From: Prevotella sp.
GTDB taxonomy: Bacteria > Bacteroidota > Bacteroidia > Bacteroidales > Bacteroidaceae
Assembly: GCA_017428055.1 (NCBI GenBank)
Contig: JAFRRN010000032.1
Coordinates: forward strand, 1-64,000
Direction: 5' to 3'
DNA: 64,000 nt
Each line of letters opens with the position of its first letter. Position 1 is the stretch's first letter. Below the pieces are notes generated by a model, which was given only the letters and a program-made list of their open reading frames with translations, was not told where the DNA came from and did no database searches. Made by a program: the position numbers and the translations under genes. Positions 1-64,000 of this stretch are shown one piece after another.

Positions 1-425
1 GACCCACCCCACTTCACATGGGCGACATCATACTGCGTACCCGCAATGTCAGAGCCGAGGTTATGGCAATCGTAGTAGTGACCATCACAATGTATATACG
101 TACTCCAATCATAATAACTCTTCTCATTCACCTCGCCCCAGGCGTAATACCCGCCGTATTGCTCCGGCGCGGTCGCGCCCACGTTGCAACACGCCCACTT
201 CGTGCCGGAAGGAAGACCAAGGTCAATCATGTGCGGGTGGTTGGCATCGGGGCAGGAGATGTCACCTTGACTTCTCTCCCTGAAATAGATGCGAGCGACC
301 TCCTCGGTGTTAAACACCGAAGACGTACCATCTGTTTTCTCTACTACCATCTCGTATTTCTTCTGTCCGAAAGAAAGGGCTGTGGACAGAACTGACATGA
401 CCATTATTAAAAAAATTCTTTTCAT
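1..425 (-). CDS. Secreted surface protein with DLGLPSGTKW domain (3' end cut by window edge)
   Basis: The reading frame is open from the ATG at 425 to the window edge, so the C-terminus is missing. It begins with a signal peptide (MKRIFLIMVMSVLSTALSFG), then a short segment with TDGTSSVFNTEEVARIYF, and then SCPDANHPHMIDLGLPSGTKW followed by a YGGYYAWGE stretch. That motif marks a large family of exported Bacteroidota proteins of unknown function, often annotated as FISUMP-like. It starts 16 bp after the small secreted gene at 442-969 and is probably cotranscribed with it. The same pair occurs again at 8474-11121, where the larger partner has a long extra N-terminal region. The function is not known; a cell-surface role is inferred from the signal peptide. 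Confidence 0.8.
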   Translation of the reverse strand, partial: MKRIFLIMVMSVLSTALSFGQKKYEMVVEKTDGTSSVFNTEEVARIYFRERSQGDISCPDANHPHMIDLGLPSGTKWACCNVGATAPEQYGGYYAWGEVNEKSYYDWSTYIHCDGHYYDCHNLGSDIAGTQYDVAHVKWGG

Positions 426-441
426 GATGTATGTTTATTTG

Positions 442-969
442 TTATTTGTTCATTATCTTGATTTTGGTCGTTTGCGTACTGACAACGTAAACACCTTTGG
501 GAAGCGAAACCATATTGATGTCGACGACACCCTCGCCGTTGGCTTGCTGGCTCATGACCTTCTCACCACCAAGGGAGAAGACATGGGCGAAGGAATATTT
601 CGGAAGTCCCGTGATGATGACATGGCCATTGGAGAGTACTGCGGGAAGGCTTTTGTCGATGATGTCCGTCGTATCATCAAAACGATAATCTGCGATGTCA
701 TCTATCGGAAAAGACAAACTGACAACGGCACTGCTTACCACCATGTATTCACCATCGAAAGTCAATACGGGCTCGCTGTCAAGAGGCAGGATGGTCTTAC
801 CACCCGATTTACTGGTGATGACCAATTGGGATGCCGTGACGGGAGTGGAAGTAACAGTTACCTCAAGGTCGATGATGTCACCCACATAGCCTGATTTCTT
901 CACGTTGGCAAATGCCATCATCGGCATCAATGCGCCTATGAGCATGAATAAGAATAATTTTTGTTTCAT
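442..969 (-). CDS. Small secreted protein with type IX secretion-like C-terminal tail
   Basis: The start is taken at the ATG at 969, which gives the clean signal peptide MKQKLFLFMLIGALMPMMAFA; an upstream in-frame ATG only adds an unlikely N-terminal extension. The protein is 175 residues. The middle has the pattern LVITSKSGGKTILPLDSEP followed by VLTFDGEYMVV. The end has FSLGGEKVMSQ, LPKGVYVV and KIKIMNK, which resembles type IX secretion (Por) sorting tails. It is a paralogue of the gene at 10648-11121. The neighbouring downstream gene is a DLGLPSGTKW protein, so the two form a cassette. The molecular function is unknown. Confidence 0.75.
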   Translation of the reverse strand: MKQKLFLFMLIGALMPMMAFANVKKSGYVGDIIDLEVTVTSTPVTASQLVITSKSGGKTILPLDSEPVLTFDGEYMVVSSAVVSLSFPIDDIADYRFDDTTDIIDKSLPAVLSNGHVIITGLPKYSFAHVFSLGGEKVMSQQANGEGVVDINMVSLPKGVYVVSTQTTKIKIMNK

Positions 970-1420
970 ATTGTTGATGTTTTGAATTGATGCGTTACTA
1001 AATTGATAAATATACAAATAATAAATCTATCCTGCAACCCTCGATTTTGCCGTTTGTAGACGAGAGTGCGTTTCCGTGGATAAGCGTGTGAAATTTGAGG
1101 TTAAGAGGTAAAAGTTTTTTTTTATTTGTTATTTGGATTATGGTATATAATGATGAAAAAAATGGGTGTGGACTTAATTACTTATATATGATAGTGTATG
1201 TCAATAACATTCAGCATTCCAAGGGCAAAGATATGAAAAAGAAATGAAAATCGTAAATATTTCTAAGACTTTCTATCTCTTGAATCACAGAGTATGGTAC
1301 TTTCGGGGGCAATCAGATGACATCTCCTGAACATCGGGAATGATGGTTTGTAGGGAACAAAGAGTGCCTTTATCGGGCATGGAGGTATCGGATGGAGGGA
1401 ACAGATGCGGCATCCACAAC

Positions 1421-1486
1421 CTTGCGGCTATAGCCGAAAGGCCTTGCGCCTATAGCCGAAAGGGTTTGCGGCTATAGCCAAAATAA
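1421..1486. repeat. Array of three 22-bp imperfect palindromes (CGGCTATAGCCG core)
   Basis: Three units start at 1421, 1443 and 1465, exactly 22 bp apart. The first is an extended dyad: CCTT and AAGG arms around the perfect palindrome CGGCTATAGCCG. The second changes one base of the core (GCCTATAGCC) and the third ends in CCAAAA. The array lies upstream of the GH43 promoter. Arrays with the same 22-bp spacing but unrelated sequence occur at 42195-42260 and 52779-52844. Confidence 0.8.
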
Positions 1487-1565
1487 GACACTTTCATCCA
1501 ACCTTCCATGAAACAAATAACATATATTTTTGACGGTTTATACGTTTCAATTCAATGATTTTGCG

Positions 1566-1573
1566 TATATTTG
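1566..1573 (+). promoter_or_regulatory. -7 promoter box TATATTTG for the GH43 gene
   Basis: TATATTTG fits the Bacteroidota -7 consensus TAnnTTTG and lies 22 bp before the ATG at 1596. It falls inside the longest possible open frame, which argues that translation starts at 1596 and not at 1530. No clear -33 TTG sits at the expected distance. Confidence 0.5.
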
Positions 1574-1595
1574 CAAACGTACGGTAAAGAAAAGC

Positions 1596-4532
1596 ATGAT
1601 GAAGAATAAGGCAACCATTATCCTACTGACGCTATTCCTGTCTCTACAAGGTTTCTCACAGAGCCATAACAACCCGTTTGGCAATCCCTTGGTGCCCGAC
1701 ATGATTGCCGATGCCAGCATTCAGTTGGTTGGCGACACGTTCTATTGCTACGCCACGACCGACGGTTATGGGCGCGGATTGGAGACTTCGGGGCCTCCCG
1801 TCGTGTGGAAGTCCAAGGACTTCAAGCACTGGAGTTTCGACGGGATATGTTTCCCGTCCGCCGCAAAGGAGAAGTTCTGGGCACCGAGCAAAGCCATCGA
1901 GCGGAACGGGAGGTGGTATCTCTACCCCACGATGAACGGGTATATGCACGTTGCCGTGAGCGACAGTCCCGACGGGCCGTTCCACCTGGCACGTGGCGAG
2001 GATGTCTTTGACAAGCCTTATTCCAAGGCTTCCACCCTCATACAGACAGGCGACCGAGGGGGCATCGACGCGGAGGTGTTCGTTGACGATGACGGCCAGG
2101 CGTATGCCTTTTGGGGTCGGCGGCACGTGGCGCGGCTCTCCGACGACATGGTGACTATCGGAGAAGTCCGGACATTGGAGACCCGGCGCAAGGAATATTC
2201 CGAAGGTCCCATCTTCTTCAAGCGCAAGGGAATCTATTATTACCTATATACGATAGGGGGCGATGAGCATTATGAATACTATTACATGATGAGTCGCGTA
2301 TCGCCATTGGGTCCCTACGAGACCCCGGAGCACGACCTTGTGTCTACCACGGACGCGGAACGAGGCGTGTTTGGACCGGGGCATGGTTGCGTGTTTAATG
2401 ATGGCGACAACTATTACTTCGCATTTCTCGAGTTCAGTCGCAACAGTACCAACCGACAGACCTACGTCAATCGGATGGAGTTCAACGACGACGGCACCAT
2501 CCGACAGGTGCAGGTATCGCTCGATGGCGTGGGAGCGTTGCGCCAAGAGGAGGGGCTTCGGGAACTCAAACCCATATCCGCCACGGCATCAAGCACCAAG
2601 CCTGAACATGCCATACGGCATTTCAAGGACGAGCGATGCCAGCGGACAGAGTTCTTCGATGCCACCTTCGCCATCGACGGAGCCAACGGCTCGCGGTGGA
2701 TGGCGGCAGAGGGAGACTCGGCATGTTGGTTGGCCATCGACCTCGGAAAGAGCGTCAACATCGGACAAAGCGAACTCTACTTTGTGCGCCCCACGGCAGG
2801 ACATGCCTATATCTTGGAAGGATCGCAAGACGGACTGACGTGGGAGACGTGCGGCGGACACGCCGACAGGCAGGTGCGCTCGCCCCATGTGGACCGTCCG
2901 CAACATGCCTATCGTTTCTTGCGAGCCAAGATTACCGACGGCATCAGGGGGGTCTGGGAATGGAGAATCCTCTCTGACCAGCCCAACAAGACATGGGGCA
3001 ACTGGCAGACTTGGGGTGAACAAGCAGACGACACCTACCAGAACCCCGTCATCCCCTCCGACTATAGCGACATTGACTGCATCCGCGTGGGCAACGACTA
3101 TTATGCCATATCCTCCACCATGCAATACTCCCCTGGGATGACTATCCTCCATTCGCGCGACTTGGTGAACTGGGAAATCGCGGGAAATGCCGTCAACGAC
3201 CTCTCACAAATATCCCCTGCCATGACCTGGAAGCAGATGGACCGGTACGGGAGGGGGATATGGGCTGGCACGTTGCGCCACCATAACGACCGTTTTTATC
3301 TCTTCTTCGGGACACCCGACGAGGGTTTCTTCATGACGTCATCACCCAAGGCGGAAGGTCCTTGGGAGCCTCTGACACCCTTGCTTGCCGAGAGCGGGTG
3401 GGACGACTGCACCGCCCTGTGGGACGAGAAGGGGCGCGGTTGGTTTGTGGGCACCCGCTTCGCCGACAACTACAAGACCTATCTCTTCCGCATGAGCGAC
3501 GATGCGCGGAGCATCGACCGCGCAAGCGCACGGCTCATCAACGAGGGTTATGGCCGTGAAGCGAATAAGTTGTTATACCATGATGGATACTATTACCTCG
3601 TCTTTAGCGAGCATCGCGACGGCATAGGCCGTTACGTCATGGCAAGGCGAGACCGCCGTATCACGGGGCCATTCAAGGAGGAACGGCAGTTGCTCTTGCC
3701 CTGCCGCGAGGCGAATGAGCCCAACCAAGGGGGCATTGTGGAAGGTCCAGACGGGAAATGGTACTTCCTCACCCACCACGGCACGGGCGACTGGAGTGGG
3801 CGCATCGCCAGCCTGCTGCCCGTGGAGGGGCGCGACGGTTGGCCGATGATGGGCGACACGACGCAGGGGATGCCCGGCACGATGGTATGGAAAGCCCCCA
3901 TGCCCGCCCTCCTCGACGACAAGCCACAAATCCAACGGAGCGATGACTTCGACGAGGAGACGCTTTCCCCACAGTGGCAATGGAACTACCAACCCCGACA
4001 GGACATGTATTCACTCACCGAGAGGGTGGGATGGCTCAGGATGAAGGCATACCGTCCGTTGGAGCCCAACCGGCTGTTGAAGGCGGGCAACACCCTCACG
4101 CAACGCACTTTCCGCGCCGTCCATAACGTAGTGACCATACGAATCGACATCAGCGGGATGGCACACGGCGAACATGCTGGCCTCTGTCACTTCGCCCAAC
4201 ACTCAGGATGTTTAGGCGTAGTGAATGAAAACGGCACCATCTATCTGGAATTTCGGCGCGACGACCAAGCCCAGCGTGGCGAACAGATACCACAACCCTA
4301 CCTCTGGCTCCGTAGCTCTTGGGGTCTTGACGGTCGCTCCCGATTCTCCTATAGCACAGATGGCGACCATTTCACAGCGATGGGCGAATATCCCCTCTCA
4401 TGGGGTTATTACCGTGGAAACCGCATAGGCATCTACAATTACAATGATGTCTCAGACACGGGATATATCGACGTGGACTATCTACATTATGACTTAACAA
4501 AGGAAATTCATTCAACAGACAATTTCAAATAA
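1596..4532 (+). CDS. Two-module GH43 family glycoside hydrolase with central F5/8-type (CBM32-like) domain
   Basis: The start chosen (MMKNKATIILLTLFLSLQGF) gives a signal peptide, so the enzyme is exported. Residues about 25-320 form a GH43 five-bladed propeller module, with VPDMIADASI and FYCYATTDGYG near the start. Residues about 325-470 resemble an F5/8 type C or discoidin carbohydrate-binding domain (ATFAIDG, RWMA, WLAIDLG). Residues about 480-770 form a second GH43 module (NPVIPSDYSDIDCIRVGNDY, LVNWEIAGN). Residues about 785-978 resemble the beta-sandwich found at the C-terminus of GH43 xylosidases and arabinofuranosidases. GH43 enzymes remove arabinose, xylose or galactose side chains. 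The kdgF and pectate lyase genes directly downstream suggest pectin side chains as substrate (inferred). The stop is 2 bp before kdgF, so the genes form an operon. Confidence 0.85.
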   Translation: MMKNKATIILLTLFLSLQGFSQSHNNPFGNPLVPDMIADASIQLVGDTFYCYATTDGYGRGLETSGPPVVWKSKDFKHWSFDGICFPSAAKEKFWAPSKAIERNGRWYLYPTMNGYMHVAVSDSPDGPFHLARGEDVFDKPYSKASTLIQTGDRGGIDAEVFVDDDGQAYAFWGRRHVARLSDDMVTIGEVRTLETRRKEYSEGPIFFKRKGIYYYLYTIGGDEHYEYYYMMSRVSPLGPYETPEHDLVSTTDAERGVFGPGHGCVFNDGDNYYFAFLEFSRNSTNRQTYVNRMEFNDDGTIRQVQVSLDGVGALRQEEGLRELKPISATASSTKPEHAIRHFKDERCQRTEFFDATFAIDGANGSRWMAAEGDSACWLAIDLGKSVNIGQSELYFVRPTAGHAYILEGSQDGLTWETCGGHADRQVRSPHVDRPQHAYRFLRAKITDGIRGVWEWRILSDQPNKTWGNWQTWGEQADDTYQNPVIPSDYSDIDCIRVGNDYYAISSTMQYSPGMTILHSRDLVNWEIAGNAVNDLSQISPAMTWKQMDRYGRGIWAGTLRHHNDRFYLFFGTPDEGFFMTSSPKAEGPWEPLTPLLAESGWDDCTALWDEKGRGWFVGTRFADNYKTYLFRMSDDARSIDRASARLINEGYGREANKLLYHDGYYYLVFSEHRDGIGRYVMARRDRRITGPFKEERQLLLPCREANEPNQGGIVEGPDGKWYFLTHHGTGDWSGRIASLLPVEGRDGWPMMGDTTQGMPGTMVWKAPMPALLDDKPQIQRSDDFDEETLSPQWQWNYQPRQDMYSLTERVGWLRMKAYRPLEPNRLLKAGNTLTQRTFRAVHNVVTIRIDISGMAHGEHAGLCHFAQHSGCLGVVNENGTIYLEFRRDDQAQRGEQIPQPYLWLRSSWGLDGRSRFSYSTDGDHFTAMGEYPLSWGYYRGNRIGIYNYNDVSDTGYIDVDYLHYDLTKEIHSTDNFK

Positions 4533-4534
4533 CG

Positions 4535-4879
4535 ATGAAGACAAGCAGCGATTTGTTCCAAGTGGAACGTGAGATGGAATGGCAACCCGCAGGGAATGGC
4601 ATCCAACGACAGATCATGGGGTATGACGGCCAACTGATGATGGTCAAGGTGAAGTTTGAAAAGGGTGCCGAAGGCACGATGCACACCCATTATCACAGTC
4701 AGGCGACGTATGTGGCGAGCGGTAAGTTTGAACTGAACATCGGCGGGGAGACCAAGACGCTCGTGGCAGGCGACGGCTATTATGTCGCTCCCGATGTGCC
4801 TCATGGATGTGTATGCCTTGAGGCGGGCATCTTGATCGACACGTTCAGCCCCATGCGAGAGGACTTTATCAGGACATGA
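4535..4879 (+). CDS. kdgF: KdgF-like cupin, unsaturated galacturonate ring-opening protein
   Basis: This is a 114-residue single-domain cupin without a signal peptide, so it is probably cytoplasmic. It has the metal-binding HTHYHSQATYVASG segment, then GDGYYVAPDVPHG, and ends with LIDTFSPMREDF. That tail (ID-FSP-REDF) is typical of KdgF, which speeds conversion of 4,5-unsaturated galacturonate, released by pectate lyases and unsaturated glucuronyl hydrolases, to the linear keto form. It lies between an exported GH43 and a PL10 lyase, 2 bp after the former and 16 bp before the latter, which fits a pectin operon. The family call is strong; the exact substrate is inferred. Confidence 0.85.
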   Translation: MKTSSDLFQVEREMEWQPAGNGIQRQIMGYDGQLMMVKVKFEKGAEGTMHTHYHSQATYVASGKFELNIGGETKTLVAGDGYYVAPDVPHGCVCLEAGILIDTFSPMREDFIRT

Positions 4880-4895
4880 ACGGCGCAGAAGGAAG

Positions 4896-7550
4896 ATGAA
4901 ACGACTGGCTATCTTTTTCGCCTTGTCACTATTGGCACTCTCCATGAGGGGAACTGACGACGAGGTGAGGCAAACCATGCGGCGAGCCACGCAATACATG
5001 ATGGACGTGGCATCGTACAAGGGAGGGTTCGTATGGAACTACCTACCCGACTATTCACGGCAATGGGGCGAGTTGGAGGCGCGGCGGAGCATGGTCTGGC
5101 TACAGTCTCCCGGCACGCCGGACGTTGGGGAGGTGCTGCTCGATGCCTACCATGCCACGGGCGAAGAGTACTATTATGACTGCGCCAAGCGTGTGGCACG
5201 GTGCATCATCCAAGGACAATTGCCGTGCGGGGGATGGAATTACATGTTTGACCTGGCATCTGAAGACTCCCTCCGCACATGGTACGCCACCATCGGACGG
5301 CAAGCCTGGCGGATGGAAGAGTTCCAACACTATTATGGCAACGCCACCTTCGACGACGAGGCAACCAAGCATTGCGCGGAGTTTTTATTGCGCATCTTCT
5401 TGGAAAAGCACGACAAGGCATTTGAAGAAGCCCTGCGCAAAGCCATCCGTTTCATGCTCGACAGCCAATATGCCAACGGGGGATGGCCGCAAAGATACCC
5501 GCTGATGTACGACCATCCATTCAAGGGAAAGGCAGACTACTCATCGTTCATCACCTTGAATGACAACGTGATGCCGGAGAATATCGACTTTCTGCTCCAG
5601 TGTTACACGTCTTTGGGAATGGAAGAGCTCAAGGACCCCATCCTCCGTGCTATGCACCTGATGCGCGACTTGCAACAAAAGCCCCCACTGGCGGGGTGGG
5701 CAGACCAATATACCCCCGACGACCTGCAACCCGCACACGCCCGTTCCTACGAGCCGCGTTCCATCAACACGGGGACGACGGTCAGCATGATTTACAAGAT
5801 GATCGACTATTACAGGCTCACGGGCGACAAGAGTTTTATCGAGGGAATACCCGATGCCATCCGTTTCCTGCAAAGCCAGCAACTGCCGTCGGCATGGGCA
5901 GCGAAGGTGAGACGCACCCCGCTGCAAGGCGACGAGATCCTCATGCCGCGATTTATCCGTCCCGAAGACGGCAAACCGATGTACGTCCACCGCAGGGGGT
6001 CTAACGTGCAGAACGGGGAATACTACACCGACTCGATTCCCGAGGGTACGATAGCCCATTACAGTTCGTTCATGGTGGTGAGCCCTTCCCTGCTATGGGA
6101 TGCGTACAACCGTGCCAAGATGCTATTGCAAAAGGACTTGCAACGCAACTCGCCACTCAATGCCGCCGGCACGAAAGGGCCAAGGGAAGTTTATTGCCAA
6201 ACCCATGACAACAGACAGAGGAGAATGCCACCCGCCACGGTGGACGAGATTGTCGCCTCGTTAGACACGGAGGGGCGTTGGCTCTCGCCCCTCTCGCAGG
6301 TGTCGCATCCCTACAAGGCTATCGGCGAGGGCAACCATGCGGAAGGCGCATCATCGCAGGAATACGCCCAGACGATGGTGGGCGACGAATATGACACATC
6401 GCCTTACGCAAACCGCAAGGTGATGGGAATCTCCACACGCACGTACATTTATTATATGTCCATACTCATCAACAGCATCTTACCCAAACAACCACTGACC
6501 CTTTCGGGACTTGATGCCAAGCGGTTTGAGTCCGTCGTGGAGGGGAAAAAGACGCAACTCTATACGTTGAGGAACAACGGCATGGAGGCTTGCGTCACCA
6601 ACTATGGCGCAAGGCTTGTCTCTTGGATGGTGCCGGATAGGCAAGGTAACTTGGAAGATGTGGTGCTCGGCTTTGACAACATCGATGACTACCACCAGTT
6701 GAAAAACAACTTCGGGAGCATCGTCGGACGCTATATCGGGCGTATCAAAGGTGCCAGATTTGAATTGGATGGCACGGCCTACACCTTGCAATCGTCGAAT
6801 GGCGGGAACATATCGCATGGTGGGTACCCCGGCTTTGCCGACAAGGTTTGGGACATGGTGGCGGCTACGGACAGCACGTTGCGGCTCAGGTATGTGTCGC
6901 CTGACAATGAGAATGGCTTTCCCGGCACATTGACCGTTTTCGTGACGTATCACCTGACGCACAGCCATGCCTTGCGCGTGGAATACGAGGCGACCACCGA
7001 CAAGTCCACGGTGCTGAACCTCTCCAACCATACCTTCTTCAATATCTCGGGCAACGCGGCAACCACGGTGCTGCCACAGCAACTTTACATCGATAGTAAA
7101 CGGATAGCCACCTACGACAAGGACAAGAACGTGGACGGGCAATTCATGAAGGTGAAAGGCACACCCTTCGACTTCACCGACATGAAAGCCATCGAACAGG
7201 ACATCGCGGCAAGCCACGGGCAACTCACCATCACCAAAGGCTATGACCACGCCTTCGCCTTGCGACATGCGGGAAGCACGAAAAAGCCCGCCGTGCAACT
7301 ATACGACGAGCAAAGCGGCAGGATGCTCTCGGTCTACACAGACCAGCCCGCCGTGCAGGTCTATACGGCAAACAGCCTGAATGGAAGCCTCGTCGGCAAG
7401 CAGGGCATACCCTATCAAAAACACTCCGCCATCTGCTTGGAGACCATGCACTTTGCCGATAGCCCCAACCACCCGGCGTTCCCATCGACGACGTTGCGCC
7501 CAGGCGATACCTTCCACTCATGGACTACCTTCCAGTTCACGTATCGATAA
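4896..7550 (+). CDS. PL10 pectate lyase fused to aldose 1-epimerase (GalM-like)
   Basis: An AGGAAG sequence just upstream and the signal-like MKRLAIFFALSLLALS support the start. Residues about 20-480 match polysaccharide lyase family 10 (PelA type): GGWNYMFDL, then NGGWPQRYPL, FITLNDNVM and GWADQYTPDDLQPAHARSYE. Residues about 535-884 form a complete aldose 1-epimerase: NYGARLVSW, GRYIGRI, catalytic-type HGG near residue 640, SNHTFFNISG, GYDHAF, and the conserved glutamate in CLETMHFADSPN near 848. The lyase would cut polygalacturonate by beta-elimination and the epimerase would interconvert sugar anomers. Both domains look intact, so this appears to be a real bifunctional protein. It is the last gene of the pectin operon. 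Confidence 0.85.
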   Translation: MKRLAIFFALSLLALSMRGTDDEVRQTMRRATQYMMDVASYKGGFVWNYLPDYSRQWGELEARRSMVWLQSPGTPDVGEVLLDAYHATGEEYYYDCAKRVARCIIQGQLPCGGWNYMFDLASEDSLRTWYATIGRQAWRMEEFQHYYGNATFDDEATKHCAEFLLRIFLEKHDKAFEEALRKAIRFMLDSQYANGGWPQRYPLMYDHPFKGKADYSSFITLNDNVMPENIDFLLQCYTSLGMEELKDPILRAMHLMRDLQQKPPLAGWADQYTPDDLQPAHARSYEPRSINTGTTVSMIYKMIDYYRLTGDKSFIEGIPDAIRFLQSQQLPSAWAAKVRRTPLQGDEILMPRFIRPEDGKPMYVHRRGSNVQNGEYYTDSIPEGTIAHYSSFMVVSPSLLWDAYNRAKMLLQKDLQRNSPLNAAGTKGPREVYCQTHDNRQRRMPPATVDEIVASLDTEGRWLSPLSQVSHPYKAIGEGNHAEGASSQEYAQTMVGDEYDTSPYANRKVMGISTRTYIYYMSILINSILPKQPLTLSGLDAKRFESVVEGKKTQLYTLRNNGMEACVTNYGARLVSWMVPDRQGNLEDVVLGFDNIDDYHQLKNNFGSIVGRYIGRIKGARFELDGTAYTLQSSNGGNISHGGYPGFADKVWDMVAATDSTLRLRYVSPDNENGFPGTLTVFVTYHLTHSHALRVEYEATTDKSTVLNLSNHTFFNISGNAATTVLPQQLYIDSKRIATYDKDKNVDGQFMKVKGTPFDFTDMKAIEQDIAASHGQLTITKGYDHAFALRHAGSTKKPAVQLYDEQSGRMLSVYTDQPAVQVYTANSLNGSLVGKQGIPYQKHSAICLETMHFADSPNHPAFPSTTLRPGDTFHSWTTFQFTYR

Positions 7551-7565
7551 AAAACGGGGCGGGAT

Positions 7566-7644
7566 TTGTAGGGGCAGATCAGCGTATCTGCCCGCAATTG
7601 GCGTTTGATACATTGCGGGCGGAAACGCTGTTCCGCCCCTACAA
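7566..7644. repeat. 79-bp terminal-inverted-repeat element, copy A
   Basis: It begins TTGTAGGGGCAGATCAGCG and ends with the near reverse complement, closing in GCCCCTACAA. The interior also pairs (CCCGCAATTGGCG against the ATTGCGGGCGG segment). It is nearly identical to 8240-8318 and related to 15070-15148. It has no coding capacity, so it is a REP- or MITE-like element. It could also act as a transcription terminator for the lyase gene. Confidence 0.8.
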
Positions 7645-7905
7645 TTAGATGAATAGGATTTCCACGTGGGTAGCCCTTCTTGTCGCATGGGCATACGATG
7701 GGGCTTCATGCAGGCCTTGGGAACAAAAGAAACAATTGCCATCCGATACTATCTAACCAAGATGCCTAACGGCTTTTTCCAAGCCCTGTGTTTTCCAACC
7801 CTTTGCTTTTGACAGCACCTATCAAGTAATTCAATAGTTTCGTTATTCTTTTGTCCGCAAATAGTCTATCGCCTACGGCGAGAAATCCCACAAAATCCAT
7901 TTCAA

Positions 7906-8110
7906 AATCTCACAAAACCATTTCAATAACTCACGTAATCATTTTGATCAATTTGAATTAAATTTTGAATGAATTTCTGCACGAAGTGCATCTTCATAAT
8001 CTCACAAAATCATTTCAATAACACATGTAATCATTTTGAACAATTTGTATTTAATTTTGAATAAATTTCTGCACGAAGTGCATCTCCATAATCTCACAAA
8101 ATCTTTTTCA
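7906..8110. repeat. 92-bp tandem direct repeat, two full units plus a partial third
   Basis: AATCTCACAAAA starts at 7906, 7998 and 8090, giving a period of exactly 92 bp. Each full unit continues through TTTCAATAAC, a TAATCATTTTGA stretch and the dyad TGCACGAAGTGCA. The two full copies differ at only a few positions. A weaker related piece (AATCCCACAAAATCCATTTC) lies just before the first unit. It is AT-rich and non-coding, and its role is unknown. Confidence 0.8.
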
Positions 8111-8239
8111 ATTGAAACAAGGAACGAACACGAATCTCACTAATAATACGGATGATTCGCATTTTATCCTGATAGGCTGGCAAGATGACAGGCTTAGCAC
8201 TCCATACCAAACCCTCATATATGGAAACACCATTTGTCA

Positions 8240-8318
8240 TTGTAGGGGCAGATCAGCGTATCTGCCCGCAATTGGCGTTTGATACATTGCGGGCGAAAAC
8301 GCTGTTCCGCCCCTACAA
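8240..8318. repeat. 79-bp terminal-inverted-repeat element, copy B
   Basis: This is nearly base-for-base the same as copy A, with an A for G change in the GGGCGAAAACG segment. It has the same ends, TTGTAGGGGC and GCCCCTACAA. Confidence 0.8.
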
Positions 8319-8473
8319 TGGCCGAATGGGATTTCCATGCGGATAACCATTCTCGTCAAATTGGCATACATCGAGCAAGATAGTCACTTGAGACCGCCCC
8401 ACCGCAGGGAATAAGCATTATTATAGTGCGGCGAGGCGAGCCGTTTGAGTCGGGAAAGGATGTGCGTTCAGTT

Positions 8474-10651
8474 CTAACGCACAGGGCGCACGGATTGCTC
8501 GTAGTAGCGGGGACACATGTAGCCGCCCCAGTAGCTCCAAATCACGTCTACCGAAGAGAAAGACTGGAGGTAGCCATTGTACTCGCCGTCAGGCGTACAC
8601 GACCAATAATCGCCTTCTTCGCCCTCGCCGTAGAAACAGACATCCATGCGGGAGCCTGCAGCGGGGAGGAAGATTTTACAACCGTTAATCCTACTCGTGA
8701 AATTCCTGCCATACACGCCGTTCTGCGTTGTCCACACCGATGTAGTGTTATTCAAAACTTCTTTAATCTGATATAGTGTTGGAGCGGAAGCTACCTGTCC
8801 GAAAGCATAATACCCACCGTATGCCTCTGGCGTGGAAGCACCTTCATTACAGCATCGCCACTTCGTACCTGAGGGCAGCCCCAAGTCTATCCAGTGCGGG
8901 TGATGGCGTCGGGACACGAAGTGTCGATATGGCTCAACGTGTAGTCGATAGGCTCGCCATAGATAGGCTCATCGCTACCAACATATTTCACGTAGCCCAT
9001 CAGCGTGACCGTGGCGGGCGATGTGTTGCGGAAATACGCATACCGACTGTCGGTATAGGATGTGCCAAATTGCTTGAGCGATATCTCCTTATCCCTGCCG
9101 TTGGGGTCGCGATACACATACCCCCAGTCTGCCACTCCATCTATGTCATCAATGGCAACTTTCACGGAAACGTCGAAACGATAGTCATAATTAACCCCCT
9201 CATACGTGAACCCATCTTTCTTATACTGCGACTTGGTTACCTTGAAATCTTTTATTATAGGTAGCAATGCCTTCGTTTCAAAAGACTTGATCTCTCCCAT
9301 TGCAGCCACATGGTTGGTTTTTGTCCCAAAGATAAGTATAATAGTTGTATTTAGTAGAAGGCTTTAAACCATTGAAAGTGAATTCTATCATCCCTCCATC
9401 CCCGTTTATTTCCGTCTTTTTGTACCGCTCCTTGTTATTAGTGGAAGAATAAACGATAATGCCATAATCTGTATCAAAATAGACGCTCGGCGATTTCAAT
9501 ATATAAGGCCATATATATCCACGGAGAGTTACGGAATGGTGGGTCTCATCCTTATGAAGCCCTGTCTTTACACCATCCTGCACATCTCTCACAAAATCCG
9601 TTATGGTATAGGGATGTTGGATATTGCTTACAATCCTTCCTAATAAAGATGTAAGCGTAGACGCCCAACTCCCAACAACATTTGGCATACTGCTTCTCTG
9701 CCCGACATATTCTGCAACATCTGTAGGCAAATTGTCAGCAGCCCAAGGAACTGCTACTTGGTCTAAAAGGGTCATCCCACCCTGTACTCCCAATGTTATT
9801 AACACATTGTTATTTCCAGAACCATAATAATTATCGGTAAACGCATTCATATACCCGTTTTCTATGCTTTGAATCCCTTGGTAAACTGTTGCTCCGCCAA
9901 GTAGTAGGGCAGGTATTGATACGGGGGTGGATGCTCCTGCGGTCATAAATTCAGCAACGCCCGATCCTGCTATAGTAACACCACCAACAAATACAGCTCC
10001 TACACCTCCTATTACTTCAATTGCCCCACCAACCCTAACAAGCCAAGGTCTTCTGTCAATATCTGGCACAAGCCTTGCTGTTTTTACGGACATCGCCGTC
10101 GGATGGGTTACACGCAAGCTATCGTAATTGTATGATATACTGTCGGGTAATACGACTGTTAGGTTGAATGTCTCGTTGTCTATCCAGTCAAGTGTCAACC
10201 TATACTCATTCATCGTCATTTCGACGAGATAGGCATCCTCATTGAACTGGATATGGGAAAAGACAACACCCAACGAATCATCGGGGCACATCAACACCAT
10301 TTCAAGAGGCTTTTCATCATTCTCCAACTTAGTCAAAACGACTGTACCATCCTTGCACAAACGCATCTCAGACCAATCGCCGATGTCTTCTGTCAACAGC
10401 ATGCGGTCAGGAATTGACACGAAGCTGATGCTGTCTATGGAGAGGATGTTCCTAACAAAAGTCGTGTCAGGACATACTAATGTCACATCATCCTTGTTTG
10501 GCTCATCATGGGATATTTTGACAAGATTGTCAGTTATAAAACATAAGGTATCTTTTTCTTGACCATAGACAACCACACCGTATTGCGCTTTCACGTCCAT
10601 AGTCGATAAGGGACCAAGGATGAGCAAAAGGGTAAAAAATAACTTTTTCAT
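8474..10651 (-). pseudogene. Large secreted DLGLPSGTKW surface protein, broken by two frameshifts
   Basis: Three overlapping frames read as one protein if two single-base changes are corrected. The first part (10651 to 9278) starts with signal peptide MKKLFFTLLLILGPLSTMDVKAQ and includes a glycine/alanine-rich hydrophobic stretch and a fibronectin-like segment ending KPSTKYNYYTYLWDK. The frame then shifts at an A-run (T-run 9318-9322 on the plus strand); removing one base joins it to NHVAAMGEIKSFETKAL. The second shift lies at 8901-8906, where one missing A turns the expected DANHPHWIDLGLPSGTKW into a premature stop. The restored C-terminus matches the gene at 1-425. It overlaps the upstream small gene by 4 bp (ATGA). 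It is either a decaying gene or holds homopolymer sequencing errors. Confidence 0.75.
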
Positions 10652-11121
10652 CTCTTCACGATTTTAAAGGTGAGACCATTGACTGTCACGAGATACACGC
10701 CATCGTTCAAGTGGACAAGGGGGAAGGCGTATTCGCCATCGCTCTTGACGGTTTTCTTGAAGATGGAAGTGCCATTGAGGGAGGTGAGTGACACGGTACT
10801 GCCCGCCTTGAGCGAGGGGAACAGGAGCGACTCGCCGTCGAGGGTGAATGCGGCATCGTCGGCGAGGAGGCTCTTGATGCCGTCGGGGATTTGCTCATAC
10901 GTGAACTTCGCCATGTTCTCCAAGGCATAGTGGTGGGCTTCCTTGGTGGTGATGACGAGTTCAGTCTCGGTGAATGTGACTTGTGGCCTCTCGTCCAGGG
11001 CGAATGCCACATGGACTCCGTCCTTGGTCCACACCACCAACTGCGTCTTTGCCCCATCCGCGAAGGCGGGGATGTGGAGCGTCAATGCCAACAGGCAGAA
11101 TAATAAGTAATATTTCATCAT
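10648..11121 (-). CDS. Small secreted protein with type IX secretion-like tail, paralogue of 442-969
   Basis: It is 157 residues with signal peptide MMKYYLLFCLLALTLHIPAFA. A central segment reads LVVWTKDGVHVAFALDERP followed by VTFTETELVITTK, the same pattern as its paralogue. The tail has LTSLNGTSIFKK, LNDGVYLVTVNG and FKIVKR, resembling Por-type sorting signals. The stop overlaps the start of the large surface protein by 4 bp, so the pair is translationally coupled. A structured RNA with an intrinsic terminator lies just upstream and may control the pair by attenuation. Function unknown. Confidence 0.75.
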   Translation of the reverse strand: MMKYYLLFCLLALTLHIPAFADGAKTQLVVWTKDGVHVAFALDERPQVTFTETELVITTKEAHHYALENMAKFTYEQIPDGIKSLLADDAAFTLDGESLLFPSLKAGSTVSLTSLNGTSIFKKTVKSDGEYAFPLVHLNDGVYLVTVNGLTFKIVKR

Positions 11122-11186
11122 ACTGTGTTATTTGCCTATAGCCTCCCCACATTCGGCAGTTAAAGAGTAAGTTTGTTCAGATATAC

Positions 11187-11221
11187 AAAAAAGGCGTAGG
11201 AGTCTGTCTCTCTGCCTACCC
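11187..11221 (-). terminator. Intrinsic terminator within the leader of the surface-protein cassette
   Basis: On the minus strand GGTAGG and CCTACGCC form a stem, followed immediately by TTTTTTG. It lies 66 bp upstream of the ATG at 11121, so transcription must read through it to express the cassette. Confidence 0.55.
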
Positions 11222-11463
11222 TGGAACCAAAGGCCTTCGCATTGCCCACATCACACAGGATAGACAACGCAGTTAGCCCACGCCAGCACGTACTATATAA
11301 TAAAATAAGGTATATAGAAACGCACCACGCAGACGCTTCGTTGCCATCTGCCTGTTGTGATGTTAAGAGTTTGCGAAGTTCTTGGTTCACAACGACAGGC
11401 GTTCGAAAACGTCTCTCTTATATATAAGACCGCCCTCTTCGCCCACATTGGGCTAAAAGCGAT
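11187..11463 (-). ncRNA. Candidate structured leader RNA or small RNA ending in an intrinsic terminator
   Basis: Read on the minus strand, this follows a TATATTTG box at 11475-11468 and ends in a hairpin plus T-run at 11187-11221. It contains several paired elements: GCCTGT plus TTGTGA pairing with TCACAACAGGC (about 11 bp), GAAGCG with CGTTTC, TATATA with TATATA, and CTATCCTG with CAGGGTAG (8 bp with one G-U). No plausible protein is encoded. It sits directly before the surface-protein cassette at 11121, so it may be an attenuating 5' leader, or an independent RNA with readthrough. The ends are estimates. Confidence 0.5.
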
Positions 11464-11467
11464 GTTG

Positions 11468-11475
11468 CAAATATA
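11468..11475 (-). promoter_or_regulatory. -7 promoter box TATATTTG for the leader RNA
   Basis: TATATTTG on the minus strand fits TAnnTTTG. No convincing -33 TTG was seen at the normal spacing. Confidence 0.45.
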
Positions 11476-11546
11476 AGAAAAAGAATTGATATATGAAAAA
11501 TAAATGCTGTTTTTTTCAAGCACTTGTTCGGGAGCAACAATCTTTT

Positions 11547-11634
11547 CCTCTCGGTTTTGTCAGAAAAAGGGCAATTATTCCTCTCGGTTTTGTCAGAAAA
11601 AGGGCAATTATTCCTCTCGGTTTTGTCAGAAAAG
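11547..11634. repeat. 33-bp tandem repeat before the DUF4143 ATPase gene
   Basis: CCTCTCGGTTTTGTCAGAAA starts at 11547, 11580 and 11613. The first two units are followed by AAGGGCAATTATT and are identical; the third stops after about 22 bp. The period is exactly 33 bp, so it can also be read as an 11-residue peptide repeat in two frames, but those frames have no start context or known homologue. It lies about 75 bp before the ATPase start and may be a regulatory array. Confidence 0.8.
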
Positions 11635-11707
11635 ATAGATTATTCCTGTTTATCTCAAAGAAAATGCCTACTTTTGCACCAGCTTAATAACAATATTAGA
11701 GAGAATT

Positions 11708-13108
11708 ATGTATATAGAGCGGTCAATTGATGCCCTTCTACTTGAATGGAAGAATAGCAGAAGCCTAAAGCCTTTACTGCTACGCGGCGCACGTCAAGTT
11801 GGAAAGTCGTGGGCTGTAGAACATCTGGGCGAGAGTTTCGACTACTTCATAGAAGTCAACTTTGAGAAGCGTCCTGACATGAAGGAAGTGTTTGAGAAAG
11901 TACATGATATCCATGAACTTACCAATAGCCTTAGTATTCTTTACAACAAGCCTGTAGAGCCAGGCAAGACTTTAATTTTCCTCGACGAGATTCAAGACTC
12001 CATCGATGCCATAAGAAGCCTCTGGTCATTCAAAGAAGATTTCCCCGGGCTGCACGTCATTGCGGCAGGCTCCCTATTAGAGTTCGCTTTAAAAGAGTTG
12101 CCTTCTTTTGGCGTTGGCAGAATACGCTCATTGTTTGTCTATCCGTTTTCGTTTGACGAGTTCCTGATTGCAGAGGGGAAATCGTCATGGGTAAAAGCCA
12201 AGAAGAATGCAAGCATCAAGAAGCCGTTGCTCACCTCTCTTCACAATGATTTGGTGCAACATTATCGTACATTCTTAATGGTTGGTGGAATGCCCGCCAG
12301 CGTAGCTGCATGGATAAGCAGCCATGACTACAGGCAATGCCAAACAGAGCTTGACGACATCCAGCTCACCTACTATGACGACTTTGTTAAATATGCCAAG
12401 AAGGTTGACCCAACGCTGCTCCGAAACACCTTGCAGAGTGTGATACTCCAGATAGGCAATAAGTTCGTATACAGCAAAGTGGAGGGAGCCTACCGTGCAG
12501 AGGAGGTGAAAAAGGCATTGGGACTGCTATGTGATGCAGGCATCATCAAGCGTGTCTGCCATACAGCAGCCAACGGCCTTCCACTTGGCGCAGAGACGAA
12601 TGACAAGTTCCGCAAGTATATCTATCTTGACAGTGGCCTGCTTCTGCGTATCCTTGACATGGATTTGGGTAGTGCCCGACAACTCACTGAGCTGATTATT
12701 TCCGGAACTGCCGAGGATTTGGTCAACAAAGGTGGCCTGGCAGAGATGGTTCTAGGTTGGGAATTGGTGAAATATAACAATCCTCGTTCACAACACGACC
12801 TCTACTATTGGGAAAACACGGCCGAGGGAACACGCTCAGAGGTAGATTACATTATTGCCCGTGACATGAAGGTTTTGCCTATTGAGTGCAAGGCTGGCAC
12901 AAGTGGAAAGATGAAGAGCCTACATGTATTTATGCGACAGAAACACTTAACAGATGCCATACGCTGCTCATTAGAGAACTTCTCTCTGTTGGAAGGCCAT
13001 GACAAGAAAGATGAGGACGCACTGCGACGTATCGCGATAAATCCTTTATATGCTGTCTCCTGCTTGTATCATTCAAATACTCCTTCCCTACCCTTCACAT
13101 TAGCGTAG
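11708..13108 (+). CDS. AAA-family ATPase with C-terminal DUF4143 domain
   Basis: The 466-residue protein has a Walker A motif GARQVGKS near residue 27 and a Walker B LIFLDEIQ near 90, followed by AAGSLLEFAL and the MVGGMPASV segment. The C-terminal part is DUF4143, with a restriction-enzyme-like SEVDYIIARDMKVLPIECK segment near 380-400. This family is very common and often mobile in Bacteroidota; its cellular role is not established. It stands alone on the plus strand, 560 bp from its left neighbour, behind the 33-bp repeat array. The last residues (HSNTPSLPFTLA) look atypical and may be a drifted C-terminus. Confidence 0.9.
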   Translation: MYIERSIDALLLEWKNSRSLKPLLLRGARQVGKSWAVEHLGESFDYFIEVNFEKRPDMKEVFEKVHDIHELTNSLSILYNKPVEPGKTLIFLDEIQDSIDAIRSLWSFKEDFPGLHVIAAGSLLEFALKELPSFGVGRIRSLFVYPFSFDEFLIAEGKSSWVKAKKNASIKKPLLTSLHNDLVQHYRTFLMVGGMPASVAAWISSHDYRQCQTELDDIQLTYYDDFVKYAKKVDPTLLRNTLQSVILQIGNKFVYSKVEGAYRAEEVKKALGLLCDAGIIKRVCHTAANGLPLGAETNDKFRKYIYLDSGLLLRILDMDLGSARQLTELIISGTAEDLVNKGGLAEMVLGWELVKYNNPRSQHDLYYWENTAEGTRSEVDYIIARDMKVLPIECKAGTSGKMKSLHVFMRQKHLTDAIRCSLENFSLLEGHDKKDEDALRRIAINPLYAVSCLYHSNTPSLPFTLA

Positions 13109-13193
13109 CCATATTCATATTCGGTGTCCAACATTATCATTGATGAAAATGGGTAACCCGACGAACCGTATGATCCTAAGGTGAAAAGGGCAT

Positions 13194-13226
13194 AAAAAAA
13201 GCGATGGCCTGTCCCAGGTGATCGCT
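13194..13226 (-). terminator. Intrinsic terminator of the maf operon
   Basis: On the minus strand, AGCGAT and ATCGCT form the base of a stem that continues through CCTG and CAGG, followed by TTTTTTT. It lies about 80 bp past the maf stop codon. It also faces the end of the ATPase gene and could work in both directions. Confidence 0.7.
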
Positions 13227-13306
13227 CCAATCTTCAAATAGGTATTAGTTTTTTAAGGTAAAAAGATTGTTTTCAGGATAACGTATGCAAAGGTAATCCT
13301 TTTTTT

Positions 13307-13921
13307 CTAAACGGCAAAACTTTTGCCCTCTTTTTGTGAAAAATTATTTACATTTATCCCGAATTGCGCGCTCAATTCATCATAAATCCGCTGCACGGGA
13401 AACCCCATGACATTGAAATAACTGCCTTTCAGCGCGGTCACTCCCACATAGCCGATCCATTCCTGTATGCCGTAGGCTCCCGCCTTGTCAAGGGGTTGGT
13501 AATGGGTGATGTAATAGTCAATCTCATCATCGGATAGAGACTTGAAAGTGACCTCGGAAACGACGGCGAACAGGCGTTGCAGCTCCGTGGAAGTGAGGCA
13601 TACGCCGGTGATGACCTTGTGGGACTTGCCGCTCAATGCCCGCAACATCCTACGGGCATCGGCATCATCGACGGGCTTTCCCAATATCTCATTGTCCAAG
13701 ACTACCACGGTATCTGCCGTCAACACAATCTCATCGTCGGCGACTTGGTAGGCATCGGCTTTCTCCTTGGCGATGTATTGGGGAATCTCCTCCACGGACA
13801 GGCCGTCGGGATAGGACTCATCGATGCCCTCCAATACCTTCACCTCAAAGGGAATGTCAAGCCCCGCGAGGAGTTCCCTCCTACGTGGGGAGTTGCTTGA
13901 TAATATAATCTTCTTCATCAT
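13307..13921 (-). CDS. maf: Maf family nucleoside triphosphate pyrophosphatase
   Basis: The start is set at the paired ATGs at 13921/13918, which give MMKKIILSSNSPRRRELL; the longer open frame overlaps the upstream gene without family similarity. It shows the Maf signature SNSPRRRELL, the ADTVV segment with its catalytic-type aspartate, and KAGAYGIQEW. Maf proteins hydrolyse canonical or modified nucleoside triphosphates and are linked to division control. It lies 28 bp after kdsC and is the last gene of a three-gene leftward operon ending in the terminator at 13194-13226. Confidence 0.92.
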   Translation of the reverse strand: MMKKIILSSNSPRRRELLAGLDIPFEVKVLEGIDESYPDGLSVEEIPQYIAKEKADAYQVADDEIVLTADTVVVLDNEILGKPVDDADARRMLRALSGKSHKVITGVCLTSTELQRLFAVVSEVTFKSLSDDEIDYYITHYQPLDKAGAYGIQEWIGYVGVTALKGSYFNVMGFPVQRIYDELSAQFGINVNNFSQKEGKSFAV

Positions 13922-13949
13922 TGATTCTCTTAAAAAAACATGTCCATGC

Positions 13950-14465
13950 TCACCAGCCAAACGCCCTGTCGTCTGCCATCCATTTTCCCTGTGCACGGAG
14001 GACTTTTTCTATCACCTCGCGACAGCATCCATGCCCTCCCTTGCGCTGACTGACATAGACGCAGACCTCCTTCACCTCATGGCAAGCGTCGGCGGGACAG
14101 CATGGGCAGCCACACCGTTTGAGTACTTCATAATCAGGGATGTCATCGCCCATATACATCACCTCCTCATCCGTAAGGGCATACTTTGCAAGAAACTCAT
14201 CATACGTCTTGACCTTCACGGCACATTGCATATAGATGTCCTCCACGCCAAGCCGCTCATAGCGCAAGCGCACGGCATCGGTGTTGCCTCCCGTAAGGAT
14301 GACGATGCGCAGCCCCATCTTCATCGCAAGTTGGATGGCATACCCATCCTTGATGTTCACCGTGCGAAGCGGCTCGCCGTCGGATGCCAATACGACGGTC
14401 TCAGACGACAGCACGCCATCGACATCAAAGACGATTGCCTTGATTTTCTTCAAGTCATAGTTCAT
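13950..14465 (-). CDS. kdsC: KdsC-like HAD phosphatase (KDO 8-phosphate phosphatase)
   Basis: The start at 14465 gives [20 protein letters not shown], with the HAD nucleophile motif [12 protein letters not shown] (motif II) and [11 protein letters not shown] (motif IV) follow. At 171 residues with no cap domain it fits the tetrameric KdsC-type group that releases phosphate from 3-deoxy-manno-octulosonate 8-phosphate for lipopolysaccharide. The sister N-acylneuraminate phosphatases are hard to exclude by eye. It starts 2 bp after the nitroreductase stop. Confidence 0.85.
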
Positions 14466-14467
14466 GT

Positions 14468-14995
14468 TCAATACTGATCTATATGAACGTTCTCCCACTT
14501 CAGTCGTTCCTCGTTTTGCGGCTTGCGCTCGTCAGCCTTATGCCCGAAGGCGAGGATGCACAACACCCGATGGCTCTCGGGGATGCCCAGGATGCCACGG
14601 ATCACCGCCTCCGACGACGTGCCGTCCGTGAGTGTGTAGTTTTTCATCTGTGCCCAGCAGGAGCCAAGCCCCAAGTCCTCCGCTTGGTATTGCATGGTGA
14701 CGGCGGCGATGGAGCAATCCTCAATCCAACATTCATCCTCCTCGGGGTTGGCAGACACGACGATGGCGAGCGGCGCACCGCCGACAAACTCCGCATATTG
14801 CTCTTTTGCATCCGCCAGTTTCTGCAGGTTCACCTTGTCATCCACGACGACGAAATGCCACGAGCGGCGGTTCTTCGACGTGGGAGACATCAGTCCTGCC
14901 CTGACGATCAACCTCACCTCCTCCGATGTCAGCGGCTCATCGGTAAACTTACGGTGACTACGGCGCATCTGCACCAATTCCTTAAAATCATTCAT
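14468..14995 (-). CDS. Nitroreductase family FMN-dependent oxidoreductase
   Basis: The 175-residue protein has the typical N-terminus [17 protein letters not shown], then [15 protein letters not shown], a central [17 protein letters not shown] and the late [16 protein letters not shown]. These are hallmarks of the small FMN-binding nitroreductase fold. The natural substrate cannot be told from sequence. It is the first gene of the operon with kdsC and maf. Confidence 0.88.
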
Positions 14996-15069
14996 TTGGT
15001 ATATGTTTTATATTTCTCCTTATCTCTTACAATTTGTTATGAAATGAACACAATTTTTTTTAATATTTA

Positions 15070-15148
15070 TTGTAGGGGCTAATCAGAGTATCCGCCCGTA
15101 AACAAACCCATCATGTGTGCGGGCGGATACGCAGATCCGCCCCTACAA
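15070..15148. repeat. 79-bp terminal-inverted-repeat element, copy C (diverged)
   Basis: It begins TTGTAGGGGCTAATCAGAG and ends GATCCGCCCCTACAA. The arms pair further inward (TATCCGCCCG with CGGGCGGATA), making a long hairpin. It shares the outer ends with copies A and B but has a different centre, so it belongs to the same element family. Confidence 0.75.
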
Positions 15149-15232
15149 CTTACAATCTATTATCATATCATTATAAATTGAATCATAACTTATCTCATTT
15201 ATCCGCAAAGGTAATAACTTTTCAACAAATTC

Positions 15233-15263
15233 TTGTCGTTTTGTTAAAGATTTATTATTTTTG
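15233..15263 (+). promoter_or_regulatory. Promoter of the FemAB/GNAT-like gene, possibly giving a leaderless mRNA
   Basis: TTG at 15233-15235 and TATTTTTG at 15256-15263 are 20 bp apart, matching the Bacteroidota consensus. The ATG at 15268 is only 4 bp after the -7 box, so the transcript would have almost no leader. It rules out the longer open frame that begins at 15115. Confidence 0.6.
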
Positions 15264-15267
15264 TGGC

Positions 15268-16242
15268 ATGATAACCCAAGTCCAAATCATTTCCAAAAGC
15301 GAGGAATTGCCACAGATGGAATGTCGCAATTTCTTCCATAGCGTGGAAATGTTCAAAATCGTCGAGAAGACCCCGCGCCACAAGCCCTTCATGGTCATTG
15401 CACGGCGCAAGGACGGGAGCGTCGCCGCCCACATGTTTGCCTGTACGCGGCGGCATCACTCGTGGATTCCGCCCTACCTAATAACCCAGGGGCGCATCTA
15501 TGGCGAGGGAGAATACGACGATGACGTGGACAAGGACGAGATGTTTGCCGAGATGCTGGAGTGTATCACCAAGACTTTCAAGCGCAAGCTATGCCTTTAC
15601 ACGGAGTTTAGCGACATCAGCACCAAGATGTTTGGCTACAAACACTTCCGCGCCAACGACTATTTCCCCGTCAATTGGCAAGAGGTACACAACTCGCTGC
15701 ATAGCATGGCTCCCGAGAAACGCCTCGACGACAAGGTGGCGGAGGAGATTCGGAAGGCACAGGAGGCGGGTGTCATCACCCGAGAGGTGGAGAACGAAGA
15801 GGAGCTTCATCGTTTCTACAAGCTGCTCAAGAACTTCTACCGCATGAAGATCCGCCGCTTCCTGCCCCCCGAGGAGATGTATGCCACGCTCAGCCAAAGC
15901 GACAACGCCCGCATCTTCATCACCATCTACAAGGAGAAGATCATCGGCGGGTGCGCCTGCCTCTATTCCGACGGCAACGCCTTCCTATGGTATATCGCCA
16001 CACGAAGGAAGACTTACGCCCACGTCTACCCCGAGACGATCACGATGTGGCACGCCATCCAACATGCTTACGAGCACCATTACGCCCACATCAACTTCCT
16101 TGACGTGGGCCTACCCTATAAGAGCAACAAGTTCAGGAAGTTCATACTCAACTTCGGAGGCAAGCCCGTGGCGAAATATCGGTGGTTCAGGTTTACCCTG
16201 CCGTGGGTAAACGACCTCTGTTCTTGGTTCTTTAACAAGTGA
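15268..16242 (+). CDS. FemAB/GNAT-like acyltransferase-type protein
   Basis: The start MITQVQIISKSEELPQ at 15268 is supported by the promoter just upstream. The 324-residue protein resembles GNAT/FemAB-type acyltransferases: the C-terminal half has FITIYKEKIIGGCACLYSD, then AFLWYIATRR, and the late HINFLDVGLPYKSNKFRKF. It has no signal peptide or membrane segment. Such proteins transfer acyl or aminoacyl groups; the substrate here is unknown. It is a single-gene unit that converges with the symporter genes to the right. Confidence 0.55.
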   Translation: MITQVQIISKSEELPQMECRNFFHSVEMFKIVEKTPRHKPFMVIARRKDGSVAAHMFACTRRHHSWIPPYLITQGRIYGEGEYDDDVDKDEMFAEMLECITKTFKRKLCLYTEFSDISTKMFGYKHFRANDYFPVNWQEVHNSLHSMAPEKRLDDKVAEEIRKAQEAGVITREVENEEELHRFYKLLKNFYRMKIRRFLPPEEMYATLSQSDNARIFITIYKEKIIGGCACLYSDGNAFLWYIATRRKTYAHVYPETITMWHAIQHAYEHHYAHINFLDVGLPYKSNKFRKFILNFGGKPVAKYRWFRFTLPWVNDLCSWFFNK

Positions 16243-16395
16243 CCACTGCCCGTTTTTTTGCCCCCTTGGCATACACGTACACCTTTCCTTTCTATCCCTC
16301 TTCCACCCTCCTTGCATCCTTGGCAATCCAGAGATGTGGCATCTGCATTTGATATATGCGGCATATACCAAACCTAAACCATATAGTTAGATTGT

Positions 16396-17760
16396 CTAAA
16401 TGATACCCAACTGGTGGAGGAATACCGCCATAATGCAGACGGGACAGATGAAACGCACGGCGAAAAGCCATACTTGGAAAAATGTACCACGCAATGTTCC
16501 CCAGTTGGTATACTCATCAAGCACAACTTGCTTGGGCACATACCAACCGATGAAGAGGCACGTGAGGAACGAGCCGAGCGGCAAGAGGAACTGCGCGGTG
16601 AGGTGGTCGCAGAAGTCGAGGAAAGGCATTCCAAGGAGCGACAGCCCCTCTACCGCGCCCATCGACAACGAGCAGAAGATGCCGATGACGCAACAGACAA
16701 TGGTCTCTATCCATGCGCCGCGCTGGCGAGTGGTGTGCAACTCCTCGTAAAAGAATGCCGTGCCGATCTCGTGCATGGAAATCGTGGAGGTCAAAGCCGC
16801 CAATGCCAACAGCCCATAGAACAAGATAGAGATGACATAGCCCACTCCTATAATCCCCGAGAATGCCTGTTGGAACACGTTAGGCAGCGTGATGAAGATG
16901 AGCGACGGTCCGCTGTCGGGGTTGACTCCCACGGAGAAAGCCGACGGGAATATCATCAGTCCCGCGAGGATGGCGATGAGCGTGTCGATGAGGGCAATCT
17001 GGAACGCCGACTTCATGAGGTTGGTCTGTCGGCTGAAATACGATGCGTAGGTGCAGAGACATGCCGTGCCGAGGGAAAGGGAGAAGAATGCCTGCCCCAT
17101 CGCCTCCAATAAGACGCTGCGGTTGACCTTGGAGAAGTCGGGATTGAACAGGAAATCGACACCTCTCATTGCCCCGGGCAACATACATGATGCCACCACG
17201 ATGACAATCATCAACACAAAGAGCGTGGGCATCAATAGGTTGGACGCCTTCTCGATGCCGTTTCTCACGCCGTGTACCACGACATAATGCGTGATCAGGA
17301 TAAAGGCGATTGTCCACAATGTGGGCTTAATGGGGTCGGAAGAGAATGCCTGGAAATAGGTGGTAACATAATTGGTATCGCCCGTCAGTTGCCCTGCTAT
17401 CGACGCATAGAGGTATTGGAGGCACCATCCTGCCACCACGGCATAGAATCCCAGGATGATCATCGACGTGATGACACCCATATATCCCACCACTTGCCAT
17501 GGTTTGCCACGCGATAATGCCTTGTAGGCACGGGCGGCATTGGCGGCGGAATGTCTGCCGATGATAAACTCACTCATCATGCCGGGTATACCTAACAAGA
17601 AGATAAACACGAAATAAACCAGGATGAAAGCCGCCCCGCCATTCTGCCCTGTCATATAGGGAAAGCGCCAGATATTGCCCAAGCCCACCGCAGAGCCCGC
17701 CGTGGCGAGGATAACCCCTATCTTCGTACCGAAATTTCCCCTGTCAGATTGACTTCCCAT
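16396..17760 (-). CDS. Sodium:neurotransmitter symporter (NSS) family transporter
   Basis: The 454-residue membrane protein begins with the NSS signature: GVILATAGSAVGLGNIWRFP around the unwound first helix, then GGAAFILVYFVFIFLLGIPGM. About twelve hydrophobic segments are spread over its length. It would import an amino acid or related solute with sodium, as in LeuT and MhsT. A second copy (17820-19178) lies 59 bp upstream and reads into it, so they form an operon of two paralogues. The substrate cannot be told by eye. Confidence 0.9.
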   Translation of the reverse strand: MGSQSDRGNFGTKIGVILATAGSAVGLGNIWRFPYMTGQNGGAAFILVYFVFIFLLGIPGMMSEFIIGRHSAANAARAYKALSRGKPWQVVGYMGVITSMIILGFYAVVAGWCLQYLYASIAGQLTGDTNYVTTYFQAFSSDPIKPTLWTIAFILITHYVVVHGVRNGIEKASNLLMPTLFVLMIVIVVASCMLPGAMRGVDFLFNPDFSKVNRSVLLEAMGQAFFSLSLGTACLCTYASYFSRQTNLMKSAFQIALIDTLIAILAGLMIFPSAFSVGVNPDSGPSLIFITLPNVFQQAFSGIIGVGYVISILFYGLLALAALTSTISMHEIGTAFFYEELHTTRQRGAWIETIVCCVIGIFCSLSMGAVEGLSLLGMPFLDFCDHLTAQFLLPLGSFLTCLFIGWYVPKQVVLDEYTNWGTLRGTFFQVWLFAVRFICPVCIMAVFLHQLGII

Positions 17761-17819
17761 CTTCTCCTATCCTTCTATAAACCTATTCATCCCATCAAGC
17801 CCATTCACCCCCATCATTG

Positions 17820-19178
17820 CTACAAAATCCCAAACTGATGCAGGAATATCGCCAGGATACAGAGCGGACACACAAAACGAATCAAGAAAAGGAACACGCC
17901 AAAGAACGTTCCCTTGAGCGTCCCCCAGTTGGTAAACTCATCCTTGACGATGCCTTTCGGCACATACCAACCAAGGAAAAGACACGTAAGGAAACCGCCG
18001 ATGGGCAGGAATATCTGTCCTGTGACGAAGTCGAAAACGTCAAAAAGAGACTTGTCGCCAACACAAAGGTAATCCATCTTACCCAATGACAGGGAACTCA
18101 GCGCACCAAGTATAAACGTGGTAATCGTGACGATGGCGGCTCCCTTCTTGCGCGTGATATGCAATTCCTCGAAGAAGAACGCCGTACTCACCTCATGGAG
18201 CGACATCAGGGAGGTCAGTGCCGCCAACGACAACAAGACATAAAACAATAACGACACCACCCATCCTATGAGAGGGAATCCCGCGAATGCCTGGTTGAAC
18301 ACGTTGGGCAGGGTGATGAAGATGAGCGAGGGACCGCTGTCGGGATTGATGCCCACGGAAAAGGCGGCGGGGAAAATCATCAGTCCCGCCAAGATTGCCA
18401 CCATGGAATCGACCAGCGACACCTGCACCGCCGAGCGCAACAGGTTGGTTTGCCTACTGAAATAGGACGCGTATGTGCAGATGCACCCCATGGCGATGCT
18501 CAACGAATAGAACGACTGTCCCAAGGCATTGAGGAACATGCCACTGTCAACCTTGGAGAAGTCGGGCTTGAAGAGGAATGAAATTCCCTTCGAGGCACCA
18601 GGTAAGAGGCACGATGCCACCACGATGACGAGCAAGAGGATGAACAGGGCGGGCATCAACATCTTGGACGCTTTCTCGATACCGCCCCTCACACCATGGA
18701 TAATGACGAAATGCGCCATCAACAAGAACACCAACGTCCAAAACACAGGACGGATGGGGTCTTGCGAGAAAGCATTGAAATACGTCGTCACATACGTCGG
18801 GTCGCCTTTCAACTCGCCCATGACGGACGAGAAAACGTATTGCAAACACCACCCCGACACCACGGCATAGTAACCCGTGATGAGGAATCCCGTCAAGACA
18901 CCCATGAAGCCGATGAACTTCCATGGTGTGCCATTGGCGAGCTTGGTATAGGCCCGCGCCGTGTTGGACGCGCCATGCCGCCCGATGATGAACTCACTCA
19001 CCATGCACGGGATGCCCAGCAGCAATACACATATTATATATATAAGGATGAAGGCAGCCCCTCCGTTCTCTCCCGTCATGTAGGGAAACCGCCACACGTT
19101 GCCCAAGCCCACCGCCGAGCCTGCCGTGGCAAGGATCACTCCTATCTTGCTTCCGAAGTTCGCTCTTTCTTCTTTCAT
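17820..19178 (-). CDS. Sodium:neurotransmitter symporter (NSS) family transporter, tandem paralogue
   Basis: The 452-residue protein closely parallels the gene at 16396-17760: GVILATAGSAVGLGNVWRFP, TGENGGAAFILIYI, and the shared NPDSGPSLIFITLPNVF segment. It has the same layout of about twelve membrane helices and ends in a similar CILAIFLHQFGIL. Tandem duplication followed by divergence is the simple reading. It is the first gene of the pair, with a promoter at 19206-19213 divergent from the VanZ-like gene. Confidence 0.9.
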   Translation of the reverse strand: MKEERANFGSKIGVILATAGSAVGLGNVWRFPYMTGENGGAAFILIYIICVLLLGIPCMVSEFIIGRHGASNTARAYTKLANGTPWKFIGFMGVLTGFLITGYYAVVSGWCLQYVFSSVMGELKGDPTYVTTYFNAFSQDPIRPVFWTLVFLLMAHFVIIHGVRGGIEKASKMLMPALFILLLVIVVASCLLPGASKGISFLFKPDFSKVDSGMFLNALGQSFYSLSIAMGCICTYASYFSRQTNLLRSAVQVSLVDSMVAILAGLMIFPAAFSVGINPDSGPSLIFITLPNVFNQAFAGFPLIGWVVSLLFYVLLSLAALTSLMSLHEVSTAFFFEELHITRKKGAAIVTITTFILGALSSLSLGKMDYLCVGDKSLFDVFDFVTGQIFLPIGGFLTCLFLGWYVPKGIVKDEFTNWGTLKGTFFGVFLFLIRFVCPLCILAIFLHQFGIL

Positions 19179-19205
19179 CTATCAACAAACATACAATAAA
19201 CGATG

Positions 19206-19233
19206 CAAAATTAACAATTATTTCTTACTTTTG
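19206..19233. promoter_or_regulatory. Back-to-back promoters for the symporter operon and the VanZ-like gene
   Basis: On the minus strand TAATTTTG (19213-19206) serves the symporters, with TTTG at 19240-19237 as a possible -33 element. On the plus strand TACTTTTG (19226-19233) serves the gene at 19254. The two -7 boxes are only 12 bp apart, so polymerases would compete. Confidence 0.55.
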
Positions 19234-19253
19234 CAGCAAAAATGTAAGCAAAC

Positions 19254-19661
19254 ATGAATTATTTGAAACATCTAATCACTTATTACCCCATCACTACGAC
19301 GCTCATTGTGGTCATTTGGTTTCTCTGTCTCTGGCCGATTTTTCCAGAAACACCCCTCAGCCATGTGGCATTGATTGACAAATGGACGCACATGGTGATG
19401 TACGGAGGCACGTTCGGCATCATGTGGATAGAGTACCTACGCAAGCATACCACATACAACCCTGTGAAGATAGTATGCCTGGGGTTCATAGCACCCATAT
19501 TGATGGGCGGCTTGATTGAGATATTGCAAGCCAACTGCACGGGCGGACGGCGCAGCGGGGAGTGGATGGATTTCTATGCCGACGCCATCGGCGTGGTTCT
19601 CGCAGCTATCTTCGGTATTCTTCTGGGATGGTATCGCGCCAGAGGGAAAAGGGGTATTTGA
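19254..19661 (+). CDS. VanZ-like membrane protein
   Basis: The 135-residue protein has four predicted membrane segments and the VanZ-family motifs LIDKWTHMVMYG after the first helix and DFYADAIGVVLAAIFG near the end. VanZ in enterococci gives low-level teicoplanin resistance by an unknown mechanism; the role of chromosomal homologues is not known. Its 3' end overlaps the convergent CYTH gene by 56 bp. Confidence 0.85.
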   Translation: MNYLKHLITYYPITTTLIVVIWFLCLWPIFPETPLSHVALIDKWTHMVMYGGTFGIMWIEYLRKHTTYNPVKIVCLGFIAPILMGGLIEILQANCTGGRRSGEWMDFYADAIGVVLAAIFGILLGWYRARGKRGI

Positions 19662-20109
19662 GCATGTTCTTGTTGTAGAAACGCCCGTCGCCTGTCACCT
19701 CCATGCCGATGAAATCGGGCTTTTCGAAGCTTTCATCCTCCTTGCGAAGCTCCACTTCCGCCATCACGAGTCCCTCGTTATCGCCGTAAAACTCATCGAC
19801 TTCAAACGTATGGTCGCCGCATTTCACAAGATAGCGGCGCTTGTCGATAATGCCTCCACGGCAGAGATACATGAGGTTTTCCGCCTCTTCCATCGTGATT
19901 TCCTTCTCAAACTCATATCGGGTGAGCAAGCCGACAAAGGGTTTCCCCTTGATCGTCAGATACGCTTTGTCGTCGCGGATGCGGATGCGGACGGTGGCAT
20001 TCTCACAAGGGATGTAGCCTTGTTTGATATGGGTACTTGAAAAGGCGGCGCTTTTGAATGCGTCGCCTTTCTTCACGAGAAACTTTCGTTCTATCTCCAG
20101 TCCGCTCAT
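19606..20109 (-). CDS. CYTH domain protein (triphosphate tunnel enzyme family)
   Basis: The 167-residue protein starts with LEIERKFLV, the ExExK motif of the CYTH fold. Charged tunnel-lining motifs follow: VRIRIRDDKAYLTIKG, YEFEKEI, RRYLVKCGDHTFEVDEFYG and MAEVELRKEDESF. Members hydrolyse inorganic triphosphate or thiamine triphosphate, or make cAMP; short bacterial ones are usually triphosphatases. Its ATG overlaps the stop of the small gene at 20106 by ATGA, indicating coupled translation. Confidence 0.88.
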   Translation of the reverse strand: MSGLEIERKFLVKKGDAFKSAAFSSTHIKQGYIPCENATVRIRIRDDKAYLTIKGKPFVGLLTRYEFEKEITMEEAENLMYLCRGGIIDKRRYLVKCGDHTFEVDEFYGDNEGLVMAEVELRKEDESFEKPDFIGMEVTGDGRFYNKNMLKYPFSLWRDTIPEEYRR

Positions 20110-20249
20110 GACACAAGGATAATGGTATAAATCATATAGACAAATGCCAAGGCAAGGAGGATGCCGAGGATCCAGTTCACCACTTTCTTGCCCTTTTTCT
20201 CTTGTTCTGCCTCGCGACGAGCGCGCTTAATCTTACTTTTCTGACTCAT
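20106..20249 (-). CDS. Small single-pass membrane protein (47 aa)
   Basis: The ATG at 20249 opens a 47-residue frame starting MSQKSKIKRARREAEQEKKG, then one hydrophobic helix (WILGILLALAFVYMIYTII) and ending LVS. The strongly basic, lysine-rich N-terminus would sit in the cytoplasm. The stop overlaps the CYTH start by 4 bp, and the ATG lies 27 bp after the prfB stop, so it is embedded in that operon. The coupling and clear layout support a real gene; the function is unknown. Confidence 0.75.
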   Translation of the reverse strand: MSQKSKIKRARREAEQEKKGKKVVNWILGILLALAFVYMIYTIILVS

Positions 20250-20276
20250 TGTTTTTGATTTTATTAGGTTTCATAT

Positions 20277-21398
20277 TCATTCTTCGTCTGTCACCGGGAA
20301 CTCCATCAAGTATGCCTTGATGAACCCGTCTATCTTCCCATCCATCACGCCATCAACGTCCGTGGTCTGGTAATTGGTGCGGTGATCCTTCACGCGGCGG
20401 TCGTCAAACACGTAACTGCGTATCTGGCTCCCCCACTCGATTTTCTTCTTTCCCGCCTCAATCTTGGCTTGCGCCTCGAGGCGTTTCTTCATCGCGCGGT
20501 CGTAGAGTTGTGACTTGAGCAAGAGCAACGCCTTCTCCTTGTTCTTCGGTTGGTCGCGTGTCTCGGTATTCTCGATGAGGATTTCCTCCTCCTCGCCCGT
20601 GTCGGGGTCGGTGTACCAATAGCGCAAACGCACACCAGACTCCACCTTGTTGACATTCTGACCCCCCGCGCCACTGGAGCGGAACGTGTCCCACGAGAGC
20701 TTCGCTGGGTCTACATACACCTCAATGGTATCGTCCACCAACGGCGAAACGAACACGGAGGCGAAGGAAGTCATGCGCTTGCCCTGCGCATTGAACGGAC
20801 TGACACGCACCAGGCGGTGCACTCCGTTCTCGCTCTTCAAGAATCCGTAAGCAAATTCGCCGCCTTCTATCTCCATTGTCACGCTCTTGATGCCCGCCTC
20901 GTCACCGTCTTGCAGGTTGGAAATGGTCACCTTATGCCCGTGGGCTTCTGCCCAGCGCATGTACATACGCATGAGCATCGATGCCCAGTCTTGGCTCTCG
21001 GTGCCGCCGGCTCCCGAATTGATCTTCAACACACAGTCCATCGGGTCTTCCTTTTGGCGCAGCATGTTCTTGAGTTCGAGGTCTTCTATCGCCTTGATAG
21101 CCTTGGCATAATCATCGTCCACCTCCTCTTCAGTGACCATTTCATCATGATAGAAGTCGAATGCCAACTGCAACTCGTCTGCCAATTGCCTCACTTCATG
21201 ATAGCCTTTGAGCCACTTCTCGATGCCCTTGACTTTCTTCATCTGCTCCTGGGCGCGTTTCACGTCCTCCCAGAAGTCGGGAGCCTGAGTGCGGAGTTGC
21301 TCTTCCTCAAACTCCACTTGCTTCTGTTCGATATTCAGATAGCGATGAAGTGCGTCGGCACGGTCCATCACATCCTTCAATTGGTCGGCTGTAATCAT
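20277..21398 (-). CDS. prfB: Peptide chain release factor 2
   Basis: The 373-residue protein has the stop-codon-reading SPF tripeptide in RLVRVSPFNAQGKRMTSF, which distinguishes RF2 from RF1 (PxT), and the catalytic GAGGQNVNK motif. The C-terminal KIEWGSQIRSYVFDDRRVKDHRTN segment is also typical. It releases chains at UGA and UAA. The frame is continuous: the usual in-frame UGA with a programmed frameshift near codon 26 is absent, and the site reads CTGAAT (Leu-Asn). Its ATG overlaps the acyl-CoA ligase stop by 4 bp. Confidence 0.97.
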   Translation of the reverse strand: MITADQLKDVMDRADALHRYLNIEQKQVEFEEEQLRTQAPDFWEDVKRAQEQMKKVKGIEKWLKGYHEVRQLADELQLAFDFYHDEMVTEEEVDDDYAKAIKAIEDLELKNMLRQKEDPMDCVLKINSGAGGTESQDWASMLMRMYMRWAEAHGHKVTISNLQDGDEAGIKSVTMEIEGGEFAYGFLKSENGVHRLVRVSPFNAQGKRMTSFASVFVSPLVDDTIEVYVDPAKLSWDTFRSSGAGGQNVNKVESGVRLRYWYTDPDTGEEEEILIENTETRDQPKNKEKALLLLKSQLYDRAMKKRLEAQAKIEAGKKKIEWGSQIRSYVFDDRRVKDHRTNYQTTDVDGVMDGKIDGFIKAYLMEFPVTDEE

Positions 21399-23203
21399 TC
21401 CTCGTACATTTTGTCGATGATGTCCTTATAGTTCTTGCTGATGACGGGACGCTTGAGTTTCAAGGTGTTTGTGAGCTCCCCGTTCTCCATGGAGAAATGA
21501 TGGGGCAGCAAGGTGATGCGCTTGATCTGCTCATATTGCGCCAACGACTGCTGTAAGGTTGCCACACGTTCCATCATCATCTCCTGCACTTGCTGGTTTT
21601 CACAAAGGTCCTCACGGGAGGTGAACGATATGCCGCGATCCTTCGCCCATGCCTCAACGAGGCGGAATTCGGGGACGATGAGGGCGGAGACAAACTTCCT
21701 TTGGTCGGCTATCACCGCCACTTGGTCGATGTACTTGTCTACCAACAACATACCCTCCACCATCTGCGGGGCGATATACTTGCCGTTGGAGGTCTTGTAC
21801 AGGTCTTTGATGCGCTCTGTCAGATACAACTCGCCATCGCGCAGATAGCCCGCATCGCCCGTGTGGAAGAAGCCATCCTCGTCGAAAGCCTCGGCGTTGA
21901 TGTCTTCCCGTTTATAATAACCCGGAGTGATAGTCGGGCCTTTGAGCAATATCTCACCGTTCTCGCCAATCTTCACCTGTATGTCTCCCAATGGGCGACC
22001 CACCGAACCAACGGTGAAAGGCATATCTTTATGGTCGCAGGAGACAGTGGCAAGACTCTCCGTGAGACCATATCCCACCACCATGTTCACGCCGATGGCA
22101 TGAACGAACTCCTCCACCTCGGGCGACACGTAGGCTCCTGCCGTGGGGAAGATGTTGGGATGCTCAAGGCCAATCTGCTGCCTCACGAGGCTCAAGATCG
22201 TCCTATTGACCACCTTATACCTCAATGCGAGGAAGAGCGGAGGCCGTTTCCCCTTGCTCAAATAGTCGATGTTGTATTTCTTGCCGATAGCCAACGCCTC
22301 CTTAAATATCTTTTGCTTGGCTGGTCCCGCCTCGTCTATTTTCTCTTTCACGCCGACATACACCTTCTCCCAGAAACGCGGCACGGAGCACATGCACGTG
22401 GGATGTGTATCACGCATGGACTGTTGGATTTCCAAGGGATAGGTGTTGATGATCATCTCTGCGCCTTGCGTCAGGCAGAGATACGACCATCCGCGCTCAA
22501 AGATATGTGCGAAGGGCAGGAAATTGATGACCCTGTCTTTTTCGCCAACAGGCACCGGGCCATTGTGGTTGCGCATGGCGGCGAAATATTGGCTGTACGT
22601 CAGGATGACTCCCTTGGAGTTTCCCGTCGTGCCACTCGTATAGATGATGTTGCAAATGTCATCCATCCTCGCCTCTTTCCACAATGCCTCCACCTGCGTC
22701 TGTCGTGGCAAATTCTCACCCAAAGCCACAAAATCCTCGAAATAGAGGGCGTTGGGGTCGTGGGTAGAGATGCGTACGCTACGGTCGAAGATGATGATTC
22801 GCTCCAACGTGGGGCAAAGGGCAAACACCCGATGCGCCTTGTCGTATTGGTCCTGCTCGCCCACGAAGAGGAATCTCACATTGGCATCCTTGACCACGAA
22901 CTGTACCTGTTGCTCGCTCGATGTGGCATAGATGGGTATCGTGACCGCCCTAATGCCATACGCACCGAAGTCTGTGTAGAGGTATTGGATGCAATTCTGC
23001 GCGAAGACAGCGACATTCTCCTGTGGTCGAATGCCCAGATTCAACATCGCATTGCTTACCTGTTTGACACGAAGGGAGAACTGATTCCATGATACTGTCT
23101 TCCATTCCTGACTGCCAAACATACGGAAAGTTAGTGCCGAGCGGCTCCCATACTTCTTCGCTTGCTCATGAACAAGGATGGATAAATGCTGGTTGTTTTG
23201 CAT
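21395..23203 (-). CDS. Long-chain fatty acid-CoA ligase (AMP-forming)
   Basis: The start is placed at 23203 (MQNNQHLSILVHEQAKKYG); the longer frame runs back past the promoter at 23226. The 602-residue enzyme has the AMP-binding P-loop IIYTSGTTGNSKG, the VVGYGLTES motif and the GYLRDGELYLTERIKDLYKTSNGKYIAP segment with the conserved catalytic-loop residues. It would activate fatty acids with ATP to acyl-CoA at the membrane. First gene of the operon with prfB, the small membrane protein and CYTH. Confidence 0.93.
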   Translation of the reverse strand: MQNNQHLSILVHEQAKKYGSRSALTFRMFGSQEWKTVSWNQFSLRVKQVSNAMLNLGIRPQENVAVFAQNCIQYLYTDFGAYGIRAVTIPIYATSSEQQVQFVVKDANVRFLFVGEQDQYDKAHRVFALCPTLERIIIFDRSVRISTHDPNALYFEDFVALGENLPRQTQVEALWKEARMDDICNIIYTSGTTGNSKGVILTYSQYFAAMRNHNGPVPVGEKDRVINFLPFAHIFERGWSYLCLTQGAEMIINTYPLEIQQSMRDTHPTCMCSVPRFWEKVYVGVKEKIDEAGPAKQKIFKEALAIGKKYNIDYLSKGKRPPLFLALRYKVVNRTILSLVRQQIGLEHPNIFPTAGAYVSPEVEEFVHAIGVNMVVGYGLTESLATVSCDHKDMPFTVGSVGRPLGDIQVKIGENGEILLKGPTITPGYYKREDINAEAFDEDGFFHTGDAGYLRDGELYLTERIKDLYKTSNGKYIAPQMVEGMLLVDKYIDQVAVIADQRKFVSALIVPEFRLVEAWAKDRGISFTSREDLCENQQVQEMMMERVATLQQSLAQYEQIKRITLLPHHFSMENGELTNTLKLKRPVISKNYKDIIDKMYEE

Positions 23204-23225
23204 ACAGATATTATAATGTGTTATG

Positions 23226-23256
23226 CAAAGATAATGCAAATCGCCCAAAAGACAAA
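23226..23256 (-). promoter_or_regulatory. Promoter of the acyl-CoA ligase-prfB operon
   Basis: On the minus strand TTTG (23256-23253) and TATCTTTG (23233-23226) are 19 bp apart, an almost ideal Bacteroidota promoter, 22 bp before the ATG at 23203. Confidence 0.7.
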
Positions 23257-24085
23257 GCAAAATCCAAAAAAGATTAATTTTAAGACGGAAATACCCATGA
23301 AAAGTACACTTTTCAATCCATTATTCAGTAAGAAAAGCAGTATTTTTGCGCTTCGCTATCATGGCTTTTCTCATACTCGCACTGGCGGTGGGATTTGCTC
23401 GAATTGCTTTTTCCCGCTCTCTTTCATAAGAATAAAGGCTTCCCAACATTATAATAACCCACAATCATGTCATGGATGCTGCTGGCAAACCCATCATGGG
23501 CAACTCCTTCAAGACATGCCTTGCGGACATTTATATCGATAAAAAATATTGACAAAATCATGCTCGGGAAAAATCTGGAAATAGAATGATTTGAGTTTAT
23601 CTTATGCATCAAGATTCTTGGAAAATCCGGTTTTTTCGGGCGAAAACATCCATTTAACATTTTTTCTGTGGCATTTATCGGTGACGGATGCCGCATCCAT
23701 TCCCCGCGAAGGGTGCATTTATCGGGCGCGGAGGTATCAGAAATAATGTTAAAATGCCACATTTCCAAGCGGTGAACGACACCCTTATTGGGCAAGTGTT
23801 TGGCTTTCAACACTTTACGAAATGCGCCAAAAATCGCGTATTTTCGGCCAAAAGATTTCTTGTTCGGAAAACCGCCCGTCATTTTGCGCCATTTCATGAC
23901 TTTTTCTTGACATTATTCCAAACACGCATTAGGTGGGGGATGATTTCACATAACGCCAACGAAAAAAGTCGGATGATACATTCATTTCTTATCATAAATC
24001 AATAGGCGGTGGGGGGAGGGGTGGATTTTAATGTTTTTTTGCATAAAAAAGTGGGGAATTGTGGTGGATTGTGGAGAATAATGTC
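23257..24085. other. Long non-coding gap before the dcw cluster
   Basis: Open frames of up to 157 codons occur, but none has a signal, domain or codon pattern of a real gene. Around 23667-23735 a module with core GGCATTTATCGG and GATGCCGCATCC, then GTGCATTTATCGGG and GGAGGTATCAG, is repeated internally and also resembles 1366-1395. A short hydrophobic 22-codon frame near 23360 may be a remnant. The region may be a degenerate dispersed repeat. Confidence 0.5.
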
Positions 24086-24093
24086 TATCTTTG
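24086..24093 (+). promoter_or_regulatory. -7 promoter box TATCTTTG for the dcw cluster
   Basis: TATCTTTG fits TAnnTTTG and lies 27 bp before the mraZ ATG. A TTG at 24059-24061 is 24 bp upstream, slightly farther than normal for a -33 element. GTGG/TTGTGG repeats just before it might bind MraZ, which is known in other bacteria to bind repeated GTGGG-type boxes (inference). Confidence 0.6.
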
Positions 24094-24120
24094 TAGCAGA
24101 AAAAACCATACGACACCAAG

Positions 24121-24618
24121 ATGCAATTGTTTGGGGACATAGAAGCGAAGATTGACACGAAGGGACGGGCATTCCTCCCTTCGGTCTTTCGCAAGGCACT
24201 ACAAGCGTCGGGCGAGGAAAACCTGTTCTTGCGCAAAGACCTTTTCCAGCCTTGCTTGATACTCTATCCCGAATCGGAATGGATCAAACAATTGGATACC
24301 GTGCGGAGCAAGTTGAGTCGATGGAATCGCCAACACCAACTCCTCTACCGGCAGTTTGTGTCTGGCGTGGAGGCGTTGACACTCGACGGGAACGGGCGCA
24401 TCCTCATTCCCAAACGATACCTCCAGATGGCCTCCATCGACCAATCCCTCCAATTTTTAGGATTGGGAGACTACATAGAGATATGGAAGCCGGGTGAGAA
24501 GGAGAAGCCTTTCCTGGAAGCAGACAATTTCTCCGAGGCCATCGAAAGCATCATGGGAAACACATTTGGAAGCCTCTCCGCAGGAAACATCCTTAACGAA
24601 TCCGGTCAAGAACGATAA
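24121..24618 (+). CDS. mraZ: MraZ transcriptional regulator of the dcw cluster
   Basis: The 165-residue protein begins MQLFGDIEAKIDTKGRAFLP, the first half of the tandem AbrB-like fold, and has the second DGNGRILIPKRYLQMA near residue 95. MraZ forms a ring that binds repeated boxes in front of the cluster and controls it. As the first gene of the cluster, 64 bp before rsmH, it is in its usual place. Confidence 0.95.
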   Translation: MQLFGDIEAKIDTKGRAFLPSVFRKALQASGEENLFLRKDLFQPCLILYPESEWIKQLDTVRSKLSRWNRQHQLLYRQFVSGVEALTLDGNGRILIPKRYLQMASIDQSLQFLGLGDYIEIWKPGEKEKPFLEADNFSEAIESIMGNTFGSLSAGNILNESGQER

Positions 24619-24682
24619 AGACACCTCCCTCGCCTGTCAAGGCATTGGAACCCAAACCATTTACCCAAACCAGAAGACAACC

Positions 24683-25597
24683 ATGACGATTGTATCATCA
24701 TATCACCAACCTGTGCTATTGAAGGATAGCGTTGACGGCCTGAACATCCGTCCCGGCGGCATATACGTGGACGTGACGCTCGGCGGGGGCGGCCATACAC
24801 GAGAAATCCTGGCACGGATGAAGGGCAAGGGCCATCTGTATAGCTTTGACCAAGATGCCGATGCCGAGGGCAACATCACATGGGAGAACAACTGTTTTAC
24901 GTTTGTGAGGAGCAACTTCCGCTACCTCAAGAACTGGATGAGATACTATCGGGTGGAATACATCGACGGGCTGCTTGCCGACTTAGGCGTATCATCCCAT
25001 CACTTCGACGATGAGAGCCGTGGCTTTTCTTTCCGCCACAATTCCCCACTCGATATGAGAATGAACAAGCGGGCGGGCAAGACGGCGGCTGAAATCGTGA
25101 ACGATTATGAGGAGGAATCCCTCGCGCACATATTTTATATATATGGGGAGATGAAACAGTCGCGACGCATCGCTGCCGCCATCGTCAAGGCAAGGGCGAA
25201 GAAGCCTATCGTCACGACGGGCGACTTGACAGAAGTGGTGAGCCCGCTCATCAGCAAGGAACACGAGAAGAAAGACCTGGCGCGGCTCTTCCAAGCCCTC
25301 CGCATCGAAGTGAACCACGAGATGGATGCCCTGCGCGACATGCTCCTTGCCGCCACGGAACTGCTCCGCGAGGGCGGAAGGCTGTCGGTCATCACCTACC
25401 ACTCATTGGAAGACCGCATCGTGAAGAACGTGATGAAAGCCGGCAACGTGGAAGGGAAGGTGAGCCAGGACTTCTTCGGGCGCATCGAAAGTCCGTTTAT
25501 ATTAGTAAACAACAAGGTCATCACACCCTCCATTGAGGAGCAACAAGAGAACCCACGCAGCAGAAGTGCCAAACTCAGAATAGCAGAAAAGAAATGA
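24683..25597 (+). CDS. rsmH: 16S rRNA (cytosine1402-N4)-methyltransferase
   Basis: The start MTIVSSYHQPVLLKDSVDGL fits the family; the longer open frame overlaps mraZ in another frame and is unlikely. The S-adenosylmethionine loop is VDVTLGGGGHTREIL, followed by GLLADLGVSSHHFDDESRGF and, near the end, RSRSAKLRIAEK. It methylates C1402 in the ribosomal P site. The stop overlaps ftsL by ATGA. Confidence 0.96.
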   Translation: MTIVSSYHQPVLLKDSVDGLNIRPGGIYVDVTLGGGGHTREILARMKGKGHLYSFDQDADAEGNITWENNCFTFVRSNFRYLKNWMRYYRVEYIDGLLADLGVSSHHFDDESRGFSFRHNSPLDMRMNKRAGKTAAEIVNDYEEESLAHIFYIYGEMKQSRRIAAAIVKARAKKPIVTTGDLTEVVSPLISKEHEKKDLARLFQALRIEVNHEMDALRDMLLAATELLREGGRLSVITYHSLEDRIVKNVMKAGNVEGKVSQDFFGRIESPFILVNNKVITPSIEEQQENPRSRSAKLRIAEKK

Positions 25598-26088
25598 AAG
25601 AAGACGATAACAACAAGGAAAAAGAGCCGAAGCTCACCATCGAGAATGTGAAGGAGACAGAGAAGGCTGACCCCACCAAGGGGCTGGAAGGGAAACCCGA
25701 CGAGGGTCCATCGCTCAAAGAAGTCATCCTCGAGCAAGCAACAGAGGACGAGGCACCGCAATCGAGCAACTTCACCCTACGCAAGATCCTCGGCGGAGAC
25801 ATCCTCTCGACACGTGCCATCAGGCGGCAGGTGCCATTGCTGATGCTCATCACCGTCATCCTCTTCATCTATATTTCCAATCGATACAGTTGCCAGAAGA
25901 ACCTTATCGAGATCGACCGCCTGAGCAAAGAGCTGGTGGACGCGAAATACCGGGCGTTGGCAAGCTCCAGCGAACTGACAGAACGTTGCCGCGAGAGCCA
26001 CGTCCTCGACCTGCTGAAGAACAACCAAGACAGCGTATTGAAGATTGCCAGCCAGCCCCCATATATCATTGAAGTACCCGAACAATAA
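25594..26088 (+). CDS. ftsL: FtsL-like divisome protein
   Basis: The 164-residue protein has a long acidic cytoplasmic N-terminus (about 85 residues), a single membrane helix (VPLLMLITVILFIYISNRY) and a short periplasmic part rich in heptad-like leucines. This matches the Bacteroidota form of FtsL, which links with DivIC/FtsB and FtsQ and activates FtsWI. The identification rests on layout and position between rsmH and the penicillin-binding protein gene. Confidence 0.85.
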   Translation: MKEDDNNKEKEPKLTIENVKETEKADPTKGLEGKPDEGPSLKEVILEQATEDEAPQSSNFTLRKILGGDILSTRAIRRQVPLLMLITVILFIYISNRYSCQKNLIEIDRLSKELVDAKYRALASSSELTERCRESHVLDLLKNNQDSVLKIASQPPYIIEVPEQ

Positions 26089-26110
26089 CACCAAGAGGAG
26101 GAATAAAGAC

Positions 26111-28273
26111 ATGGGAAAATTTGACTACAACAAAATCATGCCGCGCTACAGTGCCATCGCCATCGTGCTGTGCGTCATTGCCATAGCCGTCATTTGCAAG
26201 GCTTTCTACATCATGACTGCCAAAAACGACTATTGGATGAAGGTGGCATCGCGTGTGAAGAAAGACAGTGTCGAGATTAAACCTACCCGAGGTAACATTT
26301 TGAGCAGCAATGGGCAGCTCATGGCATCCTCCCTTCCTGAATATAAGGTGTACATGGACTTCAAGGTTTTGCACGATGCGGGCAACGACTCGTTATGGGA
26401 GGAGAAGCTCGACTCCATCTGTCTCTGCCTCAACCACATATTCCCCGAAAAGCCAGCCTCGGAGTTCAAGGAGGAATTGGAACTGGGCCGTGCCAAGCAG
26501 AGTCAACACTGGGCTATCTGGAAACACCGCATCAACTACAACACCTTAGGCGAGGTGAAGCGGATCCCTGTCTTCAACACCAAACAGAAGTATCAGAGCG
26601 GATTCCATTTTGAGGAGTTCAATGCCCGCCAACGTCCCTACGGCTCTTTGGCAGGGCGTACCGTGGGCGACCTCTATGGTGGGAAGGACACCGCCCGCTG
26701 TGGACTGGAACTGTCATACGACTCCATCCTGCGCGGCACCAACGGCCTCATCCACCGCCGCAAGGTACTCAACAAGTTCCTTGACATCATGGACACACCA
26801 CCCATCGACGGTGCCGACATCGTGACCACCATCGATGTCAACATGCAGGACTTGGCAGAACGGTCGGTCATAGACGAACTGAAGGAAATCAACGGAAACG
26901 TGGGTGTCGCCATCGTGATGGAGGTGGCAACGGGCGACATCAAGGCTATCGTCAACATGGAGAAATGCTGGGACGGTGAATACCGCGAGATCAAGAACCA
27001 CGCAGTGAGCGACCTGTTGGAGCCGGGGTCGGTATTCAAGACGGCATCCATACTGGTAGCCCTCGACGACGAGGTGGTGGACACTACCTACAAGATAGAT
27101 ACAGGCGGGGGTGTCTGGCCGATGTACAAGCGCGAGATGAAAGACCACAACTGGCGCAAGGGCGGGTATGGCCGCTTGACATTGCCACAGACCCTGCATT
27201 ACAGTAGCAACATCGGTGTGAGCCGTATCATTGACGAGCGTTACCATAGCCATCCCGAAAAGTTTGTGGAAGGCATCTATCGCACAGGGCTTGCCGACGA
27301 CCTCCATATCCCATTGCTTGGCTCGTCACCAGCACGTATCCGAATGCCTAAGAAAGATAGCCGTGGCAAGCAATACCTTAATTGGAGTGACACCGCCCTG
27401 CCTTGGATGAGCATTGGGTATGAGACACAAGTCCCACCCATCTCTACCCTGACCTTCTATAATGCCATCGCCAACAACGGAAAGATGATGCAACCACGTT
27501 TTGTCAAGCAAGTGGTGAAAGACGGCCAGGTCTTGGCTGAATACCCACCGGTGGTGTTACGCGAACAGATTGCCAAGCCAAAGACCATCAAGACCATGCA
27601 AACAATCTTGGAGCAAGTGGTAAGCCAAGGACTCGGTAAGAAGGCTGGGTCAAAGACATTCAAGGTAGCTGGCAAGACGGGAACGGCGCAAATGTCAAAG
27701 GGAGCGGCAGGCTATAAGTCGGGCATCACCAACTACCTGTTGAGCTTTGCAGGATTCTTCCCTGCCGACAACCCAAAATACAGTTGCATCGTCTGCATCC
27801 AAAAGTCGGGTTTGCCCGCCTCGGGCGGCGGCATGAGCGGCGTGGTGTTCCACAACATCGCCGAGGGCATCATGGCACAAAGCCTCAAGTTGGACGTGAA
27901 AGACGCACACGACTCCACCTCCATCGCCATCCCCGACGTGAAAGACGGCAACATCCTGGCGGCTGACTACGTATTGACCCATCTGGGAGTCAGCACCAAC
28001 GCCGACTGGTCTGGGGCATACACAAGCGGGAATCCCGTCTGGGGCAGGGCAACCATGAAAGACAACAAGCTGATTGCCCTGCTCAAGGAAGAGCATCATG
28101 ACGAGACACAAATCCCCGACGTGCATGGCATGGGTGCGAGAGATGCGGTGTTTCTCATCGAAAAGCGTGGCGTTCCCGTGAGAATCAAGGGAAGAGGCAA
28201 AGTGGTAAAGCAAAGCCTTGAGCCAGGGCATGACATCAAGCCCGGCGAAGTGTGTATGCTCATGTTAGAATGA
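26111..28273 (+). CDS. ftsI: Division-specific penicillin-binding protein with PASTA domain
   Basis: The start at 26111 follows an AGGAGG-like sequence and gives [20 protein letters not shown], a short cytoplasmic tail and membrane anchor. Transpeptidase motifs are present: SVFK near residue 307, SSN near 364 and KTGTAQ near 522. A single C-terminal PASTA domain ([20 protein letters not shown]) ends the 720-residue protein. It crosslinks septal peptidoglycan together with FtsW. Confidence 0.95.
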
Positions 28274-28299
28274 TAACTACAATAAACAAATCATCATAT

Positions 28300-29754
28300 A
28301 TGAAACTCATTGAATTGATTAAGAGTATCAAGCCTCTTCAGGTCATCGGAAATGAAGAGGTTGACATAACGGGAGTAAACATCGACTCACGCCAGATTGG
28401 AAATGGACACCTCTTCATCGCCATGAAAGGCACCCAGGTGGACGGCCACAAGTTTATCGGGAAAGCGATAGAGATGGGGGCAACCGCCATTCTGTGTGAA
28501 GACCTGCCCGACACCGATACCCATCCCAATGTGACATTCGTGCAAGTAGCATCGACGGAAGATGCCGTGGGCAAGGTTGCCACGTGCTTCTATGGCAATC
28601 CCTCGACGAAGGTGCAATTGGTGGGTGTGACAGGCACCAATGGCAAGACGACCATCGCCACATTATTATACAATATGTTCAGAGTGATGGGGCATCCATG
28701 CGGACTGCTCTCCACGGTATGTAACTACATTGACGGCAAGGCCATTCCCGCCAGCCACACCACACCCGATGCCATCGAGCTGAACAAGCTGTTGGCACGG
28801 ATGGTCGATGAGGGTTGCGAATATGTGTTCATGGAATGCTCCAGCCATGCCATTGCCCAGAAACGCATCGGTGGCTTGAAGTTTGCAGGGGGCATTTTCA
28901 CCAACCTCACCCGTGACCATCTCGACTACCATAAGACTGTCGAGAACTATCGGAATGCGAAGAAAGCCTTTTTCGACATGCTTCCGAAGTCTGCTTTCGC
29001 CATCATCAACGCTGACGACAAGAATGGGATGTTCATGGTGCAAAACACCAAGGCGACCGTCAAAACCTACTCCACGCGCACGTTGGCAGACTTCAAGGCG
29101 CGGCTGCTGGAGTGTCATTTCGAGGGAATGTACCTTGACATCAACGGCATGGAGGTGGGTGTGCAGTTCATTGGCAAGTTCAACGTGAGCAACTTACTCG
29201 CCGTCTATGGCACGGCTGTCATGCTTGGCAAAAAGCCAGAGGACATCTTGGTGGTGATGAGTACGTTGCATAGCGTCAGCGGAAGGCTTGACCCCGTGCG
29301 CTCGCCAGAAGGATATACCGCCATTGTTGACTATGCCCACACTCCCGACGCATTGGAAAATGTCCTCAAGGCCATCCATGAAGTGCTGAATGGAAAAGGG
29401 CAAGTGATCACAGTGTGTGGAGCGGGAGGCAACCGCGACAAGGGCAAGCGCCCCTTGATGGCACAAGAGGCGGTCAGGCAGAGCGACAAGGTCATCATTA
29501 CGAGCGACAATCCCCGTTTTGAAGAGCCACAAGACATCATCAACGACATGCTGGCAGGGCTGAATGCGCAGCAGATGAAGAAAGTCATCAGCATCGTTGA
29601 CCGCAAGGAAGCCATCCGCACGGCATGTATGATGGCGACAAAAGGCGACGTCATCTTGGTGGCTGGCAAAGGCCATGAGGATTACCAGGAAATCAAGGGA
29701 GTAAAACATCACTTTGACGACAAAGAGGTATTACGCGAGATTTTCGCCAACTAA
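28300..29754 (+). CDS. murE: UDP-MurNAc-tripeptide synthetase (meso-DAP adding type)
   Basis: The start [20 protein letters not shown] is 26 bp after ftsI. The ATP loop [10 protein letters not shown] lies near residue 110 and the substrate-specificity motif DNPRFE near 402. DNPR is the hallmark of enzymes adding meso-diaminopimelate; lysine-adding enzymes have a different motif. So the cell wall is predicted to be DAP-type. Confidence 0.96.
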
Positions 29755-29783
29755 TAACGTTCAACCCATTAAACGATTAAGAC

Positions 29784-31055
29784 ATGCTTTTCTATCTATT
29801 CAGGTTTTTAGAGCAATTCAACATACCAGGGGCGCACGTCTGGTCATACATATCCTTCCGTGCCCTGCTGACATTGGTGTTATCATTGATGGTTTCGGCA
29901 TGGTTTGGCGAGAGATTCATCAAGTACATGAAACGGCGGAAAATCTATGAAACTGCCCGCGACGCATCCATCGACCCGTTTGGGGAGAAGAAAAAAGGAG
30001 TGCCAACCATGGGCGGCATCATCATCATGGTGTCCATATTAGTACCTGTATTGTTGCTCGGTCGTATGCGCAACATTTATCTCCTGCTGATGATTGTCAC
30101 CACTGTATGGTTAGGATTCTTAGGATTCCTCGACGATTACATCAAGATATTCCGCAGGAAAAAGGATGGGTTGAAAGGCAAATACAAGATTGTGGGACAG
30201 GTGAGTATCGGTCTCATCGTGGGACTCACGCTATGGGCAAGCTCCGATGCGGTAATCCACGAGAATGTCTCCACGGAGAAGGTGGGAACAGAGATGGTGG
30301 TGACACACAAATCCAAGCCCGAGAAATCACTCAAGACCACCATTCCGTTCGTGAAAAACCACAATTTAGACTACTCTGCCATCATGTCCTTCTGCGGAAA
30401 ACATAAGGAGGCAGCGGGATGGATCCTGTTTGTGGTGATGACAATCATCGTGGTGACGGCAGTCAGCAACGGTGCCAACCTCAACGATGGCATGGATGGG
30501 ATGTGTGCGGGCAACTCTGCCATCATCGGCGTGGCATTGGGTATCTTCGCATACGTGAGCAGCCACATCGAATATGCTTCGTACTTGAACATCATGTACA
30601 TCCCTGGGACACAGGAGTTAGTGGTGTTCATGTGTGCCTTCATCGGTGCCATGATTGGTTTCCTATGGTATAATGCCTACCCCGCGCAGATATTCATGGG
30701 CGACACGGGGTCGCTCATGGTTGGGGGCATCATCGGTGTATGCGCCGTCATCATCCACAAGGAATTGATGTTACCCATCCTTTGTGGCATCTTCTTCGTT
30801 GAAAGCCTGAGCGTCATGATGCAAACGGGCTATTTCAAATACCGCAAGCGTAAAGGCGAGAGGGTACGCATCTTCCGTGCCACCCCTATCCATGACAACT
30901 TCCGTAAGTTGGACAAAGACCTTGACCCAACCAGCAAATACATCTTCAAGGGATGGCCACAGAGGCAATTCCATGAGTCGAAAATCACCGTTAGGTTTTG
31001 GATTACAACTATTATATTGGCAACATTGACTATCATCACATTGAAAATTAGGTGA
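29784..31055 (+). CDS. mraY: Phospho-MurNAc-pentapeptide transferase
   Basis: The 423-residue polytopic membrane protein has the family motifs KKGVPTMGGI, LGFLDDYIKIFRRKKDGL, NGANLNDGMDGM and FMGDTGSLMVGG, containing the conserved aspartates. It attaches UDP-MurNAc-pentapeptide to undecaprenyl phosphate to make lipid I. An insertion of about 60 residues between helices (SSDAVIHENVSTEKVGTE onward) is usual in Bacteroidota. The stop overlaps a possible GTG start of murD. Confidence 0.97.
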   Translation: MLFYLFRFLEQFNIPGAHVWSYISFRALLTLVLSLMVSAWFGERFIKYMKRRKIYETARDASIDPFGEKKKGVPTMGGIIIMVSILVPVLLLGRMRNIYLLLMIVTTVWLGFLGFLDDYIKIFRRKKDGLKGKYKIVGQVSIGLIVGLTLWASSDAVIHENVSTEKVGTEMVVTHKSKPEKSLKTTIPFVKNHNLDYSAIMSFCGKHKEAAGWILFVVMTIIVVTAVSNGANLNDGMDGMCAGNSAIIGVALGIFAYVSSHIEYASYLNIMYIPGTQELVVFMCAFIGAMIGFLWYNAYPAQIFMGDTGSLMVGGIIGVCAVIIHKELMLPILCGIFFVESLSVMMQTGYFKYRKRKGERVRIFRATPIHDNFRKLDKDLDPTSKYIFKGWPQRQFHESKITVRFWITTIILATLTIITLKIR

Positions 31056-31060
31056 AAAAT

Positions 31061-32386
31061 ATGAGAATCGTTATATTAGGAGCGGCAGAGAGTGGTGCAG
31101 GAGCTGCCGTATTGGCAAAGAAAATGGGGTTTGACGTGTTTGTCTCAGACATGTCCGTCATCAAGGATAAATACAAGAAAATCCTCGATGACCACCAGAT
31201 CGAATGGGAAGAGAAGCACCATAGCGAGGAGAAAATCCTCAATGCCGACGAGATTATCAAGAGCCCCGGCATCCCTGACAAGGCTCCCGTCGTCAGGAAA
31301 GCCATCGAAAAAGGCATCCATATCATCAGCGAGATTGAGTTCGCTGGCAGGTACACCGACTCCAAGATGATCTGTATCACGGGGTCGAATGGGAAAACGA
31401 CAACGACATCACTTATATATCACATTTTCCGGAATGCAGGATATGACGTAGGTTTGGCTGGGAACATCGGCCACTCGCTGGCATTGCAAGTGGCCGAGTC
31501 CCCACATCAATACTATGTAATCGAGTTGAGTTCTTTCCAATTGGACAACATGTATGACTTCAGGGCTAACATTGCGGTGTTGCTCAACATCACTCCTGAC
31601 CACCTCGACCGCTATGGGACGATGCAGGATTACGTGGATGCGAAGATGCGCATCTTGCAGAACCAGACGGAGCAGGATGCCTTCATCTATTGGGACGAAG
31701 ACCCTATCATCAAAAGAGAGTTGAAGAAATACGACATCAAGGCGATACAATACCCTTTCTCACAACTGAAGAAGAACGGGGTCATCGGCTACATTGAAGA
31801 AGGCCAATACGTCATCGAGAAACCCACACCTTTCAACATGGAACAAGAGGAATTGTCACTCACAGGGAGACACAATATATATAATTCCTTGGCAGCAGGC
31901 ATAGCGTCCAACATTGCGGGCATCAAGAATGAAGTTATCCGAAAGTGTCTCTCCGACTTTCCCGGCGTGGAACACCGTTTGGAGAAAGTGACGAGGGTTG
32001 GAGGAGTAGAATATATCAATGACTCAAAGGCCACTAACGTGGATGCCTGTTGGTATGCCTTGGAGAGCATGAAGGGTGACACCATCCTGATTCTTGGTGG
32101 TCTGGATAAAGGTAATGACTATAATGAAATCAAAGACCTTGTCATCCAGAAATGCGTTGGGTTGGTTTATCTCGGTGCGGACAACACCAAACTGCACAAC
32201 TTCTTTGACGGTCTTGGGATTCCTGTGCGCGACACCCACTCGATGAAAGACTGCGTGGAGGCATGTTACGAAATGGCAAAGCCGGGCGACACCGTGTTGT
32301 TGAGTCCTTGCTGTGCCAGCTTCGACCTCTTCAAGAACATGGAAGACCGAGGCGAACAATTCAAGACTTTGGTAAGAAACCTGTAA
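31061..32386 (+). CDS. murD: UDP-MurNAc-L-alanine:D-glutamate ligase
   Basis: It starts MRIVILGAAESGAGAAVLA and has the ATP loop CITGSNGKTTTTSLI near residue 105, then ITPDHLDRYGTM and INDSKATNVDA, all typical of MurD. A GTG at 31052, which would overlap the mraY stop, is an alternative start giving three extra residues. It adds D-glutamate to the cytoplasmic precursor. Confidence 0.96.
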   Translation: MRIVILGAAESGAGAAVLAKKMGFDVFVSDMSVIKDKYKKILDDHQIEWEEKHHSEEKILNADEIIKSPGIPDKAPVVRKAIEKGIHIISEIEFAGRYTDSKMICITGSNGKTTTTSLIYHIFRNAGYDVGLAGNIGHSLALQVAESPHQYYVIELSSFQLDNMYDFRANIAVLLNITPDHLDRYGTMQDYVDAKMRILQNQTEQDAFIYWDEDPIIKRELKKYDIKAIQYPFSQLKKNGVIGYIEEGQYVIEKPTPFNMEQEELSLTGRHNIYNSLAAGIASNIAGIKNEVIRKCLSDFPGVEHRLEKVTRVGGVEYINDSKATNVDACWYALESMKGDTILILGGLDKGNDYNEIKDLVIQKCVGLVYLGADNTKLHNFFDGLGIPVRDTHSMKDCVEACYEMAKPGDTVLLSPCCASFDLFKNMEDRGEQFKTLVRNL

Positions 32387-32404
32387 AACGAAACAACATA
32401 AGCA

Positions 32405-33682
32405 ATGGAAACAAAGATCGGTAACATCTTTAAAGGGGACAAGGTGATATGGATGGTCTTCTTCTTCCTCTGTATCATCAGCATCGTAGAGGTCTACTCC
32501 GCCTCGTCGCAACTCACTTACAAGAGCGGAAGCTACCTTGCTCCCGTCATCAAGCACGGGGGAATATTGGTGGTAGGCATTTTCTGCATGATCATTACCC
32601 TAAACATCGGATGCCGCTACTTCAAGATAGCGACACCATTTCTATTGTTATTCTCCATTGCCACACTATTATGGGTCATTATCGCAGGGCAGTCTACCAA
32701 TGGCGCAATGAGGTGGATCAGTCTGCTTGGCATACAGTTCCAGCCATCGGAGATCGCTAAGGGTACATTGGTTTTGGCAACGGCACAAATACTCAGTGCC
32801 ATGCAAACGCCAACAGGAGCCGACAAAAACGCTTTCAATTACATCCTCATCGTCTGCTTGCCTATCATCCCTCTCATCATGGTGGAAAACCTTTCCACCG
32901 CCATCTTGTTAAGTGGCGTTGTTTTCTTCATGATGGTCATCGGTAGAGTACCCATGCAACAATTGGGAAAGCTTTTAGGCATTGCGGTCCTGACGGTTGT
33001 TTGTGTCTTTGCCATGGTGATGTTGATTGGTAAAGACAATAGTAACGTTGACCCCAATAAGACACTGACGGAACGAGTAGACGATGCCAAGGAAGAAGAG
33101 CATCAATCAAGGGCTGTCTTCCACCGATTAGACACATGGAAGTCACGCATCATCAAATTTGTCAATAACAAGGAAGTGGCACCCGAAGACGTGGACCTTG
33201 ACATCGATGCCCAACGCTCACACGCAAATATTGCCATAGCATCGTCGAACATCGTTGGCAAGGGACCCGGCAATTCCGTTGAGCGTGACTTTCTATCACA
33301 GGCCTTCTCTGACTTCATCTATGCCATCATCATCGAAGAGATGGGTATTGTGGGAGCCATCGTGGTGGCATTCCTATATATCATCCTCCTATTCAGGACG
33401 GGAAGGATAGCCAACAGATGTGAGAACACATTCCCCGCTTTCTTCGCTATGGGTTTAGCATTGCTGTTGGTGACACAGGCACTTTTCAACATGTGTGTCG
33501 CTGTGGGATTGGCACCAGTCACAGGGCAACCACTGCCATTGGTAAGCAAGGGCGGTACCTCTACCATCATCAATTGCATATATATTGGAGCCATATTAAG
33601 CATCAGTCGATCTGCTAAAAAGAAACAATTTGACAAGGAAGAGTTGAAAAGCCCCCGATTGGCTGTCTCTTTAGTGATTTGA
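32405..33682 (+). CDS. ftsW: FtsW septal peptidoglycan polymerase (SEDS family)
   Basis: The 425-residue membrane protein has the SEDS motifs GAMRWISLLGIQFQPSEIAK near residue 100 and, late, PVTGQPLPLVSKGGTSTI. A large periplasmic loop with acidic and basic residues (DDAKEEEHQSR) lies between helices. It polymerises glycan from lipid II together with FtsI. Confidence 0.95.
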   Translation: METKIGNIFKGDKVIWMVFFFLCIISIVEVYSASSQLTYKSGSYLAPVIKHGGILVVGIFCMIITLNIGCRYFKIATPFLLLFSIATLLWVIIAGQSTNGAMRWISLLGIQFQPSEIAKGTLVLATAQILSAMQTPTGADKNAFNYILIVCLPIIPLIMVENLSTAILLSGVVFFMMVIGRVPMQQLGKLLGIAVLTVVCVFAMVMLIGKDNSNVDPNKTLTERVDDAKEEEHQSRAVFHRLDTWKSRIIKFVNNKEVAPEDVDLDIDAQRSHANIAIASSNIVGKGPGNSVERDFLSQAFSDFIYAIIIEEMGIVGAIVVAFLYIILLFRTGRIANRCENTFPAFFAMGLALLLVTQALFNMCVAVGLAPVTGQPLPLVSKGGTSTIINCIYIGAILSISRSAKKKQFDKEELKSPRLAVSLVI

Positions 33683-33751
33683 AAAAATCAAGTAATAAGC
33701 CATATTATTATAAAAAGCAAGAAAAAATTATAGAAGAAAGAAAAATTTGTT

Positions 33752-33759
33752 TAACTTTG
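33752..33759 (+). promoter_or_regulatory. Internal -7 box TAACTTTG before murG
   Basis: TAACTTTG fits TAnnTTTG in the 99-bp gap between ftsW and murG, the widest gap inside the cluster, 22 bp before the murG ATG. The surrounding sequence is A-rich, and the -33 element is unclear. Confidence 0.5.
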
Positions 33760-33781
33760 CAAGTTCAGAATAAAAGTATCT

Positions 33782-34900
33782 ATGAAACAGGAGGTTAGGG
33801 TCATTATCAGCGGCGGAGGAACAGGAGGGCATATTTTCCCAGCCATTTCAATAGCCAACGCTATCAAGGCGAAACGCCCAGAGGCAAAGATTCTCTTTGT
33901 CGGGGCAGAGGGACGCATGGAGATGCAGCGCGTCCCCGATGCTGGCTATGAGATCAAGGGGCTTCCCATTTGCGGATTTGACCGTAAGAACCTCTTTAAA
34001 AACATTTCTGTCCTTTACAAGATTTGGAAAAGCCAACGCCTCGCAAAACGCATCATCAAGGATTTTAAGCCCATGGTGGCAGTGGGCGTAGGTGGTTACG
34101 CCAGCGGTCCCACGCTCAACAAATGTGCGGCAATGGGCATACCCTGCCTCATCCAGGAGCAAAACTCATACGCCGGTGTCACCAACAAATTGTTGGCAAA
34201 GAAAGCCGAGAAAATCTGTGTGGCATACGAGGGTATGGAGCAATTCTTCCCTGCCGACAAGATTATCCTCACAGGAAACCCTGTACGTGAGAGTGTTCTT
34301 AATACCAAAGAGTCAAGGGAAGAATCCATTAAGGCATTCGGACTTGACCCAAACAAGAAAACCATTCTCTTTGTGGGCGGCAGTCTTGGTGCACGTACCA
34401 TCAATGAAAGCATCCTTCAACACCTTGACCTCATAGAGAAAGGGGAAGTGCAAGTCATCTGGCAAACAGGAAAATATTATTCCGAGACTATTGCCAAGGC
34501 TTTAAAAGCTACTGGAAAGGAGTATCCTATGCTGAAAGTGCAGGACTTCATCAGCGATATGGGGCGGGCATACGATGCAGCAGACCTTGTTATCAGCCGC
34601 TCAGGAGCAAGCTCTATTAGTGAGTTTTGCCTGATAGGCAAACCCGTCATCCTCGTCCCTTCTCCCAATGTGGCAGAAGATCATCAAACGAAGAACACCA
34701 TGGCATTAGTCAATAAGGATGCTGCACTCTACGTGAAAGACGCTGATGCGCCCGACATCTTGCTTGCTTTGGCCATCAAGACCGTCAAAGACAGCGACAA
34801 ACTAAAGTCACTCAGTGAGAATATCTTGAAATTGGGATTGAAAGACTCGGCAAGCATCATCGCCGATGAAGTCATCAAACTGGCAACAAACAAACAATAA
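33782..34900 (+). CDS. murG: MurG, lipid II-forming GlcNAc transferase
   Basis: The 372-residue GT-B enzyme has the N-terminal glycine-rich ISGGGTGGHIFPAISIA, the GVGGYASGP and QEQNSYAGVTNKLL segments, and the C-terminal SRSGASSISEFCLIGKPVIL with the UDP-GlcNAc-binding glutamate. It acts on the inner face of the membrane. Confidence 0.97.
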   Translation: MKQEVRVIISGGGTGGHIFPAISIANAIKAKRPEAKILFVGAEGRMEMQRVPDAGYEIKGLPICGFDRKNLFKNISVLYKIWKSQRLAKRIIKDFKPMVAVGVGGYASGPTLNKCAAMGIPCLIQEQNSYAGVTNKLLAKKAEKICVAYEGMEQFFPADKIILTGNPVRESVLNTKESREESIKAFGLDPNKKTILFVGGSLGARTINESILQHLDLIEKGEVQVIWQTGKYYSETIAKALKATGKEYPMLKVQDFISDMGRAYDAADLVISRSGASSISEFCLIGKPVILVPSPNVAEDHQTKNTMALVNKDAALYVKDADAPDILLALAIKTVKDSDKLKSLSENILKLGLKDSASIIADEVIKLATNKQ

Positions 34901-34911
34901 ACTCGGAGAAG

Positions 34912-36288
34912 ATGGATGTGAGAGATATGAAAGCGGTATATTTTATAGGGGCAGGCGGCATAGGCATGAGTGCCCTTGAAAGATACTTCATGAAGAAGGG
35001 ACTGGTGGTAGCCGGCTACGACAAGACCCCATCAGAACTCACACGCCGCTTGGAAAGTGAAGGTATGAGCATCCATTACGACGAGGATGTTGACAAGATA
35101 CCATTGGAATGTAAGCAGAAAGAAACCTGCTTGGTCATTTATACACCTGCCATCCCAAATGACCACAAAGAATTGCAATATTTCCAAAGATGTGGTTTTG
35201 AAATCCAGAAGCGCGCACAGGTTTTGGGAACCCTGACCCGTTCACACAAGGGATTATGTTTTGCGGGTACACATGGGAAAACCACCACCTCCACGATGTG
35301 CGCCCATATCATGCACCAAAGCCACTTGGACTGTAACGCTTTTCTTGGGGGCATTTCCAAAAACTATGGCACTAATTACATCCTCTCCGACAATAGTGAC
35401 TTTGTGGTTATCGAAGCCGATGAGTTTGACCGTTCATTCCATTGGTTAAGACCATGGATGAGCGTCATCACCTCCACAGACCCAGATCACCTTGACATTT
35501 ATGGAACAAAGGAAGCATACCTTGAAAGTTTCCGTCATTACACGACCTTGATTCAACCTGGAGGTGCGTTGGTCATCCATTGTGGGTTGGAAATGACGCA
35601 TGAAGTGCAAGAGGGAGTGCGCATCTATGATTATTCACTTGACAAGGGAGACTTTCATGCCGAGAACATTCGGATAGACAATGGAGAAATAACCTTCGAC
35701 TTCATCTCTCCCATCGAGAACATAAAGGGAATAGAACTGGGACAACCCATTCCAATCAACATTGAAAACGGCATTGCCGCTATGGCGCTTGCACAACTCA
35801 ATGGTTGCACTGCGCAGGAATTGAAAGAAGGTATGAGAACTTATCTTGGCGTTGACCGCCGTTTCGATTTCAAGATCAAGAACGACCGCTTGGTGTTCTT
35901 ATCAGACTATGCCCACCATCCCAAAGAGATTTACCAAAGCGCAAAGAGTATTAGAGAGTTATACCGGAATAGAAAAATCACGGCTATATTCCAGCCTCAC
36001 CTATACACTCGCACACGCGACTTCTATAAGGAATTTGCAGAAGCATTGAACCAATTAGACGAAGTAATCCTTTGCGACATCTACCCTGCCCGTGAGAATC
36101 CCATCCGAGGGGTAACAAGTAAGCTGATTTACGATAACCTCCGCGAGGGGATGGAGAAGAGTATGATTCACAAGGAAGACGTACTCAATCTTGCCAAGAG
36201 CCGAGACTTTGATGTCTTAGTCATCTTAGGAGCTGGAGACCTCGACAATTACGTTCCACAAATCACCCAAATCCTGAACAACAAATGA
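34912..36288 (+). CDS. murC: UDP-MurNAc:L-alanine ligase
   Basis: GGAG lies just before the ATG. The 458-residue protein has the nucleotide fold FIGAGGIGMSALERYFM, the ATP loop GTHGKTTTSTM near residue 118, and YAHHPKEI with FQPHLYTRT typical of MurC. It adds the first amino acid of the stem peptide. The stop overlaps ftsQ by ATGA. Confidence 0.96.
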   Translation: MDVRDMKAVYFIGAGGIGMSALERYFMKKGLVVAGYDKTPSELTRRLESEGMSIHYDEDVDKIPLECKQKETCLVIYTPAIPNDHKELQYFQRCGFEIQKRAQVLGTLTRSHKGLCFAGTHGKTTTSTMCAHIMHQSHLDCNAFLGGISKNYGTNYILSDNSDFVVIEADEFDRSFHWLRPWMSVITSTDPDHLDIYGTKEAYLESFRHYTTLIQPGGALVIHCGLEMTHEVQEGVRIYDYSLDKGDFHAENIRIDNGEITFDFISPIENIKGIELGQPIPINIENGIAAMALAQLNGCTAQELKEGMRTYLGVDRRFDFKIKNDRLVFLSDYAHHPKEIYQSAKSIRELYRNRKITAIFQPHLYTRTRDFYKEFAEALNQLDEVILCDIYPARENPIRGVTSKLIYDNLREGMEKSMIHKEDVLNLAKSRDFDVLVILGAGDLDNYVPQITQILNNK

Positions 36289-37073
36289 AGATCAAGACCA
36301 TAATCACCATCATATTTGACATTGTCCTCGCCGCCTACCTGGTGTTGGCTGTCACAGCATTCAACAAGCCCAAGGAAACGGTCAAGGCATGTATCGGTGT
36401 CAATATCAACATCGAAGACCAAGACGCAAACGGCTTCATCAACAAAGAGGAGATAAAGAACCGTTTGGAACACAACGACATATACCCTCTTGCCAAACCA
36501 ATACAAGATGTAGACACCCGCAAGATAGAGGAGACTCTCAAGACAAGCCCGTTTGTCAAGACGGCAGAATGCTACCGCACATTGAATGGCATCGTCAACA
36601 TCAACGTGACACAACGTATGCCCATAGTCAGAATCAAGGCCGACAACGGCAATGACTATTACTTGGATGACAACGACTGTGTGATGCCCAATTCGCATTA
36701 CACTTCCGACCTCATCATCGCAACAGGTAATATCAGCAAGACCTTTGCCACCAATTACATCTCGCCCCTGAGTAAGCAAATCATGGGCAATGAGCTATGG
36801 AAGAACCAAATAGAGCAAATCAACGTGCTTCCCGACTTGAGTATAGAGATCGTACCACGTGTAGGAAACCACATCATTTGCCTCGGCAGGATGCCGGAGG
36901 GCAAGACGCAAAGTGAACGAACCGCCCTGATATGCGACTTTTTCAACAAGAAAATCTCACGACTGGAGAAGTTTTACAAGTATGGATTGTCACAAGCAGG
37001 ATGGAACAAGTACTGTTATATCAACTTGGAATTTGATAACCAAATTATTTGCAAGAAGAATAAAAACATATAA
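36285..37073 (+). CDS. ftsQ: FtsQ-like cell division protein
   Basis: The 262-residue protein has one N-terminal membrane helix (TIIFDIVLAAYLVLAVTAF) and a periplasmic region with a POTRA-like segment (KNRLEHNDIYPL, LKTSPFVKTAECY), followed by RMPIVRIKADNGNDYYLDD. Overlap with murC and position before ftsA fit FtsQ, the hub that recruits FtsL and FtsB/DivIC. Confidence 0.9.
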   Translation: MKIKTIITIIFDIVLAAYLVLAVTAFNKPKETVKACIGVNINIEDQDANGFINKEEIKNRLEHNDIYPLAKPIQDVDTRKIEETLKTSPFVKTAECYRTLNGIVNINVTQRMPIVRIKADNGNDYYLDDNDCVMPNSHYTSDLIIATGNISKTFATNYISPLSKQIMGNELWKNQIEQINVLPDLSIEIVPRVGNHIICLGRMPEGKTQSERTALICDFFNKKISRLEKFYKYGLSQAGWNKYCYINLEFDNQIICKKNKNI

Positions 37074-37087
37074 AATATTGAATTGTT

Positions 37088-38509
37088 ATGCCAAAGGAAT
37101 TTATTGTAGCAATCGAACTGGGGTCATCCAAGATGACCGGTATCGCTGGTAAGAAGAATCTCGACGGCAGCATCTCGGTGTTGTCAGTCGTAAGGGAGGA
37201 CTCCACATCGTGCATTCGCAAGGGTGTGGTATATAATATCGACAAGACTGTACTCTGTATCACCAACATCATCAAGAAGTTGGAAACCACTCTCAAAACG
37301 AAAATCATGAAAGTTTATGTAGGAGTGGGAGGACAAAGCATCCGCAGCGTCAAGAATGTTATCGTGAAAGACTTGCCCGCAGGAACCATCATTACACAGG
37401 AAATCATCAATGAATTGATGGATGCCAACCGCAGCATGACTTATCCCGACCAAGAAATTCTCGATGCTGCCATCCAAGAATACAAGGTGGATTCACAATA
37501 CCAACTTGACCCCGTGGGCATCCAATGCACCCGCATTGAGGGGAATTTCCTCAACATCCTGCAACGCAAGGCTTTCTACCGCAACCTTAACAAGTGTTTT
37601 GACAACGCAGGAATTGGCATTGCAGAAATGTACCTCGCCCCATTGGCACTCGCTGACAGCATCCTGACCGAGGCAGAGCGTCGTTCAGGTTGTGTCCTTG
37701 TAGACCTTGGTGCAGACACCACCACCGTCTCCGTATACCACAAGAACATCTTACGCCACCTCGCCGTGATTCCCCTTGGCGGGAACAATGTCACCAAAGA
37801 CATCGCCACCGTACAGATGGAAGAGCATGAGGCCGAAGCCATCAAACTGAAATATGGCAGCGCCTTTACCGACAGCAATGACATCGACGACAGCTTACGT
37901 TACCCCATTGACCACGAGCGTCAAGTGGAAAGCCGGAAACTGGTGGATATCATTGAGGGCCGTATGGACGAAATCATCGAGAACGTGTGGTACCAGGTAC
38001 CCAATGAGTTTGTTGACAAGTTGCTCGGTGGCATCATCCTCACGGGCGGTGGGTCAAACATGAAGAATATCGAAAAGGCTTTCCGTAACCACACACACAT
38101 TCCCAAGGTACGTATTGCCAAGTTCGTGCAGCAAACCATCAACACCAAGAACCCCGAGATTTCCGCCAAGGACGGCACAATGAACACCATCCTCGGACTT
38201 TTGGAGAAAGGAGACATCAACTGTGCTGGTGAAGAGATTACTAACGACTTATTCAATACCGACCGTCCATTGGCAACAGGAAGGATCCAACGCACTGGCG
38301 ACCGTCAAGGTGTAGTTCAGACCGAAGCCGAGAAACGCGCCCAAGAGGAAGCAAGAAGAAAGAAAGAGGAAGAGGAGGAGCGCATACGGCGTGAAAACAA
38401 AATTAAGGAAGAGGAAGAAAAGAAAACGAAAAAGGAAAACAGCATTACCAACAAAGCTATCAAGAACCTCAAGACATTCTTCAAGAAAATGGTTGAGGAA
38501 GAGGAATAA
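37088..38509 (+). CDS. ftsA: Cell division protein FtsA
   Basis: The 473-residue actin-like protein has AIELGSSKMTGIAG at the N-terminus, VLVDLGADTTTVSVY for phosphate binding and GGIILTGGGSNMKNI late. The tail is unusually charged, with a long glutamate/lysine-rich segment before the amphipathic AIKNLKTFFKKMV membrane-binding helix. It tethers FtsZ filaments to the membrane. Confidence 0.96.
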   Translation: MPKEFIVAIELGSSKMTGIAGKKNLDGSISVLSVVREDSTSCIRKGVVYNIDKTVLCITNIIKKLETTLKTKIMKVYVGVGGQSIRSVKNVIVKDLPAGTIITQEIINELMDANRSMTYPDQEILDAAIQEYKVDSQYQLDPVGIQCTRIEGNFLNILQRKAFYRNLNKCFDNAGIGIAEMYLAPLALADSILTEAERRSGCVLVDLGADTTTVSVYHKNILRHLAVIPLGGNNVTKDIATVQMEEHEAEAIKLKYGSAFTDSNDIDDSLRYPIDHERQVESRKLVDIIEGRMDEIIENVWYQVPNEFVDKLLGGIILTGGGSNMKNIEKAFRNHTHIPKVRIAKFVQQTINTKNPEISAKDGTMNTILGLLEKGDINCAGEEITNDLFNTDRPLATGRIQRTGDRQGVVQTEAEKRAQEEARRKKEEEEERIRRENKIKEEEEKKTKKENSITNKAIKNLKTFFKKMVEEEE

Positions 38510-38553
38510 GACAACAATAGATTTTTAGATAACATTTACAAGTATATTTCACT

Positions 38554-39870
38554 ATGGACGAAAACATATTGGACTTCGGCGAACCCGAACAGGGTAACAG
38601 CATCATCAAGGTGATTGGCGTAGGCGGAGGAGGAGGCAACGCCGTCAACCACATGTATCGTGAAGGCATTCACGACGTAACGTTTGTTCTTTGCAACACT
38701 GACAACCAAGCACTCAATGACTCACCAGTGCCAGTACATCTCCAGCTTGGCAAGGAGGGGCTTGGTGCAGGAAACAAACCTGAACGCGCCCGCAAGGCGG
38801 CAGAGGAAAGCATCGAGGATGTGCGCAAGATGCTTAACGATGGCACACGCATGGCGTTTATTACCGCTGGCATGGGCGGTGGAACGGGTACAGGGGCTGC
38901 CCCTGTCATTGCCCGTGTCTCTAAGGAACTTGATATCCTTACCGTGGGTATCGTAACCATTCCCTTCCGTTTTGAAGGCGACCGCAAGATTGACCAAGCA
39001 CTCGATGGCGTTGAGGAGATGTCAAAGCATGTGGACGCTTTGTTGGTCATCAACAATGAGCGTTTGCGTGAAATCTATCCGGAGTTGTCCTTGCTCGATG
39101 CTTTCAGCAAAGCTGATGACACCTTGAGCGTGGCAGCGAAGAGCATTGCGGAAATCATCACGAACCATGGATTCATGAACCTGGACTTCAACGATGTGAA
39201 AACAGTACTGAAAGACGGTGGCGTCGCCATCATGAGTACTGGCTACGGAGAGGGTGAAGGCCGCGTGAAGAAAGCCATCGACGATGCCCTCAACTCACCA
39301 TTGTTGAACGACAACGACGTATTCAACTCCAAGAAAATACTGTTAAGCATCAATTTCTGTAACGAGAAGAACGACAACTCGGGACTGATGATGGACGAGA
39401 TGAACGACGTGCATGAGTTCATGGCCAAGTTCTCCAGCGACTTTGAAATCAAATGGGGTATGGCCATCGATCCCGAATTGGGCAAGAAGGTAAAGGTCAC
39501 CATCCTCGCTACGGGCTTTGGCATTGAGGATGTGGATGGCATGAATGCCCACCTTGGCAAGAAACATACCCAGGAAGACACCATCCGTATGGCGGAGGAA
39601 GAGGAGAGAAAAGCCAAAAACGACGATCGTCGCAAGCGATATTACAACGACGAGAAGAATCGTTCGCAGAAGAAACGCCGCAAGCAAATCTTCCTCTTCC
39701 GTTTGGAAGACCTCGACAATGAGGATGTCATCCTCTCCGTGGAGAACACTCCCACGTATAGACGCACCCGCCAGATGCTGGAAGACATCAGCAATCAGGC
39801 TATGGGTACGCCCAAGAAGACAGAGGAGGAGGAAGCCGAAGACGTGCGCGGTGTCATCAGCTTTGCCTGA
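38554..39870 (+). CDS. ftsZ: Cell division protein FtsZ
   Basis: The 438-residue tubulin homologue has IKVIGVGGGGGNAVNHM, the GTP-binding GGGTGTGAAP near residue 108, and the T7 loop NLDFNDVKTVL. After the globular domain, a basic linker (RRKRYYNDEKNRSQKKRRKQ) leads to a short conserved segment with ENTPTYRRT that probably binds FtsA. It is the last gene of the cluster. Confidence 0.98.
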   Translation: MDENILDFGEPEQGNSIIKVIGVGGGGGNAVNHMYREGIHDVTFVLCNTDNQALNDSPVPVHLQLGKEGLGAGNKPERARKAAEESIEDVRKMLNDGTRMAFITAGMGGGTGTGAAPVIARVSKELDILTVGIVTIPFRFEGDRKIDQALDGVEEMSKHVDALLVINNERLREIYPELSLLDAFSKADDTLSVAAKSIAEIITNHGFMNLDFNDVKTVLKDGGVAIMSTGYGEGEGRVKKAIDDALNSPLLNDNDVFNSKKILLSINFCNEKNDNSGLMMDEMNDVHEFMAKFSSDFEIKWGMAIDPELGKKVKVTILATGFGIEDVDGMNAHLGKKHTQEDTIRMAEEEERKAKNDDRRKRYYNDEKNRSQKKRRKQIFLFRLEDLDNEDVILSVENTPTYRRTRQMLEDISNQAMGTPKKTEEEEAEDVRGVISFA

Positions 39871-39930
39871 TTATCTCTACATATTTCTTTCATCATTTGA
39901 AAGATTTACGACTTCCATAACGTTAACGGA

Positions 39931-40108
39931 GGGTGTGTCAAAATACAATTTTATGAATTGACAACTTTCAATCTGTAAGTCTAACGCCTTCAAACAACAA
40001 AGAAAAGTCCATTTCTTAACCTCAAATAGGGTTTTGAAATGGACTTTTCATGCTCTAAAGTTTCAAACTGAAAGGTTTTCAAGAGGGCATTTTCATTTTG
40101 ACACACCC
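39931..40108. mobile_element. MITE-like element with 14-bp terminal inverted repeats
   Basis: It starts GGGTGTGTCAAAAT and ends with the exact reverse complement ATTTTGACACACCC. In the middle, AAAAGTCCATTTC (40003-40015) pairs perfectly with GAAATGGACTTTT (40036-40048), and weaker arms (CTTTCA with TGAAAG) lie outside. There is no coding capacity. Such ends resemble IS termini, so it may be moved by a transposase in trans. A target-site duplication was not recognised. Confidence 0.65.
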
Positions 40109-40269
40109 CCTTTTCTTTATAATATAAATAGGTGTCATTCATTAACGATGCTTTAGGTTAGTTGACGTTCTAATACCTTATTGCAATTGATTCCACGACA
40201 ATGGGGGCAAATGGTACATTAAAGATAAGATGTGTTACAGAAAGCAAAGGCTATTTGGAGTAATCTTTA

Positions 40270-40277
40270 TACTTTTG
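40270..40277 (+). promoter_or_regulatory. -7 promoter box TACTTTTG for the esterase gene
   Basis: It fits TAnnTTTG, 51 bp before the ATG at 40329. No -33 TTTG was found at the normal spacing. Confidence 0.45.
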
Positions 40278-40328
40278 CACTCATCGTAAAACATTGAAAA
40301 TGAAGAACTAACATAAAACATCATAGGA

Positions 40329-42179
40329 ATGAAGAAATACATTATTTTATTATTGTGCATTTTCTCATTGCAGACAAAAGCACGATTAGCATCCACGAAA
40401 GACTATGATTTAGGGAACAACACAACAGGATTGGAGGGCAACATGAACGCATCATCTGACACAGCGGACCCCAACTTCCATATCTATCTCTGTTTCGGAC
40501 AATCAAACATGGAGGGGAACGCCCAATGGGAAACATCAGACAACCAATACGTTGACCCACGTTTCCAAATGCTGGCAACCACCAACTTCAACAATCCCAA
40601 GCGCACATTGGGCGAGTGGTATACAGCCTATTGCCCCATTGTCAGCCCGATGGGAAAACTCGGTATGTCTGATTACTTCGGACGGACAATGGTGGCTGCT
40701 TTGCCCACAGACGTGAAGGTGGGTGTCGTTGCCGTCGCCATGGGAGGCTCTCCCATCGAAATGTTCGACAAAGACAAATACAAGCAGAAATTGGCAGAAA
40801 ACCCGAATGAATGGTGGGCAACTCTGTCAAAGAACTACTATGGCGGAAACCCATACGGCCGTCTGGTCGAGATGGGGAAAAAAGCCAAGCAGGTAGGGGT
40901 TATCAAGGGCATCTTATTACACCAAGGTTGTTCCAACTGTGGCGACCCCAATTGGCCAAACATGGTGAAGAAGATATACAATGACCTCCTTAACGACCTC
41001 GGGCTGAAGGCTGCCGATGTGCCGCTCTTCGTTGGTGAGACAGAGCGCGAGGACATGGGGGGAGGCTGTGCCTATCACAATACTGTTGTCGCCAAGATTC
41101 CCAGTGTCATTCCCACCGGGCATGTGGTAAGCTCTGAAGGTATTCCCGGCAATGGCGTGGATGCCTGGCACTTCTCAACCGTCGGTTATCGTATCTTTGG
41201 AAGACGCTACGCATACGAGGCTTTACGCACGATGGGCATAGAGCCTAAGGTATACACGGGCTACCAGATGCCAAATAACATGAAGAACTTTATGACCCCG
41301 AAGAGTTTCGACACCATTTTGACGGGTAAGGCAGGAAGCACGATGCCATTGAAACTGATGGTAACCTTTGCCGATGGTCATCGGGAAGACCTGACTCACG
41401 ACGCTACCTTCAGTAGCAGCGACTATACAATTACCAACGGCAAGATCAAACTTGGCAAGGATGGTACAACCGGCACCGTAACGGCAACCTTCACCGACTT
41501 CATGGGCGAGACACACCACGTCACTCTCTACATCACGGCAACCGAATCCACGTATGCCAGTTTGACGGGAGTCGAACAGATAAGCCAGCAAAACTTCTTC
41601 ATACTCAATGAAGAGGACGGCAAGATGTTCTATGGCAGAGATAACCAAAACCTCGGATATGACACGTCAGAAACGGTATTTGCCAACAGCGGAATCGTGG
41701 GTTACATGTTCAAAGCAGAGAAAGTGGGAAGTAATTATCTACTTCGACTCATCAAGCTCGACGGCACAGAATATAGTATATGGGGTAGCCCAGGCTATCT
41801 CAACTCACAACCCGCTGACGGATGGTGCAGCTTCATCCTCGGCCTCAACAACCAAAACGGTCAAGACATCAAGAATGGAGCCTTGTGGGATATACAGTAT
41901 GTCGATGATAAAGGGTTCGCATTGAAGAACATCGGCACCGGTCTCTATCTCAAAGATGCAACGCCTGCGAAATACGACATTCCTACCTATTTTAACTTCT
42001 GCATACCGAGTGACCTCTCGCATGTCAACACCATCACCCAGCCCGAAAAGGCAGATGGCATCATCTACAACATCCAAGGATTGAGGCTCACCACCAAAGA
42101 GCATTGGGCAGAACTCCCCCCTGGCCTCTACATCGTGAACGGTAAAAAGATAGCGAAACGGCAAAGTCACACGATTTAA
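40329..42179 (+). CDS. Exported SASA/CE6-type carbohydrate acetylesterase
   Basis: It starts with signal peptide MKKYIILLLCIFSLQTKA. Residues about 50-300 form a SASA/CE6-type SGNH esterase: nucleophile serine in FGQSNMEG, then GVVAVAMGGSPI, and the late DAWHFSTVGY carrying the catalytic-type aspartate and histidine. A bacterial Ig-like segment (about 335-405) and a ligand-binding-like beta domain follow. The end, IIYNIQGLRL then PPGLYIVNGKKIAK, resembles a type IX secretion tail. Such enzymes remove acetyl groups from xylan or other glycans. The GH31 gene downstream suggests joint hemicellulose breakdown (inferred). Confidence 0.8.
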   Translation: MKKYIILLLCIFSLQTKARLASTKDYDLGNNTTGLEGNMNASSDTADPNFHIYLCFGQSNMEGNAQWETSDNQYVDPRFQMLATTNFNNPKRTLGEWYTAYCPIVSPMGKLGMSDYFGRTMVAALPTDVKVGVVAVAMGGSPIEMFDKDKYKQKLAENPNEWWATLSKNYYGGNPYGRLVEMGKKAKQVGVIKGILLHQGCSNCGDPNWPNMVKKIYNDLLNDLGLKAADVPLFVGETEREDMGGGCAYHNTVVAKIPSVIPTGHVVSSEGIPGNGVDAWHFSTVGYRIFGRRYAYEALRTMGIEPKVYTGYQMPNNMKNFMTPKSFDTILTGKAGSTMPLKLMVTFADGHREDLTHDATFSSSDYTITNGKIKLGKDGTTGTVTATFTDFMGETHHVTLYITATESTYASLTGVEQISQQNFFILNEEDGKMFYGRDNQNLGYDTSETVFANSGIVGYMFKAEKVGSNYLLRLIKLDGTEYSIWGSPGYLNSQPADGWCSFILGLNNQNGQDIKNGALWDIQYVDDKGFALKNIGTGLYLKDATPAKYDIPTYFNFCIPSDLSHVNTITQPEKADGIIYNIQGLRLTTKEHWAELPPGLYIVNGKKIAKRQSHTI

Positions 42180-42194
42180 TCATCATATCAAGGC

Positions 42195-42260
42195 CGTCCA
42201 AGCGGCTTGGACACACCGTCCAAGTATCTTGGACGGCTCGTCCAAAGGCTTTGGACGACC
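42195..42260. repeat. Array of three 22-bp palindromes (GTCCAA...TTGGAC)
   Basis: Three perfect hairpins, each with a 7-bp stem and 3-base loop, start at 42196, 42218 and 42240: GTCCAAG-CGG-CTTGGAC, GTCCAAG-TAT-CTTGGAC and GTCCAAA-GGC-TTTGGAC. The spacing is exactly 22 bp. Stems are kept while loops differ, and in the third a stem pair has changed on both sides (G-C to A-T), a compensating change suggesting that the fold matters. It lies between the esterase and GH31 genes. Confidence 0.85.
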
Positions 42261-42313
42261 GAAGAATGCCTATCCAAGAAACACCCCCACACAATTCAAA
42301 ACAAAACCGATAT

Positions 42314-44548
42314 ATGCCATACCCGTCATTACATACAAAACGCTTATTATCAATCATCTTGGCAACCTGCTGGACAATAGGTGTTTTAGCAAATCAAGAT
42401 GCCGCCCAAAGGGCGAATGACAACAAGCCCCAAGGCCATTTCATCGTCAAGACTGTGGCAAGAAATGCCGTGCGCATCCAATATTCCTTTGGCGAACCTA
42501 AAGACGACCTGCCAGACTGGCTTTATGTGAAACATGAGGAAATGGAAAGCAATGACATCTCCGTGCGTATCAATCCACGAAAACGAACTTTGGAAGTCAG
42601 GGACAAGAAAGGGAAAAGTGTTTTTTCCGCCACCAAGCACCAAATAGAAAACGGTGAGGCGACGCTATCGTTCACGTCTCCAAAGGATGAATGTCTTTTC
42701 GGATTGGGACAATTCCAGGATGGATATAGCAATGTGCGTGGGCTGTCACGGCGATTGACGCAGGTGAATACCCAAATCAGCATCCCAATGTTGTTATCGA
42801 ACAAAGGCTATGGAATCCTATGGAACAACTATGGCTTAACTGAGTTTAACCCCTGCAACCATCATGTCACGTTGACAAAACGGCAAGGCACGGGACTTCG
42901 CGAAGAGGTGGAAGTCACTTCCACCGAGGGCGGCAAACGGGAACTACGCGAGCGTCATGTCTTCGAGGCGTCCATTGATATTACAGAAGATGGCGACTAT
43001 ACCCTACTCCTCGACGTTGGTCAGAAGATGGCACGGCGCCACAACCTGGCCATAGACGGGGAGACCATCATCGAAATGCAAAATCTCTGGCTTCCCCCAA
43101 CCGCCTCGCAGATAGTGCACTTAGAGGCTGGCCATCATACCTTATCGGCAGAACTGACAAGGGACGACAAGCCCATATTATATTATAATAAGGTGGAAGA
43201 CGAGACAGTATTCCGCTCACCCGTCGCCAATTCGGTGGACTATACGGTGTTTATCGGCACTCCAGACGAAATCATTGCCACCTATCGTGAACTGACAGGC
43301 GAATGTCCCCAAATGCCAAGTTGGGCATTGGGCTATATCCATTGCCGTGAAAGATTCCACTCTTCCGACGAGATACTTGCGACCGCCAACCGATTCCAGC
43401 AAGAACAGATGCCTGTCAGCATGTTGGTTCAAGACTGGCAATATTGGGGCAAATATGGTTGGAACGCCATGCAATTTGACGAAGAACATTACCCAGACCC
43501 CAAGGCTCTGACCGACAGCCTTCATAGAATGGACATACGACTCATGCTCAGTGTATGGTCGAAAATAGACAAGAGCTCCGAGGTGGGCAGACAGATGGAC
43601 CATGATGGCTATTATATCCCTGGCACCGATTGGATAGACTTCTTCAATCCCAGTGCCGCTGCCGCCTATTGGGAAAACTTCAAAGAAAGGCTGCTACCTC
43701 TCGGAATCGACGCCTGGTGGCAAGATGCCACCGAGCCGGAAAATGATGACCTTGTGGGCAGACGGGTCAATCATGGCAAATGGGCAGGGGAACGAGTGCG
43801 CAATGTCTATCCCCTCCTCGTCAACAAGACCGTCTATGAGGGGTTGGTACGGGCAGGAAAGGAGCCGATGATTCTCACTCGCTGCGGATTCCCCGGCATA
43901 CAGCGATACGGTTCTGCCCTGTGGAGCGGCGACGTAGGCAACGATTGGGAGACCCTACGCCGTCAGATTGTGGCAGGTCTTGGTGTGCAAGCGGCAGGCA
44001 TCCCTTGGTGGACTTACGATGCCGGCGGTTTTTTCCGTCCCAACGACCAATACACCAACCCTGGCTACATCGAACGGATGTTGCGTTGGATAGAGACAAG
44101 CGTCTACCTTCCCTTGATGCGTGTACACGGGTATATGAGTAACACTGAGCCATGGAACTATGGTGCTGAGGCACAATCCATTATCTCCGAGTGCATTAGG
44201 GAGCGTGAAAGACTTCGACCGTATATCGAGAAATGCGCCTCCCGCATCGCCAACGAGGGATATACGCTGATGCGTCCGTTGGTATTTGATTTTGCCAACG
44301 ACCCTGAGGCTTTGCAACAAAAGTACGAATTCATGTTTGGTCCCGCGCTGCTAATCAGCCCTGTCACGCAACCCGATGTGTCGGAATGGACTACTTATCT
44401 ACCGATATGTGAAGAAGGTTGGCAAGACTATCTAACGGAAAAGCATTACCAAGGCGGACAATACGTCACGACAACCGTTGACAAGGCTCATATCCCCGTA
44501 TTCGTTAGGGGCACACGTGAGAAATGGAAAGAACTATTATTCCCATGA
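42314..44548 (+). CDS. GH31 family alpha-glycosidase (alpha-xylosidase-like)
   Basis: The start at 42314 (MPYPSLHTKRLLSIILATCW) gives a signal peptide; longer starts run through the palindrome array. The catalytic region has the nucleophile motif DAWWQDATEPEND, preceded by MLVQDWQYWGKYGWN and RLMLSVWSK, and then RYGSALWSGDVGNDW and GIPWWTYDAGGF. An inserted PA14-like segment (about residues 210-300: LLLDVGQKMARRHNLAIDGE) is present. WWxDxTEP is typical of GH31 alpha-xylosidases, which act on xyloglucan. The substrate is inferred, and alpha-glucosidase activity cannot be excluded. Confidence 0.85.
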   Translation: MPYPSLHTKRLLSIILATCWTIGVLANQDAAQRANDNKPQGHFIVKTVARNAVRIQYSFGEPKDDLPDWLYVKHEEMESNDISVRINPRKRTLEVRDKKGKSVFSATKHQIENGEATLSFTSPKDECLFGLGQFQDGYSNVRGLSRRLTQVNTQISIPMLLSNKGYGILWNNYGLTEFNPCNHHVTLTKRQGTGLREEVEVTSTEGGKRELRERHVFEASIDITEDGDYTLLLDVGQKMARRHNLAIDGETIIEMQNLWLPPTASQIVHLEAGHHTLSAELTRDDKPILYYNKVEDETVFRSPVANSVDYTVFIGTPDEIIATYRELTGECPQMPSWALGYIHCRERFHSSDEILATANRFQQEQMPVSMLVQDWQYWGKYGWNAMQFDEEHYPDPKALTDSLHRMDIRLMLSVWSKIDKSSEVGRQMDHDGYYIPGTDWIDFFNPSAAAAYWENFKERLLPLGIDAWWQDATEPENDDLVGRRVNHGKWAGERVRNVYPLLVNKTVYEGLVRAGKEPMILTRCGFPGIQRYGSALWSGDVGNDWETLRRQIVAGLGVQAAGIPWWTYDAGGFFRPNDQYTNPGYIERMLRWIETSVYLPLMRVHGYMSNTEPWNYGAEAQSIISECIRERERLRPYIEKCASRIANEGYTLMRPLVFDFANDPEALQQKYEFMFGPALLISPVTQPDVSEWTTYLPICEEGWQDYLTEKHYQGGQYVTTTVDKAHIPVFVRGTREKWKELLFP

Positions 44549-44560
44549 CCTCTTCCTCTC

Positions 44561-45286
44561 TCACGCAAACAACTCACGCATCACGTCCAACGATTTCAAC
44601 TCCGAGAAATTGGGAATATGCAACTTGTAATAGGCGAGAATGGTCTCCAGGCAGCGATTCCGCTCATGGTGTGACATGCGGAAAAGGTGCATCGTATCAT
44701 AATTCATACGCATCAGCAGATTGATCTTCGACGCTTCGTGTGGCTGAAGGACGTCTTGGTGCAAGGGATTATTGGTGCAAAAGCAACTATTACGTAGGTC
44801 GAACAACGCCCCTTCCACATAATGATCCAAGTTGGGATAAAAGCCGATGAACTTGGTGAGACGCATCATAAACACCAAATGGAAATTGGAAAAGCCCCGT
44901 TGGCATTCATCCAACCATCTCATGCTCATTGAAATATAATGGTAGAGAGGCACATTCTGCTGTTCATCGCGGGTAGAATAATCCAAGAATTCTGACAGGA
45001 AGAGCGTAATGGCGAGCTTGTTCGGCTCGAAAGGAATAGACCGATAAAAGTAGGATAGCCGCACATCCTTGATATGTTGCAACTGTCGATTCACGCGATA
45101 GTCAAACGATAAATCCAGGAGATTCATGGGTTGAAACAAGTTCTTTCGCACCTTTGCCTTGGCCGTCTTAGGCACATGACAGATGAAAGAAATCCTCCCA
45201 TATTGCTCTGTAAACATGTCAACAATTATCTGGGAATCGCCATATTTTATCGTGTTCAATACGATTGCGTCTGTTTGGGTCATCAT
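44561..45286 (-). CDS. recO: DNA repair protein RecO
   Basis: The start is set at the paired ATGs 45286/45283 (MMTQTDAIVLNTIKYGDSQI), since the promoter box TATTTTTG (minus strand, 45302-45295) lies just upstream. The OB-fold N-terminus and the RISFICHVPKTAKAKVRKNLFQPMNLLDLSF segment are typical, followed by a helical C-terminal half. RecO loads RecA with RecR. It converges with the GH31 gene, only 12 bp apart. Confidence 0.9.
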   Translation of the reverse strand: MMTQTDAIVLNTIKYGDSQIIVDMFTEQYGRISFICHVPKTAKAKVRKNLFQPMNLLDLSFDYRVNRQLQHIKDVRLSYFYRSIPFEPNKLAITLFLSEFLDYSTRDEQQNVPLYHYISMSMRWLDECQRGFSNFHLVFMMRLTKFIGFYPNLDHYVEGALFDLRNSCFCTNNPLHQDVLQPHEASKINLLMRMNYDTMHLFRMSHHERNRCLETILAYYKLHIPNFSELKSLDVMRELFA

Positions 45287-45342
45287 AATTTCCACAAAAA
45301 TACAAAAAAAGCTGGTTATAGAGTAAAAATTAAGCGTAAAAA

Positions 45343-45374
45343 TTTGCATAGTTCAATAAAAACAACTACCTTTG
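45343..45374 (+). promoter_or_regulatory. Promoter of tRNA-Glu and rpsT
   Basis: TTTG (45343-45346) and TACCTTTG (45367-45374) are exactly 20 bp apart, a near-perfect Bacteroidota promoter, 20 bp before the tRNA. The same pair of boxes and spacing precedes the small RNA at 51281. Confidence 0.8.
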
Positions 45375-45394
45375 CATCCGCAAAAAAAGAACTT

Positions 45395-45466
45395 GGTCCC
45401 TTCGTCTATCGGCTAGGACGAGAGATTTTCATTCTCTAAAGAGGAGTTCGATTCTCCTAGGGACTA
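45395..45466 (+). tRNA. tRNA-Glu (anticodon TTC)
   Basis: All arms fold: acceptor GGTCCCT with AGGGACT, D arm GTCT/GGAC, anticodon stem AGAGA/TCTCT around loop TTTTCAT (anticodon TTC), and T arm AGGAG/CTCCT with TTCGATT. It is 72 nt, and CCA is not encoded. The first acceptor pair is G-U. Confidence 0.95.
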
Positions 45467-45498
45467 CAAATTATTAGAATAAAGAGTAAACAAATAAG

Positions 45499-45753
45499 AT
45501 GGCAAATCACAAATCATCACTGAAGAGAATCCGTCAGACCAAGACGAGAACACTCCACAACAGGTATTATGCTAAGACTATGCGTAATGCTGTGCGCAAG
45601 TTACGCGCCATGACAGACAAGGACGAAGCAGTCAAGATGTACCCAATTGTTCAAAAGATGCTGGACAAGTTAGCAAAGACAAACATCATCCACAAGAACA
45701 AGGCAGCTAATTTGAAATCAAGTCTGGCTCAACATATCAACAAGCTGGGATAA
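45499..45753 (+). CDS. rpsT: Ribosomal protein S20
   Basis: The 84-residue, lysine- and arginine-rich protein starts [20 protein letters not shown] and ends [15 protein letters not shown], matching S20, which binds 16S rRNA early in 30S assembly. It starts 33 bp after tRNA-Glu without a separate promoter, so both are probably made from one transcript and the tRNA is cut out. Confidence 0.97.
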
Positions 45754-45779
45754 TTTAATAATTCGTAAAGCTTGAGAAA

Positions 45780-45815
45780 TAAAGGTCATAACCGATGGTT
45801 ATGGCCTTTATCCTT
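45780..45815. terminator. Intrinsic terminator after rpsT (likely bidirectional)
   Basis: AAAGGTCATAACC pairs with GGTTATGGCCTTT around the loop GAT (one G-U), flanked by AT-rich tracts on both sides. It serves rpsT on the plus strand and could also serve the convergent gene ending at 45832. Confidence 0.75.
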
Positions 45816-45831
45816 ATTGTCTGGACGTACG

Positions 45832-46512
45832 TTAGTGGTATCCCCCACTGATACCTTTGTTCAAGAACTCCTCCACTTCCTCATACCGTATCTTATAAGC
45901 GGCACCAGTGTAATGGTAAGCGGGACCGATGACGATGACCCACCCGTCAATATAACCCACATTTCCCACAACCAGTTCTTCAGCCGATGCCACCTCCATA
46001 GGTAAATCCCCACGGTAAGCCCACATCAATTCCTTCACCTTCTCCTCGTCACAATTGAAAATCTCTCCCACCTGAAGCCGATGCCCATCACGCTTGCTAA
46101 ATGTGGCACAGTCCTGGCATATCCACTTCTCGCTATCCTCATCGGTGATAGTTGCTTCATACGTGACGCAATTCTCATCCTCAAACGTGCGTTCTATCAC
46201 GATTTTTCGGGCTACCCCCTCCGCCTCCATCAAGTATGCACCGCAACAATCCCGCAACAAGTCTCGGAAACTCTCCGTATCTAAATGTTTGGGCTTATCC
46301 ATCTCTATCATGTCGCAAATCCATTCCCTCACACTCGCCAAAGCCTTCTCGCTGCCATCCACGGGGAAATCCACCTTGGCAGAGAAAGAAGTGCGCCTGT
46401 CACCCTTATCGCTATAGGCAATGTTTCGCGTGACAAAAAAAGACTGTGCCATGATGCTTAACGGAAAAAGCATTGGCACAAGAACCATCAATATCTTTCC
46501 AAACATTCTCAT
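45832..46512 (-). CDS. Secreted protein of unknown function (possible DUF3298/RsiV-like)
   Basis: The 226-residue protein has signal peptide MRMFGKILMVLVPMLFPLSIMAQ. Later segments ATFSKRDGHRLQVGEIFNCDEEKV and AYKIRYEEVEEFL recall the DUF3298/RsiV-like family, in which a beta-rich domain is exported. A TATCTTTG box on the minus strand (46527-46520) is only 8 bp before the first ATG, so the third-codon ATG (46506) is also a candidate start. Role unknown. Confidence 0.6.
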   Translation of the reverse strand: MRMFGKILMVLVPMLFPLSIMAQSFFVTRNIAYSDKGDRRTSFSAKVDFPVDGSEKALASVREWICDMIEMDKPKHLDTESFRDLLRDCCGAYLMEAEGVARKIVIERTFEDENCVTYEATITDEDSEKWICQDCATFSKRDGHRLQVGEIFNCDEEKVKELMWAYRGDLPMEVASAEELVVGNVGYIDGWVIVIGPAYHYTGAAYKIRYEEVEEFLNKGISGGYH

Positions 46513-46603
46513 TTACATGCAAAGATACATATTTTACGCAGAATGAAAGCCATATTTAATGCTTATTTAGATATAAAAATTTCCGTATGTCAAGATTTTT
46601 GGT

Positions 46604-46611
46604 TAATTTTG
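46604..46611 (+). promoter_or_regulatory. -7 promoter box TAATTTTG for gyrB
   Basis: It fits TAnnTTTG, 34 bp before the gyrB ATG. The -33 element is not obvious. Confidence 0.5.
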
Positions 46612-46645
46612 CACATTATTATATATAATATACGAACAATCAAAC

Positions 46646-48619
46646 ATGGACGAACAACAAATCATCGAGAATAATTATTCCGCCAGTAACATACAAGTGC
46701 TTGAAGGACTGGAAGCTGTACGCAAGCGTCCAGCCATGTATATCGGCGACATTAGCGAGAAAGGACTACACCACTTGGTCAACGAGACAGTTGACAACCC
46801 CATCGACGAGGCGATGGCGGGCTATTGCAAGAACATCGAAGTGACCATCAACGAGGACAATTCCATCACCGTGCAGGATGATGGCCGCGGCATCCCTGTT
46901 GACGAGCACGAGAAGATGCACAAGTCTGCCCTTGAGGTGGTGATGACAGTGTTACATGCTGGCGGTAAATTCGACAAGGGGTCATACAAGGTTAGCGGCG
47001 GTCTGCATGGCGTGGGTGTGAGTTGTGTCAACGCCCTTTCCGCCCACATGCTTTCGCAAGTGTACCGCGACGGCAAGATTTACCAACAAGAATACGAGAA
47101 AGGAAAGCCGCTCTATCCCGTGAAAGTGGTTGGCGAGACGGAACTACGAGGCACACGCCAGCAATTCTGGCCAGACCCCACCATCTTCACCACCACCGTC
47201 TACCAATGGGACATCATCGCCCGCCGTATGCGCGAATTGGCATATCTCAATGCGGGCATCACCATCAAGCTCGTGGACTTGCGTAAGGACGAGGAAGGCA
47301 AGACCAAGCAAGAGACATTCCACGCCGAGGAGGGCTTGAAGGAATTTGTGCGTTACATCGACCGCCACCGCACACATCTATTCAACGACACCATCTACCT
47401 CAAGACGGAGAAGCAGGGCATACCCATCGAGGTCGCCATCATGTACAATACCGACTACTCCGAAAACATCCATTCATACGTCAACAACATCAATACCATT
47501 GAGGGAGGAACGCACCTCACGGGATTCCGCATCGCATTGACACGTACACTCAAAGCATACGCAGATGCCGAACCAGCCATCTCCAAACAGATAGAGAAGG
47601 CAAAAATCGAAATCACTGGCGAGGACTTCCGCGAGGGACTGACCGCTGTCATCTCCATTAAGGTGGCAGAACCACAGTTTGAAGGACAGACCAAGACCAA
47701 GCTCGGTAACAGCGAAGTGACGGGTGCCGTGCAGCAAGCCGTGGGCGAGGCACTCAACTATTACCTCGAAGAGCATCCCAAGGAGGCGAAACAGATATGC
47801 GAGAAGGTGGTGTTGGCAGCAACGGCACGTATCGCCGCCCGCAAGGCGCGTGAGAGTGTGCAACGCAAGAACCCCATGAGCGGCGGTGGGTTGCCAGGCA
47901 AACTTGCCGACTGCTCCAACAAAGACCCCAAGGAGTGTGAGATATTCCTCGTCGAGGGAGACTCCGCCGGCGGCTCCGCCAAGCAGGGACGCGACCGTTA
48001 CACACAAGCCATCCTGCCCCTTCGCGGAAAGATCTTGAACGTTGAGAAGGTGCAATGGCACCGTGTGTTCGAGGCGGAATCCGTCATGAACATCATCCAG
48101 TCGATAGGCGTACGTTTCGGAGTGGACGGTGAGGCAGACCGTGAGGCGAATACGGACAAGTTGCGCTATGACAAGATCATCATCATGACCGACGCCGATG
48201 TCGATGGATCACACATCGACACGCTCATCATGACGCTTTTCTACCGCTTCATGCCCAAGGTCATCCAAGAGGGACACCTCTATATCGCCACCCCCCCACT
48301 CTATCTCTGTACCTATAAGAACAAGGTGAAGGAGTATTGCTATACCGAACAGCAACGCCAAGCTTTCCTCGACAAGTACGGAAACGGCGTTGACGATGGC
48401 AAGAGCATACACACGCAACGGTACAAAGGTCTTGGTGAGATGAATCCCGAACAACTCTGGGAAACCACCATGGATCCAAAAACGCGCCTACTCAAGCAAG
48501 TGACCATCGAGAATGCCGCAGAGGCAGATGAAATCTTCTCCATGCTCATGGGCGATGACGTGGAACCGCGACGCGAGTTCATCGAGCAGAATGCCAACTA
48601 CGCGAATATTGACGCATAA
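46646..48619 (+). CDS. gyrB: DNA gyrase subunit B
   Basis: The 657-residue ATPase subunit has KRPAMYIG, the ATP-binding glutamate and asparagine in ETVDNPIDEAMAG, DDGRGIP, and GGLHGVGVSCVNAL, then the Toprim motifs EIFLVEGDSAGGSAKQGRDR and MTDADVDGSHI, and the C-terminal QRYKGLGEMNPEQLWETTM. Length and motifs favour GyrB over ParE. The residue after the ATP-contacting asparagine is proline, where alanine or serine is usual. A clear terminator follows. Confidence 0.95.
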   Translation: MDEQQIIENNYSASNIQVLEGLEAVRKRPAMYIGDISEKGLHHLVNETVDNPIDEAMAGYCKNIEVTINEDNSITVQDDGRGIPVDEHEKMHKSALEVVMTVLHAGGKFDKGSYKVSGGLHGVGVSCVNALSAHMLSQVYRDGKIYQQEYEKGKPLYPVKVVGETELRGTRQQFWPDPTIFTTTVYQWDIIARRMRELAYLNAGITIKLVDLRKDEEGKTKQETFHAEEGLKEFVRYIDRHRTHLFNDTIYLKTEKQGIPIEVAIMYNTDYSENIHSYVNNINTIEGGTHLTGFRIALTRTLKAYADAEPAISKQIEKAKIEITGEDFREGLTAVISIKVAEPQFEGQTKTKLGNSEVTGAVQQAVGEALNYYLEEHPKEAKQICEKVVLAATARIAARKARESVQRKNPMSGGGLPGKLADCSNKDPKECEIFLVEGDSAGGSAKQGRDRYTQAILPLRGKILNVEKVQWHRVFEAESVMNIIQSIGVRFGVDGEADREANTDKLRYDKIIIMTDADVDGSHIDTLIMTLFYRFMPKVIQEGHLYIATPPLYLCTYKNKVKEYCYTEQQRQAFLDKYGNGVDDGKSIHTQRYKGLGEMNPEQLWETTMDPKTRLLKQVTIENAAEADEIFSMLMGDDVEPRREFIEQNANYANIDA

Positions 48620-48624
48620 TAACT

Positions 48625-48658
48625 AAAAGAGCTTGCATCCAACCATGCAAGCTCTTTT
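48625..48658 (+). terminator. Intrinsic terminator of gyrB
   Basis: AAAGAGCTTGCAT (48626-48638) pairs perfectly with ATGCAAGCTCTTT (48644-48656), with a run of T after it and a matching run of A before it. Confidence 0.85.
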
Positions 48659-48693
48659 TCATACGATAGCCTAACCTATAAATTCTTTAAACT

Positions 48694-49563
48694 ATGAATA
48701 AAGAGACAAACATCAATGACTTGGCAATAACCATCGAAGTTGAACAAGAAGTGATTGACACTATTCGCATCATCGAGGAAAGTCGATTGACACTCGACAT
48801 CAGCGACTATAATCAAAACGTACTATTAGAAAACATAGAAGGCAACCTGATACTATGCACCGAGGAGTTACCCATGACATATCACGGGTGCTATTACTAC
48901 AATGATGGCTCATTCCCATACATCATTAAAAAGGACCTTCAATTCATCATCCTGTCATCAGGCAACGACTCTTGCCTGACGCATATAAAAGCCGTGAAAG
49001 CCACCCCAGGCAAGCGATTCCGATTCCAAGAGTCAGGCATACCGAGTGTAGAAGACCCAAACGGCGACAGTTGCATCTGGGACCTTACATTCAGCATAGA
49101 ATATGTAAGAGACGGTAATGAGGACGAACCCATGCGGGAAAGAAAGACCTACCTACTCCGCTGGAACCCGGCAATTAGCTCATTTACCGAGGACGACTAT
49201 GAGGAATTTGTGACAAACGCACAGGACGATGCGTTTGAGTTGAATTGGAGCGTCTACGAATGGGAAGATGCCGCCATCGGCGACCGATTCTATATGATGC
49301 GGGTTGGCGATGACAAGGCAGGCGTCGTCTTTCGGGGTCATTTCATCTCCACTCCCTACACCGCCGACGACTGGGCAGGTTCCAACCGTCAACGCCACTA
49401 TGTCGATTTATTGTGTGTAGAGCCTGTTACTCCAAAGACAAAGCCAGACCTCTCGCTTGAGAAACTGAAAGCCGCCCTCCCAGAGATAAACTGGACAAGC
49501 GGCCATTCGGGAGTACTGTTGCCAAAAGAAGTGGCAGAGAATTTAGAAGAGTTGTGGGGGTAA
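48694..49563 (+). CDS. Unknown protein with C-terminal EVE/PUA-like domain
   Basis: The first about 185 residues are acidic and not recognised (ITIEVEQEVIDTIRIIEES at the start). From about residue 190 there is IGDRFYMMRVGDDKAGVVFR, followed by GHFISTPYTADDW and YVDLLCVEPV. This resembles EVE/PUA-like domains that read modified bases. The end, LKAALPEINWTSGHSGVLLP then EVAENLEELW, resembles the linker seen after such a domain in HNH endonucleases, but here no nuclease follows. It lacks a signal peptide. It follows gyrB on the plus strand but lies beyond the gyrB terminator. Function unknown. Confidence 0.6.
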   Translation: MNKETNINDLAITIEVEQEVIDTIRIIEESRLTLDISDYNQNVLLENIEGNLILCTEELPMTYHGCYYYNDGSFPYIIKKDLQFIILSSGNDSCLTHIKAVKATPGKRFRFQESGIPSVEDPNGDSCIWDLTFSIEYVRDGNEDEPMRERKTYLLRWNPAISSFTEDDYEEFVTNAQDDAFELNWSVYEWEDAAIGDRFYMMRVGDDKAGVVFRGHFISTPYTADDWAGSNRQRHYVDLLCVEPVTPKTKPDLSLEKLKAALPEINWTSGHSGVLLPKEVAENLEELWG

Positions 49564-49571
49564 ACCACTAA

Positions 49572-50045
49572 CTATCTAAACTTGACATTCGGATTAAAAT
49601 AATGAATGAGGTCTCCATACTTTTTGATGTCAGCATCTGTCATCAGGCTTGCCTCTTTACTCTTACGGTGGAACATATCCTTATATCTCCACTTACCATT
49701 CTCCTTTACACGCACTTTTGTAACAATGTATTCCTGAACGTGGACAGTTCCTTTAGGAAAGAATGTTCCATCCTTATTACGATGGTCATGACTCCAATCA
49801 AAGTCTTTAACGACTCGATGGTTTGAAAAAACTTTTGCCTGTATCGCAAGCCCATCCTTACCGGGCAAAAAATACACATCGCACTTTCCTGAATAATTGG
49901 GCAAGTGCATAGGATTTCCCGTAAGAAATGTCTTCTTGCGAATCATCCTGCCTGTTACACCATTTATTGTAATACGGGGAGACCGTGCCTCATATAAATA
50001 GCTACTGAAGTCTCTGCCTGGCCGATATGAACGTTGATCACCCAT
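49572..50045 (-). CDS. Unknown protein, third gene of the DUF4417 cassette
   Basis: The 157-residue, basic protein has no signal peptide. Its recognisable features are SPRITINGVTGR near residue 22, a histidine-rich FDWSHDHRNKDGTFFPKG, and a C-terminal DMFHRKSKEASLM. The layout could suit a phage-related or toxin-like domain, but no family is recognised. It overlaps the upstream gene by 8 bp, so the two are probably translated together. Confidence 0.6.
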   Translation of the reverse strand: MGDQRSYRPGRDFSSYLYEARSPRITINGVTGRMIRKKTFLTGNPMHLPNYSGKCDVYFLPGKDGLAIQAKVFSNHRVVKDFDWSHDHRNKDGTFFPKGTVHVQEYIVTKVRVKENGKWRYKDMFHRKSKEASLMTDADIKKYGDLIHYFNPNVKFR

Positions 50046-50427
50046 AACGATTGTATGTTATATCTTTATAATCCCGTTCACGTAGCCAATTCCATATTGT
50101 AAGGTTTCGTGGACTAAATCCATTATCGAACATGTTGATATCCAACAATTCGCGTAAACCCATTGTATGTACTATCTCAGGAGAGGATTCACCTTTATCT
50201 ATGCCAAAGATGAACTCATCATATTCAAGACGGAAAAGGAACACTCCTTCTTCGTTTTCTGACTCAACGATAAGGAGTTCACATCCATCATAATTCATCG
50301 TATATTCCGACTGCATCTTTCGGTACATTTGTTCAAAGAATATTCGCTCGTTTTCTGATTGATAATGACCTTCCATCTCTGTGAACAACTTAATGTCAGA
50401 AGGCCACAATTCATTTTCAATTTTCAT
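50038..50427 (-). CDS. Unknown acidic protein, second gene of the DUF4417 cassette
   Basis: The 129-residue acidic protein contains CELLIVESENEEGVFLFRLE and a C-terminal FSPRNLTIWNWLRERDYKDI. No signal peptide or membrane segment. It starts directly after the DUF4417 gene, with no gap, and overlaps the next gene. Acidic partners next to basic ones are common in toxin-immunity pairs, so this might neutralise the product of 49572-50045; that is only a suggestion. Confidence 0.6.
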   Translation of the reverse strand: MKIENELWPSDIKLFTEMEGHYQSENERIFFEQMYRKMQSEYTMNYDGCELLIVESENEEGVFLFRLEYDEFIFGIDKGESSPEIVHTMGLRELLDINMFDNGFSPRNLTIWNWLRERDYKDITYNRYG

Positions 50428-51156
50428 TTATTTCTTTTTTTTACGGTAAAACTGTGTGATTGTGTCAGGAATAAACTGAAGAGGGGTGTGGAGTCCTGGC
50501 ACCTCCACTTTACCTCCATAAATGACGATGAGAGTTGGTGACAAACGACGCTCTAATTCATGAAGACCTGTCACCCATAGTTCCCAAGCAGCAGAAGAAT
50601 GAGTGACTCCAACACCACAAACAGCGATAACGCTCCTATTGGGAAGTCCCTCAAAGCACCACGGAAAGGAATCTACTCCTGCCCAACTCGCCGTAGGGAT
50701 AACATTGAATCCACAAGTGCATTGCCAAAAGGCACCTACAAACCGTGACTTATAGACACTATCCTTATTTAGGTGGATTGGAGCATCTACATACAAAGAG
50801 AAATCTGGAGCGAATAGACATTCAAACTTGGCAAGCCTATATGATGTCTGCTCTAATCTTTCCCAAGTAGCATGGGCAAATTTATAATCATCTTCGAAAA
50901 AATGTAAAGCCTCACACTTACCTGTCAATCTGTTATGCATGGAGTAAGGATAAGCGGGGAAATCGGTTGAACCATTATACGAATTAAGTATCGCAAAACC
51001 ATTTACTTCCGAAAAGTCGATGCCTCTCGTCAAGTGCATATTATTGACCTGACATTTTCTTCTCGTTGCTGGTGAAAGAGCCATCATATCCCTTAACTTA
51101 CCCGTATCGGTACAAGACATCAAGTACATATCTGTCTTAGAAAAAATATTATTCAT
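50428..51156 (-). CDS. DUF4417 domain protein
   Basis: The 242-residue protein carries the DUF4417 pattern: HFFEDDYKF, FAPDFSLYVDAP, VYKSRFVGAFWQ, NVIPTASWAG, then SFPWCFEGLPNRSVIAVCG and LSPTLIVIYGG. DUF4417 proteins are frequent in phages, plasmids and integrated elements; their function is not known. It is the first gene of a three-gene leftward cassette. An imperfect dyad (TAATTATGGTGG, CCACAATTATA) just upstream might be an operator. Confidence 0.8.
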   Translation of the reverse strand: MNNIFSKTDMYLMSCTDTGKLRDMMALSPATRRKCQVNNMHLTRGIDFSEVNGFAILNSYNGSTDFPAYPYSMHNRLTGKCEALHFFEDDYKFAHATWERLEQTSYRLAKFECLFAPDFSLYVDAPIHLNKDSVYKSRFVGAFWQCTCGFNVIPTASWAGVDSFPWCFEGLPNRSVIAVCGVGVTHSSAAWELWVTGLHELERRLSPTLIVIYGGKVEVPGLHTPLQFIPDTITQFYRKKKK

Positions 51157-51243
51157 AAATATAATTATGGTGGTTTCTTAATCCACAATTATAACATATA
51201 TTGTGACATGTTGTTAAACTTGACGGATTCCACTTCTCGAAGT

Positions 51244-51275
51244 TTTGGTAGATTCAAGATAATTGTTTACCTTTG
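51244..51275 (+). promoter_or_regulatory. Promoter of the small RNA
   Basis: TTTG (51244-51247), 20 bp, TACCTTTG (51268-51275): same boxes and spacing as the tRNA-Glu promoter. Confidence 0.7.
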
Positions 51276-51280
51276 CATCG

Positions 51281-51403
51281 GCCAAACTTCGGGTCTATGG
51301 TAGGACGCTGGAGAAACAGCTGGTCTCATTGGGCTTTCCTACGGCAACCAAGAGACGCAATCCTTGCCCCCGCCCACTCCGTCAAAGATGAGCGGGGCTT
51401 TTT
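51281..51403 (+). ncRNA. Unidentified small RNA of about 120 nt
   Basis: A strong promoter ends at 51275 and an intrinsic terminator (GCCCCCGC with GCGGGGC, then TTTTT) ends at 51403. No useful reading frame lies between. Possible helices are GTCTC plus TTGG with CCAA plus GAGAC (9 bp), and GCTG-GAGAAA-CAGC. It lacks the GGAAG/AGCAG core expected of SRP RNA and does not look like tmRNA or RNase P RNA. The start is estimated from the promoter. Confidence 0.6.
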
Positions 51404-51613
51404 ATTATCTCTAATGCTTGGCACACCTCCTGGATGACCAGCATCCGTCTAATATGTTCATAATATTACTTATTATAATTTTAAATAAGCATCGGTAATA
51501 AACCAATGCCAATATTTGACACCAAAGGTACGTAAAAGAATCTTATTATGCAAAATTTTTAGTTATTTTCTTGTTATTATTATGTAATATTTGACTGATT
51601 TATAACTCATTTC

Positions 51614-51644
51614 TTGCAATAATGGGATATAATTGCTATTTTTG
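51614..51644 (+). promoter_or_regulatory. Promoter of the XRE-ImmA pair
   Basis: TTG (51614-51616) and TATTTTTG (51637-51644) are 20 bp apart, 39 bp before the ATG at 51684. The longer frame from 51633 would start inside the promoter and is rejected. Confidence 0.65.
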
Positions 51645-51683
51645 CAACGAAAAGAAGCGAAAGAACCAAACTATACAAACTTT

Positions 51684-52037
51684 ATGGGAGAAATCATCAA
51701 CCTGAGCATTGGCGACTTCCTGCGCCGTCTACGCCTAAAACTGGGGCTTACCCAAGAGGAGGTAAGCCGACATTTAGGTATCAGCCAACCCGCTTACCTA
51801 AAATATGAGACAGGGGCGACAGAGGTGTCCGAGGAGATGTTGCGACGACTGGCAGAGCTGTTCCAAGTGAATGCCGATGACCTTGTAGGGCGAAAGATGT
51901 CAGTCTTGGCTGCCGACATCGCCTTTGCGTACCGCAAGGAAAAGGGAACAGAGGTGAACATCGCCGACACCGAGGCATTCCGTACCATCGTGAGAAACTA
52001 TATGGAGATGCGCAATGAACTGGAAAGCAATCAATGA
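51684..52037 (+). CDS. XRE family helix-turn-helix regulator
   Basis: The 117-residue protein has a Cro/C1-type HTH: FLRRLRLKLGLTQEEVSRHL, GISQPAYLKYETG and EEMLRRLAELFQVNADDLVG, near the N-terminus. It overlaps the ImmA-type peptidase by 23 bp. In such pairs the peptidase usually cleaves or inactivates the repressor when a signal arrives. Confidence 0.88.
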   Translation: MGEIINLSIGDFLRRLRLKLGLTQEEVSRHLGISQPAYLKYETGATEVSEEMLRRLAELFQVNADDLVGRKMSVLAADIAFAYRKEKGTEVNIADTEAFRTIVRNYMEMRNELESNQ

Positions 52038-52737
52038 CCAAGAACTCGAAAACCTCGCCATGCAACTCAGGCAGGAAATGCAAGTGCCTTTCACCGAGCC
52101 AATCATCCTTGAGAAGGTGATTCGCGAAAAGCACATCCTTGCCTATTTCCAGCCGATCAGCGACCAACTTTCGGGCATGGCCATCCTTGTGGGGCAGGAT
52201 GCGAACACGTATCGCTTTATGTTGGTCAACACCAATCACCAGTTCTGCAAGCAGCGGTTTACGGCCTGTCACGAGATTTACCACCTACTCTACCAAAAAG
52301 AATTTGCCTCCGTTATGGAGAAAGAACACATCACAGACACAGACGATATGGAAGAGACACGAGCCAATCATTTCGCATCCGCCCTGCTCATGCCCGAAAT
52401 CGGTCTCCGAATGCTTACCCCTATCGAGCAACAGAGGAAAGATACAATCACCATGAACACGCTGATGATGCTGCAATACCGGTTTCTCTGCTCCCACCAA
52501 GCATTGCTCTACAGACTATTAAGGCTGGGATGGGTCAGCAAGAGCTATCTTGACAAGATGAATGGCGACGTGATAAAACACGTGGAGGAATTTGGCTACA
52601 GCCCCAACCTGTATCGCCCAACAAGAAAAACGGAGCTATGGGGCGACTACAACCTCCTTGCACGTGAGCTTTTAGACAAGGGTATCATCACGGCAGACAA
52701 GTATAAAGAATACCTCTCTGCCATGAAAATCACATAA
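52015..52737 (+). CDS. ImmA/IrrE family zinc metallopeptidase
   Basis: The 240-residue protein has the zinc site HEIYH near residue 86 (TACHEIYHLLYQKEF) and the third-ligand segment EETRANHFASALLMP. IrrE/ImmA peptidases cut a partner repressor to switch on stress or mobile-element genes. The partner is presumably the overlapping XRE protein. The N-terminal VIREKHILAYFQPISDQLSG belongs to the usual substrate-side lobe. Confidence 0.9.
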   Translation: MNWKAINDQELENLAMQLRQEMQVPFTEPIILEKVIREKHILAYFQPISDQLSGMAILVGQDANTYRFMLVNTNHQFCKQRFTACHEIYHLLYQKEFASVMEKEHITDTDDMEETRANHFASALLMPEIGLRMLTPIEQQRKDTITMNTLMMLQYRFLCSHQALLYRLLRLGWVSKSYLDKMNGDVIKHVEEFGYSPNLYRPTRKTELWGDYNLLARELLDKGIITADKYKEYLSAMKIT

Positions 52738-52778
52738 CATAGTATGGTCGGCATGATTGGGATATATGCTTTTCAATC

Positions 52779-52844
52779 GGTATATGCATCATATACCAAT
52801 GATATATCACGCATATACCGATGGTATTCGACACATATACCAAA
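52779..52844. repeat. Array of three 22-bp units with GATATA/CATATACC dyads
   Basis: Units start at 52779, 52801 and 52823: GGTATATGCATCATATACC, then GATATATCACGCATATACC, then GGTATTCGACACATATACC, each followed by three bases. The first is a good palindrome and the others are partly decayed. Exact 22-bp spacing, as in the arrays at 1421 and 42195. It lies between the ImmA gene and the gene at 52982. Confidence 0.8.
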
Positions 52845-52941
52845 CGAGAATGACAACCTCCCCACATTTCACCGTATCATAGAAGCAAGCCCTCCCTATC
52901 ACTTATTCTCAGTCATTCCCATACGTTTCAGAAAAATGTTG

Positions 52942-52949
52942 TATCTTTG
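52942..52949 (+). promoter_or_regulatory. -7 promoter box TATCTTTG for the gene at 52982
   Basis: It fits TAnnTTTG, 32 bp before the ATG at 52982. Confidence 0.5.
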
Positions 52950-52981
52950 CCACAACAAATGATCGAACAAAGAACCGCTAT

Positions 52982-53356
52982 ATGTTGTATTATACGTTTA
53001 AGAACCATGATTTTAGCCTATCCAGCGCAAGTCGCCAAGACTCGTTTTGGCAGTCGTTCATCAATAGGATTCTTGAAATGTTGCTGCCCAAGGCAAACCC
53101 AGACTTTAACGGATTATACCACCAAGTCAAGACTTGGTATGTAGAATATGACATAGAAAAACAACATACCAACCGTGAAGTGGGAACAGATGACGACGGC
53201 CACGTGATTGTGAAAGCACCATTTGGGAGGAACTTGGGGTTGTGGGTGGATGAAGAACTCAACGATGATGACTATAAAAGATTGGGAGCCACTGCCATCT
53301 CATCGATTGAATTTGAAACACTCTGGTCGAAAAAGACGGATGGCGACGATGTGTAG
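52982..53356 (+). CDS. Unknown 124-residue protein
   Basis: It has a plausible promoter box and a single short frame; no known domain is recognised. It is soluble and acidic near the end (VDEELNDDDYKRLGATAISS), with a LYHQVKTWYVEYDIEKQHTN segment in the middle. No signal peptide. It lies between the XRE-ImmA pair and the toxin locus, and it may be part of either accessory unit. Confidence 0.55.
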   Translation: MLYYTFKNHDFSLSSASRQDSFWQSFINRILEMLLPKANPDFNGLYHQVKTWYVEYDIEKQHTNREVGTDDDGHVIVKAPFGRNLGLWVDEELNDDDYKRLGATAISSIEFETLWSKKTDGDDV

Positions 53357-53467
53357 GCTATATACATACGACTGTGTACTAAATGTACTTTTAATCATAT
53401 CTCTTTAATCTACAACCACTTACACGCCGCAACCCATTCCGCGTGTGTACAAAGTGTACTCAATTTT

Positions 53468-53499
53468 TTTGGTGGTTTCATTTTTTCACCATACTTTTG
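53468..53499 (+). promoter_or_regulatory. Promoter of the TPR/HTH regulator gene
   Basis: TTTG (53468-53471) and TACTTTTG (53492-53499) are 20 bp apart. GTGTACAAAGTGTAC just upstream is a short dyad-like repeat that could bind a regulator. Confidence 0.6.
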
Positions 53500-53512
53500 C
53501 AGCAAGAACCTA

Positions 53513-55333
53513 ATGCAAAAGGTTCGACAAACCTTGAATGGGAGGATCTTCTATCAAGGAAATATGAATCATGCTGTTATTGGAAAGATAGGTGAAGTGA
53601 AGAAAATGCAAGATAAATACATATCCATAGCAATGACCGAGTTGATACCAGTAATACGACAGATCCTACTGGAAGGTGCCTTCTTGGCGGTCTCGTTGGC
53701 AATGGCCGTATCATGCTCGGACGACAAGGGGGCGATGCGGGAGCGGTTGGAGTATGTGAGCCAGTGCAATCGCGCCGACACGGTGTTTACGGAGGCATGG
53801 CTACCCACAGTGGACTCATTGGTGAGTTTCTTTGACCACCACGGCAACGCCAACGAGCGGATGATGGCGCACTACCTGCAAGGGCGCGTACACCACGATA
53901 TGGGCGAAACACCAGCTTCATTACAAGCATATTACGATGCCATAGACTATGCAGACACCACTAAAGTAGATTGTGATTTTATAACATTGAGAAGCATCTA
54001 TGGACAGATGTCACGTATCTTCCATCAGCAAGACCTTCCGCATGATGAGATTTGGGCTATCCGACATTTCATAGATTGTATGCGAAGAACTTCAAATATG
54101 GAAGACTACGTTGTCGCAAGAAGTCAATTGATTAGACCTTACTATCTTCTTGGTGAAAAGGATTCCGTATTGCAAATTATCATTGACACTTACCAATCTC
54201 TCAAGCACTTGGGAAAAGACCAACGTGCCGCTTCTATCTTATCAGTTCCAATACATATCTATATAGAGCGTCGTGATTTGCAAAAGGCCAAACAAATAAT
54301 GGACATCTTTGAGAATGAGTCTGGCCAATTTGACGAAAACGGGAATATAGCCAAAGGTCGTGAGTATTACTATTATACCAAAGGACTATATAAACTTGCT
54401 ATAAATGACTATCAATCGGCAGAGCAATATTTCAGGAAAGTCATACTATATGGCTATTTATCAGAAGGATATAAAGGTCTACTTTCAGTTTATAGGGAGA
54501 AACAAAATATGGACTCCATTGTTCGTTTCTCCTGTCTTTACGAAGCCGCACAGGACTCCATACACAATAAGATGCAGACAGATGTCATTCATCAGATGTC
54601 TTCCCTCTACAACTACAGCAGAAGTCAAAGGGAGGCAGAACAAGAGAGAGAAAACACAAGAAAGGCAAGGATAATGCTCGGAGTGTTCCTGCTGATTACC
54701 ATTGTACTGATGGGGATAATAGGCATCATTTTTTTGCTCTACCGTAGGAAACAACAAAAGAAGAGGGAAAGGATCTGTAAGTTGGAGAGAGAATTGGAGG
54801 ACACCAAGCTTGCCCGCAGGGAAGTCCAAGAAGAATTGAAGAGGCTAAAGGCCAATGACTATGAGGGAATGATAGCTGAAAAGGAGAGGAAAGAAGCGGA
54901 ATTGACCCGTGAAATTGAACGGTTGCAGGCTGAAAACAACATTTACAAGGGTAAAGATGCAATCAAGGAAAAGGACTGCCTTGAGGATTTCAGAAGCAGT
55001 AAGATTGCCCAATTGTTCATGAAGAGGGCAAAGGGGAAGTCCGAGAGGCTCATGCCGACCGATGCTGAATGGAGTATGCTGATGTCACAATTCGGCAAGG
55101 ACATCCCCATTACCCTTAAGTCCTTTGCAGGGAACAAGCCGTTGTCCCCATTGGAACAGCGTATCTGCGTGCTGCTCTTTCTCGACATCCCGGAAAAGAG
55201 CATCTCGATAATGACAGACTCCGTAGCCTCTACGGTGTCGAATGCAAAGGCTCGGGCCAACGAAAAACTCTTTGGCAAAAAAACGGCACACTCGCTAAAA
55301 ACCGACTTATTTCATGCTCTCAAACAGGTTTGA
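53513..55333 (+). CDS. TPR-repeat membrane protein with C-terminal LuxR-like HTH domain
   Basis: This is a typical Bacteroidota one-piece regulator. The N-terminal part has a lipoprotein-like signal ending in SLAMAVSC near residue 68, then TPR-like helices (about 100-360). A membrane helix (IMLGVFLLITIVLMGIIGII, about 385-410) is followed by a coiled coil, then an HTH segment with LSPLEQRICVLLFLDIPEKS and STVSNAKARANEKLFG. It probably senses a signal outside and acts on DNA inside. An alternative start at 53633 fits the signal sequence better. It lies directly before the DUF3244 and RHS genes, which it may control. Confidence 0.75.
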   Translation: MQKVRQTLNGRIFYQGNMNHAVIGKIGEVKKMQDKYISIAMTELIPVIRQILLEGAFLAVSLAMAVSCSDDKGAMRERLEYVSQCNRADTVFTEAWLPTVDSLVSFFDHHGNANERMMAHYLQGRVHHDMGETPASLQAYYDAIDYADTTKVDCDFITLRSIYGQMSRIFHQQDLPHDEIWAIRHFIDCMRRTSNMEDYVVARSQLIRPYYLLGEKDSVLQIIIDTYQSLKHLGKDQRAASILSVPIHIYIERRDLQKAKQIMDIFENESGQFDENGNIAKGREYYYYTKGLYKLAINDYQSAEQYFRKVILYGYLSEGYKGLLSVYREKQNMDSIVRFSCLYEAAQDSIHNKMQTDVIHQMSSLYNYSRSQREAEQERENTRKARIMLGVFLLITIVLMGIIGIIFLLYRRKQQKKRERICKLERELEDTKLARREVQEELKRLKANDYEGMIAEKERKEAELTREIERLQAENNIYKGKDAIKEKDCLEDFRSSKIAQLFMKRAKGKSERLMPTDAEWSMLMSQFGKDIPITLKSFAGNKPLSPLEQRICVLLFLDIPEKSISIMTDSVASTVSNAKARANEKLFGKKTAHSLKTDLFHALKQV

Positions 55334-55418
55334 CGAATTTTGACGAATTATTTTTTCAAGCTATTGTAAAGCAAGTAGATACATTTGAAAAAAACATGAA
55401 ATGGCGAATTTTGACGAA
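55329..55418. promoter_or_regulatory. Three repeated TTTGACGAA sites before the toxin locus
   Basis: TTTGACGAA occurs at 55329-55337, and TTTTGACGAA at 55338-55347 and 55409-55418. The last ends 17 bp before the -33 TTTG of the next promoter. They may be operator sites, perhaps for the regulator encoded just upstream. Confidence 0.5.
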
Positions 55419-55435
55419 CAAAAATAAGACAAATA

Positions 55436-55468
55436 TTTGGGGAAGATGATTCTATTGTCATATTTTTG
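55436..55468 (+). promoter_or_regulatory. Promoter of the DUF3244-RHS operon
   Basis: TTTG (55436-55439) and TATTTTTG (55461-55468) are 21 bp apart, 25 bp before the ATG at 55494. Confidence 0.65.
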
Positions 55469-55493
55469 CGAAAACATCAAATGTCGTAAAGAT

Positions 55494-55862
55494 ATGAAAA
55501 GAATTTTTTTTGTTTTAGTATTAATGGAAATGGCACTATATAGCGGTGCTAAAACACAGGTTGTTAATGAAGAGATTTCCCTTCAGGTACGTTTTGACGA
55601 TCCGACAAATGGTCATGAACCCTTTCCGAAATCTCCCATTAAGAAACCCACCATCTCTCTTAATGACCACACCTTGTATTTCAACACCCCTTGCGACGGA
55701 TGCACATTGAACATCGTGGACGGTAACGGTGTGGTGGCCTATACTACCGTGATTCCCACGGGGACGACATCCTTGGTGCTTCCCACAACCCTTTCCGGCG
55801 AGTACGAGCTGCAAATCATAAGCGGGAACTACTGCTTTTGGGGAATCATCACATTATTATAA
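55494..55862 (+). CDS. DUF3244-type small secreted protein
   Basis: The start at 55494 gives signal peptide MKRIFFVLVLMEMALYSGA. The 122-residue protein has KKPTISLNDHTLYFNTPCDG, then LNIVDGNGVVAYTTVIPTG and GEYELQIISGNYCFWGIITL, the beta-sandwich pattern of DUF3244, a Bacteroidota secreted family of unknown role. It is the first gene after the promoter, 35 bp before the RHS-type gene. Confidence 0.75.
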   Translation: MKRIFFVLVLMEMALYSGAKTQVVNEEISLQVRFDDPTNGHEPFPKSPIKKPTISLNDHTLYFNTPCDGCTLNIVDGNGVVAYTTVIPTGTTSLVLPTTLSGEYELQIISGNYCFWGIITLL

Positions 55863-55897
55863 ATACTACATACTTCAACAAACAACACAATAACAAG

Positions 55898-58800
55898 ATG
55901 AAAAGAACAATTCATTATTTCCCTTTATTAATGTTATTCCTATTGCCCATGCCATTGCGGGGGAATCACCATGAGAGTGTAAACAGATGGAATGAAAACC
56001 TGAATGACACGATATTCGTAGATAGTTTAATAATGGATTCCACGCTATTGCAAGGAAGACTAATGGCTTCAAATTCCAGCAACAACGAATACACCGTTAC
56101 ATTTCCTGAATATGAGTACAAGTCGCCAGAGGCATCAGCATTCCGTAAATACGGGGAGGTGGAAGCCAACGAATACACGGGAAGCCCTAACATCAGTATA
56201 CCATTATACACCCTCAAGTTCCACGACATCACCATACCCATATCATTGACTTACGACGCATCGGGGATAAAAGTAGACCAAGAAGCATCATGGGTTGGGC
56301 TGGGCTGGAATCTCCTGACTGGCGGTTGCATCAACTACGTGATGTCGGGCGGCAAGGACATCAGCAACCTTTACAACTCTCCCGCTTACTTCCAGCAATT
56401 CGCCAGTCAAGGGTCTGGGTATTATGTTACTTTCACATCCAACATGGAAAACGACTTCCCATTGGTTGAGGATTTGCAAAACGGCTATGGCGAACAAGAT
56501 TATTATTCCGTAAACGTTCTCGGCAAGAATTTGCTATTTGTTTTTAATCCCGTCACCAACCAGCCCGAAGTCATTGGAAGGAACGAAGAACCCTTCAAGG
56601 TGGAGGAGTTAAATGGCTGCACATACCAAAGCACCAATGACGCAAGGTGGCGAATCACAGATGCCAACGGGCAACAATACTATTTTGAGCAGGGGGAATC
56701 AACGATCTCCAATGTTATTTCAGGTATGTACACTTCTACGTGGAATCTGACAAAAATAGTCTCTCCCAAGGGATTCACCGTAAATTTCACCTACTCTGAT
56801 ATATATCAAGTCGAATCGCTTGCCAATTACAGCGAAGTGTATGATTTCATACTCAACAAAGAACCCTATAGATGGTTGGTGAATAACAAGATGGCCTCTT
56901 GCGACGAACTATTCGGCTACCATAACGCTTATGACCCGCCTTATCACTATATCATGACAAAATATCTAAGCCGCATTGAGACAGACAACGAAAGGGTAAC
57001 ATTCTCACTGAGCGACAGGGATGACTACTCCGGCGCGAAGAGAATCGACACGATAACTATCACATCACGCCTGACGGGCAAGGAAATCAAGAAATTACAG
57101 TTCAAATACTCCTACCTTTCCTCGTCTACTGTTGGAGGAAACCACCTTAGTCCATCCGATGACCCCATGGAGAACTTCCCGAAGTTACGGACTCGCCTCA
57201 TTCTCAACTCCATCAGTGAGATATTCGGTATAGACACTTTGAGTACCGCATTCGAATACGACCCTACTCCATTACCTATGAAAACCTCTTTTGCCAAGGA
57301 CTTTTGGGGATATTACAATGGAAAGGAGAACAACAGCCATTCCATAGCACAGACAATCAGGACACTCCTTCCAACCTACTTTCCTCTGTCAGGCATTTAT
57401 AATCTTCAATCTGAAGAAGCTCTACCCCGATTCACGGGAGCATACAGATATTGCGACCCCTCTTTCATCCAAGCGGGAACGCTAAAAAGAATCACCTATC
57501 CTACCAAGGGATATACATCGTTCACTTACGAGCCACACCAATTCATCTCACAGGACATTGCATACCCCTCTTCGGCGGACATGCACGCCATCAGGCGTTA
57601 CTACACCATCTACGCGGGTGATTACACATCAACGCCATATAGCTCACCACCCACTCATTACCAATTCGACATCGATGCCACGTTTCATGGGACTTTAAAG
57701 ATTAATTACGAGGGGACATTGAGCAGCCTTTACAACGGCAACGCCAATGTGACCATCTACCCCATGAATGGCGGAAGCCCCATAAGATTCGACCTAAGGG
57801 ATGCCCCTTCTGAAGAAATAGCATACGGAAATTCATATTCAGAGACAAGATACCTGACTTTGGGGGCTGGCTCATACATGCTTACCGCCACTTGTCCCTA
57901 TCCCCCATACGGCGATATGTCTTTCAGGGTATATACAACCATTGACATCAAAAAAGAAATCAGTCCCAGCATTTACCCCGTTTCGACAGGTGGCGGGTTG
58001 CGTGTGAAAATGATTGAAGACCACGACCATAACGGAACTTTACTGCGGAAGACAGAATACAAGTATGAGTTGGAAAACGGCATTTCGAGTGGTAAATTGT
58101 TGCGTCCCATGCAATGGGCGGAACGCAAAACCATCATATTCATCGGGCCAGACTATCCAGGCGATAATGCTGGCGCATCGAAATACGAAATCCTTCGCCT
58201 ACATAACACTCCTGTCGGAATACCTTCCTTCACATCTTCCGTGAGCAGGGGAGTTGTGGGATATTCACGTGTGGTAAAGAAACAATATGAGTCCAGCGAG
58301 ACTGTGGGCAGGGAATGTACATCTTTCTACCTCAACCGTATACCCATAAAGGAATTAGGCAAGTTCTATTTCTTTGAAAGGTTTGACAACGGGAAACTTG
58401 AAAAGCAATATGTAACGGACAAGGACAGTACTATCATCAGAAAAGTGGAAAACTCATATACCCCCATATCTTACATGCTTCCTATTTACAATGCTATATA
58501 TGAGAATAGGTACATAGACTTCAGAGGGGCTGGGATATTGTCAATGGACTTTCCACATTACAAGTTTTGGACTTACCCTTTCCGAACAAGCTGGAGTTTC
58601 CTTTCCCGTTCCACAAAAACAGAGTACGACGGCACGGATTCCTTGATTGTTACCCATGATTATACATACAACCTGGGCAACCATCAAGTAGCCAGCGACA
58701 GCTATAACTCCAGTATTGACAGCTTATGGTACGTGGGAAGATATTTCTATCCCTCCGACTACACCACTTCCATCATGCAATCCATGTGCGATAGTGCGAA

Positions 58801-59389
58801 ATTCATACTTAATCCTATCATCAAGGAAACGCTTTCCGTTATGAAGGGCGAAACGGAGCGAGTCATACGAAAGCATGAGAACCAGTATGTTTCTATCCAG
58901 AGGGACACGAGCCTTGAGGATGGGGTGAACTTTTGTATTAACAAGTCCTCATTCGCCCCATCTGGGGGTAGCCTGGAACAGCGTCTGTCATACACATACG
59001 ACCATTTCGGTAACGTGACAAGCGTCACCAAGGATGGCAACGAATATGTTGCATACCTATATTCTTACAACCATACTTATCCTGTTGCAGAAATCAAGGG
59101 CGCATCCTATAGTCAAATTGTCAGCTGGTTAGGTACATCACGTATCAATTCGCTTTCCTCTTCCACCACGGGAATAGCCGAACTTCTGTCAGAAGTCCGA
59201 AATATCCTCGCCGCCAAGGACATACTGGTTACCACTTATACCTTTGAGCCATCGGTGGGCATGACCAGCATGACATTACCCAATGGCACTACCACATATT
59301 ACGAATATGATGCGGCTGGAAGACTTTCGGTTGTACGTAATCATGACGGAAGTTTAGTGGAAAGGAATACCTACCATTATAAACAATAA
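55898..59389 (+). CDS. Large exported YD/RHS-type shell protein (first of two)
   Basis: The start MKRTIHYFPLLMLFLLPMPL gives a signal peptide. The protein is 1163 residues. It opens like the N-terminal part of other Bacteroidota RHS systems (YTGSPNISIPLYTLKFHDIT, SLTYDASGIKVDQEASWVGL, GWNLLTGG). It ends with YD repeats: LSYTYDHFGNVTSVTKDGNE and YYEYDAAGRLSVVRNHDGSL. No toxin tip is present, so it may form the outer half of the shell and act with the next protein, which begins 5 bp later. Confidence 0.8.
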   Translation: MKRTIHYFPLLMLFLLPMPLRGNHHESVNRWNENLNDTIFVDSLIMDSTLLQGRLMASNSSNNEYTVTFPEYEYKSPEASAFRKYGEVEANEYTGSPNISIPLYTLKFHDITIPISLTYDASGIKVDQEASWVGLGWNLLTGGCINYVMSGGKDISNLYNSPAYFQQFASQGSGYYVTFTSNMENDFPLVEDLQNGYGEQDYYSVNVLGKNLLFVFNPVTNQPEVIGRNEEPFKVEELNGCTYQSTNDARWRITDANGQQYYFEQGESTISNVISGMYTSTWNLTKIVSPKGFTVNFTYSDIYQVESLANYSEVYDFILNKEPYRWLVNNKMASCDELFGYHNAYDPPYHYIMTKYLSRIETDNERVTFSLSDRDDYSGAKRIDTITITSRLTGKEIKKLQFKYSYLSSSTVGGNHLSPSDDPMENFPKLRTRLILNSISEIFGIDTLSTAFEYDPTPLPMKTSFAKDFWGYYNGKENNSHSIAQTIRTLLPTYFPLSGIYNLQSEEALPRFTGAYRYCDPSFIQAGTLKRITYPTKGYTSFTYEPHQFISQDIAYPSSADMHAIRRYYTIYAGDYTSTPYSSPPTHYQFDIDATFHGTLKINYEGTLSSLYNGNANVTIYPMNGGSPIRFDLRDAPSEEIAYGNSYSETRYLTLGAGSYMLTATCPYPPYGDMSFRVYTTIDIKKEISPSIYPVSTGGGLRVKMIEDHDHNGTLLRKTEYKYELENGISSGKLLRPMQWAERKTIIFIGPDYPGDNAGASKYEILRLHNTPVGIPSFTSSVSRGVVGYSRVVKKQYESSETVGRECTSFYLNRIPIKELGKFYFFERFDNGKLEKQYVTDKDSTIIRKVENSYTPISYMLPIYNAIYENRYIDFRGAGILSMDFPHYKFWTYPFRTSWSFLSRSTKTEYDGTDSLIVTHDYTYNLGNHQVASDSYNSSIDSLWYVGRYFYPSDYTTSIMQSMCDSAKFILNPIIKETLSVMKGETERVIRKHENQYVSIQRDTSLEDGVNFCINKSSFAPSGGSLEQRLSYTYDHFGNVTSVTKDGNEYVAYLYSYNHTYPVAEIKGASYSQIVSWLGTSRINSLSSSTTGIAELLSEVRNILAAKDILVTTYTFEPSVGMTSMTLPNGTTTYYEYDAAGRLSVVRNHDGSLVERNTYHYKQ

Positions 59390-59394
59390 TCTTT

Positions 59395-62300
59395 ATGGGA
59401 AATATGGAAAATAGCAAGATTTTCACTATATTTGCAATGTCATTACACCTCATAGGAGTAATGGGTCAAAGTAACGTTCATAATTACGTCATGAAAGAAA
59501 CCATGCTAAGTGATGACTATATGGTAAAAAACACCGAAGTAAGGTACTATAATGGATTGGGTACCCCTGTCATGTCTGTAACGGATGCTTTATCAGGCAG
59601 CGGAATGTTCACATACTCAATGCAATCTTATGACTTACTCGGCAGGCAGACGCAAACATGGTTGCCCGTGACGACCTCCAACACATCGCCAAGCTATGTC
59701 GCACCATCTGAAATCCCCTCCATGTCAGAATCATTCCACCATGATGCCCATGCATACTTGCTTGTGTCTTATGACGCATCAGACCGACTATTGGAAGAAT
59801 GGGGAGCTGGAGAGACATGGCATCATGAAGGGCGCAAAAAGGAGACTTCCTATCGGTTTAACCACGCCAACGAAGTAAGATTATACGATGCTCCCACGGA
59901 TGGCTCATGCTCCTTGGTAAAGAAGGGATATTATGCCAAGAACAGACTCTCCGTAACGGAAGCCTCTGACGAGGAAGGGCACTCCATACAGGTTTTCACG
60001 GACATGCAAGGACGCAAGGTGCTGGAGCGGCGAAATGGCAATAATGACACATACTTTGTGTACAACGACTTGGGGCAGCTCCGTTTCGTGCTGTCCCCAG
60101 GCTACCAAACGGAGGGACACAAGGCCAAGTACGCTTATGAATACCGATATGACGACAGGGGGCGGATGGTGAAGAAGATTCTGCCGGGTTGCCAATACGT
60201 GCAGTATTGGTACGACAGCACTGACCGACTCCTGTTCATGCAAGACGGGAAGCTGCGAGCGCAGGGCAAATACCGTTTCTTCTTTTGCGACCGCTTGGGA
60301 AGGCTTGCCGTGCAGGGTACATGTACCGCCTGCAATCGCGGCACTTACTATGCCGCCGTCAGTTTCACCCAAGGAACGGGTGGTTTTTGTAATACGGGAT
60401 ATGTGCTTACCAAGAGCGGCATCGTCACCTCACCGAAGTTGGAAGTCGTGAATTATTATGACACCTATGGATTCATGGAAAGGCTCACGCCCGAGGAGCA
60501 GGACTCCTTGTCGTTCTGCCCCTTGGCGGGCTATCCCACGTCAGAGACGGCTGCAAAAGGATTGCCGACGGGAATCGTTACATACCTGATAGAGAACCCT
60601 TCTTTATACACAATCGCCACTACGTATTACGACGGGAAGGGAAGACCTGTCTGCACACGCGCCACTAACCATCTTGACGGGATGGATGTCATGCACGTAA
60701 AATATACTTTCACGGGTAATCCCGAAAAGACCTGGCATCGCCAATCGTCGTCCATAGACATCGGGATAACAGAGGAATACGAATTCATGTACGACCATGC
60801 GGACAGGCTTCAGAAAACATGGTACTCGCTGAACGGGTGCAGCCCCTTCGACCTATCGGAATGCTCATACGATGAATTGGGACGCATTTACACGAAAACC
60901 ATAGGTGGGACGGAGACCGTCCATTATGGCTACAATATCCGTAACTGGCCGACTGCCATCACAAGCCAGAAGTTCGCCGAGACCTTGACATACGGTGGGG
61001 CTGAGGATGGGTTCACGCCTACATACCCCTGTTTCAATGGCAACATATCAGCCATCCGCTGGCACGTTCAGGGGGATACCATACAGAGAGGCTACCAATT
61101 CCACTATGACAGTCTCGACAGGCTCACGGCAGCCCATTACGGAGAGGGCACGACGATAGGGAATAACGAGGGGCGGTACGATGAGAATGCCACTTACGAC
61201 AATATGGGCAACATGGTGAGGTTCAAGCGATACGGCAAGGCAGACAATGGCGCTTACGGGACGGTGGACGACCTGGTTATTTCACACGACGGCAACCAGA
61301 TGATCAAGGTGACCGACCATGCGGAGTACGATCCGACGGCAAAGGGGGCGTTCCATTTCAGTGACGGGGCGAATGAGAGTACGGAGTACACCTACGATGG
61401 CAACGGTAACATGACGAAAGACCTTAACAGAGGATTTACCTCCGTCAGCTACAACAACATAAACCTGCCTAACCTAATCGTCAATGGAACAAACAGGCAT
61501 ACAAGAATCGTCTATGACGCTGCGGGACGAAAACTCACCTCATATTCGGTAACAACAGCCCAGCTCTTATGGGACGATGAGGAAGAAAGTGCGTCAGGGG
61601 ATACCAATGAGCCGCGCAGGGCAAGGGAGACCATGCCCAAGGGCTTTAGCGACTATATCGACTACTGCGCCAACATCGTCTATGACGGGGAAAAAGCCAT
61701 CGTCCTCAATCCCGAAGGGTATGCCGTGGTAGACCAAGGAGGTAACGCTACCTTCCACTACTATCTCCGAGACCACATCGGCAGCAACCGGGTCGTGTTC
61801 ACCCCACAGGACAGCATCGAGCAGGTGAACCACTACTACGCATGGGGTGGGCTGATGGACATCAGCTCCAACGAGGATGCCCAGCGATATAGGTTCTGCG
61901 GGAAGGAACTATTAAGGGACAACGGCATCGACTGGTACGACCACGGGGCAAGATGGTACGACGCGACATTGCCGACTTGGCATACCATGGATCCATTAAG
62001 TGAGAGTTACTACAATATCAGTCCGTTTGTGTATTGCGCAGGGAATCCCATTAATTTAAAAGATTTAGATGGAAGAAAGTTCGTTTTTACAAATGGTACA
62101 ACAGATTCGTTTAAAGAATCATTTTACAAAGCAATCAATCTCCTTAATACGAAAGGGTGTGGTGATTTATATAACTTGATAGAAAGTGTTTCAATCAATA
62201 TATACATAATTGAAAAATATGACATAGAGGATGGCAACTATTTTGACAGCACAAAAGAATCTCTTTTTTGGAATCCTCATAGGGGTATTAAGACAACGAA

Positions 62301-62622
62301 TGAAATCTTTTTATCACCTACCACATTATTGAATCATGAATTAGACCATATCTCTGAATACTTATTTAATAATAGTCAGTATAACATCAATTCTAAAGAT
62401 GACGATAAAAACCTTTACACAAACAAGGAGGAAGAACGAGTAATAAAAGGATCAGAACAGAAAACCGCAAAAGCGTTAGGGGAAATTAGAGATGGAGAAA
62501 CAACAAGAACTGACCATTCTGGTTTTGCTTTTGAGACGAATGACCCAACTTCAAATAAACCGTTAAATGAGAGTCATGATGATGAATTTGTTATATATGG
62601 GCAGAAAATCAATAAACAATAG
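59395..62622 (+). CDS. RHS-repeat toxin with C-terminal metallopeptidase-like (HELDH) tip
   Basis: The 1075-residue protein has a signal-like N-terminus (IFTIFAMSLHLIGVMG), then many YD/RHS repeats (YDASDRLLEEWG, YDAAGRKLTSYS), and the conserved RHS core end, YRFCGKELLRDNGIDWYDHG onward to CAGNPINLKDLDGR. After the core (about residue 895) the composition becomes AT-rich and a new domain starts. It contains NHELDHISEYLF near residue 981, matching the HExxH zinc site of M91-like toxins, and further glutamates in EEERVIKGSEQKTAKALGE. So a metallopeptidase toxin is likely. A probable immunity gene starts 4 bp after the stop. Confidence 0.85.
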   Translation: MGNMENSKIFTIFAMSLHLIGVMGQSNVHNYVMKETMLSDDYMVKNTEVRYYNGLGTPVMSVTDALSGSGMFTYSMQSYDLLGRQTQTWLPVTTSNTSPSYVAPSEIPSMSESFHHDAHAYLLVSYDASDRLLEEWGAGETWHHEGRKKETSYRFNHANEVRLYDAPTDGSCSLVKKGYYAKNRLSVTEASDEEGHSIQVFTDMQGRKVLERRNGNNDTYFVYNDLGQLRFVLSPGYQTEGHKAKYAYEYRYDDRGRMVKKILPGCQYVQYWYDSTDRLLFMQDGKLRAQGKYRFFFCDRLGRLAVQGTCTACNRGTYYAAVSFTQGTGGFCNTGYVLTKSGIVTSPKLEVVNYYDTYGFMERLTPEEQDSLSFCPLAGYPTSETAAKGLPTGIVTYLIENPSLYTIATTYYDGKGRPVCTRATNHLDGMDVMHVKYTFTGNPEKTWHRQSSSIDIGITEEYEFMYDHADRLQKTWYSLNGCSPFDLSECSYDELGRIYTKTIGGTETVHYGYNIRNWPTAITSQKFAETLTYGGAEDGFTPTYPCFNGNISAIRWHVQGDTIQRGYQFHYDSLDRLTAAHYGEGTTIGNNEGRYDENATYDNMGNMVRFKRYGKADNGAYGTVDDLVISHDGNQMIKVTDHAEYDPTAKGAFHFSDGANESTEYTYDGNGNMTKDLNRGFTSVSYNNINLPNLIVNGTNRHTRIVYDAAGRKLTSYSVTTAQLLWDDEEESASGDTNEPRRARETMPKGFSDYIDYCANIVYDGEKAIVLNPEGYAVVDQGGNATFHYYLRDHIGSNRVVFTPQDSIEQVNHYYAWGGLMDISSNEDAQRYRFCGKELLRDNGIDWYDHGARWYDATLPTWHTMDPLSESYYNISPFVYCAGNPINLKDLDGRKFVFTNGTTDSFKESFYKAINLLNTKGCGDLYNLIESVSINIYIIEKYDIEDGNYFDSTKESLFWNPHRGIKTTNEIFLSPTTLLNHELDHISEYLFNNSQYNINSKDDDKNLYTNKEEERVIKGSEQKTAKALGEIRDGETTRTDHSGFAFETNDPTSNKPLNESHDDEFVIYGQKINKQ
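61903..62049 (+). repeat. RHS-core direct repeat, copy 1 (in the intact toxin gene)
   Basis: This 147 bp at the end of the RHS core is repeated at 63419-63565 with no gaps and four differences. It marks the junction between the fixed core and the variable toxin tip. Confidence 0.95.
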
Positions 62623-62626
62623 TTGC

Positions 62627-63382
62627 ATGTGCATCCTGATATGGACCATCGGGACCATGGGTGCTTTCGCGACGAACCGCTACAATTTTTATTTGGAGGG
62701 CGTTGACAAAGTAATCGTGAAAAGAGGTCCTTGGGATGCACTTCCCCCCGTGAGTGTCAGTTGCATGGATTTTGAGGGGCAGTTGCATTTTGATCAGTTT
62801 GTGATACGTGACGGGGAAAGAATCAAAGATTTATGCAAGTTGATGGAGTCCCTGAAACCTAAAGAATGCAAATATGGGGTTGACGTAAGGTGTAAGATAT
62901 ACATGTACCATGGCGATGAGCTTGTCACCACCGCATGCATGAACAAGTACTCCTGCATGATTGACGGGAATTGTTACAAGACGACAGATGAGATGGTGGA
63001 ATTCCTCAATGCGATTCCAGACGACGAGCTTTGCCCACCTGGCACGTACACACGAAAACTGGATGGCAGCATAGTAGAAAGGTCATTTCCCAATGGAAGG
63101 GACAGCTTAACTGTCTTGATTGACGAGCGACTGGTGCCGCGCTTGACAAAATTGGGGCTGGAAACCCCTATCAGGTTTGAGGTAATGTGCACGGCCGAAC
63201 AAGATGGCACCCCTACGATGGTGAAGGCATCCGCCACGGACATGGACGGGAACAGACGGGCCGTCTCCGATGAAGTCACCCAAACGGTCGTGGCATTCTT
63301 CAAGGAAGACATCAGATGGAAGCCGAACAAAGAACGAATGTGTTTTGACATCATCCCTGTCAATATTACGTTCATTCCGTAG
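62627..63382 (+). CDS. Probable immunity protein, exported
   Basis: The start at 62627 gives a short signal-like MCILIWTIGTMGAFA; an ATG at 62597 would overlap the toxin gene. The mature part has no recognised domain. Segments KVIVKRGPWDALPPVSVS and GQLHFDQFVIRDGERIKDLC stand out, with a C-terminal AFFKEDIRWKP. Location directly after a toxin tip and before a displaced tip is the standard place for an immunity gene. That is the only evidence for this role; a secreted site would suit protection outside the inner membrane. Confidence 0.6.
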   Translation: MCILIWTIGTMGAFATNRYNFYLEGVDKVIVKRGPWDALPPVSVSCMDFEGQLHFDQFVIRDGERIKDLCKLMESLKPKECKYGVDVRCKIYMYHGDELVTTACMNKYSCMIDGNCYKTTDEMVEFLNAIPDDELCPPGTYTRKLDGSIVERSFPNGRDSLTVLIDERLVPRLTKLGLETPIRFEVMCTAEQDGTPTMVKASATDMDGNRRAVSDEVTQTVVAFFKEDIRWKPNKERMCFDIIPVNITFIP

Positions 63383-63418
63383 GAAGGCTTTCCGATTTTC
63401 AACATAAAAATTCAGAAA

Positions 63419-63565
63419 AAGGAACTATTGAGGGACAACGGCATCGACTGGTACGACCACGGGGCAAGATGGTACGACGCGACATTGCCGACTTGGCATA
63501 CCATGGATCCATTAAGTGAGAGTTACTACAATATCAGTCCGTTGGTGTAGTGCGCAGGGAATCCT
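63419..63565 (+). repeat. RHS-core direct repeat, copy 2 (in the orphan tip)
   Basis: Same as 61903-62049, displaced by 1516 bp, with only four differences: A to G at 63430, T to G at 63544 (Phe to Leu), T to G at 63550 (Tyr to stop) and a silent C to T late. Such identity would allow homologous recombination. Confidence 0.95.
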
Positions 63566-64000
63566 ATTGTTTTTGTGGACAAAGATGGCAAAAGGCCATC
63601 TGCTAATGAAGCTGCATTAATGGCAGCACATGTGTATGAGGACAAGGATGCCGATAATTATATGAACAAACTTAAAGATGCAGGCTGGACCATATCTGAT
63701 TTTAATACTTCAATTAAAATGGAATATTCAAAATTCAGTCAAAATGGATTAAAATCAGAATTGTTTCAAAGAACTATTGATGGGGCTACCGAATATGCCT
63801 ATGTCTTTGCAGGAACAAATCCACTTTCAATAGAAGACTGGGTGGAAGACATTGCCCAAGTTGCAGGTTTGTCCTCGCAGTACAATACTGCGATATATAA
63901 TGCTAAAACTTTGTCCGATGAATTAGGAGATAAGGAATTGACATTTGTTGGGCATTCTTTAGGTGGCGGGGAGGCTGCCGCATCAAGTATGGCAACGGGA
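63419..64000 (+). pseudogene. Displaced (orphan) RHS toxin tip with lipase class 3 domain, cut by window edge
   Basis: The first 147 bp copy the RHS core end, with a Tyr codon changed to TAG (63548-63550), so it cannot be read as a full RHS gene. It has no signal or upstream shell. After the core the frame continues CAGNPIVFVDKDGKRPSANE, then a class 3 lipase-like domain: YAYVFAGTNP, then SIEDWVEDIAQVAGL, and the nucleophile motif TFVGHSLGGGEAAA (serine near 63956). The domain runs off the window. An internal ATG at 63620 could start it, but this is unproven. It looks like a silent toxin cassette. Confidence 0.85.

What the first reader, a model, noticed from the sequence alone, without database searches (positions are those of the whole stretch)
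61903..64000. Silent RHS toxin cassette with lipase tip beside an intact metallopeptidase tip
A 147-bp piece of the RHS core (61903-62049) recurs 1516 bp downstream (63419-63565) with four differences, one creating a TAG stop. Behind the first copy sits a HELDH metallopeptidase-like tip, then a probable immunity gene; behind the second sits a class 3 lipase tip (GHSLGG). Displaced tips of this kind are known for Rhs/CdiA systems; the pairing of these two effector types, and the stop that keeps the second one silent, make this locus worth study. Recombination between repeats would swap the toxin and delete the immunity gene.
Basis: partly seen in the sequence, partly recalled or inferred. Interest (0 to 1): 0.85.

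Follow-up and report, generated by a model that had tools for sequence, protein, structure and literature searches.

The report
Silent spare toxin tip behind RHS
A Prevotella-like bacterium carries a displaced, apparently switched-off lipase toxin tip and its probable antidote gene behind its intact toxin gene, a known kind of spare-part store, and related genomes hint at how such tips get swapped.

Summary
A 147-bp stretch of RHS core (61903-62049) recurs at 63419-63565 with four differences, one a TAG. Copy 1 leads into an intact 1075-aa RHS protein with a Peptidase_M91-like tip and a putative immunity gene. Copy 2 leads into a lipase tip that ends past the window (contig position 64267) and overlaps a lipoprotein gene, its probable immunity gene. 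This is an orphan Rhs toxin/immunity cassette as described by Poole 2011 and Koskiniemi 2014. The TAG is not the main reason for silence: only 48 core residues remain, with no start before them and no signal peptide. I classed 37 named loci with this tip as 8 on long RHS frames, 20 behind core fragments, 6 on short secreted carriers, 3 undetermined. Two sister genomes share one core; the lipase is main tip in one, displaced in the other, and a mosaic breakpoint 99-135 bp before the junction suggests exchange inside the core tract. The tip family is related to the phospholipase Tle. In passing I found RHS-free carriers: a 44-residue signal-peptide-plus-core-stub bearing unrelated tips behind a transglutaminase-like gene, which is more novel than the cassette.

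The parts
55898..59389 (+). RHS_A: first RHS-repeat protein (1163 aa), no tip recognised; probable partner of RHS_B
   Evidence: ORF; RHS_repeat 8e-8; several relatives have single open frames of about 1900-2300 aa at the core
59395..62622 (+). RHS_B: main RHS gene, 1075 aa, intact, with C-terminal M91-like tip
   Evidence: ORF; DUF6443 6e-18, RHS_repeat 3e-5; Rhs_assc_core 54.1 bits, cut-off 32.5
61903..62049 (+). repeat copy 1: 3' end of the RHS core up to the tip junction
62047..62622 (+). main tip, Peptidase_M91-like, HExxH (HELDH)
   Evidence: Peptidase_M91 24.6 bits, cut-off 25; of 5 homologs scanned one is over the cut-off, L099 29.4; H, E, H of HExxH invariant in 6 of 6 aligned
62597..63382 (+). 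imm1: putative immunity gene for the M91 tip, signal-peptide-like start by eye; start codon uncertain
   Evidence: ORF 62567-63382; N-terminus printed; homolog directly behind an M91 tip homolog in G065
63419..63565 (+). repeat copy 2: core fragment of the displaced cassette
63548..63550 (+). in-frame TAG inside copy 2
63566..64000 (+). displaced lipase tip; continues outside the window to contig position 64267 and is followed there by the lipoprotein gene imm2 (64264-64842)
   Evidence: family profile (18 relatives, own tip not among them) hits PDB 7ubz_B at 2.9e-20; Foldseek 9cys_A for the L062 homolog

Best explanation
It is an orphan Rhs toxin/immunity cassette. The lipase tip was once, in this or a donor lineage, the C-terminus of an RHS protein. 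A module carrying the M91-like tip and imm1 was then placed at the end of the core, and the old tip was pushed downstream with the last 147 bp of the core. Shown by sequence: the repeat, the junction at the Rhs tip border, an open lipase tip frame with the conserved GHSLGG serine motif, the overlapping lipoprotein gene, and the lack of an upstream start and of a signal peptide. Shown in a pair of sister genomes only: the same lipase tip as main tip in one and displaced in the other, with a mosaic breakpoint inside the core tract. Inferred: that the lipase, if deployed, attacks membrane phospholipids in the periplasm of a rival; that lipid-anchored imm2 blocks it there; that the present benefit of the cassette is mainly immunity against siblings or rivals that still use this tip, with the tip itself a decaying reserve. 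The confidence given is for origin and architecture; the present role is much less sure.
For: Repeat and differences. One core plus one fragment found in the genome. Lipase tip relatives in 11 of 150 genus genomes, own included. In 37 named loci the tip is on long RHS frames in 8, behind core fragments in 20, on short secreted carriers in 6, undetermined in 3 (classed by eye). G125 and G144 are 97.1% identical over 3251 bp (core and the sequence before it) up to the junction, while the lipase tip is main in G125 and displaced in G144; 22 of 25 informative sites fit one breakpoint 99-135 bp upstream, 12 of 10000 shuffles as good. Tle relation: 7ubz_B 2.9e-20; 9cys_A 7.3e-9, TM 0.59, for the L062 model. 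imm2 homologs in 10 of 200 genomes, own included; in 6 of these 10 directly behind a lipase tip or its remnant, the other 4 not examined. Same architecture in print: PMC3967940, PMC3150448 (passages).
Against: No reads, transcripts or second strain of this species were available, so neither silence nor recombination is shown here. Most crossovers in the tract would carry the stop along. The sister-genome mosaic rests on one pair and 25 sites, and the G144 JAB-orphan core is nearly as close to G125 over the 215 bp (0.912 against 0.926). Between G125 and G144, imm2a has 1 synonymous and 4 replacement changes, so purifying selection on it is not shown; imm2b has w 0.17.
Confidence: 0.87

Rival explanations
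1. Plain pseudogene remnant: same origin, but the lipase cassette is now decaying debris from an old tip change, with no reserve or immunity role.
For: Stop in the core fragment; pieces of other immunity-like genes just downstream, L003 6913-7110 and 8391-8450; a broken lipase orphan in G144.
Against: The lipase tip frame (230 aa) and imm2 (192 aa) are open, and the own tip shares the 35 columns invariant in the 7-row alignment A1, which includes it.
Confidence: 0.3
2. Programmed switch: the cassette is kept so that recombination with the main gene yields a subpopulation with the lipase tip, as shown for Salmonella.
For: 97% identity over the tract; the G125/G144 mosaic; Salmonella LT2 precedent with a 522-bp, 95% tract.
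Against: The stop inside the tract; a tract of only 147 bp; no recombinant junction seen (no reads available).
Confidence: 0.15
3. Assembly artefact: copy 2 is a misjoined copy of copy 1.
For: Draft genome of 106 contigs, 93.57% complete; no reads to check.
Against: Four differences, distinct downstream genes, and the same kind of architecture in G144, G119 and others.
Confidence: 0.03

Closest known systems
Orphan rhs-CT/rhsI module of Salmonella Typhimurium LT2 (Koskiniemi 2014, PMC3967940; abstract and passages seen)
   Same: Fragment behind the main rhs gene, near-identical core tract, own immunity gene, no initiation or export signals, recombination would delete the main immunity gene
   Different: Tract 147 bp against 522 bp; a stop in the tract; Bacteroidota core (DUF6443) in a two-gene arrangement; lipase and M91-like tips; no experiment here
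Orphan cdiA-CT/cdiI and rhs arrays (Poole 2011, PMC3150448; abstract and passages seen)
   Same: Arrays of tips with immunity genes; orphans fused to full-length genes in other bacteria; rhs tip border motif PxxxxDPxGL
   Different: Border here reads NPINLKDLDG and NPIVFVDKDG, so the DPxG part is altered; neither tip is shown to be toxic
Tle/Tli phospholipase effector-immunity pair of Enterobacter cloacae (7UBZ, 9CYS; PMC11470151, passages seen)
   Same: Lipase domain related by profile and fold; lipoprotein immunity; L087 and L096, the two scanned, have ankyrin proteins behind the tip as Tli is ankyrin-built
   Different: Carried by RHS, not known to use T6SS; the immunity protein of the own branch is not ankyrin-like (no Pfam hit) and its family model has no solved relative at E 0.001
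Polymorphic toxins of Bacteroidetes with T9SS neighbours (TANFOR class, PMC7073777; abstract and passages seen)
   Same: Toxins with variable C-termini whose neighbourhoods hold T9SS cargo proteins
   Different: No TANFOR hit in the NCBIfam scan of RHS_A and RHS_B; RHS shell instead

Membership tests
Orphan Rhs toxin/immunity cassette | Fragment downstream of a full-length rhs gene sharing core sequence up to the tip border, then unrelated | tested here: met
   30-bp steps: identity 0.9-1.0 across the tract, 0.33-0.5 after it, 0.07-0.23 before it
Orphan Rhs toxin/immunity cassette | No translation start or export signal of its own | tested here: met
   No ATG, GTG or TTG in this frame between the imm1 stop and the fragment (sequence); one TAG in the frame; no signal peptide before the tip by heuristic. 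Internal starts inside fragment and tip exist
Orphan Rhs toxin/immunity cassette | Linked immunity gene | tested here: met
   Overlapping lipoprotein-like gene; family directly behind lipase tips or remnants in 6 of 10 genomes, 4 not examined; cognate action not tested
Orphan Rhs toxin/immunity cassette | Same tip fused to full-length core elsewhere | tested here: met
   8 of 37 loci; G125
Orphan Rhs toxin/immunity cassette | Tip toxic and neutralised by its own immunity protein | not testable with these tools
   Needs expression assays
Tle-like / class 3 lipase | alpha/beta hydrolase with GxSxG nucleophile and the rest of the triad | tested here: met
   G, H, S and two further G of the GHSLGG region invariant in 18 rows, own tip has the motif; C-terminal His not in all rows; profile hit to 7ubz_B 2.9e-20; L062 model pLDDT 85, top hit 9cys_A, TM 0.59. 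Pfam Lipase_3 is below cut-off for the own tip (17.1 of 22), just above for G124 (22.5). Activity not tested
Peptidase_M91 | Score over the curated cut-off and HExxH | tested here: inconclusive
   Own tip 24.6 against 25; of 5 homologs one over the cut-off (L099 29.4), three below, one without a hit; HExxH in 6 of 6 aligned
Rhs_assc_core (TIGR03696) | Core-end domain over cut-off | tested here: met
   54.1 against 32.5 bits
T6SS effector | T6SS in the genome | tested here: inconclusive
   PF05943 not found in the own draft genome; of 14 controls only E. coli rings; a divergent Bacteroidales TssC could be missed. T9SS SprA_N present

The most novel reading that the evidence does not exclude
Tips of this pool move between three carriers: full RHS shells, silent cassettes, and an apparently undescribed minimal carrier of 44 residues (signal peptide plus the last residues of the RHS core, ending in DPDG) that bears unrelated toxin tips behind a secreted transglutaminase-like protein and in front of an immunity gene. 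The window's silent lipase cassette belongs to this pool: its closest tips in the tree (support 98/95) sit on the minimal carrier. The RHS shell would then be dispensable for export of the tip, and the retained stub would be what marks the tip border.
Probability: 0.5. Interest if true: 0.65.

Novelty: new member of a known kind. Interest (0 to 1): 0.42.

Why it matters
The locus itself adds a clear Bacteroidota case to the orphan Rhs model. The sister pair G125/G144 looks like a natural record of tip exchange inside the core tract, which would make the switch testable in commensals. The RHS-free carriers, if confirmed, would show how little of an Rhs protein is needed to export a tip, which bears on the open question of what the RHS shell is for.

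Tried and rejected
Not resolved: delivery route. PF05943 gave nothing and is a weak test for Bacteroidales; SprA_N shows that a T9SS component is present. The M91 tip alone found no solved relative at E 1. The model of an imm2 relative is mainly beta (pLDDT 80.4) with no fold match at E 0.001. Of the imm2 family I aligned 10 rows of my choice, and the lipobox-like cysteine is invariant in them; two further relatives in L072 (7703-8353, 8378-8992), left out of that alignment, show no such cysteine by eye. The dN/dS comparison of the sister pair has too few changes to decide whether immunity genes are kept by selection. On the tip tree the full-core and orphan labels are mixed no differently from shuffles (i: 6 changes, shuffled 6.6; ii: 11, shuffled 11.7), so there is no separate orphan clade; the secreted-carrier label needs 3 changes (shuffled 4.8). 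The tree left out L065 and L071 (broken frames) and L097 (same match row as L092, another genome). The contexts of the imm1 homologs other than own and G065 were not examined. Signal peptides were called by my own hydrophobicity heuristic or by eye, not by SignalP.
Full report
Observation. The window is C18:1-64000 of a 4.2-Mb draft genome (106 contigs, 93.57% complete). By its relatives it belongs to Prevotella in the broad sense: same-genus genomes G124 and G125 have contigs of the same lengths and tip matches as Prevotella multiformis DSM 16608 and Palleniella muris NM73_A23; this naming is an inference. G144 likewise matches a MAG record titled 'Bacillota bacterium' (JAMPFD), which looks mislabelled. 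The 147-bp repeat is as described, with four differences, one a TAG at 63548-63550. Chance is excluded. Searches of the held genome found no third copy and no second RHS core.

Anatomy. A small protein with a weak, below-cut-off DUF3244 match precedes two RHS genes: RHS_A (55898-59389, no tip recognised) and RHS_B (59395-62622, 1075 aa). The core-end domain Rhs_assc_core scores 54.1 against a cut-off of 32.5. The main tip is Peptidase_M91-like, just under Pfam's cut-off (24.6 of 25); of five homologs scanned one is over it (29.4), three are under it, one has no hit; HExxH is present in 6 of 6 aligned tips, one further homolog having been dropped for a stop codon. imm1 follows, with a signal-peptide-like start by eye. 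The M91 tip is in 15 of 299 genus genomes and imm1 in 9 of 299, own included. In G065 an imm1 homolog lies directly behind an M91 tip homolog, which supports imm1 as its immunity gene; the contexts of the other imm1 homologs were not examined. Then come copy 2 of the core end, the TAG, and the lipase tip. Beyond the window the tip ends at 64267 and overlaps by ATGA the start of a 192-aa gene, imm2 (64264-64842), with a lipoprotein-like start. Further on lie pieces of immunity-like genes (L003 6913-7110 and 8391-8450), so the locus looks like an array of old cassettes.

The lipase tip. Pfam Lipase_3 is below cut-off for the own tip. A profile of 18 relatives (own tip not among them; its closest named relative L062 is 70% identical) matches the T6SS lipase effector Tle of E. 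cloacae (7ubz_B, 2.9e-20). The model of the L062 tip (pLDDT 85) has that protein (9cys_A) as best fold match, E 7.3e-9, TM 0.59, rmsd 7.1, then a feruloyl esterase and a fungal lipase. Tli of E. cloacae is a lipoprotein with ankyrin repeats (PMC11470151, passages). The proteins behind the tip in L087 and L096, the two scanned for this, have ankyrin repeats. The own branch has another protein, imm2, without Pfam hit. Its family is in 10 of 200 genomes, in six of these directly behind a lipase tip or its remnant (own, G102, G119, G124, G125, G144), the other four not examined. A lipobox-like cysteine is invariant in the 10 relatives I chose to align, but two more in L072 lack it by eye. A periplasm-facing immunity protein fits a phospholipase that acts in the envelope. 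This is inference.

Silence. The fragment holds 48 core residues; in its frame there is no ATG, GTG or TTG after the imm1 stop and before the fragment, and no signal peptide, so an exported RHS-like product would be lacking even without the TAG. Internal starts exist (GTG 63575), so an unexported tip cannot be excluded. 151 of 398 genomes have the core end, and many printed contigs carry several core-end matches (for example G282:C58, G342:C4, G249:C1, G065:C7, G119:C31). Where blastn paired core fragments within a locus (own, G124, G119, G144, G111) they are 78-97% identical.

Three states of one tip. Relatives of the lipase tip are in 11 of 150 genus genomes, own included. One genome-contig scan gave 37 loci across Bacteroidota. 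By open frame upstream and a signal-peptide heuristic (classed by eye): 8 on long RHS frames (L063, L066, L070, L077, L083, L090, L092, L097; three of these run off the locus), 20 behind core fragments, 6 on a short secreted carrier (L061, L062, L065 with a broken tip, L068, L073, L087), and 3 undetermined because the contig ends. Some fragments in draft genomes may be frameshifted full genes. On the tip tree (35 rows) full-core and orphan labels are as mixed as shuffled labels, and the secreted-carrier label needs 3 changes; the own tip is sister to L061 and L062 (98/95).

A natural exchange. G125 and G144 are 97.1% identical over 3251 bp (core and sequence before it) ending at the tip junction, falling to 90% in the last 300 bp. 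G125 has the lipase as main tip; G144 has there a tip with only a weak Tox-MPTase2 match (16.2 of 25 bits), and carries the lipase displaced downstream, broken. In the last 215 bp of core, 25 sites tell the G144 main core from its lipase-orphan core and match one of them in G125. G125 follows the main core far from the junction and the orphan core near it; one breakpoint 99-135 bp upstream fits 22 of 25, reached in 12 of 10000 shuffles. So tips are probably exchanged by recombination inside the core tract. Caveats: one pair of genomes, few sites, and the JAB-orphan core of G144 is nearly as similar to G125 over the 215 bp (0.912 against 0.926). G125's contig ends inside the tip; two lipase C-termini lie on another contig.

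Compared with what is known. Poole 2011 and Koskiniemi 2014 describe the same architecture, including loss of the main immunity gene on recombination (abstracts and passages). Zhang 2012 describes lipase-like, peptidase and JAB tips and arrays of cassettes (passages). The finding is therefore a new member of a known kind. Among the rows listed by seven literature searches I saw no title on Rhs orphan cassettes in Prevotella. Beyond the five papers seen in passages only titles and abstract starts were seen, the lists were cut, and the library lacks most subscription journals.

RHS-free carriers. In L061, L062 and L065 the carrier is a signal peptide plus about 20 residues of the core end up to DPDG. 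L068 and L073 have a longer linker with about 25 core residues, and L087 keeps about 55 core residues behind its signal peptide. Searching 398 genus genomes with the transglutaminase-like gene that precedes the carrier in L062 (Transglut_core2 20.9 bits, below the cut-off of 23.5) found 9 genomes and 11 places, own genome none. By my reading 8 of the 11 have a signal-peptide-stub-tip gene behind it (L143, L144, L145, L146 broken, L147 and L148 with the longer linker, L150, L152 broken), and 3 do not (L149, L151, and L153, which ends in the gene). Among 7 genes with the short carrier, the N-part to DPDG is 57-86% identical in 14 of the 15 pairs that leave out one outlier gene (L144:331-690), 52% in the other, and 39-57% in the 6 pairs with the outlier. 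C-parts are 20-38%, as unrelated sequences give, except in the three pairs that share a tip (74-92%). The gene in front is a Mg-chelatase (YifB/ComM-like, name recalled) gene in L143 (Pfam 1.3e-95), with the same C-terminal sequence visible in several others. This is the signature of a polymorphic toxin with a very small constant part. Pfam recognised no toxin family over its cut-off in the other tips scanned. No paper describing the carrier showed in the rows; Zhang 2012 reports inactive transglutaminase domains fused before RHS repeats. Delivery is unknown.

Delivery of the main toxin. RHS_A and RHS_B have signal-peptide-like starts by eye. The genome has a T9SS SprA gene and gave no TssC hit (weak test). 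A neighbour (C18 65030-66367) belongs to a family with T9SS sorting domains over cut-off in 3 of 8 scanned members, below it in 3 (own included) and unseen in 2. It is in 35 of 200 genomes, in at least 16 of them, own included, within about 7 kb of a printed core match (by eye). A T9SS-linked route is a lead, not a result.

Noticed in passing
L143:1501-3933, L144:331-3770, L145, L150, L152, L061:5848-8280, L062:5848-8280, L068:5560-9035, L073:6093-8460: RHS-free polymorphic toxins: transglutaminase-like secreted gene, then signal peptide plus core stub (44 residues, or a longer linker type) bearing different tips, then a putative immunity gene, often behind a Mg-chelatase gene.
   Followed up: partly
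L003:7031-8368 (contig 65030-66367, just past the window): Protein family with T9SS sorting domain in some members, in 35 of 200 genus genomes and often within about 7 kb of an RHS core: a possible conserved RHS partner.
   Followed up: partly
L003:6913-7110 and 8356-9147: A decayed piece and an open copy of another lipoprotein-like gene (imm3), with a piece resembling imm2 at the start of the latter: remnants of older cassettes.
   Followed up: partly
L026:11034-11898 and 18978-19843: In G125 the lipase C-terminus plus imm2 is present twice at 98.7% DNA identity, which probably broke the assembly at that place.
   Followed up: no
window 51633-52737: Helix-turn-helix-like gene overlapping a gene with a HEIYH motif (XRE and ImmA/IrrE-like by eye, recalled, not searched).
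   Followed up: no
window 53513-55333: 606-aa protein with weak, below-cut-off TPR matches just upstream of the RHS genes, possible regulator by eye.
   Followed up: no
L003:18029-18160: 22-bp tandem repeats (about five units) inside an open frame.
   Followed up: no
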